This document shows positions 1 to 64,000 of a DNA stretch of 64,000 nucleotides, piece by piece (within the stretch, counting starts at the first letter, position 1; every line of letters begins with the position of its first letter). Source of the DNA: Phreatobacter cathodiphilus (GTDB taxonomy: Bacteria > Pseudomonadota > Alphaproteobacteria > Rhizobiales > Phreatobacteraceae). The translations under genes and the position numbers were made by a program. A model generated the notes under the pieces. That model made no database searches, was not told the DNA's origin, and saw only the letters and a program-made list of their open reading frames with translations. The stretch is taken from the NCBI RefSeq assembly GCF_003008515.1, contig NZ_CP027668.1, positions 3,389,001 to 3,453,000 on the forward strand, in the 5' to 3' direction.

Positions 1-266
1 TGCGGATGGAGGACATCGACCTCTACGAAGTGAACGAGGCCTTCGCGCCGGTGCCGCTCGCCTGGCTGCGCCACACCGGCGCCGACCCGTCGAAGCTCAA
101 CGTCAACGGCGGTGCCATCGCGCTCGGCCATCCGCTCGGCGCCTCCGGCACCAAGCTGATGGCGACGCTGATCCATGCGCTGAAGGCCCGCGGCAAGCGC
201 TACGGCCTGCAGACCATGTGCGAGGGTGGCGGCATCGCCAACGTCACCATCGTCGAGGCGCTCTGA
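1..266 (+). CDS. Thiolase (acetyl-CoA acetyltransferase family), C-terminal end only
   Basis: The gene enters from before the window, so only about 88 C-terminal residues are visible. They carry the two catalytic motifs of the thiolase C-terminal half: GGAIALGHPLGASG with the active-site histidine, and TMCEGGG with the second catalytic cysteine. Thiolases cleave 3-ketoacyl-CoA with CoA or condense acetyl-CoA. An acyl-CoA synthetase follows about 100 bp downstream on the same strand and then an ABC-type binding protein, so a degradative role in carboxylic or fatty acid catabolism is inferred. Substrate chain length cannot be told from this fragment. Confidence 0.9.
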   Translation, partial: RMEDIDLYEVNEAFAPVPLAWLRHTGADPSKLNVNGGAIALGHPLGASGTKLMATLIHALKARGKRYGLQTMCEGGGIANVTIVEAL

Positions 267-365
267 CGCCCCCGCCGCGGCGGATCGACCCGCCGCGGCG
301 CAGCCACCAAGAGCAGCGCCAAGCTGCCGCTTGAGGAACCACCTCCCGAGAGGATCTTTGCGTCC

Positions 366-1907
366 ATGTACGCCACCCATCCGTGCGCCCATGCGGCAGC
401 CCATCCCGACAAGGTCGCCTATCGCATGGCCGGCTCGGGCGATGCCATCACCTACGGCGCGCTGGACCGCCGCTCCAACCAGGGCGCCCATCTGCTGCGC
501 TCGCTCGGGCTGAAGGCCGGCGACCACATCGCCCTCATTATGGAGAACGGCATCCCCTTCATGGAGGTGTGCTGGGCCGCCCAGCGCGCAGGCATCTACT
601 ACACCGCCATCAGCCGCTACCTCACGCCCGACGAGATCGGCTACATCGTCCGCGACTGCGGCGCCCGGGCCCTGATCGTCACGTCGCAGACGGCCGGCCA
701 GGCCGCCCCGCTCGCCGGCGAGCCCGGCCTGGCGCTCTTCATGGCGGGCGGTGCCGCCCCCGGTTTCCGCGACTTCGACGCCGAGCGGGCAGGGATGCCG
801 CAGACGCCCATCGCCGACGAGACGGCCGGCTGGGACATGCTCTATTCCTCGGGAACGACGGGACGGCCGAAGGGGGTGAAGAAGCCCTTCGCCCTGGAAC
901 CCATCGACAAGCTGAACCCGCTGCTCAAGGTCCTCTGCCAGGACATGTCCGGCATGGGGCCTGACAGCGTCTATCTCTCGCCGGCACCGCTCTATCACGC
1001 GGCTCCGCTGCGCTTCAACATGATGGTCGCCGCTCTCGGCGGCACCTCCATCATCATGGAGAAGTTCGACGCGGAGGAGTTCCTGCGCCTCGTCGAGGTC
1101 CATCGCGTCACCCATTCGCAGCTGGTGCCGACCATGTTCGTGCGCATGCTGAAGCTGCCCGAGGAGGTTCGCGCCCGCTACGACGTCTCCTCCCTCAAGG
1201 CCGCGGTGCATGCGGCAGCCCCCTGCCCGCCGGACGTCAAGCAGGCGATGATCGCGTGGTGGGGTCCGATCCTGCTCGAGTACTATGCCGGCACCGAGGC
1301 CAACGGCGTCACGGTCATCAACTCCGCCGAATGGCTCGGCCATCGCGGCAGCGTCGGCCGCCCCTTCGTCGGCAAGGTGAAGATCCTCGGCGATGACGGT
1401 GCCGAAATGCCCACGGGCGAGATCGGCGCGGTCTATTTCGCCGACGGCCCGGCCTTCGCCTATCACAACGACCCGGTGAAGACGGCCGGCGCCCACAACG
1501 ACCGCGGCTGGTCGACCCTCGGCGACATCGGCTTCGTCGACGCCGAGGGCTATCTCTACCTCACCGACCGCAAGGCCTACATGATCATCTCCGGCGGCGT
1601 GAACATCTACCCGCAGGAGACCGAGGACGTGCTGATCCTCCATCCGGCGGTCGCCGACGTCGCCGTCTTCGGCATCCCGAACGCCGAGATGGGCGAAGAG
1701 GTGAAGGCCGTCGTGCAGCCGCGCGACATGAGCCTCGCCGGCCCGGACCTCGCCGCCGAGCTCCAGGTCTTCTGCCGGTCGCGGCTCTCGGCCATCAAGT
1801 GCCCGAAGAGCATCGAATTCCTCGCCGAACTGCCGCGCACGCCGACCGGCAAGCTGGTGAAGCGCCACCTCGCCGACCGCTACAAGGCGGCCGCCGCCAA
1901 GGCCTGA
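366..1907 (+). CDS. AMP-binding acyl-CoA synthetase
   Basis: This 513-residue protein of the ANL superfamily activates a carboxylic acid to its acyl-adenylate and then to the CoA thioester. Visible motifs are the phosphate-binding loop SSGTTGRPKG (residues 161-170), YYAGTE (306-311), the GWSTLGD stretch (381-387), the hinge DR near 401 and the catalytic lysine in PTGKLVKR (about 496). Length is normal for the family. The ATG at 366 follows a purine-rich gagagga. It lies between a thiolase and a substrate-binding protein on the same strand and probably belongs to one catabolic operon. The substrate is unknown; medium-chain, branched or aromatic acids are all possible. Confidence 0.9.
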   Translation: MYATHPCAHAAAHPDKVAYRMAGSGDAITYGALDRRSNQGAHLLRSLGLKAGDHIALIMENGIPFMEVCWAAQRAGIYYTAISRYLTPDEIGYIVRDCGARALIVTSQTAGQAAPLAGEPGLALFMAGGAAPGFRDFDAERAGMPQTPIADETAGWDMLYSSGTTGRPKGVKKPFALEPIDKLNPLLKVLCQDMSGMGPDSVYLSPAPLYHAAPLRFNMMVAALGGTSIIMEKFDAEEFLRLVEVHRVTHSQLVPTMFVRMLKLPEEVRARYDVSSLKAAVHAAAPCPPDVKQAMIAWWGPILLEYYAGTEANGVTVINSAEWLGHRGSVGRPFVGKVKILGDDGAEMPTGEIGAVYFADGPAFAYHNDPVKTAGAHNDRGWSTLGDIGFVDAEGYLYLTDRKAYMIISGGVNIYPQETEDVLILHPAVADVAVFGIPNAEMGEEVKAVVQPRDMSLAGPDLAAELQVFCRSRLSAIKCPKSIEFLAELPRTPTGKLVKRHLADRYKAAAAKA

Positions 1908-1945
1908 TCGTCCGCCCCCGAGACCACATCCAAGGAGATCCCGTG

Positions 1946-3160
1946 ATGTTGAAGACGTTGTTCCGGCATTGCGCCGGCGCCGCCCTATTGGCGGCGGCAG
2001 CCTTGCCTGCCTCCGCCCAGATTTCGAACGACACCGTCCGCCTCGTGGTGCTCAACGACCAGTCCTCCGCCTACAGCGACACGTCCGGCCGCGGCTCGGT
2101 GGTCGCCGCCGAACTCGCGGTGGAGGATTTCGGCCCGACGGTGGCCGGCAAGCCGATCCAGGTGATGAGCGCCGACCACCAGAACAAGGTCGACATCGCC
2201 GCCACCCTGGTGAAGCGCATGATCGACGGCGACAATGCCGACGCCTTCTTCGACATCGCCAATTCCGGGGTGTCGCTGGCGATCCAGGACATGATCCGCC
2301 AGTCGAACAAGGTCGTGGTCCACGTCGGCTCGGGCAATGTCGACCTCGTCGGCAAGTCCTGCACGCCGAATAGCGCCCTCTGGCTCTACGACACCTATGC
2401 CCTGGCCAAGGGCCTCGCCACCGCCCTGCTGAGCGACCGCCACAAGCGCTGGTTCCTGCTCACCGCCGACTATGCCTTCGGCCACGCCATGCAGCGCGAC
2501 ATGACCGAGACGCTGCGCGCCCGCGGCGGCGAGGTGATCGGCGCCGTGCGCCATCCGCTCAACTCGATGGATTTCTCCTCCTTCCTGATGCAGGGCGGCG
2601 GCAACATGCAGGTTCTCGCCCTGCTCAATGCCGGCGCCGACACCACCAACGCCATCAAGCAGGCCTCCGAGTTCGGCCTGATGCGCCAGGGCGTGAAGCT
2701 CGCCGTGCCGATCTTTACCCTCGTCAACGTTAAGGGCATCGGCAACGAGATCGCCCAGGGCACCACCTTCCTCGCCGGCTACTACTGGGACCGCGACGAC
2801 GCGAGCCGCGCCTTCTCCCGCCGCTTCGAGGCGAAGATGGGCCGCCCGCCGACCCATGCCCAGGCCGCCGTCTACAGCGCCGTGCTGCACTACCTGAAGT
2901 CCGTGCAGGCCTCCGGCACCGATGCCGGCGACCGCGTCATGGCCAAGATGAAGGAGCTGCCCGTGCAGGACTTCATGACCAACAACGCCCAGTTGCGCGC
3001 CGACGGCCGTCTGATGCGCGACATGCTGCTGGTCGAGGTCAAGGCGCCGGCGGAATCCAAGGGCCCCTGGGACCTGCTGCACGTTCGCTCCACCATCGCC
3101 GCGGCCGACATGATCCAGCCGCTGGCGGAGAGCGCCTGCCCGCTCGCCCGGCCCCAGTGA
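1946..3160 (+). CDS. ABC transporter substrate-binding protein, branched-chain amino acid/amide type
   Basis: The 404-residue product starts with a classical signal peptide (MLKTLFRHC, a hydrophobic alanine-rich core, then ASA-Q, cut near residue 23) and continues as a type-I periplasmic binding protein of the Leu/Ile/Val family (Peripla_BP_6). The ATG at 1946 has a good Shine-Dalgarno (aaggaga, 1932-1938); a GTG one codon earlier is the alternative. No permease or ATPase gene follows, so the membrane partners are elsewhere or lie before the window. Co-orientation with the acyl-CoA synthetase and thiolase suggests it delivers an organic acid to that pathway. This is inference from context; the family also binds aromatic acids and amides. 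Confidence 0.85.
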   Translation: MLKTLFRHCAGAALLAAAALPASAQISNDTVRLVVLNDQSSAYSDTSGRGSVVAAELAVEDFGPTVAGKPIQVMSADHQNKVDIAATLVKRMIDGDNADAFFDIANSGVSLAIQDMIRQSNKVVVHVGSGNVDLVGKSCTPNSALWLYDTYALAKGLATALLSDRHKRWFLLTADYAFGHAMQRDMTETLRARGGEVIGAVRHPLNSMDFSSFLMQGGGNMQVLALLNAGADTTNAIKQASEFGLMRQGVKLAVPIFTLVNVKGIGNEIAQGTTFLAGYYWDRDDASRAFSRRFEAKMGRPPTHAQAAVYSAVLHYLKSVQASGTDAGDRVMAKMKELPVQDFMTNNAQLRADGRLMRDMLLVEVKAPAESKGPWDLLHVRSTIAAADMIQPLAESACPLARPQ

Positions 3161-3201
3161 CGCCGGGTCCGCACCGGCGGCCCCGCGGTCGCCGGCGCTT
3201 G

Positions 3202-3223
3202 TTCTGAATCATTCCAAAATGAT
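3202..3223. promoter_or_regulatory. Candidate iron-control (Irr/Fur-type) operator before the P-type ATPase
   Basis: In the gap before the metal ATPase, bases 3202-3218 read ttctgaatcattccaaa. This matches 11 of 14 defined positions of the rhizobial iron-control element as I recall it (TTTAGAA-N3-TTCTAAA). It overlaps a perfect inverted repeat, ATCATT-CCAA-AATGAT, at 3208-3223. It lies 64 bp before the start codon. The match is by eye only. Confidence 0.35.
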
Positions 3224-3286
3224 GCCGTCGCTGCTAGTCCTGCCGCGACGGCGGTGCCCCCCGCGCGCCGTGCCGGGAGGGCTTCG

Positions 3287-5140
3287 ATGGCGGCGGACCG
3301 GATCAAGGCGCTCCTGCCCGTCGTGCCGGCCGCAGGGCTCGCGGGCGGCCTCCTCGCCGGCTGGCTCGGCCACCCCGCCGTTTCCGGCGCGCTCTGGAGC
3401 GCCGCGACCCTCGTCGTCCTCCTCGCCCTCGCCGTCGAGATCGTCACCAGCCTCCGGCGCGGCGAGGTGGGCCTCGACCTCGTCGCCTTCCTCTCCATGA
3501 CCGCCGCGCTCCTCGTCGGCGAGACCCTGGCTGCAGCCGTCGTCGCCCTCATGTATGCCGGCGGGCAGAACCTCGAAGCCTTCGCCGAGCGTCGCGCCCG
3601 GCGCGACATGGCGGCCCTCCTCGGGCGCGCCCCGCACACGGCCATGCGCTATCAGGCGGCCGGCCTCGCCGAGGTCGATCTGGCGCAGGTCGCGATCGGC
3701 GACCGCCTGCTGGTGCGCCAGGGCGACGTGGTCGCCGTCGACGGCACGGTGACAGGCGGCCTCGCCGTCCTGGACGAGGCGGCGATCACCGGTGAATCCG
3801 TCCCCGTCCAGCGGCGCGACGGCGAGGCGGTCCTGTCCGGCACGGTCAATGTCGGCGGCCCCTTCGACATGACCGCCGGCCGGGTGGCGAAGGACAGCAC
3901 CCTCGCCGGCATCGTCCGCATGGTGGAGGGCGCCCAGCGCTCGAAGGCGCCGATGGCCCGCCTCGCCGACCGCTTCGCCCTCGCCTTCCTCGGCCTCGCC
4001 GTCGCCATGGCGGGCGGCGCCTGGCTGCTGTCGGGCGATCCCGTGCGCGCCGTCGCCGTCCTCGTCGTCGCGACGCCCTGCCCGCTCATCCTCGCCGTGC
4101 CCGTCGCCATCGTCTCCGGCCTGTCGCGGGCGGCTGCCCGGGGCATCCTCATCAAGGGCGGCAAGGCGCTGGAGGCTCTGGCACGCGTCCGTGTGCTCGT
4201 CTTCGACAAGACCGGCACCCTCACCCGCGGCGAGGCCGAGATCACCTCGGAAATCGTCTTCGGCGGACTCTCTCCCCGCGAACTGCTCCGCCTCGCCGCC
4301 TCCGCCGACCAGGTGTCCAAGCACGTCGTCGCCCGCACGCTGGTCGCGGCCGCGGAGGCCCGGGGCCTCGGCCTGGCCGTGCCGTCGGAGGCCCGCGAGG
4401 TCCCCGGCGAGGGCGTCGTCGCCACCATCGACGGGCGCGAGGTCGCCGTCGGCGGCGTCGGCTTCGTCACCGCTCTCACCGACGGGGACGATGCCGACCC
4501 GCTGCGGATGCTGGGCAAGGACCGCGGCATCGTCGTGGCCGTGGCGGTCGACGGGCGGCTGGCCGGGGGCCTCCTCATGGTGGACGAGCTCAGACCCGGC
4601 GCCGCCGACCTGCTCCACCGCCTGCGCGGCCTCGGCATCGTCCGCATCGTGCTCGCCACCGGCGACCGCCGGGCGGTGGCCGAGGCGGTGACCGCCGACC
4701 TGCCGGTCGACGCCATTCACGCCGATCTCGCCCCCGGCGACAAGGTCGCCATCGTCGTCGCCGAGCGCGCCTTCGGCGCCGTGATGATGGTTGGCGACGG
4801 GGTCAACGACGCCCCCGCCCTCGCCGCGGCCGAGATCGGCGTCGCCATGGGCGCCACGGGCTCCGCCGCAGCCGCCGAGACGGCGGACGTGGTGCTGCTG
4901 GTCGACCAGCTCGACCGGCTGGCGGAAGCGCTGGCGATCGCCGCCCGCTCGCGGTCCATCGCCCTCCAGAGCGTCGTCGCCGGCCTCGGCCTCTCCGTCG
5001 CGGGCATGACGGCGGCGGCCTTCGGCCTGATCACGCCGGTTCAAGGCGCGGTCATGCAGGAGGTGATCGACGTCGCGGTGATCCTCAACGCCCTGAGGGC
5101 CCTGACCCCCGGCCGGAGCGGCGGCGCCGCCCCCGCCTGA
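3287..5140 (+). CDS. Heavy-metal translocating P-type ATPase, TPC subtype
   Basis: A 617-residue inner-membrane pump of the P1B class, which exports transition-metal ions using ATP. Seen in order: N-terminal membrane segments, the actuator motif TGES (about residue 168), the membrane motif TPCPL (about 262-266), the phosphorylation site DKTGTLT (Asp near 307), and the hinge GDGVNDAPAL (about 504). The membrane motif is TPC rather than CPC, the mark of the poorly known P1B-5 group in which Fe/Ni pumps such as Nia are known. There is no N-terminal CxxC metal domain and no C-terminal hemerythrin domain. The usual SEHPLA dipeptide site of P1B pumps reads SKHVVA. The ATG at 3287 was chosen for the gggagg 7 bases upstream; an upstream GTG at 3254 lacks this. 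Confidence 0.88.
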   Translation: MAADRIKALLPVVPAAGLAGGLLAGWLGHPAVSGALWSAATLVVLLALAVEIVTSLRRGEVGLDLVAFLSMTAALLVGETLAAAVVALMYAGGQNLEAFAERRARRDMAALLGRAPHTAMRYQAAGLAEVDLAQVAIGDRLLVRQGDVVAVDGTVTGGLAVLDEAAITGESVPVQRRDGEAVLSGTVNVGGPFDMTAGRVAKDSTLAGIVRMVEGAQRSKAPMARLADRFALAFLGLAVAMAGGAWLLSGDPVRAVAVLVVATPCPLILAVPVAIVSGLSRAAARGILIKGGKALEALARVRVLVFDKTGTLTRGEAEITSEIVFGGLSPRELLRLAASADQVSKHVVARTLVAAAEARGLGLAVPSEAREVPGEGVVATIDGREVAVGGVGFVTALTDGDDADPLRMLGKDRGIVVAVAVDGRLAGGLLMVDELRPGAADLLHRLRGLGIVRIVLATGDRRAVAEAVTADLPVDAIHADLAPGDKVAIVVAERAFGAVMMVGDGVNDAPALAAAEIGVAMGATGSAAAAETADVVLLVDQLDRLAEALAIAARSRSIALQSVVAGLGLSVAGMTAAAFGLITPVQGAVMQEVIDVAVILNALRALTPGRSGGAAPA

Positions 5141-5155
5141 GCCGGCCCGCGCGCC

Positions 5156-5785
5156 TCAGCCCACCGGCAGCGTCGCCTTCATCGAGGGCCGCTCGGCGAA
5201 GCCCTGATACCAGGCGGCGAGCCGCGCGTTGCCGTCGCGCCAGCCGATGTCGGGGAAGCGGAAGTCGAGGTAGCCGAGCGACACGCCGGCCGCGACGGTG
5301 CCGATGTCGAGGCGGCTCTCCAGATGGCCGATCCATTCGTCGGAGTAGGCCTTCACGGTCGTGTGGATCTTGGTGATCTGGCCCTTGTGCCAGTCGGCCC
5401 AGCGCAGCGCCTCGGGGCGCGCCACGGTCTCGTAGCGGGCGAGGAGGGCGGCATCCAGCATCTCATCCGCGGCCGACTGCAGCACCAGCGCCTTCCAGCG
5501 CTCGGCGCCGGAGGCGGGGAAGAGGCCCGGCGCGCCGCCGATCGAGTCGAGGAACTCGCAGATGACGCGGCTGTCGTAGATCGCCGTGCCGTCGTCGGTC
5601 ACCAGCGTCGGCACCTTGCCGGTCGGATTGTGCGCCTTGATCGAGGCGTCCTGGTTGATCGGATGGGCGGCCGAGCCGAGCTTCTCGATCTGGCCGTCGA
5701 TGCCGCGCTCGATGGCGCAGACCATGACCTTCCGGACGAAGGGGGACGCGGGGGAGAAGAAGAGTTTCACGGGCAGGATCCTCAT
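5156..5785 (-). CDS. Glutathione S-transferase family protein
   Basis: A 209-residue cytosolic GST: an N-terminal thioredoxin-like domain (VKLFFSPASPFVRKV with the likely active-site serine, then PTGKVPTLVTDDG with the cis-proline and YDSRVICEFLD with the glutathione-binding DS) and an all-alpha C-terminal domain. The start at 5785 gives the normal N terminus; upstream in-frame sequence has no GST similarity. It is convergent with the metal ATPase. Such enzymes conjugate glutathione to electrophiles; the substrate is not predictable. Confidence 0.88.
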   Translation of the reverse strand: MRILPVKLFFSPASPFVRKVMVCAIERGIDGQIEKLGSAAHPINQDASIKAHNPTGKVPTLVTDDGTAIYDSRVICEFLDSIGGAPGLFPASGAERWKALVLQSAADEMLDAALLARYETVARPEALRWADWHKGQITKIHTTVKAYSDEWIGHLESRLDIGTVAAGVSLGYLDFRFPDIGWRDGNARLAAWYQGFAERPSMKATLPVG

Positions 5786-5891
5786 GGCGCCGGGGCAGGA
5801 TGGCTGAAGGCGGCGCGCGAGCATGCCGGCAGCCGCGCGCGCCGTCGAGTCGTCCGACGATCCGCGGAACCGGCGGGGGCACCGCGCATTG

Positions 5892-6065
5892 ATGAGCATG
5901 ACCCAGGACCCGAAGAAGCCCCATATCGATCCCGGCACCCACAAGCCCAAGGTACCGCCGGAGGGTCCCCACGCACGTGAGGATCAGATCGACCCCGAAA
6001 AGACCCCGGGATCGGGCATGTTCCCGAAGCCCGGCACCAAGGATTCCGAGCCCCCGGCAGGCTAG
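5892..6065 (+). CDS. Small hydrophilic protein rich in proline and lysine, unknown function
   Basis: A 57-residue reading frame (an internal ATG at 5898 would give 55) with the sequence style MSMTQDPKKPHIDPGTHKPK and many prolines, glycines and charges. It has no membrane segment, signal peptide or cysteine and is probably disordered. Only a weak ribosome site is seen. Its stop codon overlaps the stop of the convergent MFS gene in the palindrome CTAG at 6062-6065, and it is divergent from the GST gene. The composition is not that of a chance frame, but no function can be named. Confidence 0.55.
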   Translation: MSMTQDPKKPHIDPGTHKPKVPPEGPHAREDQIDPEKTPGSGMFPKPGTKDSEPPAG

Positions 6066-7285
6066 CCGCGCGCCCGCCTGTCCTGGATCACCGTCAACAC
6101 GACCGTCAGCACCATGAACCCGGCCGCCGCTGCGAAGATCGCCCGCGGTTGGCCCTGGTCGAGCAGCGCCGCGTACAGCAGCGGGCCGACGAGCCCGCCG
6201 ATATTGAACCCCGTCGAGACGATGCCGAAGACGATGCCCTCGGCGCCCTTGGGGGCCGCCGCCCGCACCAGCATGTCGCGCGAGGGCGTGATGATCCCCG
6301 ACAGGAAGCCGGCGAGGCCGAGGAGCAGGGTCGCGACCAGCACCGACGGGGTTGTGAGCGCCATGACGGTCGCGATGACGGCCGTGGCGAGGAAGGCGCC
6401 CGCCGCCACCAGGCCGTGCCGGCTGGTGCGGTCGGCGAGCGTCCCTCCCGCCAGCACGCCGCCTGCACTCATGAACAGGAACAGCGTCAGCGCCGCATTG
6501 GCGCCGGCGAGATCGATGCCGTAGCCCATCACCAGGGCCGAGGCGGAGAAGGACTGGATGCCCCCGGTGGACAGGTTGAGCAGCACGAACATCGCCGTCA
6601 GCGCCAGAACCGTGCCGGTGAGGAGGCGTGCGCGCGGCGGCCGGGCCGCGGCGCCGTCCGGCTCGTCCTTGCGCGGCTGCGGCGCCTGCCGCGGCTCCCG
6701 ACCGGTCACCAGCAGCAGCAGGCCGATGCCGAGCCCCAGGGCCCCCGCCACCGCGAACGCCCCGGAGACGCCAGACAGGGCGGCCGCGCCGAGCAGGAGC
6801 GGCGGCGAGATCGCGGTGCCGAGATAGCCAGCGAAGGTATGAAGGGAGAAGGCCTTGCCCATGCGGGCGCCGTCGATGCCGCGGGCGAGCAGGGCGTAGT
6901 TGGCCGGGTGATAGACGCCGTTGGCGAGCCCCGCCGCCGCCATGGCCGCGAGCAGCATGCCGTAACCGGGCGCCATGGCGAGGCCGGTGAAGCTCAGGCC
7001 CCCGAGGATCAGCCCGGCCACCAGCACCCGCCGGGCGCCGAGCCTGTCGCTGACGAAGCCCATCGGCGCCTGCACCACCAGCGACACCAGGTTGAACAGC
7101 GTCAGCGCCGCGCCGATCTCGATGAAGCTCGAGCCGAAATGGCCGGGCAGCAGCGGCAGCAGGGCCGGCACCGTCATGATGTGGACGTGGCTGACCAGAT
7201 GGGCGAGCGACACCTGCCCGAGCAGGAGGCGCTCGGCGGGCCGGGCGGTCGCGGCGACCGGCGCTGCGTCGGGGATCGATGTCAT
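6062..7285 (-). CDS. MFS transporter, fosmidomycin-resistance (Fsr)-like
   Basis: A 407-residue major facilitator with about twelve hydrophobic segments and a hydrophilic central loop (around EPRQAPQPRKDEPDG). The N-terminal segment LAHLVSHVHIMTVPALLPLL, the loop GFVSDRLGARRV after TM2 and ANGVYHPANYALL are typical of the Fsr-like branch, whose members export drugs or small metabolites. The start at 7285 was preferred over one at 7315, but neither has a convincing ribosome site. It lies 112 bp downstream of the TonB-receptor gene on the same strand and might be co-transcribed, although a GC-rich hairpin lies between. Confidence 0.85.
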   Translation of the reverse strand: MTSIPDAAPVAATARPAERLLLGQVSLAHLVSHVHIMTVPALLPLLPGHFGSSFIEIGAALTLFNLVSLVVQAPMGFVSDRLGARRVLVAGLILGGLSFTGLAMAPGYGMLLAAMAAAGLANGVYHPANYALLARGIDGARMGKAFSLHTFAGYLGTAISPPLLLGAAALSGVSGAFAVAGALGLGIGLLLLVTGREPRQAPQPRKDEPDGAAARPPRARLLTGTVLALTAMFVLLNLSTGGIQSFSASALVMGYGIDLAGANAALTLFLFMSAGGVLAGGTLADRTSRHGLVAAGAFLATAVIATVMALTTPSVLVATLLLGLAGFLSGIITPSRDMLVRAAAPKGAEGIVFGIVSTGFNIGGLVGPLLYAALLDQGQPRAIFAAAAGFMVLTVVLTVIQDRRARG

Positions 7286-7364
7286 GGGGCGGCGTCCATG
7301 CGCCGCCTTTAGCATTGGATCGGGCCGGCCGGGACGGCAGGCCCGGCAGGCCAGTCCTGCGGCG

Positions 7365-7391
7365 GGCGGCGGGCCTTTCAGACCCGCCGCC
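7365..7391 (-). terminator. GC-rich hairpin just after the TonB-receptor stop
   Basis: Perfect 9-bp stem ggcggcggg/cccgccgcc with a 9-base loop, starting 6 bases after the stop codon of the receptor gene. There is no T-run, so it may only slow transcription or protect the 3' end. Confidence 0.35.
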
Positions 7392-7397
7392 GCTGGT

Positions 7398-9416
7398 TCA
7401 GAACCTGACCTGCGTGGAGGCCAGGAAGGTCCGGCCAGGGCCTGCCCCCGTCGTGTTGAGGAAGGGCGTGTACTGGACGTTGAACAGGTTGTTGACCTTC
7501 AGCGACACCTCCACCTGCTCGCTGACCTTGTAGGTCGAGAACAGGTCGACGAGATGGTAGGGCGTGCCTCCCTGCACCGCGACGCCGCCGGTGAAGGTGG
7601 CGTTGTAACCGGCGACGAGGCCCTCCGAGACATATTTGTACTGGGCGCCGACCGTCAGCCGCTCGTCGAGGAACCGGGCGCCTGCGGTGACGGTCAGTGT
7701 GTGCTTGGGCAGGTACTGGCTGGCGCCGAGGCCGGCGAACTGGGAAGGCAGCTTGCTGTCCGCATAGGCATAGCCGAGCCGCGCGAAAACCACCCGGGCG
7801 TCGTAGTCGGCCTCCAGCTCGATGCCCTGGACGCGGCTGGTGCCGGGCACGTTGACGTAATAGGTGCCGGCCGGGCTCGCCGTGCTCAGATACTGGCCGA
7901 CGATGTAATCCTCGATCGACTTCAGATAATAGTTGGCGCGGCCGCGGAAGCGGTCGGTCGCCGTGAAGAGACCCTCGCGGCGGATGTTGAAGCCGAATTC
8001 CCAGCCCTGTGACTTCTCGGGCACCAGGTTGGGATTGGGATACATGGTGGCGGTCGCTCCGCCCGGATGGCTGCCGCCCAGCATGGTCTCCTGCAGGGTG
8101 GGCGCCCGCATGGAGCGGCCCCAGGTGACATAGGGCTGCAGCCAGGGCAGCACGTTCACCGCCAGGGTCAGCTTGGGATCGACGCTGCCGCGCGACTGGT
8201 CGACGCTGTAATTGCCGAGCGGCGGCAGCGTGCCCTCGCCGCGCAGCGTGTAGAAATTGTAGCGCAGGCCGGCGACCACATCGACGATGCCATAGCGGAA
8301 CGTCGTGTCGGTGAAGACGCCGCCGACGGAGCTGCGTCCGCTCGACGGGTTCACGCCGCTCGTGTCGCCGGTGACGGTGTCGTGGAAATATTCGACGCCC
8401 GTCTGGTTGCGGATGCCGACGGGCCCGACGTCGAAGAGCGCCACGTTGGACACGTCGAAGCCGAGGCCGGTGTCCTGGATCTTGCGGCCGAGGGCCGAGC
8501 CGGTCCCGGAGGTCGATCCCGTGTAGTGCATGCGCAGGTTGTTGTAGTGGGCGTTGATCCTGACATCGACGAGCGGGCTCGGCGCGTCGTAGCGATATTT
8601 CAGCGTGAAGGTCTGGTTCTGCAGCGTCTGGAAGTAGGAGTTGGCGAAGAAGTCGTTGTTGTAGACGACCCCGCCGAGCTGCAGCGTGTGGCCCTCGCCG
8701 AAGGCGAGATTGGTCTTGAACAGGCCCGAGACGAGGTCCTGGCCGGAATTGGCGACGCGCGTGCCGTCGCCGCTGCGGTAGTCGGTCGAGTTGCGCTTGC
8801 TGATCGCCCCGATGACGCCGACATTGGCACCCTGATAGGCGCCCGAGATCATCTCCGACAGGCCGGCACCGTTGCTGCCGATGGAGAAGCGGCTGAGCAC
8901 GCCCCAGTTCTTGTTGCCGAAGACCACGTCCTGCACGTCGAGGGTGCGGAAATTGACCCGGCCGGCGAGGGCGCCGCCACCGACCCCCGTCACCTCGCCG
9001 CGCACCACGTCGATGCCGGCCAGCAGATTGGGGTCGACATAGGTGAACCCTCCCGCCTCGTGGCCGGTGAAGCGGAAGTTCTGGCGAACGCCGTCGATCG
9101 TCATGTTGACGCGGCCCGATCCCTCGAAGCCGCGGATGTTTACCGCGACGCCGGGCTGCTGGGCGTTCTGGCGGGTGAAGACGCCGGGCACGGTCCTCAG
9201 CGTGTTGTCGAGGCGCTCGCGGCCTTCCTGGTTGAGCCTTTCGGTGTTCACCTGGGTGGCGGGCGTGCCGGGTCCTTCACTTTCGCCGCGGCCGACGACG
9301 ACGATTTCGGACGTGGCGCCGCCGGCGCTGTCCTGGGCGAGGGAGGGCAGGCAACCTGCCGCGACGATCAACCCGACGGCCGTGCTGGCCGTCAGGGAAC
9401 GGGCAAAGCGTGTCAT
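7398..9416 (-). CDS. TonB-dependent outer-membrane receptor, heme/iron type
   Basis: A 672-residue beta-barrel receptor with a signal peptide (MTRFARSLTAS... to about ASAQ-like SLAQ at residue 28). It has a TonB-box-like EIVVVG at about residues 37-42 and a plug domain (ERLDNTLRTVPGVFTRQNAQ, then VAVNIRGFEGSGRVNMTIDG), and the barrel ends in the C-terminal phenylalanine (STQVRF). The plug segment VNMTIDGVRQNFRFTGHE resembles the hemin/lactoferrin receptor group (ShmR/BhuA/HmuR type). No heme ABC importer, heme-degrading enzyme or regulator is adjacent. The 5' region carries a clear promoter with a Fur-like core, which supports iron control. Ligand assignment to heme rather than a siderophore is moderate. 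Confidence 0.85.
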   Translation of the reverse strand: MTRFARSLTASTAVGLIVAAGCLPSLAQDSAGGATSEIVVVGRGESEGPGTPATQVNTERLNQEGRERLDNTLRTVPGVFTRQNAQQPGVAVNIRGFEGSGRVNMTIDGVRQNFRFTGHEAGGFTYVDPNLLAGIDVVRGEVTGVGGGALAGRVNFRTLDVQDVVFGNKNWGVLSRFSIGSNGAGLSEMISGAYQGANVGVIGAISKRNSTDYRSGDGTRVANSGQDLVSGLFKTNLAFGEGHTLQLGGVVYNNDFFANSYFQTLQNQTFTLKYRYDAPSPLVDVRINAHYNNLRMHYTGSTSGTGSALGRKIQDTGLGFDVSNVALFDVGPVGIRNQTGVEYFHDTVTGDTSGVNPSSGRSSVGGVFTDTTFRYGIVDVVAGLRYNFYTLRGEGTLPPLGNYSVDQSRGSVDPKLTLAVNVLPWLQPYVTWGRSMRAPTLQETMLGGSHPGGATATMYPNPNLVPEKSQGWEFGFNIRREGLFTATDRFRGRANYYLKSIEDYIVGQYLSTASPAGTYYVNVPGTSRVQGIELEADYDARVVFARLGYAYADSKLPSQFAGLGASQYLPKHTLTVTAGARFLDERLTVGAQYKYVSEGLVAGYNATFTGGVAVQGGTPYHLVDLFSTYKVSEQVEVSLKVNNLFNVQYTPFLNTTGAGPGRTFLASTQVRF

Positions 9417-9530
9417 GGAACGGAACCTTTGAATTCTGAGGGCGATACCGGGGCCGTGCGCCGGCAGGATGAACGGGCCCTGAGCCGCGCTTAACAGGCA
9501 GAACGACCGATTCCAATCCTGACGACAAAG

Positions 9531-9597
9531 ATGATAATCAGTTTTGAGCTATTATAATTCGGAAATTCGCAGTCATATCACGTTTTCGGCAGTCATA
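9531..9597 (-). promoter_or_regulatory. Promoter of the TonB receptor with Fur-like box and two direct repeats
   Basis: Read on the minus strand: TATGACTGC at 9597-9589 and again at 9577-9569 (exactly 20 bp apart), then a consensus -10 TATAAT at 9556-9551, then a Fur-box core TGATTATCA at 9540-9532 near the expected transcription start. The nearer direct repeat overlaps the -35 position. The arrangement suggests an activator binding tandem sites and a repressor at the start site. The leader to the ATG at 9416 is about 125 bases. Confidence 0.5.
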
Positions 9598-9814
9598 CCT
9601 CGCCGTGTGACAGCGATATTATTGTCGCATAACCATTGTGGCAGGGTGTCTTGAAGTTAGGCCGGCGCATTCATCTGGCCCGATATCGCCATTCACTTCC
9701 CGTATGGGGAGCCGATGCAGTCCGCCCATCGGCAGGACTGGCGCACCATGGGCGATCCGTGCGGCAGGAAAGCCCGCTGTCTTCGTGTATACCGATGTGG
9801 CAAACGGATGACAG

Positions 9815-9842
9815 TCGCCCATTTTGCGTATTTTTCGCCCAT
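9815..9842. repeat. Direct repeat TCGCCCAT, 20 bp apart
   Basis: Bases 9815-9822 and 9835-9842 are identical (tcgcccat) with a 20-bp period, in an AT-richer stretch. There is no recognisable gene directly on either side; it could be a regulator-binding pair or chance. Confidence 0.25.
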
Positions 9843-9859
9843 GTAACAAGAAATATTTG

Positions 9860-9899
9860 AATAAAGAAAAAAGACCCGCTGCGCGATGCGCAGCGGGTC
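9860..9899 (-). terminator. Strong intrinsic terminator for a minus-strand transcript
   Basis: A perfect 12-bp stem (gacccgctgcgc at 9873-9884, loop gat, gcgcagcgggtc at 9888-9899) is followed on the minus strand by TTTTTTCTTTATT. This is a textbook Rho-independent terminator. It implies a transcript coming from higher coordinates, in which only decayed reading frames and the tRNA-Ala gene are found. Confidence 0.85.
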
Positions 9900-9958
9900 A
9901 GTCAGGCTTAGGCTATTCGTCTGTCGAACGGCAGGCGAAGGGCGACGGCATCTATGTC

Positions 9959-10490
9959 TCAACTGCCATTTTCCGGCAAGAGCCCCAGCGCAACTTGGAG
10001 CGGCTCCAAACAGCCGCACGGGTCGTCGTCGCCGTCGCCGTGGAGAAGACCTCCGATGCCGATATCCCTCGGGAACGATCGGCTTTGCCGCTGAACGCCG
10101 GATGGGCTGGAGGTGGAGCGCTGACGGGAAGCCGGACACGGCGGAAGGAGCCCCGTTGCGGCTGGTATGGTGATATTGGCAGGCCGCGGCACTGCCCTTG
10201 CTCGCTGAAGGAGCCACTTCCTCTTGCCGCAGCGGGTCGCGCAAATGGATGCTATCGACTGCAAGATCCTCGACATTCTCGGTGAGAGCCTCCAGCCTGG
10301 CCTTGGCCGGAGCATAGACGGCCATGGCGGGATTGACGGCTCCGGGTAGCTGAAGGTCGCCCGTCTCGACATCGATGACGATGACACCGGGCGGCGCGAT
10401 CTGGTGCTTGAGACGCTTGAGCGCAGAGGCCGAAACGGCGCCGACCGGCGTCTCAGGTTCGCTCGAATGCCCAAACGGGGCGCTAACCAC
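9959..10490 (-). pseudogene. Possible decayed gene between tRNA-Ala and the terminator, family not recognised
   Basis: This stretch has no intact gene I can defend. On the minus strand, codons from about 10440 to 10200 look protein-like in one frame (for example PPGVIVIDVETGDLQLPG, then VYAPAKARLEALTENVEDLA). From about 10080 to 9959 a second frame looks better (DIGIGGLLHGDGDDDPCGC, ending LLPENGS and a stop). That pattern fits a frameshifted remnant. A strong terminator for this strand follows at 9860-9899. I recognise no domain. It could also be a non-coding RNA or a very divergent small gene. Confidence 0.25.
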
Positions 10491-10547
10491 CCGGAAAGGC
10501 GCAGAGATTGCGCCACCAAAGACAGTCAGAGGTTAGCAGCGGGTGTT

Positions 10548-10623
<76 letters not shown>

Positions 10624-10904
10624 GTTTGTCCCCGCGGGAACAGGCGGATCGTGGGTCATCCGCCGGGTGCTCGAGCGGGCTCGCCGCTCAAGGAGCGCGT
10701 GTTTTGCACATTTCTTTCCGGTCATCAAGCGCATCCGGCGAAGTTTTTCACACCCCCCTGAAACCGCCCTTCCGGAGGGGTCCGCCAGCCGCTCCGCGAG
10801 CGACAGTCGTGCTTCTGTACGTTTCCCGCAACCTCTTCTTAAGGCGCCGCCGATACCATCCCCCCGTCTCTATTTCGCAAGTATTGTGAGGGAATTACCG
10901 GGAA

Positions 10905-11999
10905 ATGCCGTCGGCCTCCATCATCGAGGAACTTGAAGACGCGATCTCCCGCGGCACCAGCGGCCGGCGCGTCGAGACGCTGCGCCGGGTGACGGACCTC
11001 TTCCTTCGCGATGCCGAGCGCTACACCGAAGCGCAGATCGAACTGTTCGACGACGTCATCCTGCGTCTGTCGAGCGCGATGGAGAAGGCGGTCCGCCGGG
11101 AGCTCGCCGAGCGGCTGGCCCCGGTGATGAGCGCCCCGAAGACGATCATCCGCAGTCTGGCGCAGGACGACGAGATCGACGTCGCCCGACCCATCCTGAT
11201 GCTGTCGGCGCAGCTCGACGACACCACCCTCGCCGCCATCGCCCGCACCAAGAGCCAGGAGCACATGCTGGCCATCGCCGGCCGCAAGACGGTCGGCGAG
11301 ACGGTGACCGACGTCCTCGTGGAGCGCGGTGATTCGCGGGTCGCCATGTCGGTGGCCGCCAACGAGGGCGCCCGCTTCTCCACCAAGGGCTACGACGCGC
11401 TGGTGGAGCGGTCGAAGGACGACGACCTGCTGGCCGAATGCGTGGGCCTGCGCAAGGACATCCCGCCCTATCTCTTCCGCGTCATCCTCTCCACCGCCCG
11501 CGAGGAGGTGCGCAAGCGCCTCGTCGCCACGACGACGGCGCGCGAGAAGGTCCAGCTCTCCGGCGCCCTCGCCGGCGTCGCCGACCGCATCGCCGTGGGC
11601 ACCGCCGACGGCGCGCGGGACTATACCGCCATCCACCGGGCGATCGTCGTCCAGCACGGCCGCGGCGCCCTGGGCGAGAACGAGCTGCGCGCCTATGCCG
11701 AGGCCGGCAAGTTCGACGAGACCGTCTGCAGCCTCTCGGTCCTCTGCGGCGTGCCGCTGGACATGGTGGAGCGTCTCTTCGTCGGCGACCGGCCGGACCC
11801 GATCCTGATCCTCGCCCGCGCCGCGGGCCTGTCCTGGGCGACGCTGCGCGCCATCCTGCAGACCCGGCCGGGCTCCGGCGGTCTTGCTCCCGCGGCGCTG
11901 GAAGAGGCGCGCGAGAGCTATGCCAAGCTGACGACCCACACCGCGCTCAGGGTCCTGCGCTTCTGGCAGGTGCGCGAGAGCTCGGCCGCCAGCGGCTGA
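10905..11999 (+). CDS. DUF2336 domain-containing protein
   Basis: A 364-residue soluble, mostly alpha-helical protein with the DUF2336 pattern: an N-terminal helical region with LRRVTDLFLRDAERYTEAQI, then repeated helical pairs (ELAERLAPVMSAPKTIIRSL, ARPILMLSAQLDD, GDSRVAMSVAANEGARFSTKGY) resembling HEAT-like repeats. The family is common in alphaproteobacteria and has no established function. No signal peptide or membrane segment is present. It is a single gene, with 281 bp of non-coding sequence before it and a convergent DUF1150/hsp20 unit after it. The ATG at 10905 follows a purine-rich gaggga about 12 bases upstream. Confidence 0.85.
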   Translation: MPSASIIEELEDAISRGTSGRRVETLRRVTDLFLRDAERYTEAQIELFDDVILRLSSAMEKAVRRELAERLAPVMSAPKTIIRSLAQDDEIDVARPILMLSAQLDDTTLAAIARTKSQEHMLAIAGRKTVGETVTDVLVERGDSRVAMSVAANEGARFSTKGYDALVERSKDDDLLAECVGLRKDIPPYLFRVILSTAREEVRKRLVATTTAREKVQLSGALAGVADRIAVGTADGARDYTAIHRAIVVQHGRGALGENELRAYAEAGKFDETVCSLSVLCGVPLDMVERLFVGDRPDPILILARAAGLSWATLRAILQTRPGSGGLAPAALEEARESYAKLTTHTALRVLRFWQVRESSAASG

Positions 12000-12018
12000 C
12001 GGGCGGCCGCGCCGCCCG
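12000..12018. terminator. Hairpin between convergent genes
   Basis: Perfect 8-bp stem cgggcggc/gccgcccg with loop cgc immediately after the DUF2336 stop and before the DUF1150 stop on the other strand. It may act in both directions; no T-run is present. Confidence 0.35.
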
Positions 12019-12032
12019 CCCCCGCCGGAGCC

Positions 12033-12281
12033 TCAGTGCAGGCTGACGGTCTCCAGTTCGTTCTGCCAGGCATTCGCCACCGCATCCTCGCGGCGGTCCG
12101 TGACCATGATCGGCATGCCGTCGGCCGACACGAGAGCGAAGAGGTCGAGCCCCGGCGGCAGGGCCGGCGCCTGCGGGAACATGCGGGTGATCTCGTCGGA
12201 GCGCATCGGCTTCACATAGGCGACCTTGGCGACGCCGAGCTGGGCGAGGAGCTCCGGGGTGATGGGGGAACGGTCGATCAT
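12033..12281 (-). CDS. DUF1150 family protein
   Basis: An 82-residue protein (MIDRSPITPELLAQLGVAKV..., with DLFALVSADGMPIMVTDRRE and AWQNELETVSLH) matching the DUF1150 family, which in rhizobia habitually follows an hsp20 gene. It has an excellent ribosome site (aaggagg, eight bases before ATG) and lies 52 bp after hsp20, so it is probably made from the heat-shock transcript. Its biochemical role is unknown; a link to the small heat-shock protein is inferred from conserved proximity only. Confidence 0.88.
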   Translation of the reverse strand: MIDRSPITPELLAQLGVAKVAYVKPMRSDEITRMFPQAPALPPGLDLFALVSADGMPIMVTDRREDAVANAWQNELETVSLH

Positions 12282-12333
12282 GGGTCTAACCTCCTTGAAG
12301 GCAGGTTGGTGCGGGCGGTGAACCCTTCCGGGG

Positions 12334-12762
12334 TCAGTCCTGCGCCGCGATGTCGATCCGCCGGACGATCCTTTCGGGCTCGGGGCGGGCGAGATCGACG
12401 GAGAGGAGCCCGTTCTTCAGGTCGGCTCCCATGACCTCCATGCCGTCGGCGAGAACGAAGACCCGCTGGAACTGGCGTGCCGCGATACCGCGGTGGATGA
12501 AGTCGCGCCCTTCGGCATCGTCCATCTGGCGGCCGCGGATGAGGAGCTGATTCTCCTCCACCGTCACCTCGAGCTGCTGGCGGGTGAAGCCGGCGACGGC
12601 GAGGGTGATGCGAAGGCGTTCAGGCCCCTGGGTCGATGCGGCGATCCGCTCGATATTGTAGGGCGGATAGCCCTCGGCCCCCTTGGTGACCCGGTCCAGC
12701 ACCCTTTCCAGCTGGTCGAAACCCAGCAGGAACGGCGACGACAGGGATGGCACGCGCGACAT
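12334..12762 (-). CDS. Hsp20/alpha-crystallin family small heat-shock protein
   Basis: A 142-residue ATP-independent holdase chaperone. The N-terminal arm (SPFLLGFDQLERVLDRV) and YPPYNIER lead into an alpha-crystallin beta-sandwich (LRITLAVAGFTRQQLEVTV, RDFIHRGIAARQFQRVFVLA) and the closing strand motif GLLSVDLARP. The motif YNIER before the sandwich is typical of rhizobial IbpA/HspA-type proteins. It is preceded by a near-consensus RpoH promoter and a structured leader and is followed by DUF1150, so heat induction is strongly suggested. Confidence 0.93.
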   Translation of the reverse strand: MSRVPSLSSPFLLGFDQLERVLDRVTKGAEGYPPYNIERIAASTQGPERLRITLAVAGFTRQQLEVTVEENQLLIRGRQMDDAEGRDFIHRGIAARQFQRVFVLADGMEVMGADLKNGLLSVDLARPEPERIVRRIDIAAQD

Positions 12763-12833
12763 GGGCGAAGTCCTCGTGTGAGCGACATCGGCCGGGCCCC
12801 GGAGGCACCCGGTGCGCCGGAAACCTCCGGCGC
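12763..12833 (-). promoter_or_regulatory. Structured hsp20 leader, ROSE-like RNA thermometer candidate
   Basis: The about 70-base leader begins with a perfect 8-bp hairpin (gcgccgga/tccggcgc, 12833-12814), has further GC-rich pairing (gcac-cgg-gtgc), and ends with TCGCT (12785-12781) six bases before the ribosome site GAGGA (12775-12771). UYGCU opposite AGGA is the hallmark of ROSE thermometers in rhizobial small heat-shock genes. The pairing here is imperfect, so this is a candidate only. Confidence 0.4.
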
Positions 12834-12840
12834 TTCCCGA

Positions 12841-12869
12841 ATATGGCGACGGCTCCGCCCGCTCGCAAG
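12841..12869 (-). promoter_or_regulatory. RpoH (sigma-32)-type promoter of hsp20
   Basis: On the minus strand CTTGCG (12869-12864), a 17-bp spacer, then CCATAT (12846-12841). This fits the alphaproteobacterial RpoH pattern CTTG...CCATNT. Transcription would start near 12834, just before the leader hairpin. Confidence 0.75.
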
Positions 12870-12918
12870 GTTGGGGAGGACGGAGCCGGCGAGGCCGTGC
12901 GCGGCCGTGCCGCGGGCC

Positions 12919-13995
12919 TCACGGCCCGAAGCGCTTGCCCGTCTGCCGGTCGAAGAGGTGAAGGTGCTCGGCACTCGCCGCCACCGACACGGGCGTTCCC
13001 GGCGCCAGCAGCGCCTTGCCCGGCAGGCGGGCGATGATGTCCTGCCCCGTGCCCCCGATGGGGCCGTAGACGAAGGTCTCGGCGCCCACCGCCTCCACCG
13101 CCGAGACGGGGAAGGTGATGCCGAGGGAATCCTCCGGCACGGCGCCGGTGACCACCATCAGGTGCTCCGGCCTGACACCGAGGATCGCGCCCCCCGCCGG
13201 AATGGCGAGGCCCCGCCCGCCGGTCAGCCCGTCGGCCCTCGGCCCGGCCTCACCCGCCGCCACCGGGATGAGGTTCATCGGCGGCGCGCCGATGAAGCTC
13301 GCCACGAAGGTCGAGGCCGGCGTCTCGTAGATATCGAGCGGCGCGCCGGTCTGCTCCACCTCGCCCTTGTTCATCACCACGAGCACATCGGCGAGGGTCA
13401 TCGCCTCGAGCTGGTCGTGGGTGACGTAGACCGAGGTGACGGCCAGCGCCCGCTGCAGCTTCTTGATCTCGACGCGCATCTGGATGCGGAGCTTGGCGTC
13501 GAGGTTGGAGAGCGGCTCGTCGAACAGGAAGACCTGCGGCTTGCGCACGATGGCGCGGCCCATGGCGACGCGCTGACGCTGGCCGCCGGAGAGCGCCCTG
13601 GGCTTGCGGTCGAGGAAGGGCGTGATCTCGAGGATCCGCGCGGCTTCCTTCACCCGCTCGTCGATCTCCGGCTTGGGCGTCCCGCGGTTCCTGAGGCCAT
13701 AGGCCATGTTGTCGTAGACGCTCATGTGCGGATAGAGCGCGTAGTTCTGGAACACCATGGCGATGTCGCGCTCGGCCGGCTCGAGCTCGTTCACCCGCCG
13801 CGGACCGATGCGGCACTCGCCCGACGTGATCGTCTCCAGCCCCGCGATCATGCGCAGCAGCGTGGACTTGCCGCAGCCCGACGGTCCCACCAGCACGCAG
13901 AAGGCGCCGGCCGGCACGTGGATGTCGACGCCGCGCACGGCCTCCACCCCGCCGGCATAGACCTTGCGGACCTTGTCGAGAACGACCTCGCTCAT
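12919..13995 (-). CDS. ugpC: sn-glycerol-3-phosphate ABC transporter ATP-binding protein UgpC
   Basis: A 358-residue CUT1-family ATPase that powers import of glycerol-3-phosphate and glycerophosphodiesters. It shows Walker [10 protein letters not shown] (37-45), signature LSGGQ (135-139), Walker B VFLFDEP (155-161), the switch histidine in VTHD (193) and a C-terminal TOBE regulatory domain. It is last in ugpB-A-E-C, 10 bp after ugpE. Assignment to Ugp rather than another CUT1 importer rests on gene order, protein style and the Pho box before ugpB. Confidence 0.92.
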
Positions 13996-14005
13996 CGGAA
14001 TTGCC

Positions 14006-14854
14006 TCACTTCTCGGTCTCGACCAGGCCTTTGACGAAGAGCCGCTGCATCAGGATCACCACCAGCACCGGCGGCAGCATGGCGAGCACCGCCGTGGCCA
14101 TGGCGATCTGCCACTCCGTCAGGGCGTCCTGCGTCACGATCATCTTCTTGATGCCGATGACGATGGTCTGCATGCTCTCGCGGGTGGTGATCAGCAGCGG
14201 CCACAGATACTGGTTCCAGCCGTAGATGAACTGGATGACGAACAGCGCCGCGATCGAGGTGATCGACAGCGGCAGCAGCGTGTCCTTGAAGAACTGCATG
14301 GCGCTGGCGCCGTCGATCTTCGAGGCCTCCACCAGCTCGTCGGGCACGGTCATGAAGAACTGCCGGAACAGCAGCGTCGCCGTCGCGGAGGCGATCAGCG
14401 GCACGGTCAGGCCGAGATAGCTGTCGAGCAGGCCGAGATCGGCGACGATCTTGTAGGTCGGATAGATGCGCACCTCGACGGGGAGCATCAGCGTGACGAA
14501 GATCACCCAGAAGGCGGTCATCCGGAAGGGAAAGCGGAAATAGACGATGGCAAAGGCCGAGATGATCGAGATGGCGATCTTTCCGATGGCGATGGTGAGC
14601 GCCATGATCAGGCTGTTCAGCATCATCATGCCGACCGGCTCGCGCGAGGACTTCGCGGTGCCGACGAAGATCGTCTGGTAATAGTTCTCCAGGAGATGCG
14701 GGCCCGGCACCAGCGGCATCTGGCCGTTGGAGATGGTCGCCGGATCCCAGGTCGAGGCGACGAAGGCCACATAGACCGGGAAGGCGACGATGAAGATGCC
14801 CGCGAGCAGGATCACGTGCGGCAGGAACGAGAAGATCGTCTTGCGCTCGACCAT
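14006..14854 (-). CDS. ugpE: sn-glycerol-3-phosphate ABC transporter permease UgpE
   Basis: A 282-residue permease with six membrane segments. The conserved coupling loop [20 protein letters not shown] (EAA motif, contacts UgpC) lies in its last third. The ATG at 14854 overlaps the TGA of ugpA by one base (TGATG), implying translational coupling. The long hydrophilic stretch after the first segment ([20 protein letters not shown]) is the periplasmic loop usual for this family. Confidence 0.92.
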
Positions 14855-15735
14855 CAGTACTGGACCTTGCGCTCGATGTAGCGGAACTGGATGGCGGTGA
14901 GCCCGATGACGAGGATCATCAGGATGACCGATTGCGCGGCCGATCCGCCGAGGTCGCCGCCCAGGCGCCCGTCGGAGAAGACCTTGTAGACGAGCGTCGT
15001 CGTCGCCTGGGCGGGGCCGCCGCCGGTGACCGAGTCGATGATGCCGAACGTGTCGAAGAAGACGTAGACGATGTTGACGACCAGCAGGAAGAAGGTGGTC
15101 GGCGACAGCAGCGGGAAAATGATGGTCCAGAACCGCCGCGCCGGGCGCGCCCCGTCGATGGCGGCCGCCTCGATGACGCTCTTCGGGATCGACTGCAGGC
15201 CGGCGAGGAAGAAGAGGAAGTTGTAGCTGATCTGCTTCCACGTCGCCGCCATCACCACCAGCGTCATGGCGTGGCCGCCGTTGAGCTGCGGGTTCCAGTC
15301 GATGCCGAGCGCCCGGATCGCCTGCGCCACCAGGCCGAGCGAGGGCTGGAACATGAAGAGCCAGAGCACGCCGGCGATCGCCGGAGCCACCGCATAGGGC
15401 CACATCAGGAAGGTCTTGTAGGCGCCGGCGGCCTTGATCTGCTTGTCCGCCTGCACCGCGAACATCAGCGCGATCGACAGCGAGAAGAAGGTGACGAGGC
15501 AGGAGAAGACCAGCGTCGTCAGCATCGAGCGGTAATAGTCGGGATTGGCGAACAGGACCTGATAGTTCTCGAACCAGACGAACTGCATCGTCAGGCCGAA
15601 GGCGTCCTGGATGAAGAAGGACTGCCAGACCGCCTGCGCCGCGGGCCAGTAGAAGAAGACGATGGTGATGAGGAGCTGCGGCATCAGAAGCGCGTAGGGC
15701 AGCAGCTTGCCGTCGAAGACAACGCGCTTTTCCAT
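14854..15735 (-). CDS. ugpA: sn-glycerol-3-phosphate ABC transporter permease UgpA
   Basis: A 293-residue CUT1 permease with six membrane segments and the EAA loop [20 protein letters not shown]. It forms the heterodimeric channel with UgpE. It starts 68 bp after the ugpB stop, beyond a strong hairpin with a T-run that probably lowers read-through, and its stop overlaps the ugpE start. Confidence 0.92.
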
Positions 15736-15744
15736 GCAGGTTCC

Positions 15745-15784
15745 CCGAAAAAGACGGACCGGGGCGGGTCGGGCCCGCCCCGGT
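15745..15784 (-). terminator. Hairpin with T-run between ugpB and ugpA (partial terminator)
   Basis: A perfect 11-bp stem accggggcggg/cccgccccggt with a 5-base loop (15758-15784) is followed on the minus strand by CCGTCTTTTT. It sits 18 bases after the ugpB stop and before the ugpA start. Such intra-operon stems commonly raise binding-protein mRNA over permease mRNA. Confidence 0.65.
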
Positions 15785-15802
15785 GCCGAACGTGTGGTGA
15801 GG

Positions 15803-17125
15803 TCAGCGGGTGACGGTGCGCTCGAACTGGCGCAGCATCACGTTGCCGCGCGAGACCGCTGCGTCCAGCGCCGCCTGGGCGCTCTTCTGCCCGGCCAGCG
15901 CCGCCTCGATCTCCTCGGCCCAGACGTCGCGCATCTGCACCATGTTGCCGAGGCGCAGGCCGCGAGAATTCTCGGTCGGCGGCTTGTTGTTGAGCTGCAG
16001 GATCGGCGTCTCGAGATAGGGGTTCTCGCGGTAGAAGCCGGAGGCCTTCACCTGCTCATAGGCGGCCTGTGTGATCGGCAGGTAGCCGGAGTCGGTGTGC
16101 AGCTTCGCCTGGCGGTCGGTCTGCGACAGGAAGGCGAAGAACTTGGCCACGCCGCGATATTCCGCCGCCGGCTTGCCGCCCATGACCCAGAGCGAGGCGC
16201 CGCCCAGCGTCGAGTTCTGCGGCGCGCCGGGCGCATCCGGATAATAGGGCATCGGCGCATTGGCCCAGTCGAACTTCGCGTTCGCCTTGACGTTGCCGTA
16301 GAAGCCCGACGAGGTCAGGAAGATCGGGCACTCGCCGGAGGTGAAGCGGCCCTCGCCCGTGTTGGTGCGGCCCGAATAGGAGAAGGTGTTGTCCTTCTGC
16401 AGGTCGATGAGGTTCTGCAGGTGGCGCACGTGCAGCGGCGAGTTGAACTTCAGCTCTGTGTCGAAGCCGTCGATGCCGTTGGCGCGGGTGGCGAGCGGCA
16501 CGTTGTGCCAGAGCGAGAACTGCTCGAGGTTCAGCCAGGTGATCCAGGCCGAGGAGAACCCGCACTTGTCATAGCCGGCGGCGCGCAGCTTCTTGGCCGC
16601 TTCGAACACTTCCGGCCAGGTCTTCGGCGGCTGGTCAGGGTTGAGCCCCGCCCGGCGGAAGGCGTCCTTGTTGTACCACATGACCGAGGACGACGAGTTG
16701 AACGGGAAGGACAGCATCTCCCCGCGCGACGTCGAATAGTAGCCGGCGACGGCCGGCAGATAGGCGCTCGGCACGAAGGGCTCGTTGGCCTCGGCCATGA
16801 GCTGGAACACCGGCTTGATGGCGCCGCGGGCGGCCATCATCGTCGCGGTGCCGACCTCGAAGACCTGCAGGATGTGCGGGGCGTTGCCGGCACGGAAGGC
16901 GGCGATGCCGGCGTTCATCGTGTCGGGATAGGAGCCCTTGTAGGTCGGCACGACGCGGAACTCGCGCTGCGAGGCGTTGAAGTCCTGCGCCAGCTTGTTG
17001 ACGACCTCGTTGTTGGCGCCGGTCATGGCGTGCCACCACTGGATTTCGACCTGCGCGGCCGCGGGGGTCGCGGCCATCATCGCTCCGGCAGCGGCGGCCG
17101 CGAGCATCGAACGACGGTTGAACAT
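15803..17125 (-). CDS. ugpB: sn-glycerol-3-phosphate-binding periplasmic protein UgpB
   Basis: A 440-residue secreted binding protein. The N terminus [17 protein letters not shown] ending AAA-Q is a signal peptide (with an RR pair, possibly Tat), followed by [20 protein letters not shown], the typical UgpB opening. Other family-like stretches are [20 protein letters not shown] and [20 protein letters not shown]. The ATG at 17125 follows ggaggaag. It is first in ugpBAEC and has a three-unit Pho box about 90 bp upstream, so expression under phosphate starvation is expected. Confidence 0.93.
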
Positions 17126-17215
17126 CGGAAAACTTCCTCCCAACAGACGCCTTGCGGCGGCGGTGCGGCTTGCGGCAAGGGCCGCGCCGTTCTGGGTCCG
17201 CCGGGCGACGGACGC

Positions 17216-17244
17216 GTGACACTTTAATGAAGCTTCGATGACAG
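17216..17244 (-). promoter_or_regulatory. Pho box upstream of ugpB (three tandem 7-mers)
   Basis: On the minus strand CTGTCAT-cgaa-GCTTCAT-taaa-GTGTCAC (17244 to 17216): three 7-base units separated by 4 A/T-rich bases, an exact 11-bp period. The outer two match the PhoB repeat CTGTCAT/CTGTCAC in 7 of 7 and 6 of 7 bases. No clear -10 is visible downstream. Confidence 0.75.
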
Positions 17245-17371
17245 CGTAAGAGCCTGTCTGTCGAGACGCCGGCGGGGGTTTTTCCACATCGCTGAGTGAA
17301 CGGCGTCGGCGAGAGCTGCGGTCCGAGAGTCGGGCCTCTGACCCGGAGCGCGCGCGGCGGACCGACGTCCC

Positions 17372-17848
17372 TCACGCCCGGTGATAGGGATGTCCGGCGA
17401 GGATGGTGACGGCGCGGTAGATCTGCTCCAGCGCCATGATCCTCACGAGCTGGTGCGGCCAGGTGAGGGCGCCGAAGGACAGGACGAGGTCGGCCTCGGC
17501 CCTAAGCGCCGGATCGAGGCCGTCCGGCCCGCCGACCACCAGCGTCGCGGCCTCTTCCGAGGCGTCCTTCCAGCGCCCGAGCAGCGCCGCGAAATCGGGA
17601 CTGCCCATGCTGCGTCCCCGCTCGTCCAGCAGCACGAGGCGGCCGGCGCGGGCGCGGCGGATGGCGGCGGCCTCCTCGCTCTTGCGCGCGGCGGCCTCCG
17701 GCAGCCGGCTCTCGTCGAGGGTGACGGTGTCGATGGACCGGAAGCCGAGGCCCTTGCCGGCCTTGGCGGCCCGCTCCTGGTAGCGGGCGGCGAGGTCGCT
17801 TTCGGGGCCCGCCTTGGCGCGCCCCACGGCGACGAGGATCAGCCGCAT
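17372..17848 (-). CDS. rlmH: 23S rRNA (pseudouridine(1915)-N(3))-methyltransferase RlmH
   Basis: A 158-residue SPOUT methyltransferase that methylates pseudouridine 1915 in helix 69 of 23S rRNA on the assembled ribosome. The SAM-binding knot is seen in LVVGGPDGLD (about 103-112) and SFGALTWPHQLVRIMALEQIYRA, and the C-terminal tail GHPYHRA is diagnostic. Length is normal. It follows rsfS with a 45-bp gap, the conserved rsfS-rlmH order. Confidence 0.95.
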   Translation of the reverse strand: MRLILVAVGRAKAGPESDLAARYQERAAKAGKGLGFRSIDTVTLDESRLPEAAARKSEEAAAIRRARAGRLVLLDERGRSMGSPDFAALLGRWKDASEEAATLVVGGPDGLDPALRAEADLVLSFGALTWPHQLVRIMALEQIYRAVTILAGHPYHRA

Positions 17849-17893
17849 GCCGGGCCTCCGGGCGGGGCGGAAAACGCGGGGCGCGGCTGGCTG

Positions 17894-18352
17894 TCAGCCC
17901 GCCAGCCGGTCGCCCGGACGGGCCGCGGACCACATCTTCTCGAGATTGTAGAAGCTGCGGACCTCGGGCCGGAACACGTGGATGATGACGTCGCCGGCGT
18001 CCACCAGCACCCAGTCGCAGGCCGGCAGGCCTTCGACGCGGATCTGGCCGACGCCCTTCTCCTTCAGCGCCTTCATCAGATAGTCGGCCAGCGCACCGAC
18101 ATGGCGATGCGAACGCCCGGAGGCCACCACCATCGCATCGGCGATGGAGGTCTTGCCCTTGAGGTCGATGGCCTGGATTTCCTCGGCCTTGTTCTCTTCC
18201 AAGGTGTCGAGGACGAGCTGGAGGACGTCCGCGGGAGCGGGGCTAGCCGTCGGAGTCCCGGTGGGCGACGCGCTGGCGTCCGGCCCCGGCAGGGTTGTGG
18301 TGGACAGGGTCCAATCCTCTCTGCTTCGCGCCGCGATGGGCGCCACAAGCAC
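17894..18352 (-). CDS. rsfS: Ribosome silencing factor RsfS
   Basis: RsfS binds ribosomal protein L14 and blocks subunit joining in stationary phase. The conserved core runs from VLQLVLDTLEENKAEEIQAI through GRSHRHVGALADYLMKALKE to DWVLVDAGDVIIHVFRPE and FYNLEKMW. The reading frame opens at a GTG (18352), giving 152 residues with a proline/threonine-rich N-terminal extension of about 40. The true start may be further in; no better ribosome site was found. nadD, often next to rsfS, is absent here. Confidence 0.9.
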   Translation of the reverse strand: MLVAPIAARSREDWTLSTTTLPGPDASASPTGTPTASPAPADVLQLVLDTLEENKAEEIQAIDLKGKTSIADAMVVASGRSHRHVGALADYLMKALKEKGVGQIRVEGLPACDWVLVDAGDVIIHVFRPEVRSFYNLEKMWSAARPGDRLAG

Positions 18353-18472
18353 GCATCATAGCCGAAAACGTGACGTTTGGAAAACGGAAGCGTGCGACAG
18401 GCACTGCAGCCACCGGCACGCGGCCGGCCCGGGCCTCGCATTTCCGCCGGATTCGGTGCACAGAAACGGGCG

Positions 18473-18886
18473 ATGACCGCCCCGAGGGGACCGACACCAG
18501 CGAAGGCCAACCTCCGTCTGCCGCCCTGGGCGGCCGGCCTCGGCCGTGCGCGGTTGTGGCTGGCGACCCTGGTCCTGCTCGCGGCGGGCCTCGCGGCCGG
18601 CGCCCCCCAGGCGCGCTTCCACGCCCCCGTTCCCGGCGGCGCCGTGCTGGAGCGCGCGGCGGGTGACCTCGCGGTCCTGCGCCAGAGCGAGGCGCCCGCC
18701 CTCAAGCGCCGACTGGCGGCCGACGACCGCGCCGGCGGCCCCGACGATCCCGGTGCGGCGCCGCCGTCCCGGCAGCCCGTTCAGGCGCTCGCCGCGAGCG
18801 CAACCACGCAGCCCCTCGCTGCCTCCGCCCCGCACCGCCCCGGCGTGCGGCTGCGGCCCGAGGCGCGCGCGCCCCCCGCGGCCTGA
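18473..18886 (+). CDS. Hypothetical protein with one N-terminal membrane segment
   Basis: A 137-residue frame starting MTAPRGPTPAKANL, with one hydrophobic segment (LWLATLVLLAAGLAAGA) that could be a signal anchor, then an alanine/proline/arginine-rich tail. It has the same orientation as the next small membrane protein and is divergent from rsfS. No family is recognised, and the composition is close to that of random GC-rich sequence, so it may not be a gene. Confidence 0.35.
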   Translation: MTAPRGPTPAKANLRLPPWAAGLGRARLWLATLVLLAAGLAAGAPQARFHAPVPGGAVLERAAGDLAVLRQSEAPALKRRLAADDRAGGPDDPGAAPPSRQPVQALAASATTQPLAASAPHRPGVRLRPEARAPPAA

Positions 18887-18994
18887 CGCCCGCCCTCCAT
18901 CCCTTTCCCCTTCCCGCCACCCGACCGGCCGCCCTGCGGGGCGCCGGGGCGTCGCGCGCCATCGCGACCCGTGGCCTTCGACACAGAGCCTTCC

Positions 18995-19273
18995 ATGTCC
19001 ATCCAGCAGAAAGACACCCGCCGCAGCACGGCCCCGGTCACCATCGACCTGACCGCCACCGAGGTTCCGAGGCCCCCCGCGGCCGACCGTCCGAAGCCCG
19101 CGGCGCCTGCCGCCGAACGCCCGGCTCCGGTCGCCGGGGCCCCCGGCCGCGGAGAGTTCGACGTCCTCAAGCTCCAGCCCGCCCGCTACGACCGCTGGGA
19201 CCGTCTCTACCGCAACATCGTGCTGGCGCTCTTCGCCGTCGGCATGGTGGCGGGCTTCTGGTTCCGGCACTGA
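18995..19273 (+). CDS. Small hypothetical membrane protein
   Basis: A 92-residue protein: a hydrophilic proline/alanine-rich N-terminal part containing PVTIDLTATEVPRP, then FDVLKLQPARYDRWDRLYRN, and a single C-terminal membrane segment (IVLALFAVGMVAGFWF) ending RH. The TIDLTATEV stretch resembles the N termini of several uncharacterised rhizobial membrane proteins. The tail-anchored layout suggests an inner-membrane protein. Start chosen at the second in-frame methionine (18995); an ATG at 18971 is possible. Function unknown. Confidence 0.55.
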   Translation: MSIQQKDTRRSTAPVTIDLTATEVPRPPAADRPKPAAPAAERPAPVAGAPGRGEFDVLKLQPARYDRWDRLYRNIVLALFAVGMVAGFWFRH

Positions 19274-19308
19274 GGAGCCTTCCGGGGCGGCGCGCAGCCG
19301 CCCCGGGG

Positions 19309-19349
19309 TTGACAGCGGTGCCATCAAATACTTAACCTGTGAGTTAAGT
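19309..19349 (+). promoter_or_regulatory. Promoter with ArsR-like palindromic operator
   Basis: TTGACA (19309-19314) is a consensus -35; the -10 region is overlapped by the perfect inverted repeat ACTTAAC-ctgtga-GTTAAGT (19330-19349). Palindromes of this form before VOC/SRPBCC operons usually bind ArsR-family repressors. No ArsR gene is present nearby. The VOC start codon is 21 bp downstream. Confidence 0.55.
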
Positions 19350-19369
19350 GATGATTGAGGAGTCCCCCG

Positions 19370-19786
19370 ATGCCCGAGACCGCCGTCATTCCCCACCTGA
19401 CCATCGAGGGGGCTTCCGAGGCCATCGCCTTCTACGTCGCCGCCCTCGGCGCCACCGAACTGGCGCGCATGCCGGCCAAGGACGGCAAGCGCCTGCTCCA
19501 TGCCGCGCTCACCATCAACGGCGCCACGGTCTTCCTGCACGACGACTTCCCCGAACACGTGTTTCCCGGCGCCAATTTCGGCGCGCCGCCCCGCGTCGGC
19601 GGCGTCTCCGTCACCATGCATCTCAGGGTCGACGACTGCGACGCCTGGTACGACCGCGCCATGAAGGCCGGCGCCACCAAGGTCATGGCGCCGCACGACG
19701 CCTTCTGGGGCGATCGCTACGGCCAGATCGTCGACCCCTTCGGCCATTCCTGGAGCTTCGCCCACACGCTCGCCGCGAAGGCGTGA
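19370..19786 (+). CDS. VOC family (glyoxalase/PhnB-like) protein
   Basis: A 138-residue protein with the paired beta-alpha-beta-beta-beta modules of the vicinal oxygen chelate fold: IPHLTIEGASEAIAFYVAAL at the start and DRYGQIVDPFGHSWSFAHTL at the end, the latter typical of the PhnB/bleomycin-resistance-like branch. Substrate unknown. The ATG at 19370 has a good site (gaggag, 7 bases upstream). It is the first gene of a three-gene unit with an SRPBCC protein and a DUF1579 protein, controlled by the palindromic promoter just upstream. Confidence 0.88.
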   Translation: MPETAVIPHLTIEGASEAIAFYVAALGATELARMPAKDGKRLLHAALTINGATVFLHDDFPEHVFPGANFGAPPRVGGVSVTMHLRVDDCDAWYDRAMKAGATKVMAPHDAFWGDRYGQIVDPFGHSWSFAHTLAAKA

Positions 19787-19808
19787 CCCGGTGACCTGGA
19801 GAGGATCG

Positions 19809-20330
19809 ATGCTCTACGCCCTCGCCGCCGTCCTCATCGCCATCGCCGGCCTTCTCGCCTATGCCGCGACCCGCCCGGATCACTTCCGGATCGAGCGGTC
19901 GGCCGTGATCGCCGCACCGCCGGAGACGATCCGGCCGCTGATCGCCGACTTCCGCGCCTGGCGCGACTGGTCGCCCTGGGAGGCGAAGGACCCCGCCATG
20001 AAGCGCATGCTGTCCGGTGCCGAGGCCGGCGTGGGCGCGGTCTACGGCTGGGAGGGCAACGGTCAGGTCGGCACCGGTCGCATGGAGATCGTCGAGGACG
20101 CGCCGCGGCGCGTCGCGATCAAGCTCGACTTCCTCAAGCCCTTCGAGGCGCACAACCTCGCCGAGTTCACCCTCGCGCCCGAGGGCGCCGGCACCCGCGT
20201 GACCTGGGCCATGTCCGGCCCCCAGCCCTTCATCGCCAAGCTGATGGGCATCGTCTTCAGCATGGAGCGCATGGTCGGCCCCGATTTCGAGGCCGGCCTC
20301 GCCAACCTCAAGCGTCGGGCGGAGGGCTGA
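19809..20330 (+). CDS. SRPBCC family protein (polyketide cyclase/dehydrase-like)
   Basis: A 173-residue protein with an N-terminal membrane anchor (MLYALAAVLIAIAGLLAYAA) followed by a START/SRPBCC ligand-binding fold: FRIERSAVIAAPPETIRPLI, DFRAWRDWSPWEAKDP and GTRVTWAMSGPQPFIAKLMG. Such proteins bind hydrophobic ligands; no enzymatic activity is established. It starts 22 bp after the VOC gene; an upstream in-frame GTG (19791) would add six residues. It is co-transcribed with its neighbours by spacing. Confidence 0.87.
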   Translation: MLYALAAVLIAIAGLLAYAATRPDHFRIERSAVIAAPPETIRPLIADFRAWRDWSPWEAKDPAMKRMLSGAEAGVGAVYGWEGNGQVGTGRMEIVEDAPRRVAIKLDFLKPFEAHNLAEFTLAPEGAGTRVTWAMSGPQPFIAKLMGIVFSMERMVGPDFEAGLANLKRRAEG

Positions 20331-20377
20331 CGCGCCGCACGTTCCCCCCAAGACCAACCAACACGAGGAGATACGCC

Positions 20378-20851
20378 ATGTTCGGAGAACCGCAGAAGGA
20401 GCACGCCTGGCTGCAGCGCTTCATCGGCACCTGGGACTACGACCACGACTGCCCGGAGAACCCCGGCAAGAAGCTGAAGGGGCGGCAGACCTTCACCTCC
20501 CTCGGCGGCTTCTGGATCGTCGGCGAAGGCACGGGCGAGATGCCCGGCGGCGGCGAGGCGAAGATGCTGCTGACCATCGGCTACGATCCGGCCAAGGGGC
20601 GCTATGTCGGCACCTGGGTCGGCTCGATGATGGCGAACCTCTGGGTCTATGACGGCGAGCTCGACGCGGCCGGCAAGACCCTGACGCTCCAGGCCGACGG
20701 CCCCGCCTTCTCCGGCGACGGCACCATCGTCACCTATCAGGACATCATCGAGGTGAAGTCCGACGACCACTACGAGTTCCGCGGGCAGGTGCGCCAGCCC
20801 GACGGCTCGTGGCACGTCTTCATGCGCTCCGACTACCGTCGCGCCGCCTGA
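20378..20851 (+). CDS. DUF1579 family protein
   Basis: A 157-residue lipocalin-like protein of the DUF1579 family: PQKEHAWLQRFIGTWDYDHD, GRQTFTSLGGFWIVGEGTGE, IGYDPAKGRYVGTWVGSMM and DGSWHVFMRSDYRR. It is probably cytosolic, with no signal peptide. It closes the VOC-SRPBCC-DUF1579 unit (47-bp gap, with gaggag before the ATG). DUF1579 genes are often found under ArsR control with SRPBCC genes; their function is not established. Confidence 0.9.
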   Translation: MFGEPQKEHAWLQRFIGTWDYDHDCPENPGKKLKGRQTFTSLGGFWIVGEGTGEMPGGGEAKMLLTIGYDPAKGRYVGTWVGSMMANLWVYDGELDAAGKTLTLQADGPAFSGDGTIVTYQDIIEVKSDDHYEFRGQVRQPDGSWHVFMRSDYRRAA

Positions 20852-20855
20852 CGCA

Positions 20856-22385
20856 TCACACGCGCTTCCTGAACATCAGGATCACCGCGACGGGCACGAC
20901 GAAGCCGATGACCGTCGCGGTGATGAGGAGGTCGCCGAGCTCGGCATAGTTGCCGCGGCCGACCGTGAAGATCTGGTTCAGGTACTTGGTCTGGAGCTGC
21001 CCCGCCACCAGCGCGAGGTTCATCAGCGAGGCCATCAGCGCGAACCAGGTCGCCCGCCGCCCCTCCGGCGCGTAATACGCGATGAGGGTGAGCAGCGGGA
21101 TCATCGACAGCTGCGCGAAGGGCGAGGACGTCGCCGCATCCACGACCGCGATGGTGCGCGCACCGAAGCCGAAGGTTGCCTGCGTCCAGTCCGCGAGGCC
21201 GTAGAACAGCCCGATGTTCGGCAGCGACAGGATCGTGCCGGCCACCGCGATCCAGAACAGAACGCTCGTCACCGAATATTCGGTGAGCTGCTTGGAGAAC
21301 AGCCACATGGCCGCGATGGCCAGCACCGCGCCGGTCTGCCGCAGCACGCCGTAAAAGGCCTCGTCGAATTTCAGAACGTCCAGCGACCACCAGAAATAGC
21401 CGTCGCCGACGCCGGGCGTGGCGCGGAAGGCGAAGATGATGACGGAGGCGAAGAGGATGGCGCGGCGCGTCTTCGGGTCGATGTCGCGGGTGACGAGATG
21501 CAGCATGGTCAGCACGATCGCCATGGATCCGACGAAGACCACCTCCTGCGCATAGGGCACGCCGACGAGCGCCACCGACACGACGAAGGCGCCGAAGGCG
21601 ATGCCGCCGCCGAGGATCCGCCAGTCGAGCGGCCGCCGCTGGGCCATCTCGGCCGGCGCCGCGAGGATGCCGGCGACCGAGAGGAGCGGAATGGCGAGGC
21701 CGCAGAGGAAGACCTGTTCGCGGGTGAGGTGCTGGGCGAGCCAGCCGGAGAGCCCGGCGACCGACAGGATACCGATGCCGAGCGCCAGCCGCCCCAGCAC
21801 CTGCACCATGCCGAGCTCGGCGCGGATATCCGCATCCGGGCGGGCAGCGCCGGTCTCGTCGGTGCGGGCGACCACCTCCGAGGACATGGCGTCGGCCACC
21901 ACGTCCTGGATGACCGCTCCGAGCACGATGAGCAGCACGCCGAGCACATAGGCCTGGTCGGACCTGACACCCGCCAGCCATCCGCCGGCCGAGCCGGCGA
22001 GCGTCAGGAGCCCCAGCGCCACCAGCGCAGCGCCGATCAGCACATAGGCCCGCCGCTGCGAGCCGAAGAGGGGAACGCTGTCGACGAGCTGGCCGAAGAC
22101 CATCTTGATGGTCCAGGGCAGGCTGAGCCAGACACCGATGCCGGCGAGGTCGGCCGGCGACAGCGACAGGCTCTCCTTCACCCACATGTCGCGCGCGACA
22201 TCGATGATGCCGAGGGCGCCATAGGCGAAATAGACGAGGAGGAGCGGCAGATAGGCGCTCTTCAGCGCGCGGACGGGGCGGGCCACATTGTCGTGCCAGA
22301 CCGCGGCGAGACGGGTGGCGAGCGCCCCCGGCTCATGCGGCCGCGGCGCGACGGGATCGGGGGCGCCGCTCGTCTGGGATGTCAC
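20856..22385 (-). CDS. MFS transporter, folate/biopterin (BT1/FBT)-like
   Basis: A 509-residue transporter with about twelve membrane segments. The first segment region (LLLVYFAYGALGIIDVARDM) and GIGVWLSLPWTIKMVFGQLV match the folate-biopterin transporter branch, and QDVVADAMSSEVVART is a family-like loop. Its substrate may be a pteridine or another metabolite and is unproven. The last five bases before it separate it from the convergent DUF1579 gene. No cofactor genes are next to it. Confidence 0.82.
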   Translation of the reverse strand: MTSQTSGAPDPVAPRPHEPGALATRLAAVWHDNVARPVRALKSAYLPLLLVYFAYGALGIIDVARDMWVKESLSLSPADLAGIGVWLSLPWTIKMVFGQLVDSVPLFGSQRRAYVLIGAALVALGLLTLAGSAGGWLAGVRSDQAYVLGVLLIVLGAVIQDVVADAMSSEVVARTDETGAARPDADIRAELGMVQVLGRLALGIGILSVAGLSGWLAQHLTREQVFLCGLAIPLLSVAGILAAPAEMAQRRPLDWRILGGGIAFGAFVVSVALVGVPYAQEVVFVGSMAIVLTMLHLVTRDIDPKTRRAILFASVIIFAFRATPGVGDGYFWWSLDVLKFDEAFYGVLRQTGAVLAIAAMWLFSKQLTEYSVTSVLFWIAVAGTILSLPNIGLFYGLADWTQATFGFGARTIAVVDAATSSPFAQLSMIPLLTLIAYYAPEGRRATWFALMASLMNLALVAGQLQTKYLNQIFTVGRGNYAELGDLLITATVIGFVVPVAVILMFRKRV

Positions 22386-22456
22386 GCTGTTCGGGTCCGG
22401 GCCGGCTGCATCGCCACCTGTCTGTCACCGCCCGGGCGGACGGGTCAAGCCGGCGC

Positions 22457-22651
22457 TCAACCTGCGTGGCAGGGCGTGCCCTTCGGCGCCTTCGCGCAGG
22501 CGATGGCGCCCAACGTCTCGGCGATGCGCTCCTCGCCGGCCTTGACCGAGGAGACCGGCCATTCCGCGACGACCTGGTCGGCCTTGCGGAACACGACCTT
22601 GAAGGGCTTGCCCTCGAAAGCGCTCGGACGAACTTCCGCTGTCAGCTGCAT
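22457..22651 (-). CDS. Small conserved-type hypothetical protein
   Basis: A 64-residue protein (MQLTAEVRPSAFEGKPFKVV, KADQVVAEWPVSSVKAGEER, ETLGAIACAKAPKGTPC) with two cysteines near the C terminus. The ATG at 22651 has a strong gggagg site. The compact, charged sequence and good start support a real gene. No domain is recognised. It is upstream of the MFS carrier on the same strand (71-bp gap) and may share its transcript. Confidence 0.55.
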   Translation of the reverse strand: MQLTAEVRPSAFEGKPFKVVFRKADQVVAEWPVSSVKAGEERIAETLGAIACAKAPKGTPCHAG

Positions 22652-22771
22652 TGTGGCCTCCCTTTCAAAACGACGGTGATACGACCGCGCCAAGGGATCA
22701 GATGGTCGCGGCGACAGTGTGGCGCATCCCCGCAATTTTCGTGGAATGATCAAAGATTTGCGAGCAGCCGG

Positions 22772-23431
22772 CTAAGTGCCGGAGAGGGCCCAGACGGCCG
22801 TGCGCTTGATCTCGAGGTCCTCCAGCGCCCGCGTCACCGGCACCTCGTATTCGGCCTGCTTCGCCAGCCCGGACTTCGGCAGGTAGGTGCGGCCGGGATC
22901 GCCGATCAGCACCACCGTCCCGCGCGCCGCGAGCGGCCCCAGCCAGCCCAGCATCGCCTCCGTCATGTCGCGCTGGTAGCAGATGTCGCCGGCGAGGATC
23001 ACGTCGAACCCGCCGTCGCTGCCGACGGGGTCGCGCGTCTCGGCCCTGACCTGGACCCCGTTCGCCGTGGCGTTGAGCCCGACGGCCACTGCGCAGAAGG
23101 CGTCGATGTCCACGGCGGTGACGGCGCCAGCCCCCGCCATGGCCGCCGCGATGGCGACGAGGCCCGAACCGGTGGCGACGTCGAGGACGCTCTTGCCCCG
23201 CACGACCTCGGGATGGTCGAGGACGTAGCGCGCCAGCGCCTGCCCGCCGGCCCAGGCGAAGGCCCAGAACGGCGGCGGCAGGCCGATCTCGCCGAGCTCC
23301 TCTTCCGTCTTCTGCCACAGCGCCGTCGCCTCGTCGGCGAGGTGCAGGACGATCTCGGGGGCATGCGGTACGGCGAGCAGCCGCGTATGGGTGCGGATGA
23401 AGGCGGCGCGGTCGAGGATGGGCCCGGTCAT
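22772..23431 (-). CDS. Class I SAM-dependent protein methyltransferase, Nnt1/ETFB-lysine type
   Basis: A 219-residue Rossmann methyltransferase: LPPPFWAFAWAGGQALARYV, the SAM-binding VLDVATGSGLVAIAAA (motif I), AVDIDAFCAVAVGLNATANG and a DxxY-like motif LAGDICYQRDM. This layout matches COG3897 and the lysine methyltransferases that act on the electron transfer flavoprotein beta subunit. The target here is inferred from family only. It follows secB on the same strand, separated by a terminator. Confidence 0.85.
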   Translation of the reverse strand: MTGPILDRAAFIRTHTRLLAVPHAPEIVLHLADEATALWQKTEEELGEIGLPPPFWAFAWAGGQALARYVLDHPEVVRGKSVLDVATGSGLVAIAAAMAGAGAVTAVDIDAFCAVAVGLNATANGVQVRAETRDPVGSDGGFDVILAGDICYQRDMTEAMLGWLGPLAARGTVVLIGDPGRTYLPKSGLAKQAEYEVPVTRALEDLEIKRTAVWALSGT

Positions 23432-23452
23432 CGGCGCGGCCTCGCCGTCACG

Positions 23453-23478
23453 AAAAAAGCCGGGCGCTGGGCCCGGCT
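23453..23478 (-). terminator. Intrinsic terminator of secB
   Basis: An 8-bp perfect stem (agccgggc/gcccggct, loop gctgg) is followed on the minus strand by TTTTTT. It begins 27 bases after the secB stop. Confidence 0.8.
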
Positions 23479-23504
23479 CTCGTCATGTCGCGCTCCGACG
23501 GCGC

Positions 23505-23990
23505 TCACTGCGTCAGCGGCGCGCCGCCCGGCATCTGGCCGCCGGTCTCGGCCATGCGCTGGCGGTAGAGCGCGGCGAAATCGACCGGGTCGAGATAGAG
23601 CGGCGGGAAGCCGCCGTCGCGGGTGGCGTTGGCGATGATCTGGCGCGCGAAGGGGAAGAGCAGGCGCGGGCACTCGATCAGCACGATCGGGTGGACAGCC
23701 TCCTGCGGCACGTTGGCGATGCGGAAGATGCCGCCGAAGACGAGCTCGAACTTGAAGAGCGTCATTTCCTTCGTCTTGGCGTCGCCCTCGATGGTGAGTT
23801 CGATCTGGAACTCCTGCTCGCTCATCGGATTGGCGTTGACGTTGATCTGGATGTTGATCGCCGGCTGGTCGCTCTGCGGCATGAGCGAGCGCGGGGCGTT
23901 GCGGTTCTCGAAGGAGAAGTCGCGCACATACTGAGCGAGGACGTTGAGCTGCGGGGCCGCTTCGAGGGCGGTGTCGCCGTTCGGGGTCAT
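23505..23990 (-). CDS. secB: Protein-export chaperone SecB
   Basis: A 161-residue tetrameric cytosolic chaperone that holds preproteins unfolded and passes them to SecA. Diagnostic stretches are [59 protein letters not shown] and [20 protein letters not shown], and [20 protein letters not shown] near the C terminus. Length and order beside fxsA are normal for Hyphomicrobiales. Confidence 0.96.
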
Positions 23991-24099
23991 CAGGAAGTCT
24001 CCGGTGGCGCCGCAGGCGGCGGCTTCGAGGTGTTCGGTCGATCCGTGGCGGGCTCGCTAGCACGCGGGAACCCGTGCGGGCAAGGCGGGCCGGGTGCGA

Positions 24100-24564
24100 T
24101 CAGCCTTTTCCCGGGGGACCGAGGCGCGGATCGGCGGCCGGCGGGCGCCGCTCCTCGCGCCAGTCGGCGGGCTCGAGATCGACGACGCCGGGGGGCGGCG
24201 GACGCTGGCCGGTCGTGACGACGCCGCGTCCCATGAGGAAGCCGCGCAGTGCCGGCACCAGCAGGATCACCGCGAGAATGTCGGTGACGAAGCCGGGAAT
24301 GGCGAGCAGCAGGCCGGCGAAGGCGGTGAGCATGCCGCTGCGGGCCGCTTCCCCGCTCAGCAGGACCACGCCGCCCGAGCGCATCACCTGGGCGAACAGC
24401 AGCTTCGCCCCACCCTTCAGCAGCACGATGCCGAGGAAGGAGGTGAGGAACACCGCGAGCAGGGCGCCGACGAAGCCGATCTTGCCCGCCACGAAGAAGA
24501 ACGTGGCGAACTCCAGGAAGGGCAGTGCGATGAGGCCGAGCACCAGCCAGCGAAGGTGGATCAT
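24100..24564 (-). CDS. FxsA family membrane protein
   Basis: A 154-residue protein with about four membrane segments: MIHLRWLVLGLIALPFLEFA, FFFVAGKIGFVGALLAVFL, and the conserved LLAIPGFVTDILAVILLVPA, then a cytosolic proline-rich tail. FxsA in E. coli relieves phage exclusion when overproduced; its normal role is unknown. The ATG at 24564 has ggagat upstream. It is co-oriented with secB; Tim44, usually nearby, is not seen. Confidence 0.9.
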   Translation of the reverse strand: MIHLRWLVLGLIALPFLEFATFFFVAGKIGFVGALLAVFLTSFLGIVLLKGGAKLLFAQVMRSGGVVLLSGEAARSGMLTAFAGLLLAIPGFVTDILAVILLVPALRGFLMGRGVVTTGQRPPPPGVVDLEPADWREERRPPAADPRLGPPGKG

Positions 24565-24662
24565 CGAGAAATCTCCGCCGTCATAGCTGGTCCTTCCCTC
24601 GCCCTTTCGCAAGCGGATGGACCGTCGCAGGGGCAGGGTGGAGCAAACGACGAGAATGGAAG

Positions 24663-24812
24663 GCCCCACCCGCACCCTCCCCGCGGCGCGGGGAGGGAAA
24701 CTTCGACGGTCAGCCCACCAACCGCGGTCGTGCCTGCCGCGACCGTCGAAGACGGGACGCGACGCTGTAGCCTCCCTCCCCTCGCCCGGCGAGGGGAGGG
24801 TAAGGGTGGGGC
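24663..24812. repeat. REPIN-like inverted pair of palindromic repeats
   Basis: Left unit 24663-24711 (gccccaccc, palindrome ccctcccc...ggggaggg, then cttcgacggtc) recurs in inverted orientation at 24741-24812 (gaccgtcgaag, palindrome ccctcccctcgcc-c-ggcgaggggaggg, then gggtggggc). The whole 150 bp is one imperfect inverted repeat around a short centre, like a REP doublet. It fills most of the gap between fxsA and the threonine dehydratase gene. Confidence 0.65.
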
Positions 24813-24831
24813 ATTGGTGCGTGTTCCGACC

Positions 24832-24902
24832 TCAGGCCGCCACCGGCGTCCGCCCCGCGAGCACCTGGCTCATCACGGCCAGATCGACGTTCTGGCCCGA
24901 CG
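24832..24902 (-). other. Out-of-frame C-terminal remainder of the threonine dehydratase gene
   Basis: In the frame shifted by one base the sequence reads SGQNVDLAVMSQVLAGRTPV and then a stop at 24832. This is the conserved C terminus of the serine/threonine dehydratase family (SGGNVD...VLAG) and would join the upstream frame if one base were restored near 24901. Confidence 0.75.
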
Positions 24903-25808
24903 GATGACGCCGGCCTTGCGGCCCTCGAGCCGCTCCGCCTCCTGCGCGAGCGCCGCGAGCGCCGCGGCGCCCGCACCCTCCGCGGCATTGTGCGTGTCGG
25001 TCCAGTAGATGCGCATGGCCTCGGCGATGGCGTCCTCGGAAACGGTGACGCATCGCGCCGCGCCGCGGGCGATCAGCGCGAAGGCCTCCGCATTTGGAAT
25101 CCGCACCGCCATGCCGTCGGCAAAGCTCGCGGCATCGTTGGTCTCGACGACACGGCCGGCCGCCAGAGACAGCGCATAGGCCGGCGCGTTCTCGGCCACC
25201 ACGGCCACGACCTCGGTGGTCAGTCCGAGCAGATCGCGCGCCGCGATCACCCCGCAGATGCCCGAGCCGAGGCCGATCGGCACATAGACGACGTCGAGGT
25301 CGGGGTGCGCCGTGAACAGCTCCAGCGCATAGGTGCCGACGCCCATGACCAGGTCGCGCTGGAAGGAGGCGGCGAACTCATAGCCGCGTTCGGCGGCGAT
25401 CTCCACGGCGCGGGCCCGCGCCTCGTCGAAGTCGCGGCCGTGTTCGATGAGTTCGGCGCCGAAGGCCTTCATCGCCGCGTTCTTCTCCACCGAATTGCCG
25501 TGCGGCACGACGATGACCACCGGCAGGTCGGCCCGGCGGGCGGCGAAGGCGAGGCTCTGGCCGTGATTGCCGCGCGTCGCCGAGACGATGCCCTTCACGT
25601 CAGGCCGCTCGCGCTTCAGCCGGTCGACATAGACGAGGCCGCCGCGCACCTTGAAGGCGCCGGTGGGCGTGTGGTTCTCGTGCTTGACCACCACCTCGCA
25701 GCCGAAGCGTGCGGCGAGCAGCGGCCAGGCGAAGGCCGGCGTCGGCGGCATCGCCGTCTGCACCAGGGCGTGGGCGGCGTGGAGCTCGTCGAGGGTGAAG
25801 GGCTCCAT
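24873..25808 (-). CDS. Threonine/serine dehydratase (PLP-dependent), C terminus frameshifted
   Basis: The 311-residue frame encodes a fold-type II PLP enzyme that deaminates threonine or serine to a keto acid. The PLP lysine is K53 in PTGAFKVRGG, with RGNHGQSLAFAA (asparagine loop) and PIGLGSGICGV (phosphate-binding loop). After GRKAGVI the frame runs into RRARTSIWP and stops, whereas the family continues (L)SGxNVD; that sequence exists one frame over, down to 24832. A single missing base near 24901-24902 explains this. The loss of about 20 residues may or may not inactivate the enzyme. It starts 3 bp after the HMG-CoA lyase stop, so they form an operon. Confidence 0.85.
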   Translation of the reverse strand: MEPFTLDELHAAHALVQTAMPPTPAFAWPLLAARFGCEVVVKHENHTPTGAFKVRGGLVYVDRLKRERPDVKGIVSATRGNHGQSLAFAARRADLPVVIVVPHGNSVEKNAAMKAFGAELIEHGRDFDEARARAVEIAAERGYEFAASFQRDLVMGVGTYALELFTAHPDLDVVYVPIGLGSGICGVIAARDLLGLTTEVVAVVAENAPAYALSLAAGRVVETNDAASFADGMAVRIPNAEAFALIARGAARCVTVSEDAIAEAMRIYWTDTHNAAEGAGAAALAALAQEAERLEGRKAGVIRRARTSIWP

Positions 25809-25811
25809 GGC

Positions 25812-26729
25812 TCAGGCCGCCCGCGCCGGAAACACGCCGGCACGCCCGAGGGCCGAGGGCAGCGGCTTGCCGAGCACGCCGGAGAGCCAGCGCGAGGTGT
25901 CGAGCAGTGTGTCGATGTCGAGGCCGGTCTCGATGCCCATGCGGTTGAAGACGTAGACGAGGTCTTCCGTCGCGACATTGCCCGTCGCCGCGGGGGCGAA
26001 GGGGCAGCCACCGACGCCCCCCGTCGAGGCGTCGAGGAAGTCGACGCCCGCCTCAACCGCGGCGATGGCATTGGCGACGCCGGTGTTGCGCGTGTCGTGG
26101 AAATGGCACCGCCACTTGATGGAGGTCGATAGCGCGCGCGCCCGCGCCAGCATCTCCGTCACCTGCGGCGGCACGGCGCAGCCGATCGTGTCGGCGAAAC
26201 CGATGTCGAAGGGATCGCTCTTCAGGAGCTCCTCCACGATTCCCATGACCCGCTCCACCGACACCTCGCCGTCGAAGGGACAGCCGAAGGACGTCGCCAG
26301 CGAGATCGACATGGGAAGGCCGGCGGCCCGGGCGATGGCCGCGACGTCGCGGGTGCCGTTCACGAGATCCGCCACGGAGGCGTTCTGGTTGCGGTTGGCG
26401 AAGGTCTCCGAGGCGACCACGACATAGTTGATCTGGCTGCACTTCGCCGCCACCGCCCGCTCCGCGCCGCGGGCGTTCAGCGCGAGGCCGATCAGGTTGC
26501 GGTCGGCATAGCGGGGCGCGAGGCCCGCCATCACGCCTTCAGCATCCGCCATCTGCGGCACGCGCTTCGGATTGGCGAAGGACACCGCCTCGACATGGCG
26601 GAAGCCGGCGGTGAAGGAGCGCTCGACGAGGCTGATCTTGTCCTCCGTCGAGACCATCACCTTCTCGTTCTGCAGCCCGTCGCGCGGGGCGACCTCGATG
26701 ATGGCGACGGAACGTTGCTTCTGGGTCAT
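25812..26729 (-). CDS. Hydroxymethylglutaryl-CoA lyase
   Basis: A 305-residue DRE-TIM metallolyase that splits HMG-CoA to acetoacetate and acetyl-CoA in leucine catabolism. It shows the catalytic VAPRDGLQNE near the N terminus, ATSFGCPFDGEVSVERV, the metal-ligand RCHFHDTRNTGVANAIAA and the signature cysteine loop GGVGGCPFAPAATGNVATED. The ATG at 26729 follows gaggatc. It is upstream of the dehydratase in the same operon; no other leucine-degradation genes are adjacent. Confidence 0.93.
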   Translation of the reverse strand: MTQKQRSVAIIEVAPRDGLQNEKVMVSTEDKISLVERSFTAGFRHVEAVSFANPKRVPQMADAEGVMAGLAPRYADRNLIGLALNARGAERAVAAKCSQINYVVVASETFANRNQNASVADLVNGTRDVAAIARAAGLPMSISLATSFGCPFDGEVSVERVMGIVEELLKSDPFDIGFADTIGCAVPPQVTEMLARARALSTSIKWRCHFHDTRNTGVANAIAAVEAGVDFLDASTGGVGGCPFAPAATGNVATEDLVYVFNRMGIETGLDIDTLLDTSRWLSGVLGKPLPSALGRAGVFPARAA

Positions 26730-26868
26730 GGGCGATCCTCCGGTGCGCCTTTGTCGGCAAGGACGGAGGCCGTGGCAAGACGTCCGGATGGCGGCGCGCC
26801 CGGCGCCATGGCATAGCTTCGCCCCCGCCCCCCGGGGCGGCAACGAGAGATACGAGGGAGACACGCCC

Positions 26869-27849
26869 ATGGCGACGGCACGCGCGGTTCGGCTTCACGG
26901 CTTCGGCGAGCCGGCGGTGATGGCGATCGAGACCATCGACCTGCCGCCGCCCGGCGCGGGCGAGGTGCAGATCCGCCAGACCGCCGTCGGCTTCAACTTC
27001 ATCGACGTCTACCAGCGCCGAGGCACCTACCCGCTCCCCACCCCGACCGGGCTCGGCCACGAGGCGGCCGGCGTCGTGGAGGCCGTCGGCGAGGGTGTCA
27101 CCGCGCTGCAGCCCGGCGACCGCGTCGCCTACATCAATGCCGGCATCGGCGCCTATGCCGACCGCCGCATCGTGCCGGCCGAGCGCCTGGTGATCCTGCC
27201 CGAGGCGGTGTCGGACGCCGCCGCCGCGACCCTCATCTTCAAGGGGCTCACCGCACAGTACCTCCTGCGCAAGACTCACCGTGTCGTGCCGGGCGACCTC
27301 ATCCTCGTCCATTCCGCCGCCGGCGGCGTCGGCCAGATCCTGGTCCGCTGGGGCAAGGCGCTCGGCGCAGAGGTCATCGCCACCGCCGGCGGGCCGGAGA
27401 AATGCGCGCTGGCCAAGCGCATCGGCGCCGACCACGCCGTCGACTACCGCGAGGAGGACTGGCCGGCCGCGGTGCTCGCCGCCACCGGTGGGCGCAAGGC
27501 GCGGGTCGTCTACGACGCCGTCGGCAAGGACACATTTTTGAAGTCGCTGGACTGCATCCAGCCCTTCGGCCTGATGGTCTCCTACGGCGCAGCCTCCGGG
27601 CCGGCGCCGGACATCCACCCCGAGCTTCTCAACAAGAAGGGCTGCCTCTATCTCACGCGGCCCTCGGTCTTCCCGCACAATGCCGATCCGGCCGTGTTCC
27701 GCGAGAATGCCGCCGAGCTCTTCGCCGCCATCGCCGCGGGCCATGTGACGGTCGACATCGGCGCCCGCTTCGCCCTCGACGACATCGCCGCGGCGCACCG
27801 GGCGGCGGAGGCGCGGGCGACGACGGGGGCCATCCTCATCACGCCGTGA
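26869..27849 (+). CDS. NADPH:quinone oxidoreductase, zinc-free MDR family
   Basis: A 326-residue QOR-type enzyme: MATARAVRLHGFGEPAVM, NFIDVYQRRGTYPLPTPTGL, GHEAAGVVEAVGEGV and the NADPH-binding HSAAGGVGQILVRWGKALGA. No structural or catalytic zinc cysteines are present, as usual for quinone reductases. It reduces quinones or reactive carbonyls with NADPH in the cytosol. The ATG at 26869 follows gagggag. It is divergent from the HMG-CoA lyase gene and a single transcription unit. Confidence 0.92.
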   Translation: MATARAVRLHGFGEPAVMAIETIDLPPPGAGEVQIRQTAVGFNFIDVYQRRGTYPLPTPTGLGHEAAGVVEAVGEGVTALQPGDRVAYINAGIGAYADRRIVPAERLVILPEAVSDAAAATLIFKGLTAQYLLRKTHRVVPGDLILVHSAAGGVGQILVRWGKALGAEVIATAGGPEKCALAKRIGADHAVDYREEDWPAAVLAATGGRKARVVYDAVGKDTFLKSLDCIQPFGLMVSYGAASGPAPDIHPELLNKKGCLYLTRPSVFPHNADPAVFRENAAELFAAIAAGHVTVDIGARFALDDIAAAHRAAEARATTGAILITP

Positions 27850-27865
27850 GGGGCTGAGCCGCGCT

Positions 27866-27890
27866 CACCTCTCGCCGCCGGGGAGAGGTG
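27866..27890. repeat. Short palindromic repeat at a convergent junction
   Basis: cacctctc...gagaggtg with a 9-base GC-rich loop lies between the convergent quinone reductase and hrpB genes. The same arm sequence recurs at 53381-53403 in another convergent gap. It may act as a bidirectional terminator. Confidence 0.45.
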
Positions 27891-27937
27891 AACGAACGGG
27901 ACAGCCGTGCAAGGCTCCACGCTTTCAGGAGCCCCCC

Positions 27938-30397
27938 TCACGTCCCCCGCGGCTTCGCCCGGTGCGTCGCCGCCGCGGCGGCGGGATCGTCTGGCCAGGG
28001 GTGGCGCGGATAGCGCCCCTTCATCTCCGATTTCACCGCCTGGTACGAGCCCTTCCAGAAACCGGGAAGGTCACGCGTCACCTGCACCGGCCGGTGCGCG
28101 GGGGACAGCAGCTCCACCACCAGCGGGATCTTGCCGCGCGCGACGCTCGGGTGGACGGCGAGGCCGAACAGCTCCTGCACCCGGATCGACAGGATCGGCT
28201 CTTCGCCTTCGTAGTCGATGGGGTGGCGCTGCCCCGACGGCGCGTCGAAATGACTGGGAAGGTCCGTCTCGATCCGCCGCTTCACGTCCCAGGGCACCAG
28301 CTGGTCGAGGGCGTTGCCGAGATCGTCGGCGCCGATCTGCGCCAGCGCCGTCCTGCCGAGGATGTGCGGCGCCAGCCAGTCGGCGGCTGAGGCGGCCAGG
28401 GTCTCGTCCGACAGGTCGGGAAAGCTCTCGTCGACCCGTCGCAGGAAAGCGACGCGGTGGCGCAGCGCGAGCTGGGCCTTGGTCCACGGCAGGCGGTGGA
28501 GGCCGATGTGGGCGATGCCCTCGGCGAGTTTGCGCGCACTCGCCTCGTCCGCCGGGACGGGGAGGGTCTGCTCGCCGAGATTGACCGCCCCGAGCCGGCG
28601 CGAGCGCTTCGCCCGCATCGCCGCGGCGGCGCGGTCGAAGACCACCTCCTCGCGCGTCTCGATCCTGTCGGCGAAACCCTCCTCGATCTCGGCGAGGCTG
28701 ATCGGTGCGGCGGAGAGGATGCGCGCCCGCGCCGCGACGCCGCCGATTTCCGCCACCGCCAGAAAGGGCTCGCGCGCCAGCGGCGAGGCCGCATCCACCG
28801 AGCCGCCACGGCCGTTGGCGAGGACGAAGTCGCCGTCCTTGCCGCGCGCGCGCGCGATCCGGTCGGGGAAGGCCAGCGCCAGCACCGCGCCGGCCCGCTC
28901 CGGTCCCGAACCGATGTCGGGCGCGCCCTTCACCTCCTGCAGCCAGCCCGCCGCCATGCGCCGGGCCTCCTCGGCGCGGCGCGAGCGGTCGGTGCGCAGC
29001 CGGTCTAGCCGGTGGCCGAGATGGACGTCGTCGCCGCCGAGGCCGCGTTCGGAGACGAGCAGGGCGAGATCGGCGGCGAGCCGCCCTTCGCCGCGCGCGC
29101 TCGCATCCACCACCATGCGCGCGAGGCGCGGCGCCAGCGGCAGGCCGCGCAGGAGCTTGCCCTCGGCGGTGATGCGCCCGTCCGCGTCGAGGGCGCCGAG
29201 GCTCTCGAGCAGCGCCCGCGCTTCCACGAGCGCCGGCTTCGGCGGCGGATCGAGGAAGGCGAGGCTCGCCGGGTCTGTCACGCCCCAGGCGGCGCAGTCG
29301 AGCAGGAAGGAGGAGAGGTCGGCCGCGAGGATCTCAGGCGTCGCATAGGCGGGGAAGGCGCCCTCCTGCGCCTCCTCCCACAGCCGGTAGCAGACGCCTG
29401 GCTCGGTGCGCCCGGCGCGGCCGCGGCGCTGATCGGCGGCGGCGCGCGACACCCGGACGGTCTCCAGCCGCGTCAGGCCGAGGTCGGGCTCGAAGCGCGG
29501 CACGCGGGCGAGACCGCAATCGACGACGATGCGCACCCCCTCGATGGTCAGAGAGGTTTCGGCGATCGACGTCGCCAGCACCACCTTGCGGCGCCCGGCC
29601 GGCGCCGGCTCGATGGCGCGGTCCTGGTCGGCGCGGTCGAGGGCGCCGAAGAGCTGCACGATGTCGACGGCCGGGTCCTTGACCGTCGCGGCGAGGAGAT
29701 CGGCGGTGCGGCGGATCTCGGCGGCGCCGGGCAGGAAGACCAGCGCCGATCCCGTCTCCTCGGCCAGCGCCCGGCGCACCACCCGCGCCACCTCCTCCTC
29801 GAGCCGCGCCGCGGCATCGCGGCCGACATGGCGGGTCGTGACGGGAAAGGCGCGGCCGGCGCTCTCGATCAGCGGCGCGTCGGCGAGAAGCTTCGCCACG
29901 CGCGCCCCGTCGAGGGTCGCCGACATGACGAGGATGCGCAGGTCCTCGCGCAGGCCGCCCTGCGCATCGAGCGCCAGGGCGAGGCCGAGATCGGCGTCGA
30001 GGCTGCGCTCATGGAACTCGTCGAAGAGCACGGCGGCGACGCCGGTCAGCGCGGGATCGTCGAGGATCATGCGGGTGAAGATGCCCTCGGTCACCACCTC
30101 GACCCGGGTGCGCGCGGAGACCTTCGAGCCGAAGCGGACCCTGAGGCCCACCCGGCCGCCCACCTCCTCGCCGAGCGTCTTCGCCATGCGGTCGGCGACG
30201 GCGCGGGCGGCGATGCGCCGGGGCTCCAGCACGAGGATCTTGCCCGTCCCGGTCCAGGACTCCTCCATCAGCACCAGCGGCACCCGCGTCGACTTGCCGG
30301 CCCCCGGCGGCGCCACGATCACGGCGCGCGGGCCGGCCGCGAGGGCGCGCGTCAGGGCGGGAAGGACGGCATCAATGGGCAGGACCGGGAGGGACAC
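27938..30397 (-). CDS. hrpB: ATP-dependent helicase HrpB
   Basis: An 819-residue DEAH-type RNA helicase. Motif I is APPGAGKST (29-37), motif II DEFH (126-129), motif III SAT (159-161), and motif VI QRRGRAGR lies in the second RecA domain, followed by HA2/OB regions and the HrpB-specific C-terminal domain (IDYEGEEPILSIRVQELFGL). It has the normal length for HrpB. Its exact RNA target is not known in bacteria. The gene stands alone. Confidence 0.94.
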   Translation of the reverse strand: MSLPVLPIDAVLPALTRALAAGPRAVIVAPPGAGKSTRVPLVLMEESWTGTGKILVLEPRRIAARAVADRMAKTLGEEVGGRVGLRVRFGSKVSARTRVEVVTEGIFTRMILDDPALTGVAAVLFDEFHERSLDADLGLALALDAQGGLREDLRILVMSATLDGARVAKLLADAPLIESAGRAFPVTTRHVGRDAAARLEEEVARVVRRALAEETGSALVFLPGAAEIRRTADLLAATVKDPAVDIVQLFGALDRADQDRAIEPAPAGRRKVVLATSIAETSLTIEGVRIVVDCGLARVPRFEPDLGLTRLETVRVSRAAADQRRGRAGRTEPGVCYRLWEEAQEGAFPAYATPEILAADLSSFLLDCAAWGVTDPASLAFLDPPPKPALVEARALLESLGALDADGRITAEGKLLRGLPLAPRLARMVVDASARGEGRLAADLALLVSERGLGGDDVHLGHRLDRLRTDRSRRAEEARRMAAGWLQEVKGAPDIGSGPERAGAVLALAFPDRIARARGKDGDFVLANGRGGSVDAASPLAREPFLAVAEIGGVAARARILSAAPISLAEIEEGFADRIETREEVVFDRAAAAMRAKRSRRLGAVNLGEQTLPVPADEASARKLAEGIAHIGLHRLPWTKAQLALRHRVAFLRRVDESFPDLSDETLAASAADWLAPHILGRTALAQIGADDLGNALDQLVPWDVKRRIETDLPSHFDAPSGQRHPIDYEGEEPILSIRVQELFGLAVHPSVARGKIPLVVELLSPAHRPVQVTRDLPGFWKGSYQAVKSEMKGRYPRHPWPDDPAAAAATHRAKPRGT

Positions 30398-30762
30398 GCG
30401 CGGCGTTTACGGTTCCTTCACCCCGTCCGCAAGCGGGACAGTCCGCACTGGCACGAAACCCGCGTCCGGGCCCTCCCCTTGCGATGGACAAGGCAAGGGC
30501 CGCCGGATGTTCCGGAACGGGACGGCGGCGTGCCCTGCCGGGATGTGGACGCATCCCGGCACCAGACCCGTCCGTGATCTGAGCACCGCCATGAAGAGCG
30601 GCGCCGCCGGGCGGCGGGGCGGCCTGTCCCCATGCTCCTCATGGCCGCCCGCATGGAACGGCCCGCGGGTTGCCGCCGCGGGCCGTTTCTCATGGGAACT
30701 GCACGGAGAGCGGATGCGGCTTGCCGAACCGGGGCCGCTTTGGCTATGGTCCGCCTCCCGGC
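30398..30762. other. Non-coding gap between hrpB and tRNA-Gly
   Basis: No defensible gene is seen. The gap holds hrpB upstream sequence and a strong plus-strand hairpin at 30657-30687. An unannotated small RNA on the plus strand ending at that hairpin is possible but unsupported by any recognised family. Confidence 0.4.
30657..30690 (+). terminator. Terminator-like 12-bp hairpin upstream of tRNA-Gly
   Basis: Perfect stem aacggcccgcgg/ccgcgggccgtt (30657-30668 and 30676-30687), 7-base loop, followed by TCT, so the T-run is short. No plus-strand gene precedes it within 300 bp. Confidence 0.45.
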
Positions 30763-30836
30763 GCGGGTGTAGTTCAATGGTAGAACGGCAGCTTCCCAAG
30801 CTGCATACGAGGGTTCGATTCCCTTCACCCGCTCCA
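30763..30836 (+). tRNA. tRNA-Gly (anticodon CCC)
   Basis: 74 bases beginning GCGGGTG and ending CACCCGC-T-CCA. The D arm contains TAGTTCAATGGTAGAA, the anticodon arm GCAGC-TTCCCAA-GCTGC gives CCC, and the T arm is GAGGGTTCGATTCCCTT. CCA is encoded. Confidence 0.97.
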
Positions 30837-30853
30837 GCCCCTTCTGCCCCGGG

Positions 30854-31339
30854 CTAGCGCTGCGCCGAGCCTCCGTCGTCCGGGTCGGCCGCCCCTTCCT
30901 CCCGCGCCTCCTCCTTCAGCGGCGTCAGCCATTTCAGCGTGATGACCGTGAAGACCGCGACCAGTGCCGCGACGCCGTAGGCGCCGAGGCCGACGGCGGT
31001 GCCGATGGCGCCCGTCGCCCACAGGCTCGCCGCAGTCGCCGTGCCGCGCACCGAGGCGCCCTGCTTGAGGATGGCGCCGCCGCCGATGAAGCCGATGCCG
31101 GTGATGAGGCCCTCGACGATCTTGCCCATGGCGTCGGGATGGGCGCCGTACTTCATCTCGGCCGCCTGGACGAAGCCGCAGCAGGCGATGGCGACCAGCG
31201 GAAAGGTGCGCAGGCCCGCGCTGCGATCCTCCTTCTCGCGGTCCCAGCCGATCGGCAGCACCAGCACATAGGCGACGGCGAGCGCCGTCAGATGCGGCAG
31301 GAGGTCGGCCCGCGCCATGGCGATGAGCGTGTCGAGCAT
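30854..31339 (-). CDS. MgtC/SapB family inner-membrane protein
   Basis: A 161-residue protein with four to five membrane segments. The conserved MgtC core is seen as AVAYVLVLPIGWDREKEDRS, AGLRTFPLVAIACCGFVQ, GLITGIGFIGGGAILKQG and RGTATAASLWATGAIGTAVG, followed by a short acidic tail. MgtC proteins aid growth in low magnesium or inside hosts, in part by modulating the F-ATPase; in environmental bacteria the role is unclear. The ATG at 31339 follows ggaggatt. No magnesium transporter is adjacent. Confidence 0.9.
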   Translation of the reverse strand: MLDTLIAMARADLLPHLTALAVAYVLVLPIGWDREKEDRSAGLRTFPLVAIACCGFVQAAEMKYGAHPDAMGKIVEGLITGIGFIGGGAILKQGASVRGTATAASLWATGAIGTAVGLGAYGVAALVAVFTVITLKWLTPLKEEAREEGAADPDDGGSAQR

Positions 31340-31400
31340 GGAATCCTCCGGGGAGAGCCGCAGGTAACGCGGCACGCTCTCCGGCGGTTCCCCGGTGCCG

Positions 31401-33572
31401 TCAACCGACGGGCGCGGCAGCCTCTCGCCGGCTCGCCGCGAGCTGCGCCAGGAGGGCGGGCACCGCGACGGCGATGCCGACGAGGCTCGCGGTGAGGTTC
31501 GGTGCCATCAGCAGCAGTCCGGACAGACCGAGGGACAGGCGCTGCCAGAGCGGCATGCGCACCAGGGCATGGCCGGTCAGCGCCGCCGCCAGGATGAAGA
31601 CGCCGAGGGCGCAGGTGGCCGCCGTCACCACGAAATCGGTCCAGGTGAAGCCCTTGGTGACGATGAGCAGCGAGGGCCCGTAAACGAAGACGAAGGGCAC
31701 CAGCGCCTTGGCGAGGCCGAGGCGGAAGGCGGTGTTGCCGGTCTTGAACGGATCGGCCCCCGCCATGCTGGCCGCGGCATAGGCCGCGAGCGCCACCGGC
31801 GGCGTGATGTCGGCGAGGACGCCGTAGTAGAAGACGAAGAAATGGGCGACGATGGGCTCGACGCCGAGCAGGGCGAGGGCCGGCGCCGCCACCGTCACCA
31901 TGATGATGTAGTTGGCGGTGGTCGGGACGCCGCAGCCCAGCAGGATGCAGACGATCGCCGTCATCACCAGCGTGTAGAACAGGGTCATGCCCTTGGCGTC
32001 ATAGGCCCAGGCCGGCAGGATCGAGCCGGTGAAGGCCGCGAGCTGCGCGGCGAAGCTCGTGACGATGTTGGAGATCTTGAAGCCGACGCCGGTCAGCGTC
32101 ACGACGCCGACGATGATGCCGACGGTGGCGGCCGCGGCGCCAACGGCGATGGCGTATTTCGCTCCCACCACGAAGGCGTCGATCATGTCGGCGGTGAGGA
32201 ACTTGCCCTCCGCGTCGCGCAGCGCGAAGGCGGCGCAGACCACGGCGACGCCGGCGAAGATGGAGACGGTCGCCCAGCCCTCGGTGAGGAGCCCCGCGGC
32301 GATGGCGGCGATCATCACCGCGAGGAAGCCGACGGCGACGACGGGATTGCGGCGGGTGAAGCCGACGAGCACGCAGGCGGTGATGCCCCAGAAGGCCGCG
32401 AGATAGGGCGTGAAGCCTGAGAACAGGACCATCAGCAGCACGACGAGCGGAACGGCGGCCGGCCAATCGCGGGCGATGACCTCGCGCGCCTTCGGCAGGT
32501 CGGCGGCGGGGATGCCCTTCAGGCCGTTCTTCTTCGCCTCGAAATGCACCTGCCAGAACACACCGAAGAAATGCATCGCGGCGGGAATGAGCGCCGCCAG
32601 CACGATGGACTGGTAGGGGAGGTTGAGGAACTCGATCATCAGGAAGGCCGCGGCCCCCATGATCGGAGGGGTGATCTGGCCGCCGGTGGAGGCGGTGGAT
32701 TCGATGGCGGCCGCCATGTGGCGGGGATAGCCGAGCCGCATCATGGCGGGGATGGTGAGCGAACCGACCGTCACGGTGTTGGCGATGGACGAGCCGGAGA
32801 TCATGCCGAACATGGCCGAACCGAAGATCGACACCTTGGCGGGGCCGCCCGAGTAGCGTCCGGCGAGCGCCGTGGCGAGGTCGATGAACAGGCGCCCGAG
32901 GCCGATGCGCGTCGCCAGCACGCCGAACAGAACGTAGTGGAAGACGTAGGTGGCGACCACGCCGAGCGCGATGCCGTAGATGCCGTTGCTGGTGAGGTAG
33001 AGGTGGTTGACCACCGCCGACCAGGAATTGCCGGGATGGGCGAGGATGCCCGGCAGCGACTGGCCGTACATGGCATAGACCATCAGCGAGACGGCGATGA
33101 TGGGCAGCGGCCAGCCGACGCTGCGCCGCGTCGCCTCCAGCAGGACCAGGATGGCGATGGTCGCCATGGCGACGTCCAGCGGCTCGGGATTGCCGACGCG
33201 GAAGGCGAGGTCGTCGTAGATCCACGGCATGTAGAGGCTGGCGACGACGGCGCCGGCCGCCAGGATCCAGTCATAGAGGGCGATGCCGCCGGGCGCGAGA
33301 ATGCCGGCCTGGGCGGGGGTGTGGTGGTCGCGCTTCAGCAGCGGGAAGACCAGAAAGATCAGCCCGAGCACGAAGGCCATGTGGATGCCGCGATGGGTCG
33401 CCTCGCGCAGCAGGCCGAAGCCCGCCGTGTAGTAGTGAAAGGCCGAGAGGGCGAAGAGCAGGCCCGCCACCAGCCAGGCGGTCGCCGGCAGCAGCGGCCG
33501 GAAGCGCACTTCGGAATCGAACTCCTCCTCCAGCTTCTGGAGGGCGTTCGGGTCCATCGCCTCGATCTTCAT
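31401..33572 (-). CDS. TRAP transporter permease, fused 4TM/12TM (TAXI type)
   Basis: A 723-residue inner-membrane protein in which the small (DctQ-like) and large (DctM-like) TRAP subunits are fused: a cytosolic N terminus (MKIEAMDPNALQKLEEEFDS), then about sixteen membrane segments with the DctM-type signatures FGSAMFGMISGSSIANTVTV, ESTASTGGQITPPIMGAAAF and GCGVPTTANYIIMVTVAAPA. It imports a carboxylate-type solute by ion symport. The binding protein is encoded just upstream. The start at 33572 was chosen for its typical N terminus. Confidence 0.93.
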   Translation of the reverse strand: MKIEAMDPNALQKLEEEFDSEVRFRPLLPATAWLVAGLLFALSAFHYYTAGFGLLREATHRGIHMAFVLGLIFLVFPLLKRDHHTPAQAGILAPGGIALYDWILAAGAVVASLYMPWIYDDLAFRVGNPEPLDVAMATIAILVLLEATRRSVGWPLPIIAVSLMVYAMYGQSLPGILAHPGNSWSAVVNHLYLTSNGIYGIALGVVATYVFHYVLFGVLATRIGLGRLFIDLATALAGRYSGGPAKVSIFGSAMFGMISGSSIANTVTVGSLTIPAMMRLGYPRHMAAAIESTASTGGQITPPIMGAAAFLMIEFLNLPYQSIVLAALIPAAMHFFGVFWQVHFEAKKNGLKGIPAADLPKAREVIARDWPAAVPLVVLLMVLFSGFTPYLAAFWGITACVLVGFTRRNPVVAVGFLAVMIAAIAAGLLTEGWATVSIFAGVAVVCAAFALRDAEGKFLTADMIDAFVVGAKYAIAVGAAAATVGIIVGVVTLTGVGFKISNIVTSFAAQLAAFTGSILPAWAYDAKGMTLFYTLVMTAIVCILLGCGVPTTANYIIMVTVAAPALALLGVEPIVAHFFVFYYGVLADITPPVALAAYAAASMAGADPFKTGNTAFRLGLAKALVPFVFVYGPSLLIVTKGFTWTDFVVTAATCALGVFILAAALTGHALVRMPLWQRLSLGLSGLLLMAPNLTASLVGIAVAVPALLAQLAASRREAAAPVG

Positions 33573-33647
33573 CGGCCGTCTCGCGGTGTCGGGGGCGTTG
33601 CGGGGAAGGTTCCGATGACGCGGCGGTCGCATCGTCAGGAACGAGAA

Positions 33648-33670
33648 GGCCGCGCGGTAACCGCGCGGCC
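33648..33670 (-). terminator. Perfect palindrome between TAXI binding protein and TRAP permease
   Basis: ggccgcgcggt-a-accgcgcggcc: 11-bp arms, forming a very stable hairpin 29 bases after the binding-protein stop. No T-run follows. It probably protects the upstream mRNA or reduces read-through, as in many binding-protein/permease pairs. Confidence 0.45.
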
Positions 33671-33698
33671 CATCGTCGTCAAGCCGGCAGGGCCTGAA

Positions 33699-34670
33699 TC
33701 AGCGCAGCAGACCGGCTTCCTTGTAGAAGCGCGCGGCGCCGTCGTGCAGCGGGATGCCGAGGCCCTGCAGCGCCGTCTCCTTGCGGATGGCCTTGCCCTT
33801 GGCATGGCCGGAATCGAGCAGGGCGCGGGTCTTGTCGCTCCACAGGGCTTTGGTGACCTCGTAGACGAGATCGGCGCTCATGCGGGTCGAGGTCACCCAC
33901 TGGGCGCCCACCGCCAGGGTCTTCACGCCCTTGACGTCCTTGTAGGCGCCGTCCGGAATCTCGTCCTCGGCGAAGAACTTGAACTCGGCCATGATCTTCT
34001 TGGCCGCCTCGCCGTCGATCGGCAGCAGCTCGATGCCCGTCGTCGTGGCGAGCTCGGTCAGCGCCGCCGTCGGCCAGCCGGTGGTCATGAAGAAGGCGTC
34101 GAGGCCGCCGTCCTTCAGCTTCTCGGCAGACGGGCCCGGCTTCAGGTTCTCGGCGCGGTAGTCGCCGTCGCGGATGCCGAAGCCGGCGAGGATCGCCTTG
34201 GCGTTGATGATCGACCCCGAGCCCGGCTCGTCGATGGAGATGCGCTTGCCCTTGAGATCGGCGATCGAGCGGACGTTCAGCCCCTTCTTGACCACGACGT
34301 GCAGCGATTCCGGATAGAGGTTGGCGATGGCGCGCAGCGCCTCCACCTTCGGCCGGCCCTGGTAGACACCGGTGCCGGAATAGGCCCAGCTCGCGACGTC
34401 CGACTGGCTGAAGCCCGATTCCATCGCGCCGCCGACGATGCCGTTCACGTTCGCCACCGAACCGTTGGTGGCCACCGCCGAGGCGTCGAGCGTGCCGGTG
34501 GAGATGGCGTTCGCGATGAGACCGCCGATCGGATAGTAGGTGCCCGCCGTACCACCCGTGCCGATGCGGAAGAACTGCTTGGCCTGGGCGAGGGCAGCGC
34601 CCGGCGCCAGCAGCGAGGCGAGGCCGGTGGCACCTGCGAGGGCCGTGAACTGCCTGCGGTCGATGGTCAT
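33699..34670 (-). CDS. TAXI family TRAP transporter solute-binding protein
   Basis: A 323-residue periplasmic protein. The N terminus MTIDRRQFTALAGATGLASL ending ALA-Q is a signal peptide with a twin-arginine look. The mature part begins FFRIGTGGTAGTYYPIGGLI, the TAXI hallmark, then SNG-type VATNGSVANVNGIVGGAMES and DLKGKRISIDEPGSGSIINA. It delivers the solute to the fused permease downstream. It is divergent from pobA across 213 bp that hold a perfect 12-bp palindrome, so an aromatic acid is a reasonable but unproven substrate. Confidence 0.92.
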   Translation of the reverse strand: MTIDRRQFTALAGATGLASLLAPGAALAQAKQFFRIGTGGTAGTYYPIGGLIANAISTGTLDASAVATNGSVANVNGIVGGAMESGFSQSDVASWAYSGTGVYQGRPKVEALRAIANLYPESLHVVVKKGLNVRSIADLKGKRISIDEPGSGSIINAKAILAGFGIRDGDYRAENLKPGPSAEKLKDGGLDAFFMTTGWPTAALTELATTTGIELLPIDGEAAKKIMAEFKFFAEDEIPDGAYKDVKGVKTLAVGAQWVTSTRMSADLVYEVTKALWSDKTRALLDSGHAKGKAIRKETALQGLGIPLHDGAARFYKEAGLLR

Positions 34671-34735
34671 GGTGATGTCTCCACACGTCTTGAACTGCGT
34701 CTCCACCGGCCCAGCGGGCGAGGCGGAAAGCGCGC

Positions 34736-34747
34736 ATGTGATCACAT
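34736..34747. promoter_or_regulatory. Palindrome ATGTGATCACAT in the TAXI/pobA intergenic region
   Basis: A perfect 12-bp palindrome lies 66 bp before the TAXI gene start and 137 bp before the pobA start. It is typical of GntR- or Crp-like dimer sites (TGTGA/TCACA without spacer). No regulator gene is adjacent. Confidence 0.45.
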
Positions 34748-34825
34748 TGCAGGCAGCGAAGCCAGCAGCAGGCCTCATTCTGGGGACGGAGCCGCCATGC
34801 GGCCTGAAAAGGACTTGCCCGCCGG

Positions 34826-34857
34826 ATGCCGCCGTGGCGGCATGGCGCCAAGGCGCC
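34826..34857 (+). other. Two hairpins in the pobA leader
   Basis: atgccgcc-gt-ggcggcat (34826-34843) is followed at once by ggcgcc-aa-ggcgcc (34844-34857), 27 bases before the pobA start. They might influence translation; loops are very short, so they may simply be DNA palindromes. Confidence 0.3.
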
Positions 34858-34862
34858 CGTGA

Positions 34863-36059
<1,197 letters not shown>

Positions 36060-36127
36060 TCCCCGTCATTGACCCTGGGGGCGCGGGCGCTTAACTCAGG
36101 CGCTTTCGAGCCCTCCGGACTACCGCC

Positions 36128-36646
36128 ATGGCCCTGCGCGAGATCATCGTCCTTCCCGATCCGCGGCTGAAGCTCGTCTGCGAGCCCGTCGCAGCCGTCG
36201 ATTCCAAGGTGAGGAAACTCGCCGACGACATGCTGGAGACCATGTACGACGCACCGGGCATCGGCCTCGCGGCGATCCAGATCGCCGTGCCCCAGCGCGT
36301 CGTCACCATCGACCTCGCCCGCAAGGAGGAGCCGAAGAAGCCGGTGGTGCTGATCAATCCCGAGATCGTCTGGAGCTCGGACGAGCTCTCCGTCTACGAG
36401 GAGGGCTGCCTCTCCATTCCCGAATATTACGAGGAGGTGGAGCGCCCGGCGAAGTGCCGCGTCCGCTATCTCGACCTCGATGGCAAGACCCAGGAGCTCG
36501 ACTGCGAGGGCCTGATGGCGACCTGCGTCCAGCACGAGGTCGATCACCTCAACGGCGTCCTCTTCATCGACCACATCTCCCGCCTGAAGCGCGAGCGCGT
36601 CATCAAGAAGTTCACCAAGGCCGCCCGCCGCGAGGCCCTCGCGTGA
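36128..36646 (+). CDS. def: Peptide deformylase
   Basis: A 172-residue Fe/Zn hydrolase that removes the formyl group from nascent proteins. All three motifs are present: GIGLAAIQ (44-51), EGCLS (92-96, Cys ligand) and QHEVDH (135-140, His ligands and catalytic Glu). It is first in def-fmt-truA; its TGA overlaps the fmt GTG start by GTGA. Confidence 0.96.
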
Positions 36647-37575
36647 GCCTGCGCGTCGTCTTCATGGGCACGCCGGATTTCGCCGTGCCCACCCTCTCCG
36701 AGATCATCGGCCAGGGCCACGAGGTGGTGGCGGTCTATACCCGCGCGCCGAAGCCTGCCGGGCGCGGCATGGCCGAGCAGAAGACTCCCGTGCATCGTCT
36801 CGCCGACGGCTTCGGCATTCCGGTCTTCACCCCGCGCACCCTGCGCGACGCCGCGGCCCAGGCCGACTTCGCCTCCCTCGGAGCCGATGTCGCGGTCGTC
36901 GTCGCCTATGGTCTCATCCTGCCGAAGCCGGTGCTCGACGCGCCCGCCCTCGGCTGCCTCAACCTGCACGGCTCGCTGCTGCCGCGCTGGCGCGGCGCCG
37001 CCCCCATCCAGCGGGCGATCATGGCGGGCGACGCCGAGACTGGCGTCATGGTCATGAAGATGGACGAGGGCCTCGACACCGGTCCCGTCGCCATGGTCGA
37101 GAAGATCGCCATCGGACCCGACATGACGGCGCAGGACCTGCACGACCGCATGGCGGTGCTCGGCGCCGACCTCATGGTGCGGGCGCTGGCCGCCCTCGAC
37201 CGCGGCTCCCTCGGCTTCGCGCCCCAGGCTGAAGACGGCGTCACCTATGCCGCCAAGATCGACAAGGCGGAGGCACGGATCGACTGGGCGCGCCCTGCGT
37301 CCGAGATCCACGACAAGGTGCGCGGGCTCTCGCCCTTTCCCGGGGCCTGGTTCGAGGCCGATCTCGGCAAGGGCCCGGAGCGGGTCAAGGTGCTGCGCAC
37401 GGCGCTGGCGGCAGGAACGGGGGCGCCGGGAACGCTGCTCGCGGAGGATCTCACCGTCGCCTGCGGCACCGGCGCGCTGCGCCTCGTCGAGGTCCAGCGG
37501 GCCGGCGCCAAGGCGATGAAGGCGGCCGACTTCCTCAACGGCGCCAAGGTCGGGCCCGGCGCGGTCTTCGGGTAA
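36643..37575 (+). CDS. fmt: Methionyl-tRNA formyltransferase
   Basis: A 310-residue enzyme that formylates initiator Met-tRNA with 10-formyl-THF. It shows MGTPDFAVP (8-16), [15 protein letters not shown] (from 107) with catalytic N107 and H109, and the catalytic aspartate D145 in EGLDTGPV, then the C-terminal anticodon-side domain. It starts at GTG 36643, overlapping the def stop. Its stop overlaps the truA start (TAATG). Confidence 0.95.
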
Positions 37576-38357
37576 TGCCGCGCTACAGGCTGACCATCGA
37601 ATATGACGGCGGGCCCTATCTCGGCTGGCAGATGCAGGGCGCGAGCTTCGGCAAGTCGGTCCAGGGCGAGCTCGTCCGCGCCATCGGCGAATTCTCCGGC
37701 GAGAGCGTGACGGTGGGCGGCGCCGGACGCACCGATGCCGGCGTCCACGCCACCGGCCAGATCGCCCATGTCGACCTCTCCCGCGACTGGCCGAACCGCG
37801 TGGTGCGCGACGCCACCAACCGCTACCTCAAGGACGAGGCGATCGCCGTGGTGGCGGCCGAGAAGATGCCGGACGATTTCGACGCGCGGTTCTCGGCCGT
37901 GCGCCGCCACTACCTCTACCGCATCATCGACCGCCGCCCGCCGCTCACCCTCGAGCGCCAGCGGGCCTGGTGGTCGCCCAAGGCCCTGGACGTCGATCGC
38001 ATGCGCGAGGCGGCGCGCCTGCTCATCGGCCGGCACGACTTCACCACCTTCCGCTCCACCGAGTGCCAGGCGAAGTCGCCGGTGCGCAACCTCGACCGCT
38101 TCGACGTCTTCCGCACCGAGACCGGCATCGAATGCCGCCTCGACGCCCGCTCCTTCCTGCACAACCAGGTGCGCTCCATGGTGGGCACGCTGAAGCTGGT
38201 CGGCGAGGGCCTGTGGACGGCCGACGACCTCGCCGAGGCCCTCGCCGCCCGCGACCGCAAGGCCTGCGGCACCGTCGGGCCGGCGCACGCGCTCTACCTG
38301 ACGCAGGTGGACTATCCCGCGCACTGGCAGCCGCTCCCCGACACGCCGGAGCGGTGA
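37575..38357 (+). CDS. truA: tRNA pseudouridine synthase A
   Basis: A 260-residue synthase for pseudouridines 38-40 in the anticodon stem. The catalytic D54 lies in [13 protein letters not shown]; other family stretches are [12 protein letters not shown] near the start and [19 protein letters not shown] near the end. It is translationally coupled to fmt. Confidence 0.95.
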
Positions 38358-38462
38358 GAGGGCGGATCGCACTCCGAGGCTCGCCGCTTCCCTCGAAGGA
38401 CGCACTTGGACCTTGCGGGGCCGGCATCCCACCGTCGCCCGATCGTGTTAAACCTGCGCGCC

Positions 38463-39908
38463 ATGACCGAACGCCTGACACCCGAAGCCGCCGTCGACCG
38501 CCTGGAAGCCCTCTATGAGGAGGCGACGGCCGCCCTTCGCGCCGCGCTCGCCCGCTATCTCGCCGGCGGTGCGCCGCCGACGCCCGAGGAGCGCGCCCGC
38601 TTCGTCTATCCCGAGATCGCCGTCACCTATGCGCCGGAGCGGGCCGCCCCGCGCAACCGCCGCGCCTATGCCAAGTTCTCGCAGCCCGGCCTCTACCGCA
38701 CGACGGTGACCCAGCCCGGCTTCTTCCGCCGCTATCTCCTCGACCAGCTCCGCCCGCTCACCACCGAATATGACGCGACGCTGGACGTCAGGCCCTCGAC
38801 CCAGGAAATCCCCTATCCCTATGTGCTGGACGGCGCCGCCGACCTCACCGCCGACGCCCGCACCCCGGCCGAGCTGGCGCGCCACTTCCCCGTGCCGCTG
38901 CTGTCCCTCGTCGGCGACGAGGTGGCGGACGGCATCATGGACGGGCTGCCGCAGGGCACCCTGCCGCTCGCCCTCTTCGACGCGGTGCGCGTCGACTATT
39001 CGCTGCGCCGGCTGATCCACTACACCGGCACCGACTGGCGCTCGGTGCAGCCCTGGATCCTGCTCACCAACTACCATCGCTATGTCGACCAGTTCGTCGG
39101 CTGGGCCATGGCGGAGATCGCCGCCGGCCGCGCCGAAAGGCTGGTCGCCCCCGGCGGGCTCACCGTCACCGCCGAGACGCTGGACGGCGGCGCCGCCCGC
39201 ATCGCCGCCTCGGCCTGGCACCGCTACCAGATGCCGGCCTACCACCTGGAGCGGCGCGGCACGGCCGGCATCACCCTCGTCAACATCGGCGTCGGCCCCT
39301 CCAACGCCAAGAACATCACCGACCACCTGGCGGTGCTCCGCCCCCATTGCTGGCTGATGATCGGCCATTGCGGCGGCCTCAGGCAGGCCCAGGAGATCGG
39401 CGACTACGTCCTCGCCCACGCCTATCTCAGGCGTGACCGCATCCTCGACGCTCTCGTGCCGCCGGAAATCCCCATCCCCGCCCTCGCCGAGATCCAGACC
39501 GCGCTGCAGGAGGCCTGCGCCGCCGTCACCGGCATGAGCGGCGAGGCGCTGAAGCACCGGCTCAGGACCGGCACCGTCGTCACCAACAACGACCGCAACT
39601 GGGAGCTGCGCTATACGCAGGAGGCGCGCCTCTTCAATCTCTCCCGCGCCATCGCCGTCGACATGGAGAGCGGCACCATCGCCGCCCAGGGGTACCGGCT
39701 GCGGGTGCCCTACGGCACCCTGCTCTGCGTCTCCGACAAGCCGCTGCACGGCGAGATCAAGCTGCCGGGCGCCGCCAACGCCTTCTATGCCAGCGCCGTC
39801 GCCCAGCACCTGCTCGTCGGCCTCGACGCCGTGGAGCGCCTGAAGCGCGCCGGCGGTACCATCCATTCGCGCAAGCTCAGGAGCTTCGACGAGCCGCCCT
39901 TCCGCTGA
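38463..39908 (+). CDS. amn: AMP nucleosidase
   Basis: A 481-residue cytosolic enzyme that hydrolyses AMP to adenine and ribose 5-phosphate. It has the N-terminal AMNp domain (RAAPRNRRAYAKFSQPGLYR, TTEYDATLDVRPSTQEIPYP) and a C-terminal nucleoside-phosphorylase-like domain (GVGPSNAKNITDHLAVLRPH, MIGHCGGLRQAQEIGDYVLA, AVDMESGTIAAQGYRLRVPY). The start at 38463 was preferred over one at 38406. It is a single gene followed by a terminator-like stem. Confidence 0.95.
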   Translation: MTERLTPEAAVDRLEALYEEATAALRAALARYLAGGAPPTPEERARFVYPEIAVTYAPERAAPRNRRAYAKFSQPGLYRTTVTQPGFFRRYLLDQLRPLTTEYDATLDVRPSTQEIPYPYVLDGAADLTADARTPAELARHFPVPLLSLVGDEVADGIMDGLPQGTLPLALFDAVRVDYSLRRLIHYTGTDWRSVQPWILLTNYHRYVDQFVGWAMAEIAAGRAERLVAPGGLTVTAETLDGGAARIAASAWHRYQMPAYHLERRGTAGITLVNIGVGPSNAKNITDHLAVLRPHCWLMIGHCGGLRQAQEIGDYVLAHAYLRRDRILDALVPPEIPIPALAEIQTALQEACAAVTGMSGEALKHRLRTGTVVTNNDRNWELRYTQEARLFNLSRAIAVDMESGTIAAQGYRLRVPYGTLLCVSDKPLHGEIKLPGAANAFYASAVAQHLLVGLDAVERLKRAGGTIHSRKLRSFDEPPFR

Positions 39909-39910
39909 GC

Positions 39911-39945
39911 GAAAAAGGTCGCAGACTCCGGCTCCTTTTTCCGCC
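39911..39945 (+). terminator. Terminator-like stem after amn
   Basis: gaaaaagg (39911-39918) pairs with cctttttc (39934-39941) across a 15-base loop, leaving a T-run within the stem. It begins 3 bases after the amn stop. Such A/T stems work in both directions. Confidence 0.4.
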
Positions 39946-39998
39946 TCGCGCGTTTCTGTCGGTCCGGGTCTGTCCCGGCGGGTGCGACGGAAGCGACG

Positions 39999-41075
39999 AT
40001 GCGCAAGTTCGACGATGTGGGTTTTGCGGCGCTGCTGGTCGTCGTCAGCCTGCTGTTCGGCTGGATCCTCTGGCCCTTCTTCGGCGCCATCCTCTGGGCG
40101 GTGGTCACCGCCATCGTCTTCGCGCCGGTCAACGACCGCGTCACCCGCGCCATGCCCGACCGGCCGAGCCTCGCCGCGCTGATCACCCTGGTGGCGATCC
40201 TGCTCATCGTCATCCTGCCATTCCTCGCCGTCGGGGCGAACCTGGTGTCGCAGGGCGCGGAAGCCTATGCGGCCATCGAATCCGGCCGCATCGACCTGCC
40301 CGGCCTGATCCGTCGCGTCCTCGCCAGCCTTCCCGCGTGGGTCACGGATTTCGCCGCCCGCTACGGCATCTACAATGCCGACGACGTACAGGAGCGCATC
40401 GCCTCCTGGGCCACCGCCAGCAGCCAGTCCATCGCCACCCGCGCGGTCAGCATCGGCCAGGGCACGGCCGGCTTCGTGCTCGACCTCGGCGTCATGCTGT
40501 ACCTTCTGTTCTTCCTGCTGCGCGACGGCGGCAGGCTGATCGACCGCATCGCCGACAAGCTGCCGCTGCAACCGCATCGCCGCCGCGCCCTGCTGCGCAA
40601 GTTCGCCCAGGTGGTGCAGGCGACCGTCAAGGGCGGTATCCTCATCGCCCTGCTGCAGGGCGCCCTCGGCGGCATCATCTTCTGGTTCCTCGGCATCCCG
40701 TCGCCGCTGCTCTGGGCGGCACTGATGGCCTTCCTCTCGTTGGTGCCGGCGGTCGGCGCCGGCCTCGTCTGGGGCCCCGTGGCCATCTATCTCCTCGCCA
40801 CCGGATCGATCTGGCAGGGCGTCGTCCTCGTCGCCTTCGGCGTCATGGTCATCGGCCTCGCCGACAACATCCTGAGGCCCATGCTGGTGGGCAAGGACGT
40901 CAAGCTGCCCGATTACCTCATTCTCATCTCCACCCTCGGTGGCATCGAGATCTTTGGCCTCAACGGCTTCGTGGTCGGCCCGCTTATCGCCGCCATGTTC
41001 GTCACCGTCTGGCAGATGCTGGCCGAGACACCCTCACGCCGGGAGCAGCCGGTGCGCGATCCCGGCCCCGCCTGA
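39999..41075 (+). CDS. AI-2E family transporter
   Basis: A 358-residue inner-membrane protein of the AI-2E/TqsA/PerM family: two N-terminal segments (FAALLVVVSLLFGWILWPFF), a hydrophilic middle domain, a segment at FVLDLGVMLYLLFFLLRDGG and the C-terminal bundle with the family motif FLGIPSPLLWAALMAFLSLV and LPDYLILISTLGGIEIFGLN. Some relatives export autoinducer-2 or sodium ions; the role here is unknown. The ATG at 39999 follows ggaag. Confidence 0.92.
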   Translation: MRKFDDVGFAALLVVVSLLFGWILWPFFGAILWAVVTAIVFAPVNDRVTRAMPDRPSLAALITLVAILLIVILPFLAVGANLVSQGAEAYAAIESGRIDLPGLIRRVLASLPAWVTDFAARYGIYNADDVQERIASWATASSQSIATRAVSIGQGTAGFVLDLGVMLYLLFFLLRDGGRLIDRIADKLPLQPHRRRALLRKFAQVVQATVKGGILIALLQGALGGIIFWFLGIPSPLLWAALMAFLSLVPAVGAGLVWGPVAIYLLATGSIWQGVVLVAFGVMVIGLADNILRPMLVGKDVKLPDYLILISTLGGIEIFGLNGFVVGPLIAAMFVTVWQMLAETPSRREQPVRDPGPA

Positions 41076-41150
41076 CGGCCTCCCCACGGCGGACTTTGCA
41101 GCGCAGCACCAACCCGGTAGGGTCCCCGCCTCGCTGGAAGGCCTTTTCCC

Positions 41151-42359
41151 ATGCTCGTCGGCAAGCGCATCCTTCTCGTCATCGGCGGCGGCATCGCCGC
41201 CTACAAGTCGCTCGACCTGATCCGCCGGCTGCAGGACCGCGGGGCGAAGGTGCGCGCCATCCTCACGCGCGCGGGCAGCGAATTCGTCACCCCCCTCTCG
41301 ATCGGCTCGCTCACCGGCGACAAGGTGTTCCAGGAGCTGTTCTCGCTCACCGACGAGAACGAGATGGGCCATATCGAGCTGTCCCGCGACGCCGACCTCT
41401 TGGTCGTCGCCCCCGCCACCGCCGACCTCATGGCGAAGATGGCCAACGGCCACGCCAACGACCTCGCCTCCACCGCCCTCCTCGCCACCGACAAGCGCGT
41501 GCTCCTCGCCCCGGCGATGAACGTGCGCATGTGGCTGAACCCGGCGACACGGCGCAATCTCGCGACGCTCGAGGGTGACGGCGTCGCCGTCGTCGGGCCG
41601 AACGAGGGCTCCATGGCCTGCGGCGAGTTCGGCCCCGGCCGCATGGCGGAAGTGCCGGAGATCATCGCCGCCATCGAGGGCCTGATGGCCGATCCCGCCG
41701 TCGGCCGCCCGCTCGCCGGGCGCCATGTGGTGGTGACCTCCGGGCCCACCCGCGAGGCCATCGACCCGGTCCGCTATATCTCCAACCATTCCTCCGGCAA
41801 GCAGGGCCACGCCATCGCCCGCGCCGCGGCGGCGGCCGGCGCCCGCGTCACACTGGTGACAGGACCGGTCGCGCTGGCGGATCCGGTGGGCGTCGCCACG
41901 GTCCATGTCGAGAGCGCCCGCGACATGCTGGCGGCCGTCGAGGCGGCGCTGCCCGCCGACGTCGCGGTCTTCGCCGCCGCCGTCGCCGACTGGCGCGTCG
42001 CCGAGATCGCCGGCGGCAAGCTCAAGAAGGGCGCCGGCGGCCCGCCGAGCCTCAGCTTCGTCGAAAACCCCGACATCCTCGCGACCGTCGCGAAGAAGAC
42101 CGCGGGACGGCCGGGCCTGGTCGTGGGTTTCGCCGCCGAAACGGAAGCGGTCGTCGACAATGCCCGCGCCAAGCTCGCCCGCAAGGGCTGCGACCTCATC
42201 GTCGCCAACGACGTCTCCAGCGGCACCGACACCTTCGGTGGTGACATGAACCGGGTCCATATCGTCGATGCCGCCGGCGTCGAGACCTGGGAACGCCAGT
42301 CCAAGGACGCCGTCGCCGAGGCCCTCGTCTCCCTCCTCGCCCGCCGGATCGCCTCATGA
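41151..42359 (+). CDS. coaBC: Bifunctional phosphopantothenoylcysteine decarboxylase/phosphopantothenate-cysteine ligase
   Basis: A 402-residue coenzyme A biosynthesis enzyme. The N-terminal CoaC flavoprotein half has [20 protein letters not shown], the catalytic histidine in [20 protein letters not shown] and the substrate-cysteine loop [18 protein letters not shown]. The C-terminal CoaB half has [20 protein letters not shown] and NDVSS. Its stop overlaps the dut start (ATGA). Confidence 0.96.
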
Positions 42360-42811
42360 GCCGCCTGACCATCCCCGTCCGCGTCCTGCCCCACGGCGAG
42401 GGCCTGCCGCTGCCGCGCGCCCAGAGCGAAGGGGCCGCCGGCATGGACCTCCTCGCCGCCCTGCCCGCCGACGCGCCGCTGACCCTCGCTCCCGGCGACC
42501 GCGCAGCCGTGGCGACCGGCCTCGAAATGGCCATTCCGGAGGGCTATGAGGGTCAGGTCCGGCCGCGCTCTGGGCTCGCCCTTAAGCACGGCCTGACGGT
42601 TGCCAATGCGCCGGGCACCATCGACTGCGATTATCGCGGGGAGGTGAAGGTCCTGCTCATCAATCTTGGGCGGGAGCCGGTGACCATCGCCCGCGGCGAA
42701 CGCATCGCGCAGCTGGTGGTTGCGCCCGTCACCGCCGCCGATCTGGTCGCCGTCGACAGCCTGGACGCGACTCGCCGCGGCGCGGGGGGACTCGGTTCTA
42801 CCGGCAGATGA
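42356..42811 (+). CDS. dut: dUTP diphosphatase
   Basis: A 151-residue trimeric dUTPase with all five motifs: [36 protein letters not shown] (catalytic Asp), [10 protein letters not shown] and the C-terminal [11 protein letters not shown] lid. It removes dUTP and supplies dUMP. It is coupled to coaBC by a 4-base overlap, a gene pair common in alphaproteobacteria. Confidence 0.96.
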
Positions 42812-42934
42812 GAATATTCTTCTCTGCGTTGCAGACACAGGCCTTATGCACGAAATGGTCTTCTACTCTTCGTCTCAGATGTGATTTGCTCGAAATTGGG
42901 GTGAAACGACGTCGCCCCCAGCATTGAGGGACCC

Positions 42935-43369
42935 ATGTCGATCCTTTCACGTCGTGGCCGGTTGGCGATCGCCGCCGTTGTCGATATCGCCGTACACGCG
43001 GTGAACGCACCCGTGTCGGCGAAGGCGCTTGCCGCACGCCACAACCTTCCGCCCCGGCACCTCGAGCCGCTCCTCCAGGCGCTGGTGAGGGCCGGCATTC
43101 TCAAGGGCATGCGCGGCCCGCGCGGGGGCTATGACGTCGCCCGCGACCGCCACCGCATCAGCTGTGCCGAGATCGTCCGCACGGCGGTGGGATCGGGCAT
43201 GGACGATTTCGACCCCGTCTCGCCGCTGATCGAGGCCATCATCGTGCCCGCCATGGCGGAGGCCGAGCGGGATTACTTCGACCGCCTCGGCAAGATCTCG
43301 GTGGCCGACCTCTGCGACAAGGTCGCCGAGGCGCGCGAGGCCGTGCCGGGCCTGCTCGAGCCGGCCTGA
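42935..43369 (+). CDS. Rrf2 family transcriptional regulator
   Basis: A 144-residue regulator: the winged helix (VSAKALAARHNLPPRHLEPL, LQALVRAGILKGMRGPRGGY with the Rrf2 wing) and a C-terminal dimerisation helix. The iron-sulfur cysteine triad of IscR/RirA/NsrR is missing; only two isolated cysteines (ISCAEIV, DLCDKV) are present, so it probably does not hold a cluster. The ATG at 42935 follows gaggga. Its targets are unknown; nothing adjacent suggests them. Confidence 0.9.
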   Translation: MSILSRRGRLAIAAVVDIAVHAVNAPVSAKALAARHNLPPRHLEPLLQALVRAGILKGMRGPRGGYDVARDRHRISCAEIVRTAVGSGMDDFDPVSPLIEAIIVPAMAEAERDYFDRLGKISVADLCDKVAEAREAVPGLLEPA

Positions 43370-43388
43370 CCCTCAGGCCGCCCTGACG

Positions 43389-44543
43389 TCAGGCTGCCTT
43401 GGCGAAGACGTTCACCAGCCTGTCGAGCGCGCCGTTCAGCGTCTCGTCCTTCTTGGCAAAGCAGAACCGCACCACCGAGGTGACGGGCGTCTGCGCGTAG
43501 AAGGCGGAGACGGGGATGGCGGCCACCCCGTGCTCGGCCACCAGCGTCTTGCAGAAGGCGACGTCGTCGTTGATCCCGGCGGAGGCGAGGTCGACGTTGA
43601 TGAAATAGGTGGCGGCGCTGGGCAGCACGCGGAAACCGGCCTGCACGAGGCCGGCGTGGAAGAGGTCGCGCGAGCGCTGCAGATCCGCCCGCATGCCGGC
43701 GAAATAGCCGTCGTCCTTGGTGAGGCCGTAGGCGACCGCCGCCTGCAGGTTCGGCGGCGTCGTGAAGGTCAGGAACTGGTGCGCCTTCGAGAGCACCTTC
43801 ATGATCGCCGGCGCGGCCACCACGAAGCCCACCTTCCAGCCGGTGAGCGAGAAGATCTTCCCCGCCGAGCCGATCTTCACCGCCCGGTCGCGCAGCGAGT
43901 CGATCGCGAGGACCGACAGGTGCCGCCGGCCGTCGAAGACGACGTGTTCCCACACCTCGTCGGAGACCACGGTGGCACCGAAGCGCTGGCAGAACCTGCC
44001 GAGCAGGTCGAGATCCTCGGCCGGGAAGATCGAGGCGGCGGGGTTGAGCGGATTGTTGATCAGGACGACGCGGGTCTTCGGAGTGAAGACGGCGGCGAGG
44101 TCCTCCTCGGTGAAACGCCAGTGCGGCGGCCTGAGCGTCACGAAACGCGGCACGCCCCCCGCCCTCAGCACGAGCGGCAGATAGGCGTCGTACATCGGCT
44201 GGAACAGCACCACCTCGTCGCCGGGCTCGATCAGCGCCATCAGGGCGCCGGCGAGCGCTTCGGTCGCGCCGGAGGTGATCATCACCTCCTGCTGCGGATC
44301 GAGCGTCAGGTTCTGGTGATGCCGGTAGTGGTCGGCCACGGCCTGACGCAGTTCCGGCAGGCCCATCATCGGCGGATACTGGTTCCAGCCGGAGATCACG
44401 GCCTCGGCCGCCTTCTGGCGCACGTCCACCGGGCCGGGATCGTCGGGAAAGCCCTGGCCGAGATTGATCGCGCCCGTCTCACGCGCCATCTGCGACATGA
44501 CCTCGAAGACGGTGGTGGGCAGGTCGGCAAAGATCGGGTTCAT
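43389..44543 (-). CDS. Class I/II pyridoxal-phosphate-dependent aminotransferase
   Basis: A 384-residue fold-type I aminotransferase: INLGQGFPDDPGPVDVRQKA, the cofactor-loop region VMITSGATEALAGALMALI, NNPLNPAASIFPAEDL, and the PLP lysine in GSAGKIFSLTGWKVGF. The arrangement resembles the methionine/kynurenine aminotransferase branch (YbdL/KAT). Its substrate cannot be fixed. It is not linked to biosynthesis genes here; the convergent neighbour is the Rrf2 gene. Confidence 0.92.
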   Translation of the reverse strand: MNPIFADLPTTVFEVMSQMARETGAINLGQGFPDDPGPVDVRQKAAEAVISGWNQYPPMMGLPELRQAVADHYRHHQNLTLDPQQEVMITSGATEALAGALMALIEPGDEVVLFQPMYDAYLPLVLRAGGVPRFVTLRPPHWRFTEEDLAAVFTPKTRVVLINNPLNPAASIFPAEDLDLLGRFCQRFGATVVSDEVWEHVVFDGRRHLSVLAIDSLRDRAVKIGSAGKIFSLTGWKVGFVVAAPAIMKVLSKAHQFLTFTTPPNLQAAVAYGLTKDDGYFAGMRADLQRSRDLFHAGLVQAGFRVLPSAATYFINVDLASAGINDDVAFCKTLVAEHGVAAIPVSAFYAQTPVTSVVRFCFAKKDETLNGALDRLVNVFAKAA

Positions 44544-44613
44544 GGGATCACCGTCTCGGGCGCGTTCTGTTCAAAGAACGATCCGGCCGGTATGCCGAAA
44601 CGAGGGGCCCGAG

Positions 44614-45324
44614 TCAAACCACCGGGAGCGCGACGAAGGTCATGCGGTGCGGGGTGAGCCCGAGATTGGGATGGTGCCGCCGGGCGGAGAAGCCGTGCCG
44701 CGCCATCAAGGCCAGCATGTCGGCCTCGGCATAAGTGGCGAGCCCGATCTCGCTGCGGATCTTGCGGTAGGGCGAAACGGCCGTCGCCACGAGGCCGACC
44801 AGAGCCGCCGGCAGGTAACCGTGGCGCCAGGCGTTGCGCAGCAGCGAGGTGATGTCGGCCGCCATGCCCGCGTCGGGCGGAATGACGTCGGCGAGGACCA
44901 GCCGCCCGCCGGGCTTCAGCTTGGCGCGGAAGCGGTCGAGCAGGGCGGCGAAATCCGCCTCCGACAGATACTGGATGAGGGAGGAGACGACGATGAGGTC
45001 GGCCGTGCCGTCCGCCAGCACGGCATTGAGATCCTCGGGAAGGGCGAAGGCGACGTTGGGCAGGGCGCCGAAACGTTCGCGCAGCTTGGCCACCACCGAG
45101 GGCGCACCGTCGCACAGCACCAAACGCCCCACCGCCCCGGCGACCCGCGCGCTCTCCAGCGCCTCGCCGCAGGCATAGTCCAGCACCACGGCGTCGGGTC
45201 CGAGGCCGGCTTCGGCCACATGGGCGAGAATGCCGTCGGCAATGGCGCGGTAGTGAACTGCCTTGTGGCGATCGCTCACATAAATGGCGTGCTCGCCGTC
45301 CCAGAACGAACGCCAGTCGGCCAT
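44614..45324 (-). CDS. Class I SAM-dependent methyltransferase
   Basis: A 236-residue protein: MADWRSFWDGEHAIYVSDRH, the SAM-binding VVLDYACGEALESARVAGAV, an acidic loop LVLCDGAPSVVAKLRERF, and FRAKLKPGGRLVLADVIPPD (motif post-II). Its substrate is unknown; a lipid or quinone-like small molecule is possible from the late motif. Its ATG at 45324 overlaps the yqhA-like stop (TGATG), so the two are made together. Confidence 0.87.
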   Translation of the reverse strand: MADWRSFWDGEHAIYVSDRHKAVHYRAIADGILAHVAEAGLGPDAVVLDYACGEALESARVAGAVGRLVLCDGAPSVVAKLRERFGALPNVAFALPEDLNAVLADGTADLIVVSSLIQYLSEADFAALLDRFRAKLKPGGRLVLADVIPPDAGMAADITSLLRNAWRHGYLPAALVGLVATAVSPYRKIRSEIGLATYAEADMLALMARHGFSARRHHPNLGLTPHRMTFVALPVV

Positions 45325-45857
45325 CACTTGGCCGATCCTGACAGCTTGTCGGTCAGCGCCAGCAGCACGCCGGAGACCACGAAGGTGACGTGGATGACGA
45401 CCAGCCAGGTCATCTCCCGGTCCGTCATCGCGCCGACATTCATGAAGGCCTTGAGCAGGTGGATGGCGGAGATGGCGACGATCGAGGCGAGCAGCTTCAG
45501 CTTGAGGGCGGAGAAGTCGATGGACCCCATCCATTCCGGTCTGTCGCGATGGGTGACGTGTTCCATCTTGGAGACGAAGTTCTCGTAGCCCGAGAACACC
45601 ACCATGATCACCAGATTGCCGGCGAGCGACAGGTCGATGAGGGTCAGCACGCCGAGGATGACGTCGGCCTCCTTGGCGGTCGGCACCTTGACCATGAACC
45701 CGACGAGATCGCGGACGAAGACGATCATCAGGGCGAGCAGGCCGATCATCAGGCCCACATAGAAGGGCGCCATCAGCCAGCGACTGGCGAACAGGCCCCG
45801 CTCGAGCGCCCGCTCGATGCCTTCCGATGCGCTGGGATTCTCCGGTATCTGGCTCAT
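45324..45857 (-). CDS. YqhA/UPF0114 family membrane protein (TIGR00645)
   Basis: A 177-residue protein with about four membrane segments: ALERGLFASRWLMAPFYVGL, IDLSLAGNLVIMVVFSGYEN, and SIDFSALKLKLLASIVAISA, which are diagnostic for TIGR00645. Function unknown. It is translationally coupled to the methyltransferase gene downstream. It lies 45 bp after the HPr gene on the same strand and may be read from the same transcript. Confidence 0.92.
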   Translation of the reverse strand: MSQIPENPSASEGIERALERGLFASRWLMAPFYVGLMIGLLALMIVFVRDLVGFMVKVPTAKEADVILGVLTLIDLSLAGNLVIMVVFSGYENFVSKMEHVTHRDRPEWMGSIDFSALKLKLLASIVAISAIHLLKAFMNVGAMTDREMTWLVVIHVTFVVSGVLLALTDKLSGSAK

Positions 45858-45902
45858 GGCGCGGCTCTTGGCACGGGATGGTATCGCAGGCAAGCGGTGC
45901 GG

Positions 45903-46214
45903 CTATTCGCCCTCGCCGAACCGGTCGGCCACCAGCGCCGCCAATGCCTCGACGGCGGCCTCGGCCTCGCGCCCGCGCGCTGTGATGGTGATGGAGGTGC
46001 CGATGCCCGCGGCGAGCATCATCAGCCCCATGATCGAACCGGCATCGACCGTCTCGCCGGCCCGCGACACCTTGATGGCGGCGTCGAAGCGGTCGGCGCA
46101 GGCGACGAACTTGGCGGAGGCGCGGGCATGGAGGCCGCGCTTGTTGAGGATGGGCAGTTCGCGCACCACGGCATCGGCCGCCTGCGCCGCATTCGCCCCC
46201 TCGTCCTGCGCCAT
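45903..46214 (-). CDS. HPr family phosphocarrier protein
   Basis: A 103-residue phosphocarrier of the nitrogen-type PTS. The histidine that accepts phosphate from EI-Ntr is H29 in KRGLHARASAKF; the regulatory serine that HprK phosphorylates is S60 in DAGSIMGLMML. It is downstream of the EIIA and HprK genes in the same direction. With no sugar permease nearby, it works in regulation rather than transport. Confidence 0.95.
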   Translation of the reverse strand: MAQDEGANAAQAADAVVRELPILNKRGLHARASAKFVACADRFDAAIKVSRAGETVDAGSIMGLMMLAAGIGTSITITARGREAEAAVEALAALVADRFGEGE

Positions 46215-46309
46215 CTCGCCGTTCCTCGCGATCCTTCCGCCGCCGAGGCGGCACGATGCCCCGATTGCGGGCAGTTCGCCGCCATTCTAGGCACCGAACC
46301 CGCCGGACC

Positions 46310-46711
46310 TCAATTCCCCGCGAGAACTCGGCTGGCGATGTTGATGTATTTGCGCCCGGCTTCCTGGGCATGGAGCACCGCCTCGGCCAGCGGCTTCTCC
46401 GAGCGCACGGTGGCGAGCTTCACGAGCATTGGCAGGTTGATGCCGGCGATGACCTCGACAGGGCGGCCGCTCATCACCGAAATGGCGAGATTGGACGGCG
46501 TGCCGCCGAACATGTCCGTCAGCACCGCCACCCCGTCGCCGGAATCGACCTGGTCCACCGCGGCGATGATGTCGCGGCGACGCTGGTCCATGTCGTCACT
46601 CGGCCCGATGGCGATGGTCTCCACCTGGCGCTGGGGACCGACGACATGTTCCATGGCATGCCGGAATTCGACGGCCAGTTGGCCGTGCGTCACGATGACG
46701 AGACCGATCAT
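46310..46711 (-). CDS. PTS sugar transporter subunit IIA, mannose (EIIA-Man) family
   Basis: A 133-residue cytosolic domain: MIGLVIVTHGQLAVEFRHAM with the phosphorylated H9, GVAVLTDMFGGTPSNLAISV and EVIAGINLPMLVKLATVRSE, all typical of ManX-like EIIA. In alphaproteobacteria this stand-alone EIIA receives phosphate from HPr and acts on regulators. It sits between hprK and the HPr gene. Confidence 0.94.
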   Translation of the reverse strand: MIGLVIVTHGQLAVEFRHAMEHVVGPQRQVETIAIGPSDDMDQRRRDIIAAVDQVDSGDGVAVLTDMFGGTPSNLAISVMSGRPVEVIAGINLPMLVKLATVRSEKPLAEAVLHAQEAGRKYINIASRVLAGN

Positions 46712-46801
46712 CAGGCACTCCGCGCGCGGCTCGCCGCGCGCCTGCTCACTCGGAAGGAAGACATCTTGACCATGTGGCCGGCTGGCGCAAGGGCAGGTCG
46801 G

Positions 46802-47281
46802 TCAACGATAGCCATACGCGTGCGATGCAGCAAGGACCGGATTTGGTGTGGAACACCACGGGGATCGGGCCAGAACCAGCGGCGCCGGGTCGACGGTTGG
46901 GGCGACCGGCAGGCGCGGCAATCTGACGCCGCAGAGTTCCGTCCACAGGCTTGCGGCCTCCGGCATGCGCGCAGCATCCTCCGCCGCGAGGTCGACAACC
47001 AGACCCACCACCGCACAGAGCTCGAAGGCCAGCGGCACGATCCCCTCGCCGCGCCGTTCGACGAGCCCCCCGATCGCCGCCGGCGCGCGGGCGACGACCC
47101 GGTCGCCATGGGCCTCAAGCGCCACCCGGTCGTCGGCGACGAGGCGGGCGAAGGGCACGCGGCCGGCCGCTGCGAGGGCGAGGACGTCGAGGGCCAGGCG
47201 CGACTTGCCCGATCCGGACGGCCCCCGGATCAGCACCGCCCGGGCGCCGAGGAGAACCGCGGTGGCGTGGACGGTGGCCAC
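46802..47281 (-). CDS. hprK: HPr kinase/phosphorylase, short alphaproteobacterial form
   Basis: A 159-residue protein that is the C-terminal kinase domain only: P-loop GPSGSGKS (20-27), acidic pair D50-D51 in RLVADDRV, and EGIVPLAF-type loop residues following RRGE. It phosphorylates HPr on serine. The long-form N-terminal domain is absent, as usual in this class. It starts at GTG 47281, 9 bases after chvG. Confidence 0.92.
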   Translation of the reverse strand: MATVHATAVLLGARAVLIRGPSGSGKSRLALDVLALAAAGRVPFARLVADDRVALEAHGDRVVARAPAAIGGLVERRGEGIVPLAFELCAVVGLVVDLAAEDAARMPEAASLWTELCGVRLPRLPVAPTVDPAPLVLARSPWCSTPNPVLAASHAYGYR

Positions 47282-47292
47282 GGCCGCCGCCT

Positions 47293-49077
47293 TCAGGCCG
47301 CCGGCAGGCGGACGACGAAGCGGGCACCGGCCGGCACGGGCTGACCCTCCTCGTCGGTGCGGCCGGGACGGTTCTCCGCCCAGATGCTGCCGCCGTGCGC
47401 CTCGATGATCTGCTTGGAGATGGACAGACCGAGGCCGGAATTCTGCCCGTAATCCTGGTGCGGACGATCGGTGTAGAAGCGCTCGAAGATGCGCTGCAGC
47501 GCGTCCTCGCGGATGCCGGGCCCGTCGTCCTCGACGACGATCTCGATGGCGCCCTTGAGCTTGCGCGCGGTCACCCGCACCTCGCCGTCGGGCGGCGAGA
47601 AGGAGCGGGCATTGTCGATCAGGTTGGTGACGACCTGGCTGATCCGGCCGTCATGGCCGGGTACGACGAATTCCGCCGGCTTGCCACCCTCGAAGCTGAG
47701 CACCACCGGCACCTGGCCGTCCTTGCGCACCTCATTGGCGATGGTGACGAGAGTGCCGAGAAGCTTCGACAGGTCGATGCGCGTCGATTCCTGGCGCTGC
47801 AGCTCGGCGTCGAGGCGGCTCGCATCGGAAATGTCGGTGATGAGCCGGTCGAGGCGGCGCACGTCGTGCTGGATCACCTCGAGGAGCCGTCCGCGCGAGG
47901 CGTCGGTCTTGGCGAGGGGCAGCGTCTCCACCGCGGAGCGCAGCGAGGTCAGCGGGTTCTTGAGCTCGTGGGCGACGTCGGCGGCGAAGCGCTCGATCGC
48001 CTCGATGCGGGCGTAGAGCGCGTCCGTCATGTCGCGCAGCGACCGCGACAGGTGGCCGATCTCGTCGCGGCGCTGGCTGAAGTCGGGGATCTCCTCGCGC
48101 GAGCGGTGGCGCCGGCGCACCTGCTCGGCGCCCTCGGCGAGCTTGCGGACCGGGCCGGCGATGGTGCGCGCCATCAGGATCGACAGCACCACCATGACCA
48201 GGGCGGCGACGAGGAAGACGCGCAGCACCTGGAAGCGCTCGGCATCGAGCACCGCGTCGATCTCGCCGCCTTGCGTGTTCAGCAGCAGCACGCCGAGCAC
48301 GCCTCGGAAGCGCTGCACCGGGATGGCCACCGAGACGATCAGTTCGCCGCGCTCGTTGACGCGCACCATGCTGACCTTCTGCCCGTTCAGCGCCTGCACC
48401 ACCTCCGGATAGCTGCGGCCGTTGCGCAAACCGAGGTCGCGGTAGAGCGGGAAATTGCCGCCGCCGCGCAGGAAGCGGCGGATCTCGTTCCACCACTTCT
48501 CGTAGAAGGGCGGCTTGGTGCCGATGGGCGGCAGGTCGAGGGTCTGGATGTCACCGCGGCCATAGAGGTTTCGGTTGTCCAGGATGAGGTTGCCCTCGCG
48601 GTCGTAGACGCGGGCCTGGGTGCCGGTCGGGCCGGTCAGGCGGCGCAGCACCGGCGCGACACGCTCCGGGTTGATGGGAAATTCGAGCAGGGCGCCGAAG
48701 TCGTCCACGGACGAGGCCGCGCCTCCGAGCTGCAGCTCGAACAGCTTGTCCGGGTCGATTGGAATGACCGGCCCCTCGACGGAGGTGGAGGCGGCGATGG
48801 CGCCGGCGATGATTTCGCCCTGCACCAGAAGGCTCTGCGCCCGCGATTCGATCAGCCCCTCGCGAAACTGCGACAGCCACAGGATGCCGGAGACCAGCGC
48901 CACCAGGCCGACGAGGTTCAGGAGGACGATCCGCCGCGTCAGGCTGGAGAAGGAGCGGTTGACGACGGCCCGCGCGGCGCGGGCGAGAACCCGCACCAGC
49001 CTCGCCCAGGGCCTCAGCGGCCGAGGGGGGGCGGAGGGCTGCGCCGCCTGGGTCTCGTCTGTGGTCCGGTCCAGCAT
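47293..49077 (-). CDS. chvG: Sensor histidine kinase ChvG
   Basis: A 594-residue membrane sensor. Membrane segments at about 49-68 and 287-306 flank a large periplasmic domain. They are followed by a HAMP region, the phosphoacceptor H370 in FAADVAHELKNPL, and the ATPase boxes NLIDNARSFSP, VEDDGPGIRED and GLGLSISKQIIEAHGG. With ChvI it senses acidity and envelope stress in rhizobia and Agrobacterium. ATG 49077 was chosen; a GTG at 49107 overlapping the chvI stop would add ten residues and is equally arguable. Confidence 0.93.
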   Translation of the reverse strand: MLDRTTDETQAAQPSAPPRPLRPWARLVRVLARAARAVVNRSFSSLTRRIVLLNLVGLVALVSGILWLSQFREGLIESRAQSLLVQGEIIAGAIAASTSVEGPVIPIDPDKLFELQLGGAASSVDDFGALLEFPINPERVAPVLRRLTGPTGTQARVYDREGNLILDNRNLYGRGDIQTLDLPPIGTKPPFYEKWWNEIRRFLRGGGNFPLYRDLGLRNGRSYPEVVQALNGQKVSMVRVNERGELIVSVAIPVQRFRGVLGVLLLNTQGGEIDAVLDAERFQVLRVFLVAALVMVVLSILMARTIAGPVRKLAEGAEQVRRRHRSREEIPDFSQRRDEIGHLSRSLRDMTDALYARIEAIERFAADVAHELKNPLTSLRSAVETLPLAKTDASRGRLLEVIQHDVRRLDRLITDISDASRLDAELQRQESTRIDLSKLLGTLVTIANEVRKDGQVPVVLSFEGGKPAEFVVPGHDGRISQVVTNLIDNARSFSPPDGEVRVTARKLKGAIEIVVEDDGPGIREDALQRIFERFYTDRPHQDYGQNSGLGLSISKQIIEAHGGSIWAENRPGRTDEEGQPVPAGARFVVRLPAA

Positions 49078-49103
49078 GGTGCCGGTGAGGCGCCGGGGCG
49101 GCC

Positions 49104-49799
49104 TCACTCCTTGAAGCGGTAGCCGACGCCGTACAACGTCTCGATCATCTCGAAGTCGTCGTCGACCACCTTGAACTTCTTGCGCAGCCGCTTGATGTGG
49201 CTATCGATGGTGCGGTCGTCGACATAGACCTGGTCGTCATAGGCGGCGTCCATCAGGGCGTTGCGGCTCTTCACCACGCCCGGGCGCTGGGCGAGCGCCT
49301 GCAGGATGAGGAACTCCGTCACGGTGAGCGTCACCGGCTCGCCGTCCCAGGTGCAGGTGTGGCGCTCGGGGTCCATGCGCAGCTTGCCGCGCTCCAGCAC
49401 CTTGGCGTCGGTCTTCGCCTCCGCGGCCGGGTCCTTGGCGGCCGCCCGCCGCAGCACCGCCTTCACGCGCTCAACCAGCAGGCGCTGGGAGAACGGCTTC
49501 CGGATGAAGTCGTCGGCGCCCATCTTCAGGCCGAACAGCTCGTCGATCTCCTCGTCCTTGGAGGTGAGGAAGATCACCGGCATGTCCGTCTTCTGCCTGA
49601 GACGGCGCAGCAGCTCCATTCCGTCCATCCGCGGCATCTTGATGTCGAGGATGGCGAGGTCGGGCGGCGTCTGCTTGAAGCCGTCGAGGGCCGAGGCGCC
49701 GTCATTGTAGGTGACGATGCGATAGCCTTCGGCTTCGAGCGCGATGGCGACCGAGGTGAGGATGTTCCGGTCGTCGTCGACGAGAGCGATGGTCGGCAT
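49104..49799 (-). CDS. chvI: Response regulator transcription factor ChvI
   Basis: A 231-residue OmpR-type regulator: receiver with acidic D8-D10, phospho-acceptor D52 in [11 protein letters not shown]79/S80 and K101 (IRKPFS); C-terminal winged helix with [20 protein letters not shown] and [15 protein letters not shown]. It controls exopolysaccharide, motility and acid-response genes in relatives. It is first in the order chvI-chvG-hprK-EIIA-HPr; pckA, often divergent from it, is absent. Confidence 0.95.
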
Positions 49800-49994
49800 T
49801 TGCTTCCCTTATTGGGCGAGGCATGTGTCGGGCGCGAATTGTGGCAGACGCGCCCCCGCCGTTCGAACGCGCCAAGCGTGGCGAAAATGGGACTGACGCA
49901 GGATAACGGCAAGGCGTCGCGAAGATAAGGGGCTTCGGCGAGGTTTATTCCGATGGTTCCGTGCCGGCCGGCCAGTCTCCGCCGCCTGAAATGC

Positions 49995-50019
49995 AAAAGG
50001 CCGGGCGCTGGCCCGGCCT
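49995..50019 (-). terminator. Intrinsic terminator of cycM
   Basis: aggccgggc-(gctg)-gcccggcct: 9-bp stem at 49998-50019, followed on the minus strand by TTT. It starts 26 bases after the cycM stop. Confidence 0.8.
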
Positions 50020-50044
50020 CGCCCGTCCCTCGTGGGGCCGGCTC

Positions 50045-50587
50045 TTACTTCGGAACCTCGACCGGGCTGTCAGACTGCTCGCGCAGATAGGCGATGAGAT
50101 CGGCGCGCTGCTGCTCGGAGCGGATGCCGGCGAAGGCCATCGAGGTGCCGGGAATGGCCGCCCGCGGATTGGTGATGAAGGCGTAGACGTCCTGCAGCGT
50201 CCAGGGCTCGCCCGACTTCGCCTTCATGGCGGCGGAATAGTTGAAGCCCGGGGCGCCGGCATGGTTGCGGCCGACGACACCCCAGAGGTTCGGACCGGCA
50301 CCGTTGGCGCCGCCCTTGTTGATCGTGTGGCAGGTCGCGCACTGACGGAACACGGCCGGGCCGTTGGCGGCATTGGCGGAGGCGAAGACCTCGGCCATCG
50401 ACTTGGTCGGCGCCGCGGCGGCGGCCGCGGTCTGCTGGCCGGCGGGCGGCGCCACGGCCACCTCGTAGCCCGGCTTCGCCGGCGTCTTCGGCCGGAACAG
50501 TTCATTGGCCAGAATGCTGCCGCCGAGGGTGCCCGTGCCGACGAGAAGCACGGCCATCATGACCTTGTTGATTTCCAATCCGTCCAT
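50045..50587 (-). CDS. cycM: Membrane-anchored c-type cytochrome, CycM-like
   Basis: A 180-residue cytochrome c2-like electron carrier held by an uncleaved N-terminal helix (MMAVLLVGTGTLGGSILANE). An alanine/proline linker follows, then the class I domain: heme motif CATCH (83-87), GPNLWGVVGR, and the methionine ligand in GTSMAF (M150). In Bradyrhizobium CycM passes electrons from the bc1 complex to cytochrome oxidase. The ATG at 50587 gives the proper anchor. It is a single gene with its own terminator. Confidence 0.93.
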   Translation of the reverse strand: MDGLEINKVMMAVLLVGTGTLGGSILANELFRPKTPAKPGYEVAVAPPAGQQTAAAAAAPTKSMAEVFASANAANGPAVFRQCATCHTINKGGANGAGPNLWGVVGRNHAGAPGFNYSAAMKAKSGEPWTLQDVYAFITNPRAAIPGTSMAFAGIRSEQQRADLIAYLREQSDSPVEVPK

Positions 50588-50772
50588 CGGGACCAGCTCC
50601 AGAGATCGGCGGCGCCTTGCGAAAATGCGCGGGGGCACGCGGGATGGGCCTGCCGATTTGGCGCGGACACTATCCAATTTGCTCCCCGTGAGGCAACCCG
50701 TATATGCACGCCTCTCTCATGCTACTTTTTGCCGCCTCCAAACTGCGCCCGACGCCGCGAAAACCGCCCGCC

Positions 50773-51507
50773 ATGACCGCATCCCTCGTCCTCATTCCCG
50801 CCCGCATGAGCGCCTCGCGGCTGCCCGGCAAGCCTCTCGCCGACATCGGCGGCACCCCGATGATCGTCCATGTGATGCGCCGCGCCGAGGCGGCCGGGCT
50901 CGGCCCGGTGGTGGTGGCGACCGATTCGGCGGAGATCCTGGCCGCGGTCGAAGCGGCGGGCGGGCGCGCCGTCATGACCCGCGCCGACCACCCCACCGGC
51001 TCGGACCGCATCGAGGAGGCGGCCGACCTCGTCGACCCCGACCGCCGCTACGACCGCATCGTCAACGTCCAGGGCGACCTGCCGACCATCGAGCCCTCGG
51101 TGGTGCGCGCCGCGAGCGACCTCCTCGACGACGCCGCCGTCGATATCGGCACCCTCGCCGCCGTCATCACCCGGCAGGAGGAGATCACCAATCCCAACGT
51201 GGTGAAGGCGGTGGGCACGCCCCTGTCGGCCACGCGGCTGCGGGCGCTCTACTTCACCCGCGCCACCGCCCCCACCGGCGAAGGGCCGCTCTACCATCAC
51301 ATTGGCCTCTACGCCTATCGACGGGCGGCGCTGGAGCGCTTCGTGTCGCTGCCGCCCGCCCCGCTGGAGAAGCGCGAGCGGCTGGAGCAGCTCCGCGCCC
51401 TGGAGAATGGCATGCGCATCGACATCGCCGTGGTCGAGGCCGTGCCGCTCGGCGTCGACACGCCGGCCGACCTCGAACGCGCCCGCGCCCTCATCGCCAA
51501 AGCCTGA
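50773..51507 (+). CDS. kdsB: 3-deoxy-manno-octulosonate cytidylyltransferase
   Basis: A 244-residue enzyme that makes CMP-Kdo for lipopolysaccharide. It shows [20 protein letters not shown] (nucleotide binding), [33 protein letters not shown] and [19 protein letters not shown]. The start at 50773 matches the family N terminus; upstream in-frame methionines would add an unusual leader. It is followed 41 bp later by pheA, and the pair is often seen in Hyphomicrobiales. Confidence 0.95.
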
Positions 51508-51548
51508 TCCTTTCGCTAAACAGACCGCCCCACCGGAGTGACGCGTCC

Positions 51549-52412
51549 ATGATCCTCGCGCCCAAGCGCATCGCCTTCCAGGGCGAACTCAGCGCCTTCT
51601 CGCACCAGGCGGCCAATGCGGTCTTCCCGCAGGCCGAGGTTCTCCCCTGCCCGAGCTTCGAGGACGCCTTCGCCGCCATCCAGAACGGCGACGCCGATCT
51701 CGGCATGATCCCGATCGAGAACTCCATCGCGGGCCGCGTCGGCGACGTGCATCACCTCCTGCCCACCGCCGGCCTCAACATCATCGGTGAGTTCTTCCTG
51801 CCGATCCGCTTCCAGCTCATGGGCGTGAAGGGCTCGTCCCTCGCCACGGTGAAGACCGCCCGCAGCCACATCATGGGCCTCGGCCAGTGCCGGCAGATCA
51901 TCCGCAAACTCGGCCTGAAGCCCATCGTTGCGGCGGACACGGCGGGCTCGGCCCGCGAGGTCGCCGAGATGAACGACCCGACCCAGGCCGCCATCGCCCC
52001 GCGCCTCGCCGCCGAGGTCTACGGCCTCGAGATCCTCGCCGAGGACATCGAGGACGCCGCCAACAACACCACCCGCTTCGTCATCCTGTCGCGCCAGAAG
52101 ATCTGGGCGGCACCGGGCCAGAACTGCCTGACGAGCTTCGTCTTCCAGGTGCGCAACGTGCCGGCGGCGCTCTACAAGGCCATGGGGGGCTTCGCCACCA
52201 ACGGCGTCAACATGACGAAGCTGGAGAGCCACATGATCGGCGGCCGCTTCGTCGCCACGCGCTTCTACGCGGAGATCGAGGGCCATCCCGACGACCGCAA
52301 CGTCAAGCTGGCGCTGGAGGAGCTCGCCTTCTTCGCCAAGGAGCTGACCATCCTCGGCGTCTATCCCCAGCACCCCTGGCGGAACGAGGTCGAGAAGACC
52401 GTGGCGGAGTGA
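51549..52412 (+). CDS. pheA: Prephenate dehydratase
   Basis: A 287-residue monofunctional enzyme that converts prephenate to phenylpyruvate. The catalytic domain has RIAFQGELSAFSHQAANAVF, MIPIENSIAGRVGDVHHLL and the NNTTRFVILS signature threonine region. The ACT domain follows (TSFVFQVRNVPAALYKAMGG, MTKLESHMIGGRFVATRFYA) and provides phenylalanine feedback. No chorismate mutase domain is fused. The ATG at 51549 follows ggag. Confidence 0.95.
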   Translation: MILAPKRIAFQGELSAFSHQAANAVFPQAEVLPCPSFEDAFAAIQNGDADLGMIPIENSIAGRVGDVHHLLPTAGLNIIGEFFLPIRFQLMGVKGSSLATVKTARSHIMGLGQCRQIIRKLGLKPIVAADTAGSAREVAEMNDPTQAAIAPRLAAEVYGLEILAEDIEDAANNTTRFVILSRQKIWAAPGQNCLTSFVFQVRNVPAALYKAMGGFATNGVNMTKLESHMIGGRFVATRFYAEIEGHPDDRNVKLALEELAFFAKELTILGVYPQHPWRNEVEKTVAE

Positions 52413-52452
52413 GCCTCGCGCCGCGGCCGCGAATCGCGGCACCCTCGGGTCC

Positions 52453-53355
52453 ATGGACCCTGCCCTTCCCGACATGGACACGCTGCGCATCGCCATCGCG
52501 CTCGCCGACACCGGTGATCTCGCGGCGGCTGGCGCTCGACTGGGCGTCGGCAAGCGCACCGCCGCCGCCCGCATCGCCCAGCTCGAGCGCCGCATCGGGG
52601 TCGTACTCTTCGACCATGCCGGCAAGTCGGTCCGGCTGACGGCGGCGGGGGACGCTTTCGTCGCCGAGGTCCGGCTGTCGCTCGCCGCCGCCGAACGCGC
52701 CGCGCGCCTCGCGCGCGCGGTGGCGGAGCGCGCAGAGACCATCGGCATCGGCGTCACCGACGAGGCGATGCTCGGGCCCCTGCGCGAACTGTTCGAGGAC
52801 CCTGCCTGGGTCGAGGCCAGCTTCGCGCCGGCCCTCCATCACGGGCCGCTGGCCGACCAGATGGCGGCGCTGGCCGAGGGGCGGCTCGCCATGGTCTTCA
52901 CCGCCCCGCCGCTGCCGGCCCATCCGCGCATCCAGCATCGTGAGGTGGCGACGTCGAAGTGGTCGGCCCTCGTGCCGGATGCCGAGGCGCGGCTCAGGAA
53001 GACGGCGAGCCTGTCGAACCTCGCCCGCAAGCCCCTCGTCATGCTGGCGCGGGAGAAGGCGGCACTTGCCCATGACGGCGTGCTGGCCGCGCTGCAGGCG
53101 ACGGGAACCGTTCCTTTCGTCGCCCAGCAGGCCGAAAGCTGGGCCGGCGTCGCCGCCATGGTCAGCCTCGGGCTCGGTTCTGCCTTGGTGCCCTCGGTGG
53201 TGGCCAAGCGCCTCGCGGTGACGGGTGCGACCGTGCTGCCGCTGGTCGAGGCCGAGGGCCTGCCGCCCTGGACGATCTCCTGCCTCTGGCTCCCGCAGCC
53301 GGCCGGCACGGCGGCCGCCGAGGCCGTCGCGCTGGTGAAGAGCCGGCTGCGATAG
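52453..53355 (+). CDS. LysR family transcriptional regulator
   Basis: A 300-residue LTTR. The N-terminal helix-turn-helix reads LADTGDLAAAGARLGVGKRT followed by AAARIAQLERRIGVVLFDHA; the recognition helix (VGKRTAAARI) departs from the usual VSxRI pattern. The C-terminal effector domain (IGIGVTDEAMLGPLRELFED, SLGLGSALVPSVVAKRLAVT) is recognisable but short in its first lobe. Start 52453 or the next in-frame ATG at 52474. No divergent target gene is present, so its regulon is unknown. Confidence 0.85.
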   Translation: MDPALPDMDTLRIAIALADTGDLAAAGARLGVGKRTAAARIAQLERRIGVVLFDHAGKSVRLTAAGDAFVAEVRLSLAAAERAARLARAVAERAETIGIGVTDEAMLGPLRELFEDPAWVEASFAPALHHGPLADQMAALAEGRLAMVFTAPPLPAHPRIQHREVATSKWSALVPDAEARLRKTASLSNLARKPLVMLAREKAALAHDGVLAALQATGTVPFVAQQAESWAGVAAMVSLGLGSALVPSVVAKRLAVTGATVLPLVEAEGLPPWTISCLWLPQPAGTAAAEAVALVKSRLR

Positions 53356-53380
53356 AGGAACGCGGTCGGTGCACCGCGTC

Positions 53381-53403
53381 ATCTCTCCCCGGCGGGGAGA
53401 GGT
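53381..53403. repeat. Short palindromic repeat at a convergent junction
   Basis: atctctcccc-ggc-ggggagaggt lies between the convergent LysR and nudC genes. Its arms match the element at 27866-27890. It may serve as a bidirectional terminator. Confidence 0.45.
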
Positions 53404-53470
53404 GAAGGAGGCGGCGCCGTCGTGCCCTGCGCTCGTCGCGGGGTCCGGTCGACAGGACCCGCGGGAAACG

Positions 53471-54454
53471 TCAGCGCCCCCCCGTCACCTGCGGCCCGTC
53501 GACGAAAGCACGGATGAGGTGGTGCGCGATGGCGAGCGGCGGCGGGCAGGAGAGCCGGCCGGGATGCTGCTTCGCCAGCATCATCCAGCACTCCTCGCGG
53601 GTGAACCAGCGCGCGTCCTCGAGCTCCTCCGTGTCGATCTCGATGTCGCGGCTGGTGGCTTCCGCGAGACAGCCGATCATCAGCGACGCCGGGAAGGGCC
53701 AGGGCTGGTCGCAGAGATAGGTGACGCGGCCGATCTTCACCCCCGCCTCCTCCATGATCTCGCGGCGCACGGCGTCGGCGATGGTCTCGCCCGATTCGAG
53801 GAAACCGGCGAGCGCCGAGTACATCCCCGGCGGGAAGCGGCGCTGCCGACCCATCAGGCAGCGGTCGCCGTCCACCGCCAGCATGATCACGACGGGGTCG
53901 GTGCGCGGAAAATGCTGCGCGCCGCAGGACGGGCAGTCGCGGCGCCAGCCGGCCTGCGACAGCTTCGACTGCGCCCCGCACTTGCCGCAGAAGCGGTGGG
54001 TGGCGTGCCAGTGCATCACCGACTTGCCCTGCGCCATGGGGCCGAGATGGTGCGGCTCGACGACGCCGGTCATGGCGATGGTGCGCATGTCGGTGATGAG
54101 CAGGGTCGGGTCGTCGACCTTGATCTCGGCGATCCGATAGGCGTTGGGATCGGTCTTGGCGAGCTCCGGCACCAGCCGGGCGAAGCGCGGCGCGCCGTTG
54201 GCGAGGCCGAGGAAGGCGGTCTCCAGCGGCTCGCCGAAAGCCTCCGCCTCGGCCGCGGTGAACAGCGGATCGCCGCGCTCGCCGTTGCGCCTGAGGATCG
54301 GCGTCTCCCCGGCGAAGACGTAGAGCCGGGTGCGCGGGTCGGCGAAGGTGGCGGCGAGCCAGGCCTCGTCGCCGCGCTTGGCACTCATCCTGTCGAGGTC
54401 GTTCTCGGTATAGCCGAGCGTGATGGGCGGGAGCGGCGGCAGGGCGTCGGACAT
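53471..54454 (-). CDS. nudC: NAD(+) diphosphatase / NAD-RNA decapping Nudix hydrolase NudC
   Basis: A 327-residue enzyme that hydrolyses NAD(H) and removes NAD caps from RNA. The zinc ribbon cysteines are C156, C159, C174 and C177 (FCGKCG, CPSCG). The Nudix box is GFLESGETIADAVRREIMEE (from 217), and DQPWPFPAS (249-257) matches the NudC signature SQPWPFPxS. The ATG at 54454 was chosen by homology to the family N terminus. It lies 65 bp after the HIT gene on the same strand. Confidence 0.95.
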   Translation of the reverse strand: MSDALPPLPPITLGYTENDLDRMSAKRGDEAWLAATFADPRTRLYVFAGETPILRRNGERGDPLFTAAEAEAFGEPLETAFLGLANGAPRFARLVPELAKTDPNAYRIAEIKVDDPTLLITDMRTIAMTGVVEPHHLGPMAQGKSVMHWHATHRFCGKCGAQSKLSQAGWRRDCPSCGAQHFPRTDPVVIMLAVDGDRCLMGRQRRFPPGMYSALAGFLESGETIADAVRREIMEEAGVKIGRVTYLCDQPWPFPASLMIGCLAEATSRDIEIDTEELEDARWFTREECWMMLAKQHPGRLSCPPPLAIAHHLIRAFVDGPQVTGGR

Positions 54455-54519
54455 GGCGAGGGGGCTTTCCGGAACGGGGGCCGGAACGCTCGCACGGCCG
54501 ACAGGCGTGAGCAACGCGT

Positions 54520-54936
<417 letters not shown>

Positions 54937-55040
54937 GGCGGGTTCCGGAAAACTGTCGCCACTCTAGCCGCTCCGCAACGGCCTGTCCGGTCCGGCGCGA
55001 AGGCCGCTTGCGTCCCGCCCGCCTTCCCGCCATATAGCCG

Positions 55041-55139
55041 GTGGGAGGTTGGCGGTGGACGAGACTCTCGCCAACCCGGTCAGGTCCGGAAGGAAGCAGC
55101 CGTAACGAGCCCGTTTCGGGTCGCGTGTCAGCCTCCCAC
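55041..55139 (+). ncRNA. ffs: Signal recognition particle RNA, small bacterial (4.5S) type
   Basis: The ends gtgggagg and cctcccac pair. The apical signature ggtcaggtccggaaggaagcagcc (55079-55102) is that of SRP domain IV, bound by Ffh. It lies directly upstream of dnaX, the usual place in alphaproteobacteria. The ends are set by the terminal helix and are good to a few bases. Confidence 0.93.
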
Positions 55140-55223
55140 TTCATCCTCAGCGGATGGTTGCCCTCGCGCGCGCCGCGCGCGACACTGGCATGAGCCCTTC
55201 GCCAGACCCCGAGCAGGACTGCC

Positions 55224-57071
55224 ATGGATTCCTCGCCCGAGACCGAACCCGGGTTCGCTCTCGGGACGCCGGAGCCGCCCAAGGCCACGCCCTATCGCGT
55301 CCTCGCCCGCAAGTACCGGCCGCAGCACTTCTCCGACCTGATCGGCCAGGAGGCCATGGTCCGCACCCTGTCGAACGCCTTCGACACGGGCCGCATCGCC
55401 CAGGCCTATCTGTTCACCGGGGTGCGCGGCGTCGGCAAGACCACCACCGCCCGCATCCTCGCCCGTGCGCTGAACTACGAGCTGCCCGGCGAGGTCGACC
55501 GCCCCTCCATCCACCTCGACCGCCCCGGCACCCATTGCCAGGCGATCATGGAGGGCCGCCACGTCGACGTGATGGAGATCGACGCGGCCTCCCACACCGG
55601 CATCGACGATGTCCGCCAGATCACCGACGGCGCCCGCTACGCGCCCGTCTCGGCCCGCTACAAGGTCTATATCGTCGACGAGGTCCACATGCTCTCGGAG
55701 AAGGCGTGGAACGCCTTCCTGAAGACGCTGGAGGAGCCGCCGGCCCACGTGAAGTTCATGTTCGCCACCACCGAGATCCGCAAGGTGCCGGTGACCGTGC
55801 TCTCCCGCTGCCAGCGCTTCGACCTGCGCCGCGTCGAGGCCGACGTGCTGGTGAACCATCTCGCCGGCATCTGCGAGAAGGAGGGCGTCGCCGTCGATCC
55901 GGACGCCCTCGGCCTCATCGCCCGCGCCGGCGAGGGCTCGGTGCGCGACAGCCTCTCCATTCTCGACCAGGCCATCGCCCACGGCGCCGGCGAGGTCACT
56001 GCCGAGAACGTGCGCCGCATGCTCGGCCTCGCCGACCGCGCCCGCATCATCGACCTCTTCGAGCACGTCATGAAGGGCGACGTCGCAGCCGCCATGGCCG
56101 AGTTCAAGAGCCAGTACGACGACGGCGCCGACCCGGAGATCGTCCTCGGCGAACTCGCGGAATTCGTCCATTTCGTCACCCGCGTGAAGGTCGCGCCGGC
56201 CGCCGCCGACGACGTCGCCTTCTCCGAGACCGAGCGCAGCCGCGGCCGCGACTTCGCCGGCCGCCTGTCGCACCGGGTGCTCGCCCGCGCCTGGCAGATG
56301 CTGATGAAGGGCATCGAGGAGGTGGCGCGTTCGCCCAAACCCTTGGCCTCCGCCGACATGGTCCTCGTGCGCATCGCCTATGCGGCGGATCTGCCGACAC
56401 CGGACGAGGCGCTGCGCATGCTCGCCGACGGCTCCGGCGCGGTCGGCGCAGGCGCGGCCCCGCGCCTGCCCTCCGGCGGCGGCGGTGGTGGCGGTGGCGG
56501 GTCGGCCCAGGCCGCCGCGGCCGCGGCCGCTCCGCGGCTCAGCTCCGTCGCGAGGCCCGAGGGCGCGCCCGTCGCCATGCGCGAACAGGCCGCGCCGCAG
56601 GCCCAGCCGCATATGGTGCTCGCCAGCTTCGCCGAGGTCATCAAGCTCGCCGCGGAGAAGCGCGACGTCAGGCTGAAGCAGCAGCTCGAGGGCGACATGC
56701 ATCTCGTGCGCTGCGAGGACGGCCGCATCGACTTCCGCCCCACCCGCAACGCCGCTCCGACGCTCGCCGGCGACCTGCAGAAGAAGCTGACCGACTGGAC
56801 CGGCCGGCGCTGGGTCGTCACTATCTCCTCCGAGGAGGGCGAGCCGACGGTGCGCGAGCGCCTCGCCGCCGAACAGGCCGACCGCGAGCGCGGCGTCCTC
56901 GCCCATCCCGCCGTCCAGGCCGTGCTGGCGAAGTTCCCCGGCGCCGAGATCGTCGCGGTGCGCCCGCTCGACGGCGGCGCCGAGGCGGAACCCGCCCCGC
57001 TCGCCCCCGCCGCTGAGAACGATGGCGAGGGCGACTGGGAACCCGTCGATCCCTGGGACGACGACTTCTGA
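55224..57071 (+). CDS. dnaX: DNA polymerase III subunit gamma/tau
   Basis: A 615-residue clamp-loader ATPase. After a 22-residue leader it shows VLARKYRPQHFSDLIGQEAM, Walker A GVRGVGKT (66-73), DEVH (152-155) and the sensor TTEIRKVPVTVLSRCQRFDL. Then come the collar domain, a glycine/alanine-rich linker and a C-terminal tau-type region. Of the four zinc-binding cysteines of the E. coli protein only one (C105) is present, so the zinc module is degenerate. No frameshift site for a short gamma form was seen. Confidence 0.95.
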   Translation: MDSSPETEPGFALGTPEPPKATPYRVLARKYRPQHFSDLIGQEAMVRTLSNAFDTGRIAQAYLFTGVRGVGKTTTARILARALNYELPGEVDRPSIHLDRPGTHCQAIMEGRHVDVMEIDAASHTGIDDVRQITDGARYAPVSARYKVYIVDEVHMLSEKAWNAFLKTLEEPPAHVKFMFATTEIRKVPVTVLSRCQRFDLRRVEADVLVNHLAGICEKEGVAVDPDALGLIARAGEGSVRDSLSILDQAIAHGAGEVTAENVRRMLGLADRARIIDLFEHVMKGDVAAAMAEFKSQYDDGADPEIVLGELAEFVHFVTRVKVAPAAADDVAFSETERSRGRDFAGRLSHRVLARAWQMLMKGIEEVARSPKPLASADMVLVRIAYAADLPTPDEALRMLADGSGAVGAGAAPRLPSGGGGGGGGGSAQAAAAAAAPRLSSVARPEGAPVAMREQAAPQAQPHMVLASFAEVIKLAAEKRDVRLKQQLEGDMHLVRCEDGRIDFRPTRNAAPTLAGDLQKKLTDWTGRRWVVTISSEEGEPTVRERLAAEQADRERGVLAHPAVQAVLAKFPGAEIVAVRPLDGGAEAEPAPLAPAAENDGEGDWEPVDPWDDDF

Positions 57072-57092
57072 CCCCGAGCCAAGGATTTCGCC

Positions 57093-57416
57093 ATGAAGGA
57101 CATCATGGGCCTGATGAAACAGGCGCAGGCCATGCAGGCCAAGCTCCAGGAGGCCCAGGCCGACATGGAGCGCACGGAGGTGCAGGGCACGGCGGGCGGC
57201 GGCATGGTCACCGTCAGCCTCACCGTGAAGGGTGACCTGCGCAGCGTCTCGGTCGATCCCTCGCTCCTGAAGCCGGACGAGAAGGAGATCCTCGAGGACC
57301 TGCTGCTCGCCGCCCATGCCGACGCCCGCCGCAAGGCCGAGGTGGTGGCGCAGGAGAAGATGAAGGGCGTCACCGGCGGCCTGCCGCTGCCGCCCGGCAT
57401 GAAACTGCCGTTCTGA
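57093..57416 (+). CDS. YbaB/EbfC family nucleoid-associated protein
   Basis: A 107-residue DNA-binding protein: MKDIMGLMKQAQAMQAKLQE, TAGGGMVTVSLTVKGDLRSV and EDLLLAAHADARRKAEVVAQ are diagnostic. It is the second gene in the conserved order dnaX-ybaB-recR; here a cupin gene is inserted before recR. It is a homodimer that coats DNA. Confidence 0.95.
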   Translation: MKDIMGLMKQAQAMQAKLQEAQADMERTEVQGTAGGGMVTVSLTVKGDLRSVSVDPSLLKPDEKEILEDLLLAAHADARRKAEVVAQEKMKGVTGGLPLPPGMKLPF

Positions 57417-57423
57417 GGCGCCC

Positions 57424-57894
57424 GTGCCGCCGCGCCGCGTCGCCATCGCCGACATCACGCCCTTCGCCTATGCCTTCGAGGCGGGGATCGGCGGCACCAT
57501 GACCGACATCGGCCGCACCCTCGGCAGCGACACGATCGGCCTCCTCGTCCAGACGGTGAAACCGGGCATGCGCTCCTCGCGCCGCCACCGGCACCTGTTC
57601 CAGGAGGAGATCCTCGTGGTCATGGCGGGCGAGGGCACGCTGATCCACGGCGAGGAGCGCCATCCCGCCAAGGCGGGCGAGGCCTTCTGCTACCGCGCCG
57701 GCGACCCCGATCCGCATTGCTTCGAGAACACCGGCACGGCCGACCTCGTCATCTGGGCCTTCGGCAACCGCTTTCCCCACGAGGTCTGCCTCTATCCCGA
57801 CCAGGGCGTCGCCTTCGTCGAGGGCCTCGGCGCCGAGGTGCCGCTGGAGAATATCCGGCAGAGCGACTGGACTGAGGACCGTCGCAAGACCTGA
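57424..57894 (+). CDS. Cupin domain-containing protein
   Basis: A 156-residue protein with one cupin barrel: RRHRHLFQEEILVVMAGEGT (metal-binding first motif) and DPDPHCFENTGTADLVIWAF (second motif). It starts at GTG 57424, 7 bases after the ybaB stop, so it is translated from the dnaX transcript. It could be an enzyme or a small-molecule sensor; no substrate can be named. The insertion between ybaB and recR is unusual. Confidence 0.85.
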   Translation: MPPRRVAIADITPFAYAFEAGIGGTMTDIGRTLGSDTIGLLVQTVKPGMRSSRRHRHLFQEEILVVMAGEGTLIHGEERHPAKAGEAFCYRAGDPDPHCFENTGTADLVIWAFGNRFPHEVCLYPDQGVAFVEGLGAEVPLENIRQSDWTEDRRKT

Positions 57895-57917
57895 CGGCGG
57901 GCGCGCGGCTCGCGCCG

Positions 57918-58008
57918 CGTCATGGCCGGGCTTGTCCCGGCCATCCACGACCTGACCACCGGGGCTGACAAAAAGTCGTGGATGCCCGGCACGAGGCCGG
58001 GCATGACG
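57918..58008. repeat. Inverted-repeat intergenic element (34-bp arms)
   Basis: Arms cgtcatggccgggcttgtcc...ccatccacgac (57918-57951) and its imperfect reverse complement gtcgtggatgcccggcacga...gcatgacg (57975-58008) flank a 23-bp centre. Each arm is itself palindromic (ggccgggc...gtcccggcc). It is a typical high-copy REP-like element of this order. It fills the gap before recR. Confidence 0.65.
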
Positions 58009-58055
58009 GAGGGAGGGGCACCCGTCGATGATTCCCCCGAGAAGGTAGTCCATCC

Positions 58056-58661
58056 ATGTCCAAGAGGGTCGCGGGCCCCGAGATCGAGCGGCTGATCCAG
58101 CTCCTCGCCAAGCTGCCGGGCCTCGGGCCCCGCTCGGCGCGGCGCGCCGCGCTGCATCTCGTCAAGAAGCGCGAAAGCCTGATGCAACCGCTCTCCGCCG
58201 CCATGACGGAAGCGCTGGACAAGATCGTCATCTGCTCGACCTGCGGCAATGTCGACACCTCCGACCCCTGCACCATCTGCACCGATCCGCGCCGCGACGG
58301 CGGCGTGATCGTCGTGGTGGAAGACGTCTCCGACCTCTGGGCGCTGGAACGCGCCGGCGCCATCAACGCCAAGTACCACGTGCTCGGCGGCACGCTCTCG
58401 CCCCTCGACGGCGTCGGGCCGCAGGACCTCAACATCGAGAGCCTGGTCACCAGAGTGCGCGAGGGCGGCGTGCGCGAGGTCATCCTCGCGGTGAACGCCA
58501 CCGTCGACGGCCAGACCACCGCCCATTACGTCACCGACCTCCTCGCCGGCACCGGCGTGGCGGTGACCCGCCTCGCCCACGGCGTGCCGGTGGGAGGCGA
58601 GCTCGACTATCTCGACGAGGGCACGATCTCTGCGGCCATCAGGTCACGCACGACGTTCTGA
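58056..58661 (+). CDS. recR: Recombination mediator protein RecR
   Basis: A 201-residue DNA-repair protein: helix-hairpin-helix [21 protein letters not shown]4 zinc finger with C60, C63, C72 and C75, and the Toprim domain ([40 protein letters not shown]). With RecO and RecF it loads RecA. It is last in the dnaX-ybaB-cupin-recR unit, but a repeat element separates it from the cupin gene. Confidence 0.96.
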
Positions 58662-58702
58662 TGTCCACGGGAGCCCTTCCTCGGCTCCAGCCGCCACCTG
58701 GC

Positions 58703-58812
58703 CGTCATCCCCGGCCGAGCGCAGCGAGGGGAAGGGATCCAGGGGTTGCAGGGTGCTTCCTGCGGCCTCTTGGACCCCCTTCCCTCGGCCTTCGGCCTCG
58801 CCGGGGGTGACG
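58703..58812. repeat. Inverted-repeat intergenic element, second family
   Basis: Left arm cgtcatccccggccgagcgc...gatccagggg (58703-58745) recurs as an imperfect reverse complement at 58766-58812 (ending cgccgggggtgacg). About 45 bp per arm around a 20-bp centre. It differs in sequence from the element at 57918-58008 and fills most of the gap between recR and uxaC. Confidence 0.65.
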
Positions 58813-58879
58813 GCCGGCGATGCGACAACGTGGGACGTGTCGTGGCCCCTGTCTCTGCGCAGGGCGGAGGGCCCGCCCC

Positions 58880-60316
58880 TCACAACCGGTAGGCTTCCTT
58901 CGCCAGCCGATAGGCGAGGTCGACGGCCAGCTCCTGCGCCTCGTCCTCGTCGAGGCGCCCGTCGCAGACGAGTTCGGCGAGATGCGCGCAATCGACCCGC
59001 CGCGCCACGTCGTGCCGGGCGGGGATGGAGGGAAAGGCGCGGGTGTCGTCGTTGAATCCGACGGTGTTGGAGAAGCCAGCGGTCTCGATGGCCTGTTGCT
59101 TGAATCGCTTCATGCCCTCGACCGAATCGAAGAACCACCAGGGCGGCCCCAGCCGCAGCGCCGGATAATGGCCGGCGAGCGGCGCGAGCTCGCGCGAATA
59201 GGCGGTCTCGTCGAGGGTGAAGAGGATGATGGTGAGCGAGGGCTCGTTGCCGACCGCGTCCAGCAGGGGCTTCAGGGCACCGACATAGTCGGTGGGGCCT
59301 GGAATGTCGGCGCCCATGTCGCGGCCGAAGCGGGCGAAGATCCCGGCATTGTGGTTGCGCCGCGAGCCCGGATGGATCTGCAGCACCAGCCCGTCGTCGA
59401 GACTCATGCGTGCCATCTCGGTCAGCATCTGGCCGCGGAAGAGGTCCCGTTCGCCCGCACTTGCTGCGCCGGCCAGCACCTTCCCGAACAGCGCCTCGGC
59501 CTCCGCCGGAGACAGGTTCGCCGTGGTAGCCGAGGGGTGGCCGTGGTCGGAGGCGGTGGCGCCATGCGTCTTGAAGAAGGCGCGGCGCCGGCGGTGCGCC
59601 GCGAGATAGCCGGCCCATGTCGCCGTGTCCTCGCCGGTGATCTCGCCGAGGCGGGCGACATTGGCGCGGAAGCCCTCGAAATCCGGATCGACCACCGCGT
59701 CCGGCCGATAGGTCGTGACGACCCGCCCCTTCCAGCCTGAGGCCGCCAGCATGGCGTGCCATTCGAGATCGTCGAGAGCTCCTTCCGTCGTGGCGATCAC
59801 CTCGATGCCGAAGGTCTCGAACAGCGCCCGCGGCCGATACGCCGGCAGCGCCAGCGCCGCGGCGATCCGCTCGTAGGCCGCATCCGCATTGGCCGCCGAC
59901 AGCCGCTCGTCGAGGCCGAACAGGGCGGCGAAGGCGTGGTCGAGCCACAGCCGTGTCGGCGTGCCGCGGAACAGGTGATAATGCGCCGCGAAACGCCGCC
60001 AGATGGCCTTGGGGTCCGTCTCCACCGGCGTCCCGTCCTTCGTCGGCACGCCGAGATCCTCCATCCTGACGCCCTGCGCATGCAGCATGCGGAAGACGTA
60101 GTGATCCGGCACGACGAAGAGCCGCGCCGGATCGGGAAAGGGCGCGTTCTCCGCGTACCAGCGCGGGTCGGTATGGCCGTGCGGCGAGACGATCGGCAGG
60201 TTTGCGACGCTGTCGTAGAGGCGGCGCGCGATGGCCCGCGCCGTGGGATCGAGAGGGAACAGCCGGTCCGGCGCGCAGATGCGGCTCGACGGCGATGGCA
60301 GCCGCGACGGGGTCAT
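58880..60316 (-). CDS. uxaC: Glucuronate isomerase UxaC
   Basis: A 478-residue amidohydrolase-fold isomerase converting glucuronate to fructuronate and galacturonate to tagaturonate. It shows PIVSPHGHTDPRWYAENAPF (metal-binding HxH), TYRPDAVVDPDFEGFRANVA, MVLQIHPGSRRNHNAG-type region (LVLQIHPGSRRNHNAGIFAR) and TIILFTLDETAYSRELAPLA. The ATG at 60316 follows gggagg. No other hexuronate genes are adjacent, which is unusual. Confidence 0.94.
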   Translation of the reverse strand: MTPSRLPSPSSRICAPDRLFPLDPTARAIARRLYDSVANLPIVSPHGHTDPRWYAENAPFPDPARLFVVPDHYVFRMLHAQGVRMEDLGVPTKDGTPVETDPKAIWRRFAAHYHLFRGTPTRLWLDHAFAALFGLDERLSAANADAAYERIAAALALPAYRPRALFETFGIEVIATTEGALDDLEWHAMLAASGWKGRVVTTYRPDAVVDPDFEGFRANVARLGEITGEDTATWAGYLAAHRRRRAFFKTHGATASDHGHPSATTANLSPAEAEALFGKVLAGAASAGERDLFRGQMLTEMARMSLDDGLVLQIHPGSRRNHNAGIFARFGRDMGADIPGPTDYVGALKPLLDAVGNEPSLTIILFTLDETAYSRELAPLAGHYPALRLGPPWWFFDSVEGMKRFKQQAIETAGFSNTVGFNDDTRAFPSIPARHDVARRVDCAHLAELVCDGRLDEDEAQELAVDLAYRLAKEAYRL

Positions 60317-60378
60317 GGGGCCTCCCGCTGCGGATGGCCGCCTCTCCCGGGCGCCCTTCGTCTCCGACAGCCGGGGAA

Positions 60379-60394
60379 AGCTAGTATGGTAGCT
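60379..60394. promoter_or_regulatory. Inverted repeat between uxaC and cobF
   Basis: agcta-gtatgg-tagct, a 5-bp perfect inverted repeat with 6-bp spacer, 63 bp before the uxaC start. On the minus strand it lies just after a TTGACT (60405-60400). A GntR-type operator is possible; evidence is weak. Confidence 0.3.
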
Positions 60395-60449
60395 CCCGAA
60401 GTCAACCAGAGCGCTTGCCGCCCGACCGCCGATGGGGCAGGCAGGGGCC

Positions 60450-61202
60450 ATGCGCACCATCACCCTCGTCGGCATCGGCGCCGGCCATCCCGGCCACCTC
60501 ACCCTGCAGGCGATCGAGGCCATCGCCGCCGCCGAGGTGTTCTTCGTCCTGGAGAAGGGCCGCGCCGCCGACCAGCTCGTCGCCGTGCGCGAGGCGATCC
60601 TGTCCCGCCACGCCGCGCGGCCCGGCTGGCGCCTCGTCCGCATCGCCGATCCGCGCCGCGCCTCAGGCGGCGATTACCGGGAGGCGGTCGCCGACTGGCA
60701 CGCCGCGCGCACCCGCCTCCTCGTCGAGGCCATCGCCCGCGACCTTCCCGAAGGCGGTCGTGGCGCCTTCCTCGTCTGGGGCGACCCGGCGCTCTACGAC
60801 AGCGCCATCCGCATCCTCGATGCCGTGGCGGCGGCAGGGCTCGCCTTCCACCTCGAGGTCATCCCCGGCATCAGCGCCCCGCAGGCCCTGGCCGCGGCCC
60901 ACCGCATTCCGCTCAACCGCATCGGCGAGCCGGTCCACGTCACCACCGGCCGGCGCATCGGCGAGGGCCTGCCGCCCGAGATCGATTCGACGGTGGTCAT
61001 GCTGGACGACGGCTCCGGCCTCGCCGCCGTCGACCCCGCCGGGCTCGACATCTGGTGGGGCGCCTATCTCGGCACGCCGGACGAGGTGCTGATGGCGGGG
61101 CCCCTGGCCGAGATCCGCGACGCCATCCTCACCTTGCGCGCCGAGCGGCGGGCCGCCGTCGGCTGGATCATGGACACCTACCTGCTGCGCCGTAGGGACT
61201 AG
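60450..61202 (+). CDS. cobF: Precorrin-6A synthase (deacetylating) CobF
   Basis: A 250-residue SAM methyltransferase of the tetrapyrrole family that methylates C1 of precorrin-5 and releases the acetyl group in the aerobic B12 pathway. It shows ITLVGIGAGHPGHLTLQAIE (N-terminal glycine motif), GAFLVWGDPALYDSAIRILD and EVIPGISAPQALAAAHRIPL. It starts at the second methionine (60450); 60432 is possible. Its stop overlaps the convergent cobB stop in CTAG (61199-61202). Confidence 0.94.
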   Translation: MRTITLVGIGAGHPGHLTLQAIEAIAAAEVFFVLEKGRAADQLVAVREAILSRHAARPGWRLVRIADPRRASGGDYREAVADWHAARTRLLVEAIARDLPEGGRGAFLVWGDPALYDSAIRILDAVAAAGLAFHLEVIPGISAPQALAAAHRIPLNRIGEPVHVTTGRRIGEGLPPEIDSTVVMLDDGSGLAAVDPAGLDIWWGAYLGTPDEVLMAGPLAEIRDAILTLRAERRAAVGWIMDTYLLRRRD

Positions 61203-62521
61203 CCCGGTAGCCGCGCGATGGCGTGGAAGAACGAGCCGGAGACATGGCCGCGCACATGGCCGACCGGGCCGAGCGCCGTGCCCTCCGCGTCCCGGGCCGC
61301 ACCCAGGGCGCCGTCGGCCGCCGCCGCCGCAATGGTCGCATAGTGGAACTCGTGGCCGGAGAGGGCCGTGCCCGCGGGCCCGAGCGCACTCGCCGCCTCC
61401 GTCGTCACCAGCCGGTAGCCGAGCGACATCTTCCGCTTCGCGAAGCTCGTCGTCACCGGCAACAGCCCCGCCATGGGATGGGCGACGCCCTCGGCATCGA
61501 CCAGCGCGTCGCCGAGCACCATGTAGCCGCCGCACTCGCCATGGACGGAGCGGGTGGCGGCGAAGGCGCGCAGGGCCGCCAGGAACCGCCCGGCCGCGGC
61601 GAGGCGCCGCGCGTGCAGCTCGGGATAGCCTCCGGGCAGCCAGCAGGCGTCGCACTCCTCTGGCGGCGCCTCGTCGGCGAGCGGCGAGAAGGGCACGAGA
61701 ACCGTACCGGCGGCGCGCCAGCCCGCCTCGACATGGGGATAGATGAAGGAGAAGGCGGCATCGCGCGCCACCGCCACGCGCTGGCCGGGAGGCGGCAGCG
61801 GCGGCCCCACGGGCGCCTTTGTGGCAAGCGGCGCGGCGACCGCGGCGGCCAGCAGCGCGTCGAGGTCGACATGGGCGGCCACCGCTTCGCCGAGCCTGTC
61901 GAGCCGGGCGTGGAGGTCGGCGGTCTCGCCCGCCTGCACGAGGCCGAGATGGCGCTCGGGCAAGATCAGCCTGGCTTCGCGCGGCAGCGCGCCGAACACG
62001 GTCATGCCGATGCGGTCCATCCCCTCGCGCACCAGTCTCAGGTGCCGCTCGCTCGCCACCTTGTTGAGGATGACGCCGGCTATCCGGATGCGCGTGTCAT
62101 AGTTCCTCATCCCCAGCGCCATGGCGGCGGCCGACTGCGCCTGCCCCGACACGTCCACGACGAGCACCACCGGCCAGCCGAGGCGCGCGGCGATGTCGGC
62201 GCTGGCGCCGGTCTGCCCGGCTGCGGCCCTGACGCCGTCGAAGAGGCCCATGGACCCCTCGGCGACGACGATGTCGCTGCCCGTCGCCGCCTCCTCCGCC
62301 AGCGCCGCGACCAGCGCCTCCGGCATGGCGAAACTGTCGAGGTTGCAGCTCGGTGCGCCCGTCGCCGCCGCATGGAAGGCGGGGTCGATATAGTCCGGCC
62401 CGCATTTGATCCCGCGAACGCTAAGGCCGCGCGCCCTCAGCGCCCGCTGGATGCCGAGCGTCACCGTCGTCTTGCCGGAGCCCGACCGCGGCGCGCCGAT
62501 GAGGAGGCCGGGGGCGGTCAC
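61199..62521 (-). CDS. cobB: Hydrogenobyrinic acid a,c-diamide synthase CobB
   Basis: A 440-residue glutamine amidotransferase that amidates two corrin side chains. The ATP-binding domain opens with [20 protein letters not shown] and [20 protein letters not shown]. The class I glutaminase domain at the C-terminal half has [20 protein letters not shown] and the catalytic cysteine in [16 protein letters not shown]. The GTG start at 62521 overlaps the cobM stop (GTGA). It is last in the visible cobL-E-M-B operon. Confidence 0.95.
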
Positions 62522-63279
62522 GGCGCGCCCGGGCGGAAGCGGCGGTCGTAGCCGGCGGAATAGAGCGCGCTCTCGCGGAAGTCGTGGGAGGCGAGCGCCG
62601 ACCCGACGAGGATCAGCGCGGTGCGTTCGAGCCTGGCCGCGGCCACCTCGGCGGCGAGCGTCCCGAGCGTCGCGCGGATCACCCTCTCGTCCGGCCAGGA
62701 GGCGCGGAACACCACGGCCACCGGACAGCCGGCGCCGTAGAAAGGGGTGAGCTCCGCCACCACGCGGTCGACCACGTGGATCGACAGGTGGATGGCGAGG
62801 GTCGCGCCGGTGGCGCCGAAGGCCGCCAGCGTCTCGCCGGGCGGCATGGCCGAGGCGCGGCCCGAGGTGCGCGTCAGCACCACCGACTGGGCTACTTCCG
62901 GCAGGGTCAGCTCGCGCGCCAGCGTCGCCGCGGCGGCGGCGAAGGCGGGCACGCCCGGCGTCACCGTATAGGGGATTCCCGCGGCATCGAGGCGGCGGAG
63001 CTGCTCGCCCATGGCGCTCCACACCGAGAGATCGCCGGAATGGAGCCGCGCCACGTCCTGACCGGCCGCCGTGGCGGCGGCCATCTCGGCCAGGATGGCG
63101 TCGAGGTCGAGCGGCGCGGTGTCGACGATGCGGGCGCCCGGCGGGCACCAGGCCAGCATCTCCCGCGGGATGAGCGAGCCGGCGAAGAGGCAGACCGGCG
63201 AGCGGGCGATGAGGTCGCGGCCGCGTAGGGTGATCAGGTCGGCAGCGCCGGGGCCTGCGCCGATGAAATGGACGGTCAT
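62518..63279 (-). CDS. cobM: Precorrin-4 C(11)-methyltransferase CobM
   Basis: A 253-residue SAM-dependent tetrapyrrole methyltransferase: [40 protein letters not shown] (substrate loop), [20 protein letters not shown] and [20 protein letters not shown] near the end, which marks CobM/CbiF. It is coupled upstream to cobE (ATGA overlap) and downstream to cobB. Confidence 0.95.
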
Positions 63280-63686
63280 GGCGTCTCCGATCGGGTTCGG
63301 CCGCGGGCGAGGGCGCAGGTGACGCGCCCGAGCGCGATGCGAGGAAGGATGAGTTCGGCGCCGGCCCCGGCCGCCGCCAGCGCCGCGGCCTCGGCGACCG
63401 AGCCGACGCCGTAAAGCGCGACGACGCGGGTGGAGCGGGTGGCGCAACCGGCATCCATGCCGGCCAGCGCCTCGTCCGGCAGGCCGACCAGCGGCAGGCG
63501 GAGCCGGGCGGCGAGAGCGGCGAGGCCGGGCTCCGCCGCGCGGGACGACACGGTGGCGAGGCAGCCGAGATCGGCGGGGCCGAGCGACAGGCGGTTGAGG
63601 GCGAGGTCGAGGCAGGCCCGGATAGCCGGCTCCTCCGTGCCCGGCCTCAGACCGATGCCGGCAACGATCATCGTGGGCGCGCTCAT
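63276..63686 (-). CDS. cobE: Cobalamin biosynthesis protein CobE (CbiG C-terminal domain family)
   Basis: A 136-residue protein: [40 protein letters not shown] and [20 protein letters not shown], matching the C-terminal domain of CbiG. In the aerobic pathway CobE is needed for B12 synthesis but its reaction is not clear. It overlaps both neighbours by four bases, so it is part of the coupled operon. Confidence 0.92.
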
Positions 63687-64000
63687 GGCTTGACCACCCG
63701 CCACTGCGTCACCGCCATGGCCGGCCGCCAGCCGTGCATGGTGCCGACCGCGTCGAGCCGCGACACATGAATGCGCCGCATGTCGCCGCCGTGGCGCTGG
63801 AACAGACCCGCGAGGCGCGCCTCGCCCTCCAGCGACACCACGTTGGCGACCAGGCGGCCGCCGGGCCGGAGCGCGTCCCATGCGGCTTCGACCAGGCCGG
63901 GATTGCCGATGCCGCCGCCGATGAAGACCGCGTCCGGCGCCGGCAGGCCGGCAAACGCGGCGGGCGCCTCACCGCTCACCACGGTGAGGCCGGTGACGCC
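63683..64000 (-). CDS. cobL: Precorrin-6Y C5,15-methyltransferase (decarboxylating) CobL, C-terminal part
   Basis: About 105 C-terminal residues of a gene that continues beyond the window. They form the CbiT-like domain: [40 protein letters not shown] and [20 protein letters not shown]. This domain performs C15 methylation and decarboxylation of ring C acetate. Its stop overlaps the cobE start. Any cobalamin riboswitch would be upstream, outside the window. Confidence 0.92.

Follow-up and report, generated by a model that had tools for sequence, protein, structure and literature searches.

A putative RpoH promoter and a ROSE-like leader upstream of the hsp20-larA operon of Phreatobacter cathodiphilus

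Control of small heat-shock protein (sHsp) genes by a ROSE element together with RpoH is already known, and rpoH-dependent, ROSE-bearing sHsp operons have been reported in S. meliloti and M. loti (PMC3989490, PMC2873474). Two ROSE elements are predicted in S. meliloti, at ibpA and SMb21295 (PMC2873474). ROSE (RF00435) and ROSE_3 (RF02523) are rhizobial sHsp thermometers whose leaders comprise several hairpins and end at the start codon, and in which the ribosome site is imperfectly paired, around a bulged G, with a U(U/C)GCU motif. The short ROSE-like thermometer of Pseudomonas ibpA follows a sigma32 promoter and carries the U(U/C)GCU hairpin in a leader of 61-62 nt with two hairpins (PMC3669281). 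The Caulobacter operon shsp2-larA is under direct sigma32 control, and its product LarA, an alphaproteobacterial heat-shock protein, binds and activates Lon via its last five residues (PMC10665427).

Here we analysed an hsp20-DUF1150 operon within a 64,000-nucleotide stretch of the P. cathodiphilus genome (the window). The locus shares with ROSE and ROSE_3 the sHsp leader, the several hairpins ending at the start codon and the imperfect pairing around a bulged G. It differs from them in a shorter leader with other hairpin sequences, in an RF00435 match that falls below cut-off, and in the lack of a match to either family in 28 other leaders of its branch. Sigma32-type promoter, leader and motif-bearing hairpin resemble the Pseudomonas ibpA element, but three hairpins are present here instead of two, and no downstream larA is described there. 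With the S. meliloti and M. loti operons the locus shares the combination of putative RpoH and ROSE control, the elements named in S. meliloti being those at ibpA and SMb21295. The order of an sHsp gene followed by a DUF1150 gene, under putative direct sigma32 control, matches Caulobacter shsp2-larA, whereas the Caulobacter account discusses no thermometer or leader and contains neither the word thermometer nor UTR. We consider it likely, with a probability of roughly 80%, that hsp20-larA is preceded by a two-layer heat-shock switch consisting of an RpoH promoter and a ROSE-like leader thermometer.

The operon and its promoter

The hsp20-DUF1150 gene pair named in the preliminary description was confirmed by domain matches:

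12334-12762, minus strand: hsp20, small heat-shock protein, 142 aa (PF00011)
12033-12281, minus strand: larA (DUF1150), putative Lon activator, 82 aa, C-terminus TVSLH (PF06620, 100.5 bits; function from the Caulobacter orthologue, PMC10665427)

A gene for an ABC transporter ATPase lies upstream of hsp20 on the same strand. The DUF1150 gene was present at 97 of 103 loci, and nearly all relatives share a C-terminal ending like TVSLH. The window protein displays the marks of LarA, namely the domain, a gene position directly after the sHsp gene and a hydrophobic tail ending in His. Since the DUF1150 protein is taken as LarA and hsp20 encodes an sHsp, the operon would yield, by analogy with Caulobacter, a holdase chaperone and a protease activator.

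On the minus strand before hsp20, the arrangement CTTGCG-N17-CCATAT was found at 12869-12841 as previously claimed:

12869-12864, minus strand: -35 box CTTGCG, read from the sequence (CTTGAA in most relatives)
12846-12841, minus strand: -10 box CCATAT within CGCCATAT, read from the sequence (sigma32 form CNCCATAT, PMC3669281)

The two boxes are separated by a spacer of 17 nt. E. coli sigma32 promoters have the form NNCTTGAA-N13-18-CNCCATAT (PMC3669281) and S. meliloti RpoH1 promoters the form CTTGAA-N15-16-CCTATAT (PMC4843759). Written as CTTGCG-N15-CGCCATAT, the hsp20 promoter fits the E. coli consensus fully in spacing and -10 box and at four of six positions in the -35 box. A strict pattern, CTTG-N18-20-CCATAT, occurred at two sites in the window, compared with 0.03 expected from shuffles, and at three in the whole 4.5-Mb genome. 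CTTG-N18/19-CCATAT was exact upstream of 89 of 93 orthologues, 58 of the 89 as CTTGAA and with CTTGAA-N17-CCATAT as the usual form, and was found neither on the reverse strand of the 93 upstream regions nor in 9300 shuffles. One gene of the genome passes the curated cut-off as rpoH, and another is RpoH-like.

CTTGCG-N17-CCATAT also occurs in the window at 55007-55035 (plus strand), 8 bases 5' of the SRP RNA gene (55044-55139), and makes up one of the three strict genomic sites counted above. CTTG-N18/19-CCATAT precedes the housekeeping SRP RNA in all 12 of 12 genomes of the genus. Either RpoH controls the SRP RNA as well, or the motif is non-exclusive or serves another sigma factor too. Vegetative promoters of alphaproteobacteria resemble RpoH promoters. 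This likeness, together with the conserved motif at the SRP RNA, favours a promoter read by the housekeeping sigma factor, in which case heat control would be translational only, via the thermometer. We regard this as improbable, because a vegetative promoter would be expected at more than three strict sites in 4.5 Mb, the RpoH form, CTTGAA with CNCCATAT, prevails among relatives, and the Caulobacter operon is sigma32-dependent (PMC10665427). The motif at the SRP RNA is nevertheless the reason why we only infer the sigma factor at the hsp20 promoter, and why calling the RpoH promoter 'well supported' from sequence alone, as the preliminary description did, was somewhat too strong. The assignment itself held: the conserved CTTGAA form in relatives, the presence of rpoH and the sigma32 dependence of the Caulobacter operon (PMC10665427) support reading the hsp20 promoter as a probable RpoH promoter.

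The leader and its three hairpins

If transcription starts near 12834, hsp20 (ATG at 12762, minus strand) has a leader of about 72 nt. The stretch from just past the -10 box into hsp20 was predicted to form three hairpins (-45.1 kcal/mol), a fold stabler than 200 of 200 shuffles (z = -2.85), and the three were kept in the leaders of all 12 genomes of the genus:

12833-12814, minus strand: hairpin I, perfect 8 bp, GCGCCGGA-GGUU-UCCGGCGC, covarying within the genus
12812-12792, minus strand: hairpin II, CCGGG-U-G-CC...GG-G-CCCGG, conserved in relatives with compensatory changes
12790-12766, minus strand: hairpin III, ROSE-like, pairing UCGCU with the ribosome site (ROSE covariance match, covariation)
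12785-12781, minus strand: UCGCU motif with bulged G at 12783, read from the sequence
12775-12771, minus strand: hsp20 ribosome site GAGGA, inside hairpin III (sequence read, fold)

Hairpin I is the perfect 8-bp hairpin noted earlier and is present as described; it is a genus-level feature that is not conserved outside the genus. The conserved core of the leader consists of hairpins II and III. The general form of hairpin II is GGG-[AU]-GCC...GGG-[UC]CCC, with double changes present among relatives. In hairpin III the Shine-Dalgarno pairing, CGA-U-GUC-[G]-CUC / GAG-GAC-U-UCG, comprises nine canonical pairs, interrupted by one bulged G and one U.U mismatch. The pairing is thus imperfect, as had been stated, but not weak. 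UCGCU was rightly identified as a UYGCU motif before GAGGA, although the two are separated by five bases and not six.

A UCGCU-type hairpin was recognised in 61 leaders, giving 36 distinct hairpins. In these 94.2% of cells were paired and five pairs showed double changes, values reached in none of 500 shuffles, and sliding the partner arm reduced pairing to 34-57%. The leader has the features by which ROSE-like elements are defined (PMC3669281): an sHsp gene directly follows this 5' leader, its U(U/C)GCU is imperfectly paired with the Shine-Dalgarno sequence in a conserved and covarying 3'-proximal hairpin, and its three hairpins lie within the range of two to four. In Bosea, Microvirga, Methylobacterium and relatives, the hairpin before hsp20 has [U/C]GCC opposite GGG, not UCGCU opposite AGGA, and this shorter form contains the same bulged G.

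A covariance search with the ROSE family had been proposed as a check, a lack of any hit counting against a thermometer. Such a hit was obtained. When run by cmscan, ROSE (RF00435) was the best match of the region, at 12812-12762 on the minus strand and ending at the ATG; its 24.7 bits are below the gathering score of 45 bits (E = 0.17 over all 4227 Rfam families on 601 bases). Over the 4.5-Mb genome, at E up to 10, ROSE gave only two weak matches, each just 5' of an hsp20 gene. The second lies immediately 5' of the genome's other hsp20 (C1:2627348-2627710), whose leader (C1:2627743-2627836) carries GUGUCGCUUGAAGGAGGACAUCC and pairs UCGCU with GGAGGAC. A CTTGCG box lies upstream of this second ROSE-like leader.

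Orthologues of hsp20 (80) were taken from named alphaproteobacterial genomes, nearly all Hyphomicrobiales. A covariance model built from genus leaders only (R1) recovered, at modest E-values, leaders from other families that end at the hsp20 ATG, and its match to window positions 215-303 was judged to be due to chance. A second model (R2) was built from 47 leaders including that of the window, which scored 63.1 bits as a member of this training set. Scanning 385 alphaproteobacterial genomes with R2 at E up to 0.01 yielded nine matches, the window and eight other genomes, and each of the nine ends precisely at the start codon of an hsp20 orthologous to that of the window. In these scans the leader was specific for this gene. 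No match to the Rfam ROSE families was obtained in 20 leaders of the branch at E up to 5, or in eight further leaders at E up to 2. Among the relatives searched, only the Shinella leader had an Rfam match, to ROSE_3 and below cut-off. Because the leaders gave no ROSE match beyond this one, the window leader belongs to a ROSE-like branch outside Rfam coverage at its cut-offs.

In GC-rich shuffles, too, the ribosome site is often paired, as would be expected if the hairpins were chance folds of GC-rich DNA. We consider this explanation highly improbable and reject it on the basis of the covariation of hairpins II and III and of the blind genome scans, in which nine of nine matches preceded the same gene. 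The sub-threshold ROSE match at the ATG, the second match at the other hsp20, the covariation and these scans uphold the proposed ROSE-like thermometer, which is better supported than the preliminary description had assumed.

The predicted energy of hairpin III at 37 °C was -8.5 kcal/mol, close to the values of relatives, compared with -16.2 kcal/mol for the Rfam consensus hairpin. Deleting the bulged G was predicted to stabilise it from -8.5 to -12.3 kcal/mol. Nearest-neighbour energies predict that the ribosome site is still closed at 50 °C, although such models are poor on the non-canonical pairs of ROSE elements. This high predicted stability at 42-50 °C is in line with a hairpin that lowers or times translation without physiological thermosensing. 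The leader would then perhaps be bound by a protein, for instance by the sHsp itself, in the manner of gammaproteobacterial IbpA, which is reported to repress itself via its own 5' untranslated region (PMC10474464). We think this quite unlikely, since motif, bulged G and stability match those of ROSE-like elements (PMC3669281), and protein binding and thermosensing are in any case compatible with each other.

Candidate hairpins at larA, clpB and groES

A further hairpin was noted between the two cistrons, as a lead that is not established:

12307-12288, minus strand: candidate hairpin AACCU-[G]-CCUUCAAGG-AGGUU, which covers the ribosome site of larA

It also has a bulged G. In Bradyrhizobium-type loci the same place is occupied by another sequence, with near-invariant arms ACUCGACCGCU and GGAGUCGAG around a loop that varies in length and sequence; 97.1% of cells were paired in this hairpin with no double changes, which gives no covariation support. 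Over 85 loci the larA ribosome site was not less accessible than shuffled sequence (0.50 versus 0.48), and five genus loci ranked low. Owing to the lack of covariation and the negative aggregate accessibility test, the larA-site hairpin may act in thermosensing, in coupling or in neither.

Hairpins resembling hairpin II were observed in other leaders. In seven genus genomes one lies 3' of the clpB -10 box, about 70 nt before the start codon, and carries UGCC, UCGCU or UUGCU depending on the species; it lies far from the start codon and cannot hide the annotated clpB ribosome site. One groES leader contains a longer version with a long insertion. The genome has only three sites at which a hairpin II-like motif follows CCATAT, and hsp20 and clpB account for two of them. 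We treat the clpB and groES hairpins as a lead only.

An extended scheme would have both cistrons gated by thermometers, hsp20 by the ROSE-like hairpin and larA by its bulged-G hairpin, with heat releasing chaperone and Lon activator each. Hairpin II would then be a shared 5' module of RpoH-controlled mRNAs (hsp20, clpB and groES) with a function other than hiding a ribosome site. This scheme is speculative, and we hold it to be rather unlikely.

The proposed switch and its meaning

In the two-layer switch that we favour, heat or unfolded protein would free RpoH, and RpoH-RNA polymerase would start about 7 nt past CCATAT. The leader of about 72 nt would fold into three hairpins, of which hairpin III would keep the hsp20 ribosome site closed at normal temperature by pairing it with UCGCU around the bulged G. 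Warming would open hairpin III and permit hsp20 translation, as in ROSE thermometers. The sHsp would hold unfolded proteins and LarA, judging from its Caulobacter orthologue, would activate Lon to remove them.

The apparent novelty lies in the ROSE-like branch that guards hsp20-larA and that Rfam does not see. We found no report of this branch or of a link between larA and a thermometer in the open-licence literature, where DUF1150 is named only in the Caulobacter paper (PMC10665427); this is not proof of absence. The finding brings RNA thermometry together with LarA, a Lon activator described only recently. With R2 there is a covariance model for this branch, which is widespread in Alphaproteobacteria and escapes detection by Rfam, so that heat control of hsp20-larA can be annotated across the class. 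If the proposed switch is correct, the operon that makes LarA would be heat-controlled at both transcription and translation, in addition to the turnover of LarA by Lon.

Follow-up and report, generated by a model that had tools for sequence, protein, structure and literature searches.

Pho boxes consist of 7-bp units that are directly repeated every 11 bp, and ugp genes controlled by PhoB are known from E. coli (both from an extract of PMC4415409). In Phreatobacter cathodiphilus, heptamers repeated in this manner are located upstream of ugpB. We wanted to know whether these repeats form a PhoB operator, how such an operator would drive transcription, and what the operon behind it would import. 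Our best reading is that ugpBAEC encodes a PhoB-dependent, phosphate-starvation glycerol-3-phosphate importer, in which PhoB binding, the response to phosphate and the substrate are all predicted. The analysis started from a stretch of 64,000 nucleotides, G000:C1:3389001-3453000 (the window), to which coordinates refer unless another locus is named.

The repeat array and the operon behind it

The segment at positions 17244-17216 of the minus strand reads CTGTCATcgaaGCTTCATtaaaGTGTCAC, and its 3' end is located 90 bp ahead of the ATG of ugpB (17125-17123). A first-pass annotation of this DNA had quoted the units CTGTCAT, GCTTCAT and GTGTCAC with an 11-bp period, about 90 bp before ugpB. They are present exactly as quoted, on the minus strand (the strand had not been stated), with 4-nt spacers cgaa and taaa that give an exact 11-bp period, and the 90 bp is the exact distance to the ATG. 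The count of three needs extension: the three units are real, but a fourth unit in the same register, CCGTCGC (17211-17205), had been overlooked. Judged by its sequence, the array thus appears to have four units rather than three. A Pho box is defined by at least two CTGTCAT-like 7-bp direct repeats with an 11-bp period; here, three units are clear and a fourth is weaker, all upstream of ugpB and in the same orientation, as in Pho promoters. The array lies in the 246-bp gap between rlmH and ugpB, and the gene order on the minus strand is rsfS, rlmH, gap, ugpB, ugpA, ugpE, ugpC. The features of the region are given below; type-A orthologs are the nine ugpB genes, our own included, found in 9 of the 12 genomes of the genus (G000-G005, G007, G009 and G011).

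17372-17848, minus strand: rlmH, codirectional neighbour on the upstream side (NF000989, 208.1 bits, cut-off 169)
17238-17244, minus strand: Pho unit 1, CTGTCAT (type-A orthologs: TGTCA in 9/9, first base in 8/9, last base in 7/9)
17227-17233, minus strand: Pho unit 2, GCTTCAT (type-A orthologs: CTTCA in 9/9, first base in 5/9, last base in 6/9)
17216-17222, minus strand: Pho unit 3, GTGTCAC (type-A orthologs: TGTCA in 9/9, first base in 7/9, last base in 6/9)
17205-17211, minus strand: candidate Pho unit 4, CCGTCGC, in 11-bp register with units 1-3 (CCGTC in 9/9 type-A orthologs)
17189-17194, minus strand: weak candidate -10 element, CAGAAC, 10 nt past unit 4, a spacing shared with TA-starting hexamers at predicted Pho promoters
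17136-17141, minus strand: ribosome-binding site, GGGAGG (TTGGGAGG in 8/9 aligned orthologs, our own included, and in the ninth, L089)
15803-17125, minus strand: ugpB, glycerol-3-phosphate-binding protein (NF008211, 542.6 bits, cut-off 411; 9/9 contact residues)
14854-15735, minus strand: ugpA, permease (NF007852, 379.2 bits, cut-off 335)
14006-14860, minus strand: ugpE, permease, start at 14860 or 14854 (NF008210, 400.3 bits, cut-off 297)
12919-13995, minus strand: ugpC, ATPase (NF008653, 521.7 bits, cut-off 432)

The four subunits of a UgpBAEC importer of the CUT1 type are therefore all above their NCBIfam cut-offs, adjacent and on one strand. The four transport genes have the same order as in E. 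coli ugpBAECQ. The operons differ at their ends: ugpQ is absent directly after ugpC, and the next gene on the strand is of the Hsp20 type (IbpA/IbpB-like, below the cut-off).

Nine residues that bind glycerol-3-phosphate or glycerol-1-phosphate are known in the UgpB of Phaeobacter sp. MED193, which also binds glycerol-1-phosphate (extract of PMC12718374). All nine contacts are conserved in our UgpB (Y66, E90, S145, W194, W197, S272, G309, Y348 and R399). Its best PDB match is 9lff (E 2e-139); we take the Phaeobacter protein to be PDB 9lff/9lfj, because all nine numbered residues fit the 9lff chain at one offset. In the first-pass annotation, the substrate had been called from the box. The box adds regulation to the picture, but the assignment of the substrate comes from the NCBIfam scores and the nine contacts.

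Gene calls near the sites described here were made with our own codon-usage script, trained on the genes of this genome, and not with a standard gene finder. The script placed the start of ugpB at 17080; we prefer 17125, based on the ribosome-binding site and the orthologs.

Conservation of the array and geometry of the promoter

Units 1-3 are present in all nine type-A ugpB promoters, in which the five-base cores TGTCA, CTTCA and TGTCA are invariant and the outer bases vary. The place of unit 4 is occupied by CCGTCGC or CCGTCGT, and by CCGTCAC and CCGTCAT in one ortholog each. Six genomes carry a second type of ugpB (type B, see below), and all six promoters have [CT][CT]GTCG[CT] at this place (CCGTCG[CT], CTGTCG[CT] or TTGTCGC). 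Sites were scored with unit weights based on the E. coli consensus. The weights were set before any relative was included, though with knowledge of this box, and the cut-offs were chosen later. In the 15 sequences of the genus, the fourth place scores 4.4 to 7.6, as against -1.8 to 2.8 one period (11 bp) upstream of unit 1 and at most 3.4 for a fifth place. Our own unit 4 is the weakest unit, and 2.9% of the 7-mers of the window score equally high. What speaks for it in this genome is conservation and register; on its own this putative unit is weak.

As a whole, the array scores at least 20.9 in all 15 upstream regions of the genus (nine type A, our own included, and six type B). We also screened the DNA ahead of the UgpB match (300 bp at most) in 80 named relatives (L007-L086). 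For some of these, the locus starts at an internal UgpB residue, and the actual start could lie as far as about 75 bp away. Cut-offs of 19, 20, 21, 22 and 23 were reached by 49, 43, 42, 29 and 26 relatives, respectively, versus 1, 1, 0, 0 and 0 on the opposite strand and a mean of 0.14, 0.08, 0.04, 0.02 and 0 in 50 dinucleotide shuffles. The 31 relatives below 19 include loci of Afipia, Bradyrhizobium, Rhodopseudomonas and Xanthobacteraceae, and some of these 31 retain a two-unit box, as judged by eye. The closest named UgpB (93% identity) is that of a Phreatobacter MAG (L007). We consider the relatives a fairer test of the array than pattern counts in the genome.

Conservation extends to the edges of the array. 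The sequence CTTAC (17250-17246, minus strand), directly before it, is invariant in 9/9 genus promoters, and no conserved block was found upstream of CTTAC in the genus alignment. Directly after the array, GCGGACCC (region 17187-17201, minus strand) is likewise invariant in 9/9. It is adjoined by AGAACGG, which is displaced by one base in three orthologs, and AAGAAC is also present downstream of the arrays of Bosea and Microvirga, at different distances. An inverted repeat just past the box (GTCCG...CGGAC) was considered as a second operator and rejected, as unit 4 largely accounts for its first arm.

In E. coli Pho promoters, the -10 element lies about 10 nt after the last unit and there is no good -35 element. 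The hexamer 10 nt past unit 4, CAGAAC, matches TATAAT at 3/6 positions and has CA where other sites show TA; the orthologs L093-L095 have one extra base ahead of AGAAC. Elsewhere in the genome, TA-starting hexamers are found 10 nt past a unit at the predicted Pho promoters of phnC (TAGAGC), a metallophosphoesterase gene (TAGGCA), pstS (TAGAAG and TATCCA), phoU-phoB (TAGAAC and TATTGA), a btaA-like gene (TAACCC), an SBP_bac_5 gene (TAGACG) and a DUF2158 gene (TAGGGT). Offsets 19-61 of the 30 promoter-type sites hold 17 TAs, 9 of which fall on the three offsets that are in phase (90 of 1,290 positions; binomial P 1e-8). This test was post hoc, drew its background rate from the same sites and counts positions (two each for pstS and phoU). 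By comparison, 0/3 TAs were in phase at 18 intragenic sites and 1/11 at 11 other intergenic sites. At least one in-phase TA is present at 7 of the 30 promoter-type sites, and ugpB is not among these seven. The TA phase at the other sites supports the geometry with a -10 element at 10 nt. A scan for consensus sigma-70 promoters found none. The combination CTTACG-17-TTAAAG, which would place a sigma-70 promoter over the box, was rejected: it fits poorly, and some orthologs lack TTAAAG.

We are highly confident that ugpBAEC has its PhoB operator, predicted from sequence, at 17244-17205 of the minus strand. The four-unit geometry with CAGAAC as the -10 element is, in our view, reasonably likely. 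Four head-to-tail 7-bp units with an 11-bp period would accommodate two PhoB dimers in tandem. Under phosphate shortage, PhoR would phosphorylate PhoB, and phospho-PhoB would fill the array and substitute for the -35 element. Bound there, it would recruit sigma-70 polymerase to the weak -10 CAGAAC, 10 nt past the last unit, from which the predicted start site follows. The product of the operon would then import glycerol-3-phosphate as a phosphorus source. Through PhoB binding and activation of this kind, ugpBAEC is very probably switched on when phosphate is short, as in other bacteria.

The geometry could be different. Instead of four units, the operator may have three, with an incidental unit 4 and a -10 element located 10 nt past unit 3, as TGCTAG may be in Bosea. 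TGCTA is indeed found 10 nt past unit 3 in Bosea and several relatives (e.g., L022, L030 and L039), and our own unit 4 is weak. However, the Phreatobacter hexamer at that place (CCCGGC, CTGCGC, TTTCGC or TTCGGC) is neither AT-rich nor conserved, the CCGTC of unit 4 is invariant in 9/9, and Bosea too has an in-register CCTTCAT or GCTTCAT. We regard a three-unit operator as rather unlikely.

Less likely still is that the operon is under a second, carbon-responsive control, as in E. coli, where a CRP promoter (cAMP-CRP) lies upstream of the Pho promoter of ugp (extract of PMC4415409). The 246-bp gap would offer space for it, but the failed search for a consensus sigma-70 promoter and the lack of a conserved block upstream of CTTAC both argue against it.

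PhoB and companion sites in the genome

Three-unit patterns are rare in the genome, a single contig of 4,494,445 bp. The three ugpB units with free spacers and up to three mismatches matched once, versus 0 in the reversed control and 0.016 expected from composition. The looser pattern TGTCAYN5YKTCAYN5YGTCAY, with up to two mismatches, gave seven places versus 0 reversed; the sole place with no mismatch is ugpB, an exact match that is partly by construction, as the pattern was written with the ugpB family in view. Composition (70% GC) predicts 0.001, 0.07 and 1.7 places with 0, 1 and 2 mismatches, respectively, and because 1.7 two-mismatch places are expected, the four that were found are individually not significant. 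For the two-unit pattern, we obtained 54 places versus 13 reversed and about 49 expected from base composition, of which 25 are upstream of a gene, 18 intragenic and 11 elsewhere. The two-unit scan alone is too noisy to name targets and proves little.

All seven three-unit places are located 39-130 bp upstream of a gene start, according to our own gene calls. The genes behind them are ugpB, the gene for a DUF3419 protein (the only Pfam assignment), which we take to be BtaA-like, a TIGR03308 gene in a phosphonate locus, phoU-phoB, the gene for an SBP_bac_5 protein, olsB (NF052555, 391 bits, cut-off 320) and a putative ppdK gene, presumably so from its N-terminus. In the array before the SBP_bac_5 gene (L168, G000:C1:1711816), a fourth unit-like CCGTTAC is followed 10 nt on by TAGACG. 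The array at L170 (G000:C1:4056297) is Pho-like, has three units and lies ahead of the gene that reads as pyruvate phosphate dikinase. The OlsB and BtaA-like companions fit a Pho regulon, because olsB of Agrobacterium has a putative Pho box and PhoB regulates btaAB in sinorhizobia (extract of PMC3972451). More broadly, PhoB-controlled genes or genes with a Pho box are known in Rhizobiales (S. meliloti btaAB, A. tumefaciens olsB and pgt; extracts of PMC8829014 and PMC3972451), and the btaA-like gene and olsB of this genome carry arrays of a similar kind.

A further cluster that looks devoted to organophosphorus compounds lies at L177 2600-17898 (G000:C1:625600-640898), with several of its genes named by eye. 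A metallophosphoesterase gene (SpdA-like, below the cut-off) is divergent from a CUT1 transporter with two UgpB-like binding proteins, and two opposed Pho-like two-unit boxes (626469, minus strand, and 626504, plus strand) are located between the divergent genes. Farther along are a second metallophosphoesterase, a third UgpB-like protein, PhnCDE-like genes and a GntR-type regulator.

The genome has the regulator that the array calls for. PhoB is encoded at G000:C1:1378660-1379334 and scores 342.8 bits (TIGR02154, cut-off 296.2). The best PDB matches of its DNA-binding domain are chains named PhoB (E 3e-28), which we take to be from E. coli. The RTVDVHI helix and the TVRGxGY wing are kept. One point against the assignment is that VHI in the recognition helix is followed by G here but by R in the PDB PhoB chains. 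The gene lies in phoR-phoU-phoB (L133 8244-11364), whose phoR and phoU open reading frames upstream of phoB were named by eye, without an HMM; the PhoB/PhoR pair is thus present, with PhoB above its cut-off and PhoR named by eye. The pstSCAB genes are absent between phoR, phoU and phoB, and the pst operon is located about 1.1 Mb away, at 2.50 Mb. There, PstB is above its cut-off (411.6 versus 343.2 bits), PstS matches PF12849 and is below the cut-off of TIGR02136 (164.5 versus 206.6), and PstC and PstA were read by eye. The pst operon has a Pho-like array too, of four units at most.

OmpR/PhoB-family regulators can read similar direct repeats, and the PhoB model matches 52 places in the genome, among them 16 nearly full-length regulators, PhoB included, so that the main user of the array might be another member of the family. 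We consider this very improbable, as a single place is above the PhoB cut-off and the same type of array is found at the phosphorus genes pstS, phoU-phoB, phn, olsB and the BtaA-like gene. That the repeat is a product of chance or composition, as the noisy two-unit counts (54 places versus about 49, 18/54 intragenic) might suggest, is practically negligible given the seven three-unit places versus 0 reversed and 1.8 expected, and it is refuted by the conservation in 9/9 orthologs and 49/80 relatives. The proposal of the first-pass annotation that the operon encodes a phosphate-starvation glycerol-3-phosphate importer is supported by the conserved array, the subunit scores, and PhoB and PstB above their cut-offs.

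ugpBAE in sister species and a predicted Pho regulon of Phreatobacter

Type-B UgpB, about 44-45% identical, is present in 6 of the 12 genomes of the genus. In three of these, in which type A was not found (G006, G008 and G010), type B sits between rlmH and hsp20. We compared these sister-species loci (L199, L200 and L201) with positions 12334-18352 of the window. UgpB is about 44% identical to ours, UgpA 62% and UgpE 63-64%, versus 85-86% for UgpC, 83-85% for RlmH, 86-87% for RsfS and 94-95% for Hsp20. The type-A proteins of another genus, Bosea (L026), are 72% identical to ours for UgpB, UgpA and UgpE. In G002, G003 and G009, the type-B genes are located at other places as ugpBAE, and no close ugpC was found near them in the stretches examined, which for G009 contain a 32% partial match at the far edge and for G003 reach a contig end soon after the type-B genes. 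The type-B ugpB of G003 (L204 1779-3091) is split into two overlapping open frames, by a frameshift or an assembly error.

The simplest reading of these sequences is that ugpBAE was replaced in place in the three sister species and that ugpC, the flanks and the Pho array stayed. The array at the replaced locus is identical at 35-36 of 40 positions to our own and the L007 arrays and at 30-33 of 40 to those of L095 and L091, versus 28-30 of 40 to the type-B arrays elsewhere. The leader leans towards type B (36-45 of 61-67 aligned positions versus 25-38 of 48-62 for type A), a weak difference; for G008 it is inflated, as six coding bases are common to its leader and the type-B leaders.

Type-B UgpB differs at two of the nine contacts, E90D and Y348F, in all four sequences that were aligned out of six. 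We therefore think that the ligand preference of type B may have shifted. Evenly balanced, in our judgement, is the proposal that the four-unit array behind rlmH serves as a conserved regulatory socket, where, in one lineage of Phreatobacter, a diverged, ATPase-less ugpBAE replaced the resident genes with phosphate control kept and ligand preference perhaps shifted.

The multi-unit array has a counterpart in the multi-box Pho promoter of E. coli ugp (extract of PMC4415409, citing Kasahara 1991). In literature on Pho regulons, Phreatobacter was not named among the matches listed. That the ugpBAEC array belongs to a predicted Pho regulon of this genus is supported. Together with the other sites, it suggests a local rule, in which units on an 11-bp period are followed, after 10 nt, by a hexamer starting with TA. 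This rule could be put to the test in the annotation of phosphorus genes in high-GC Rhizobiales.
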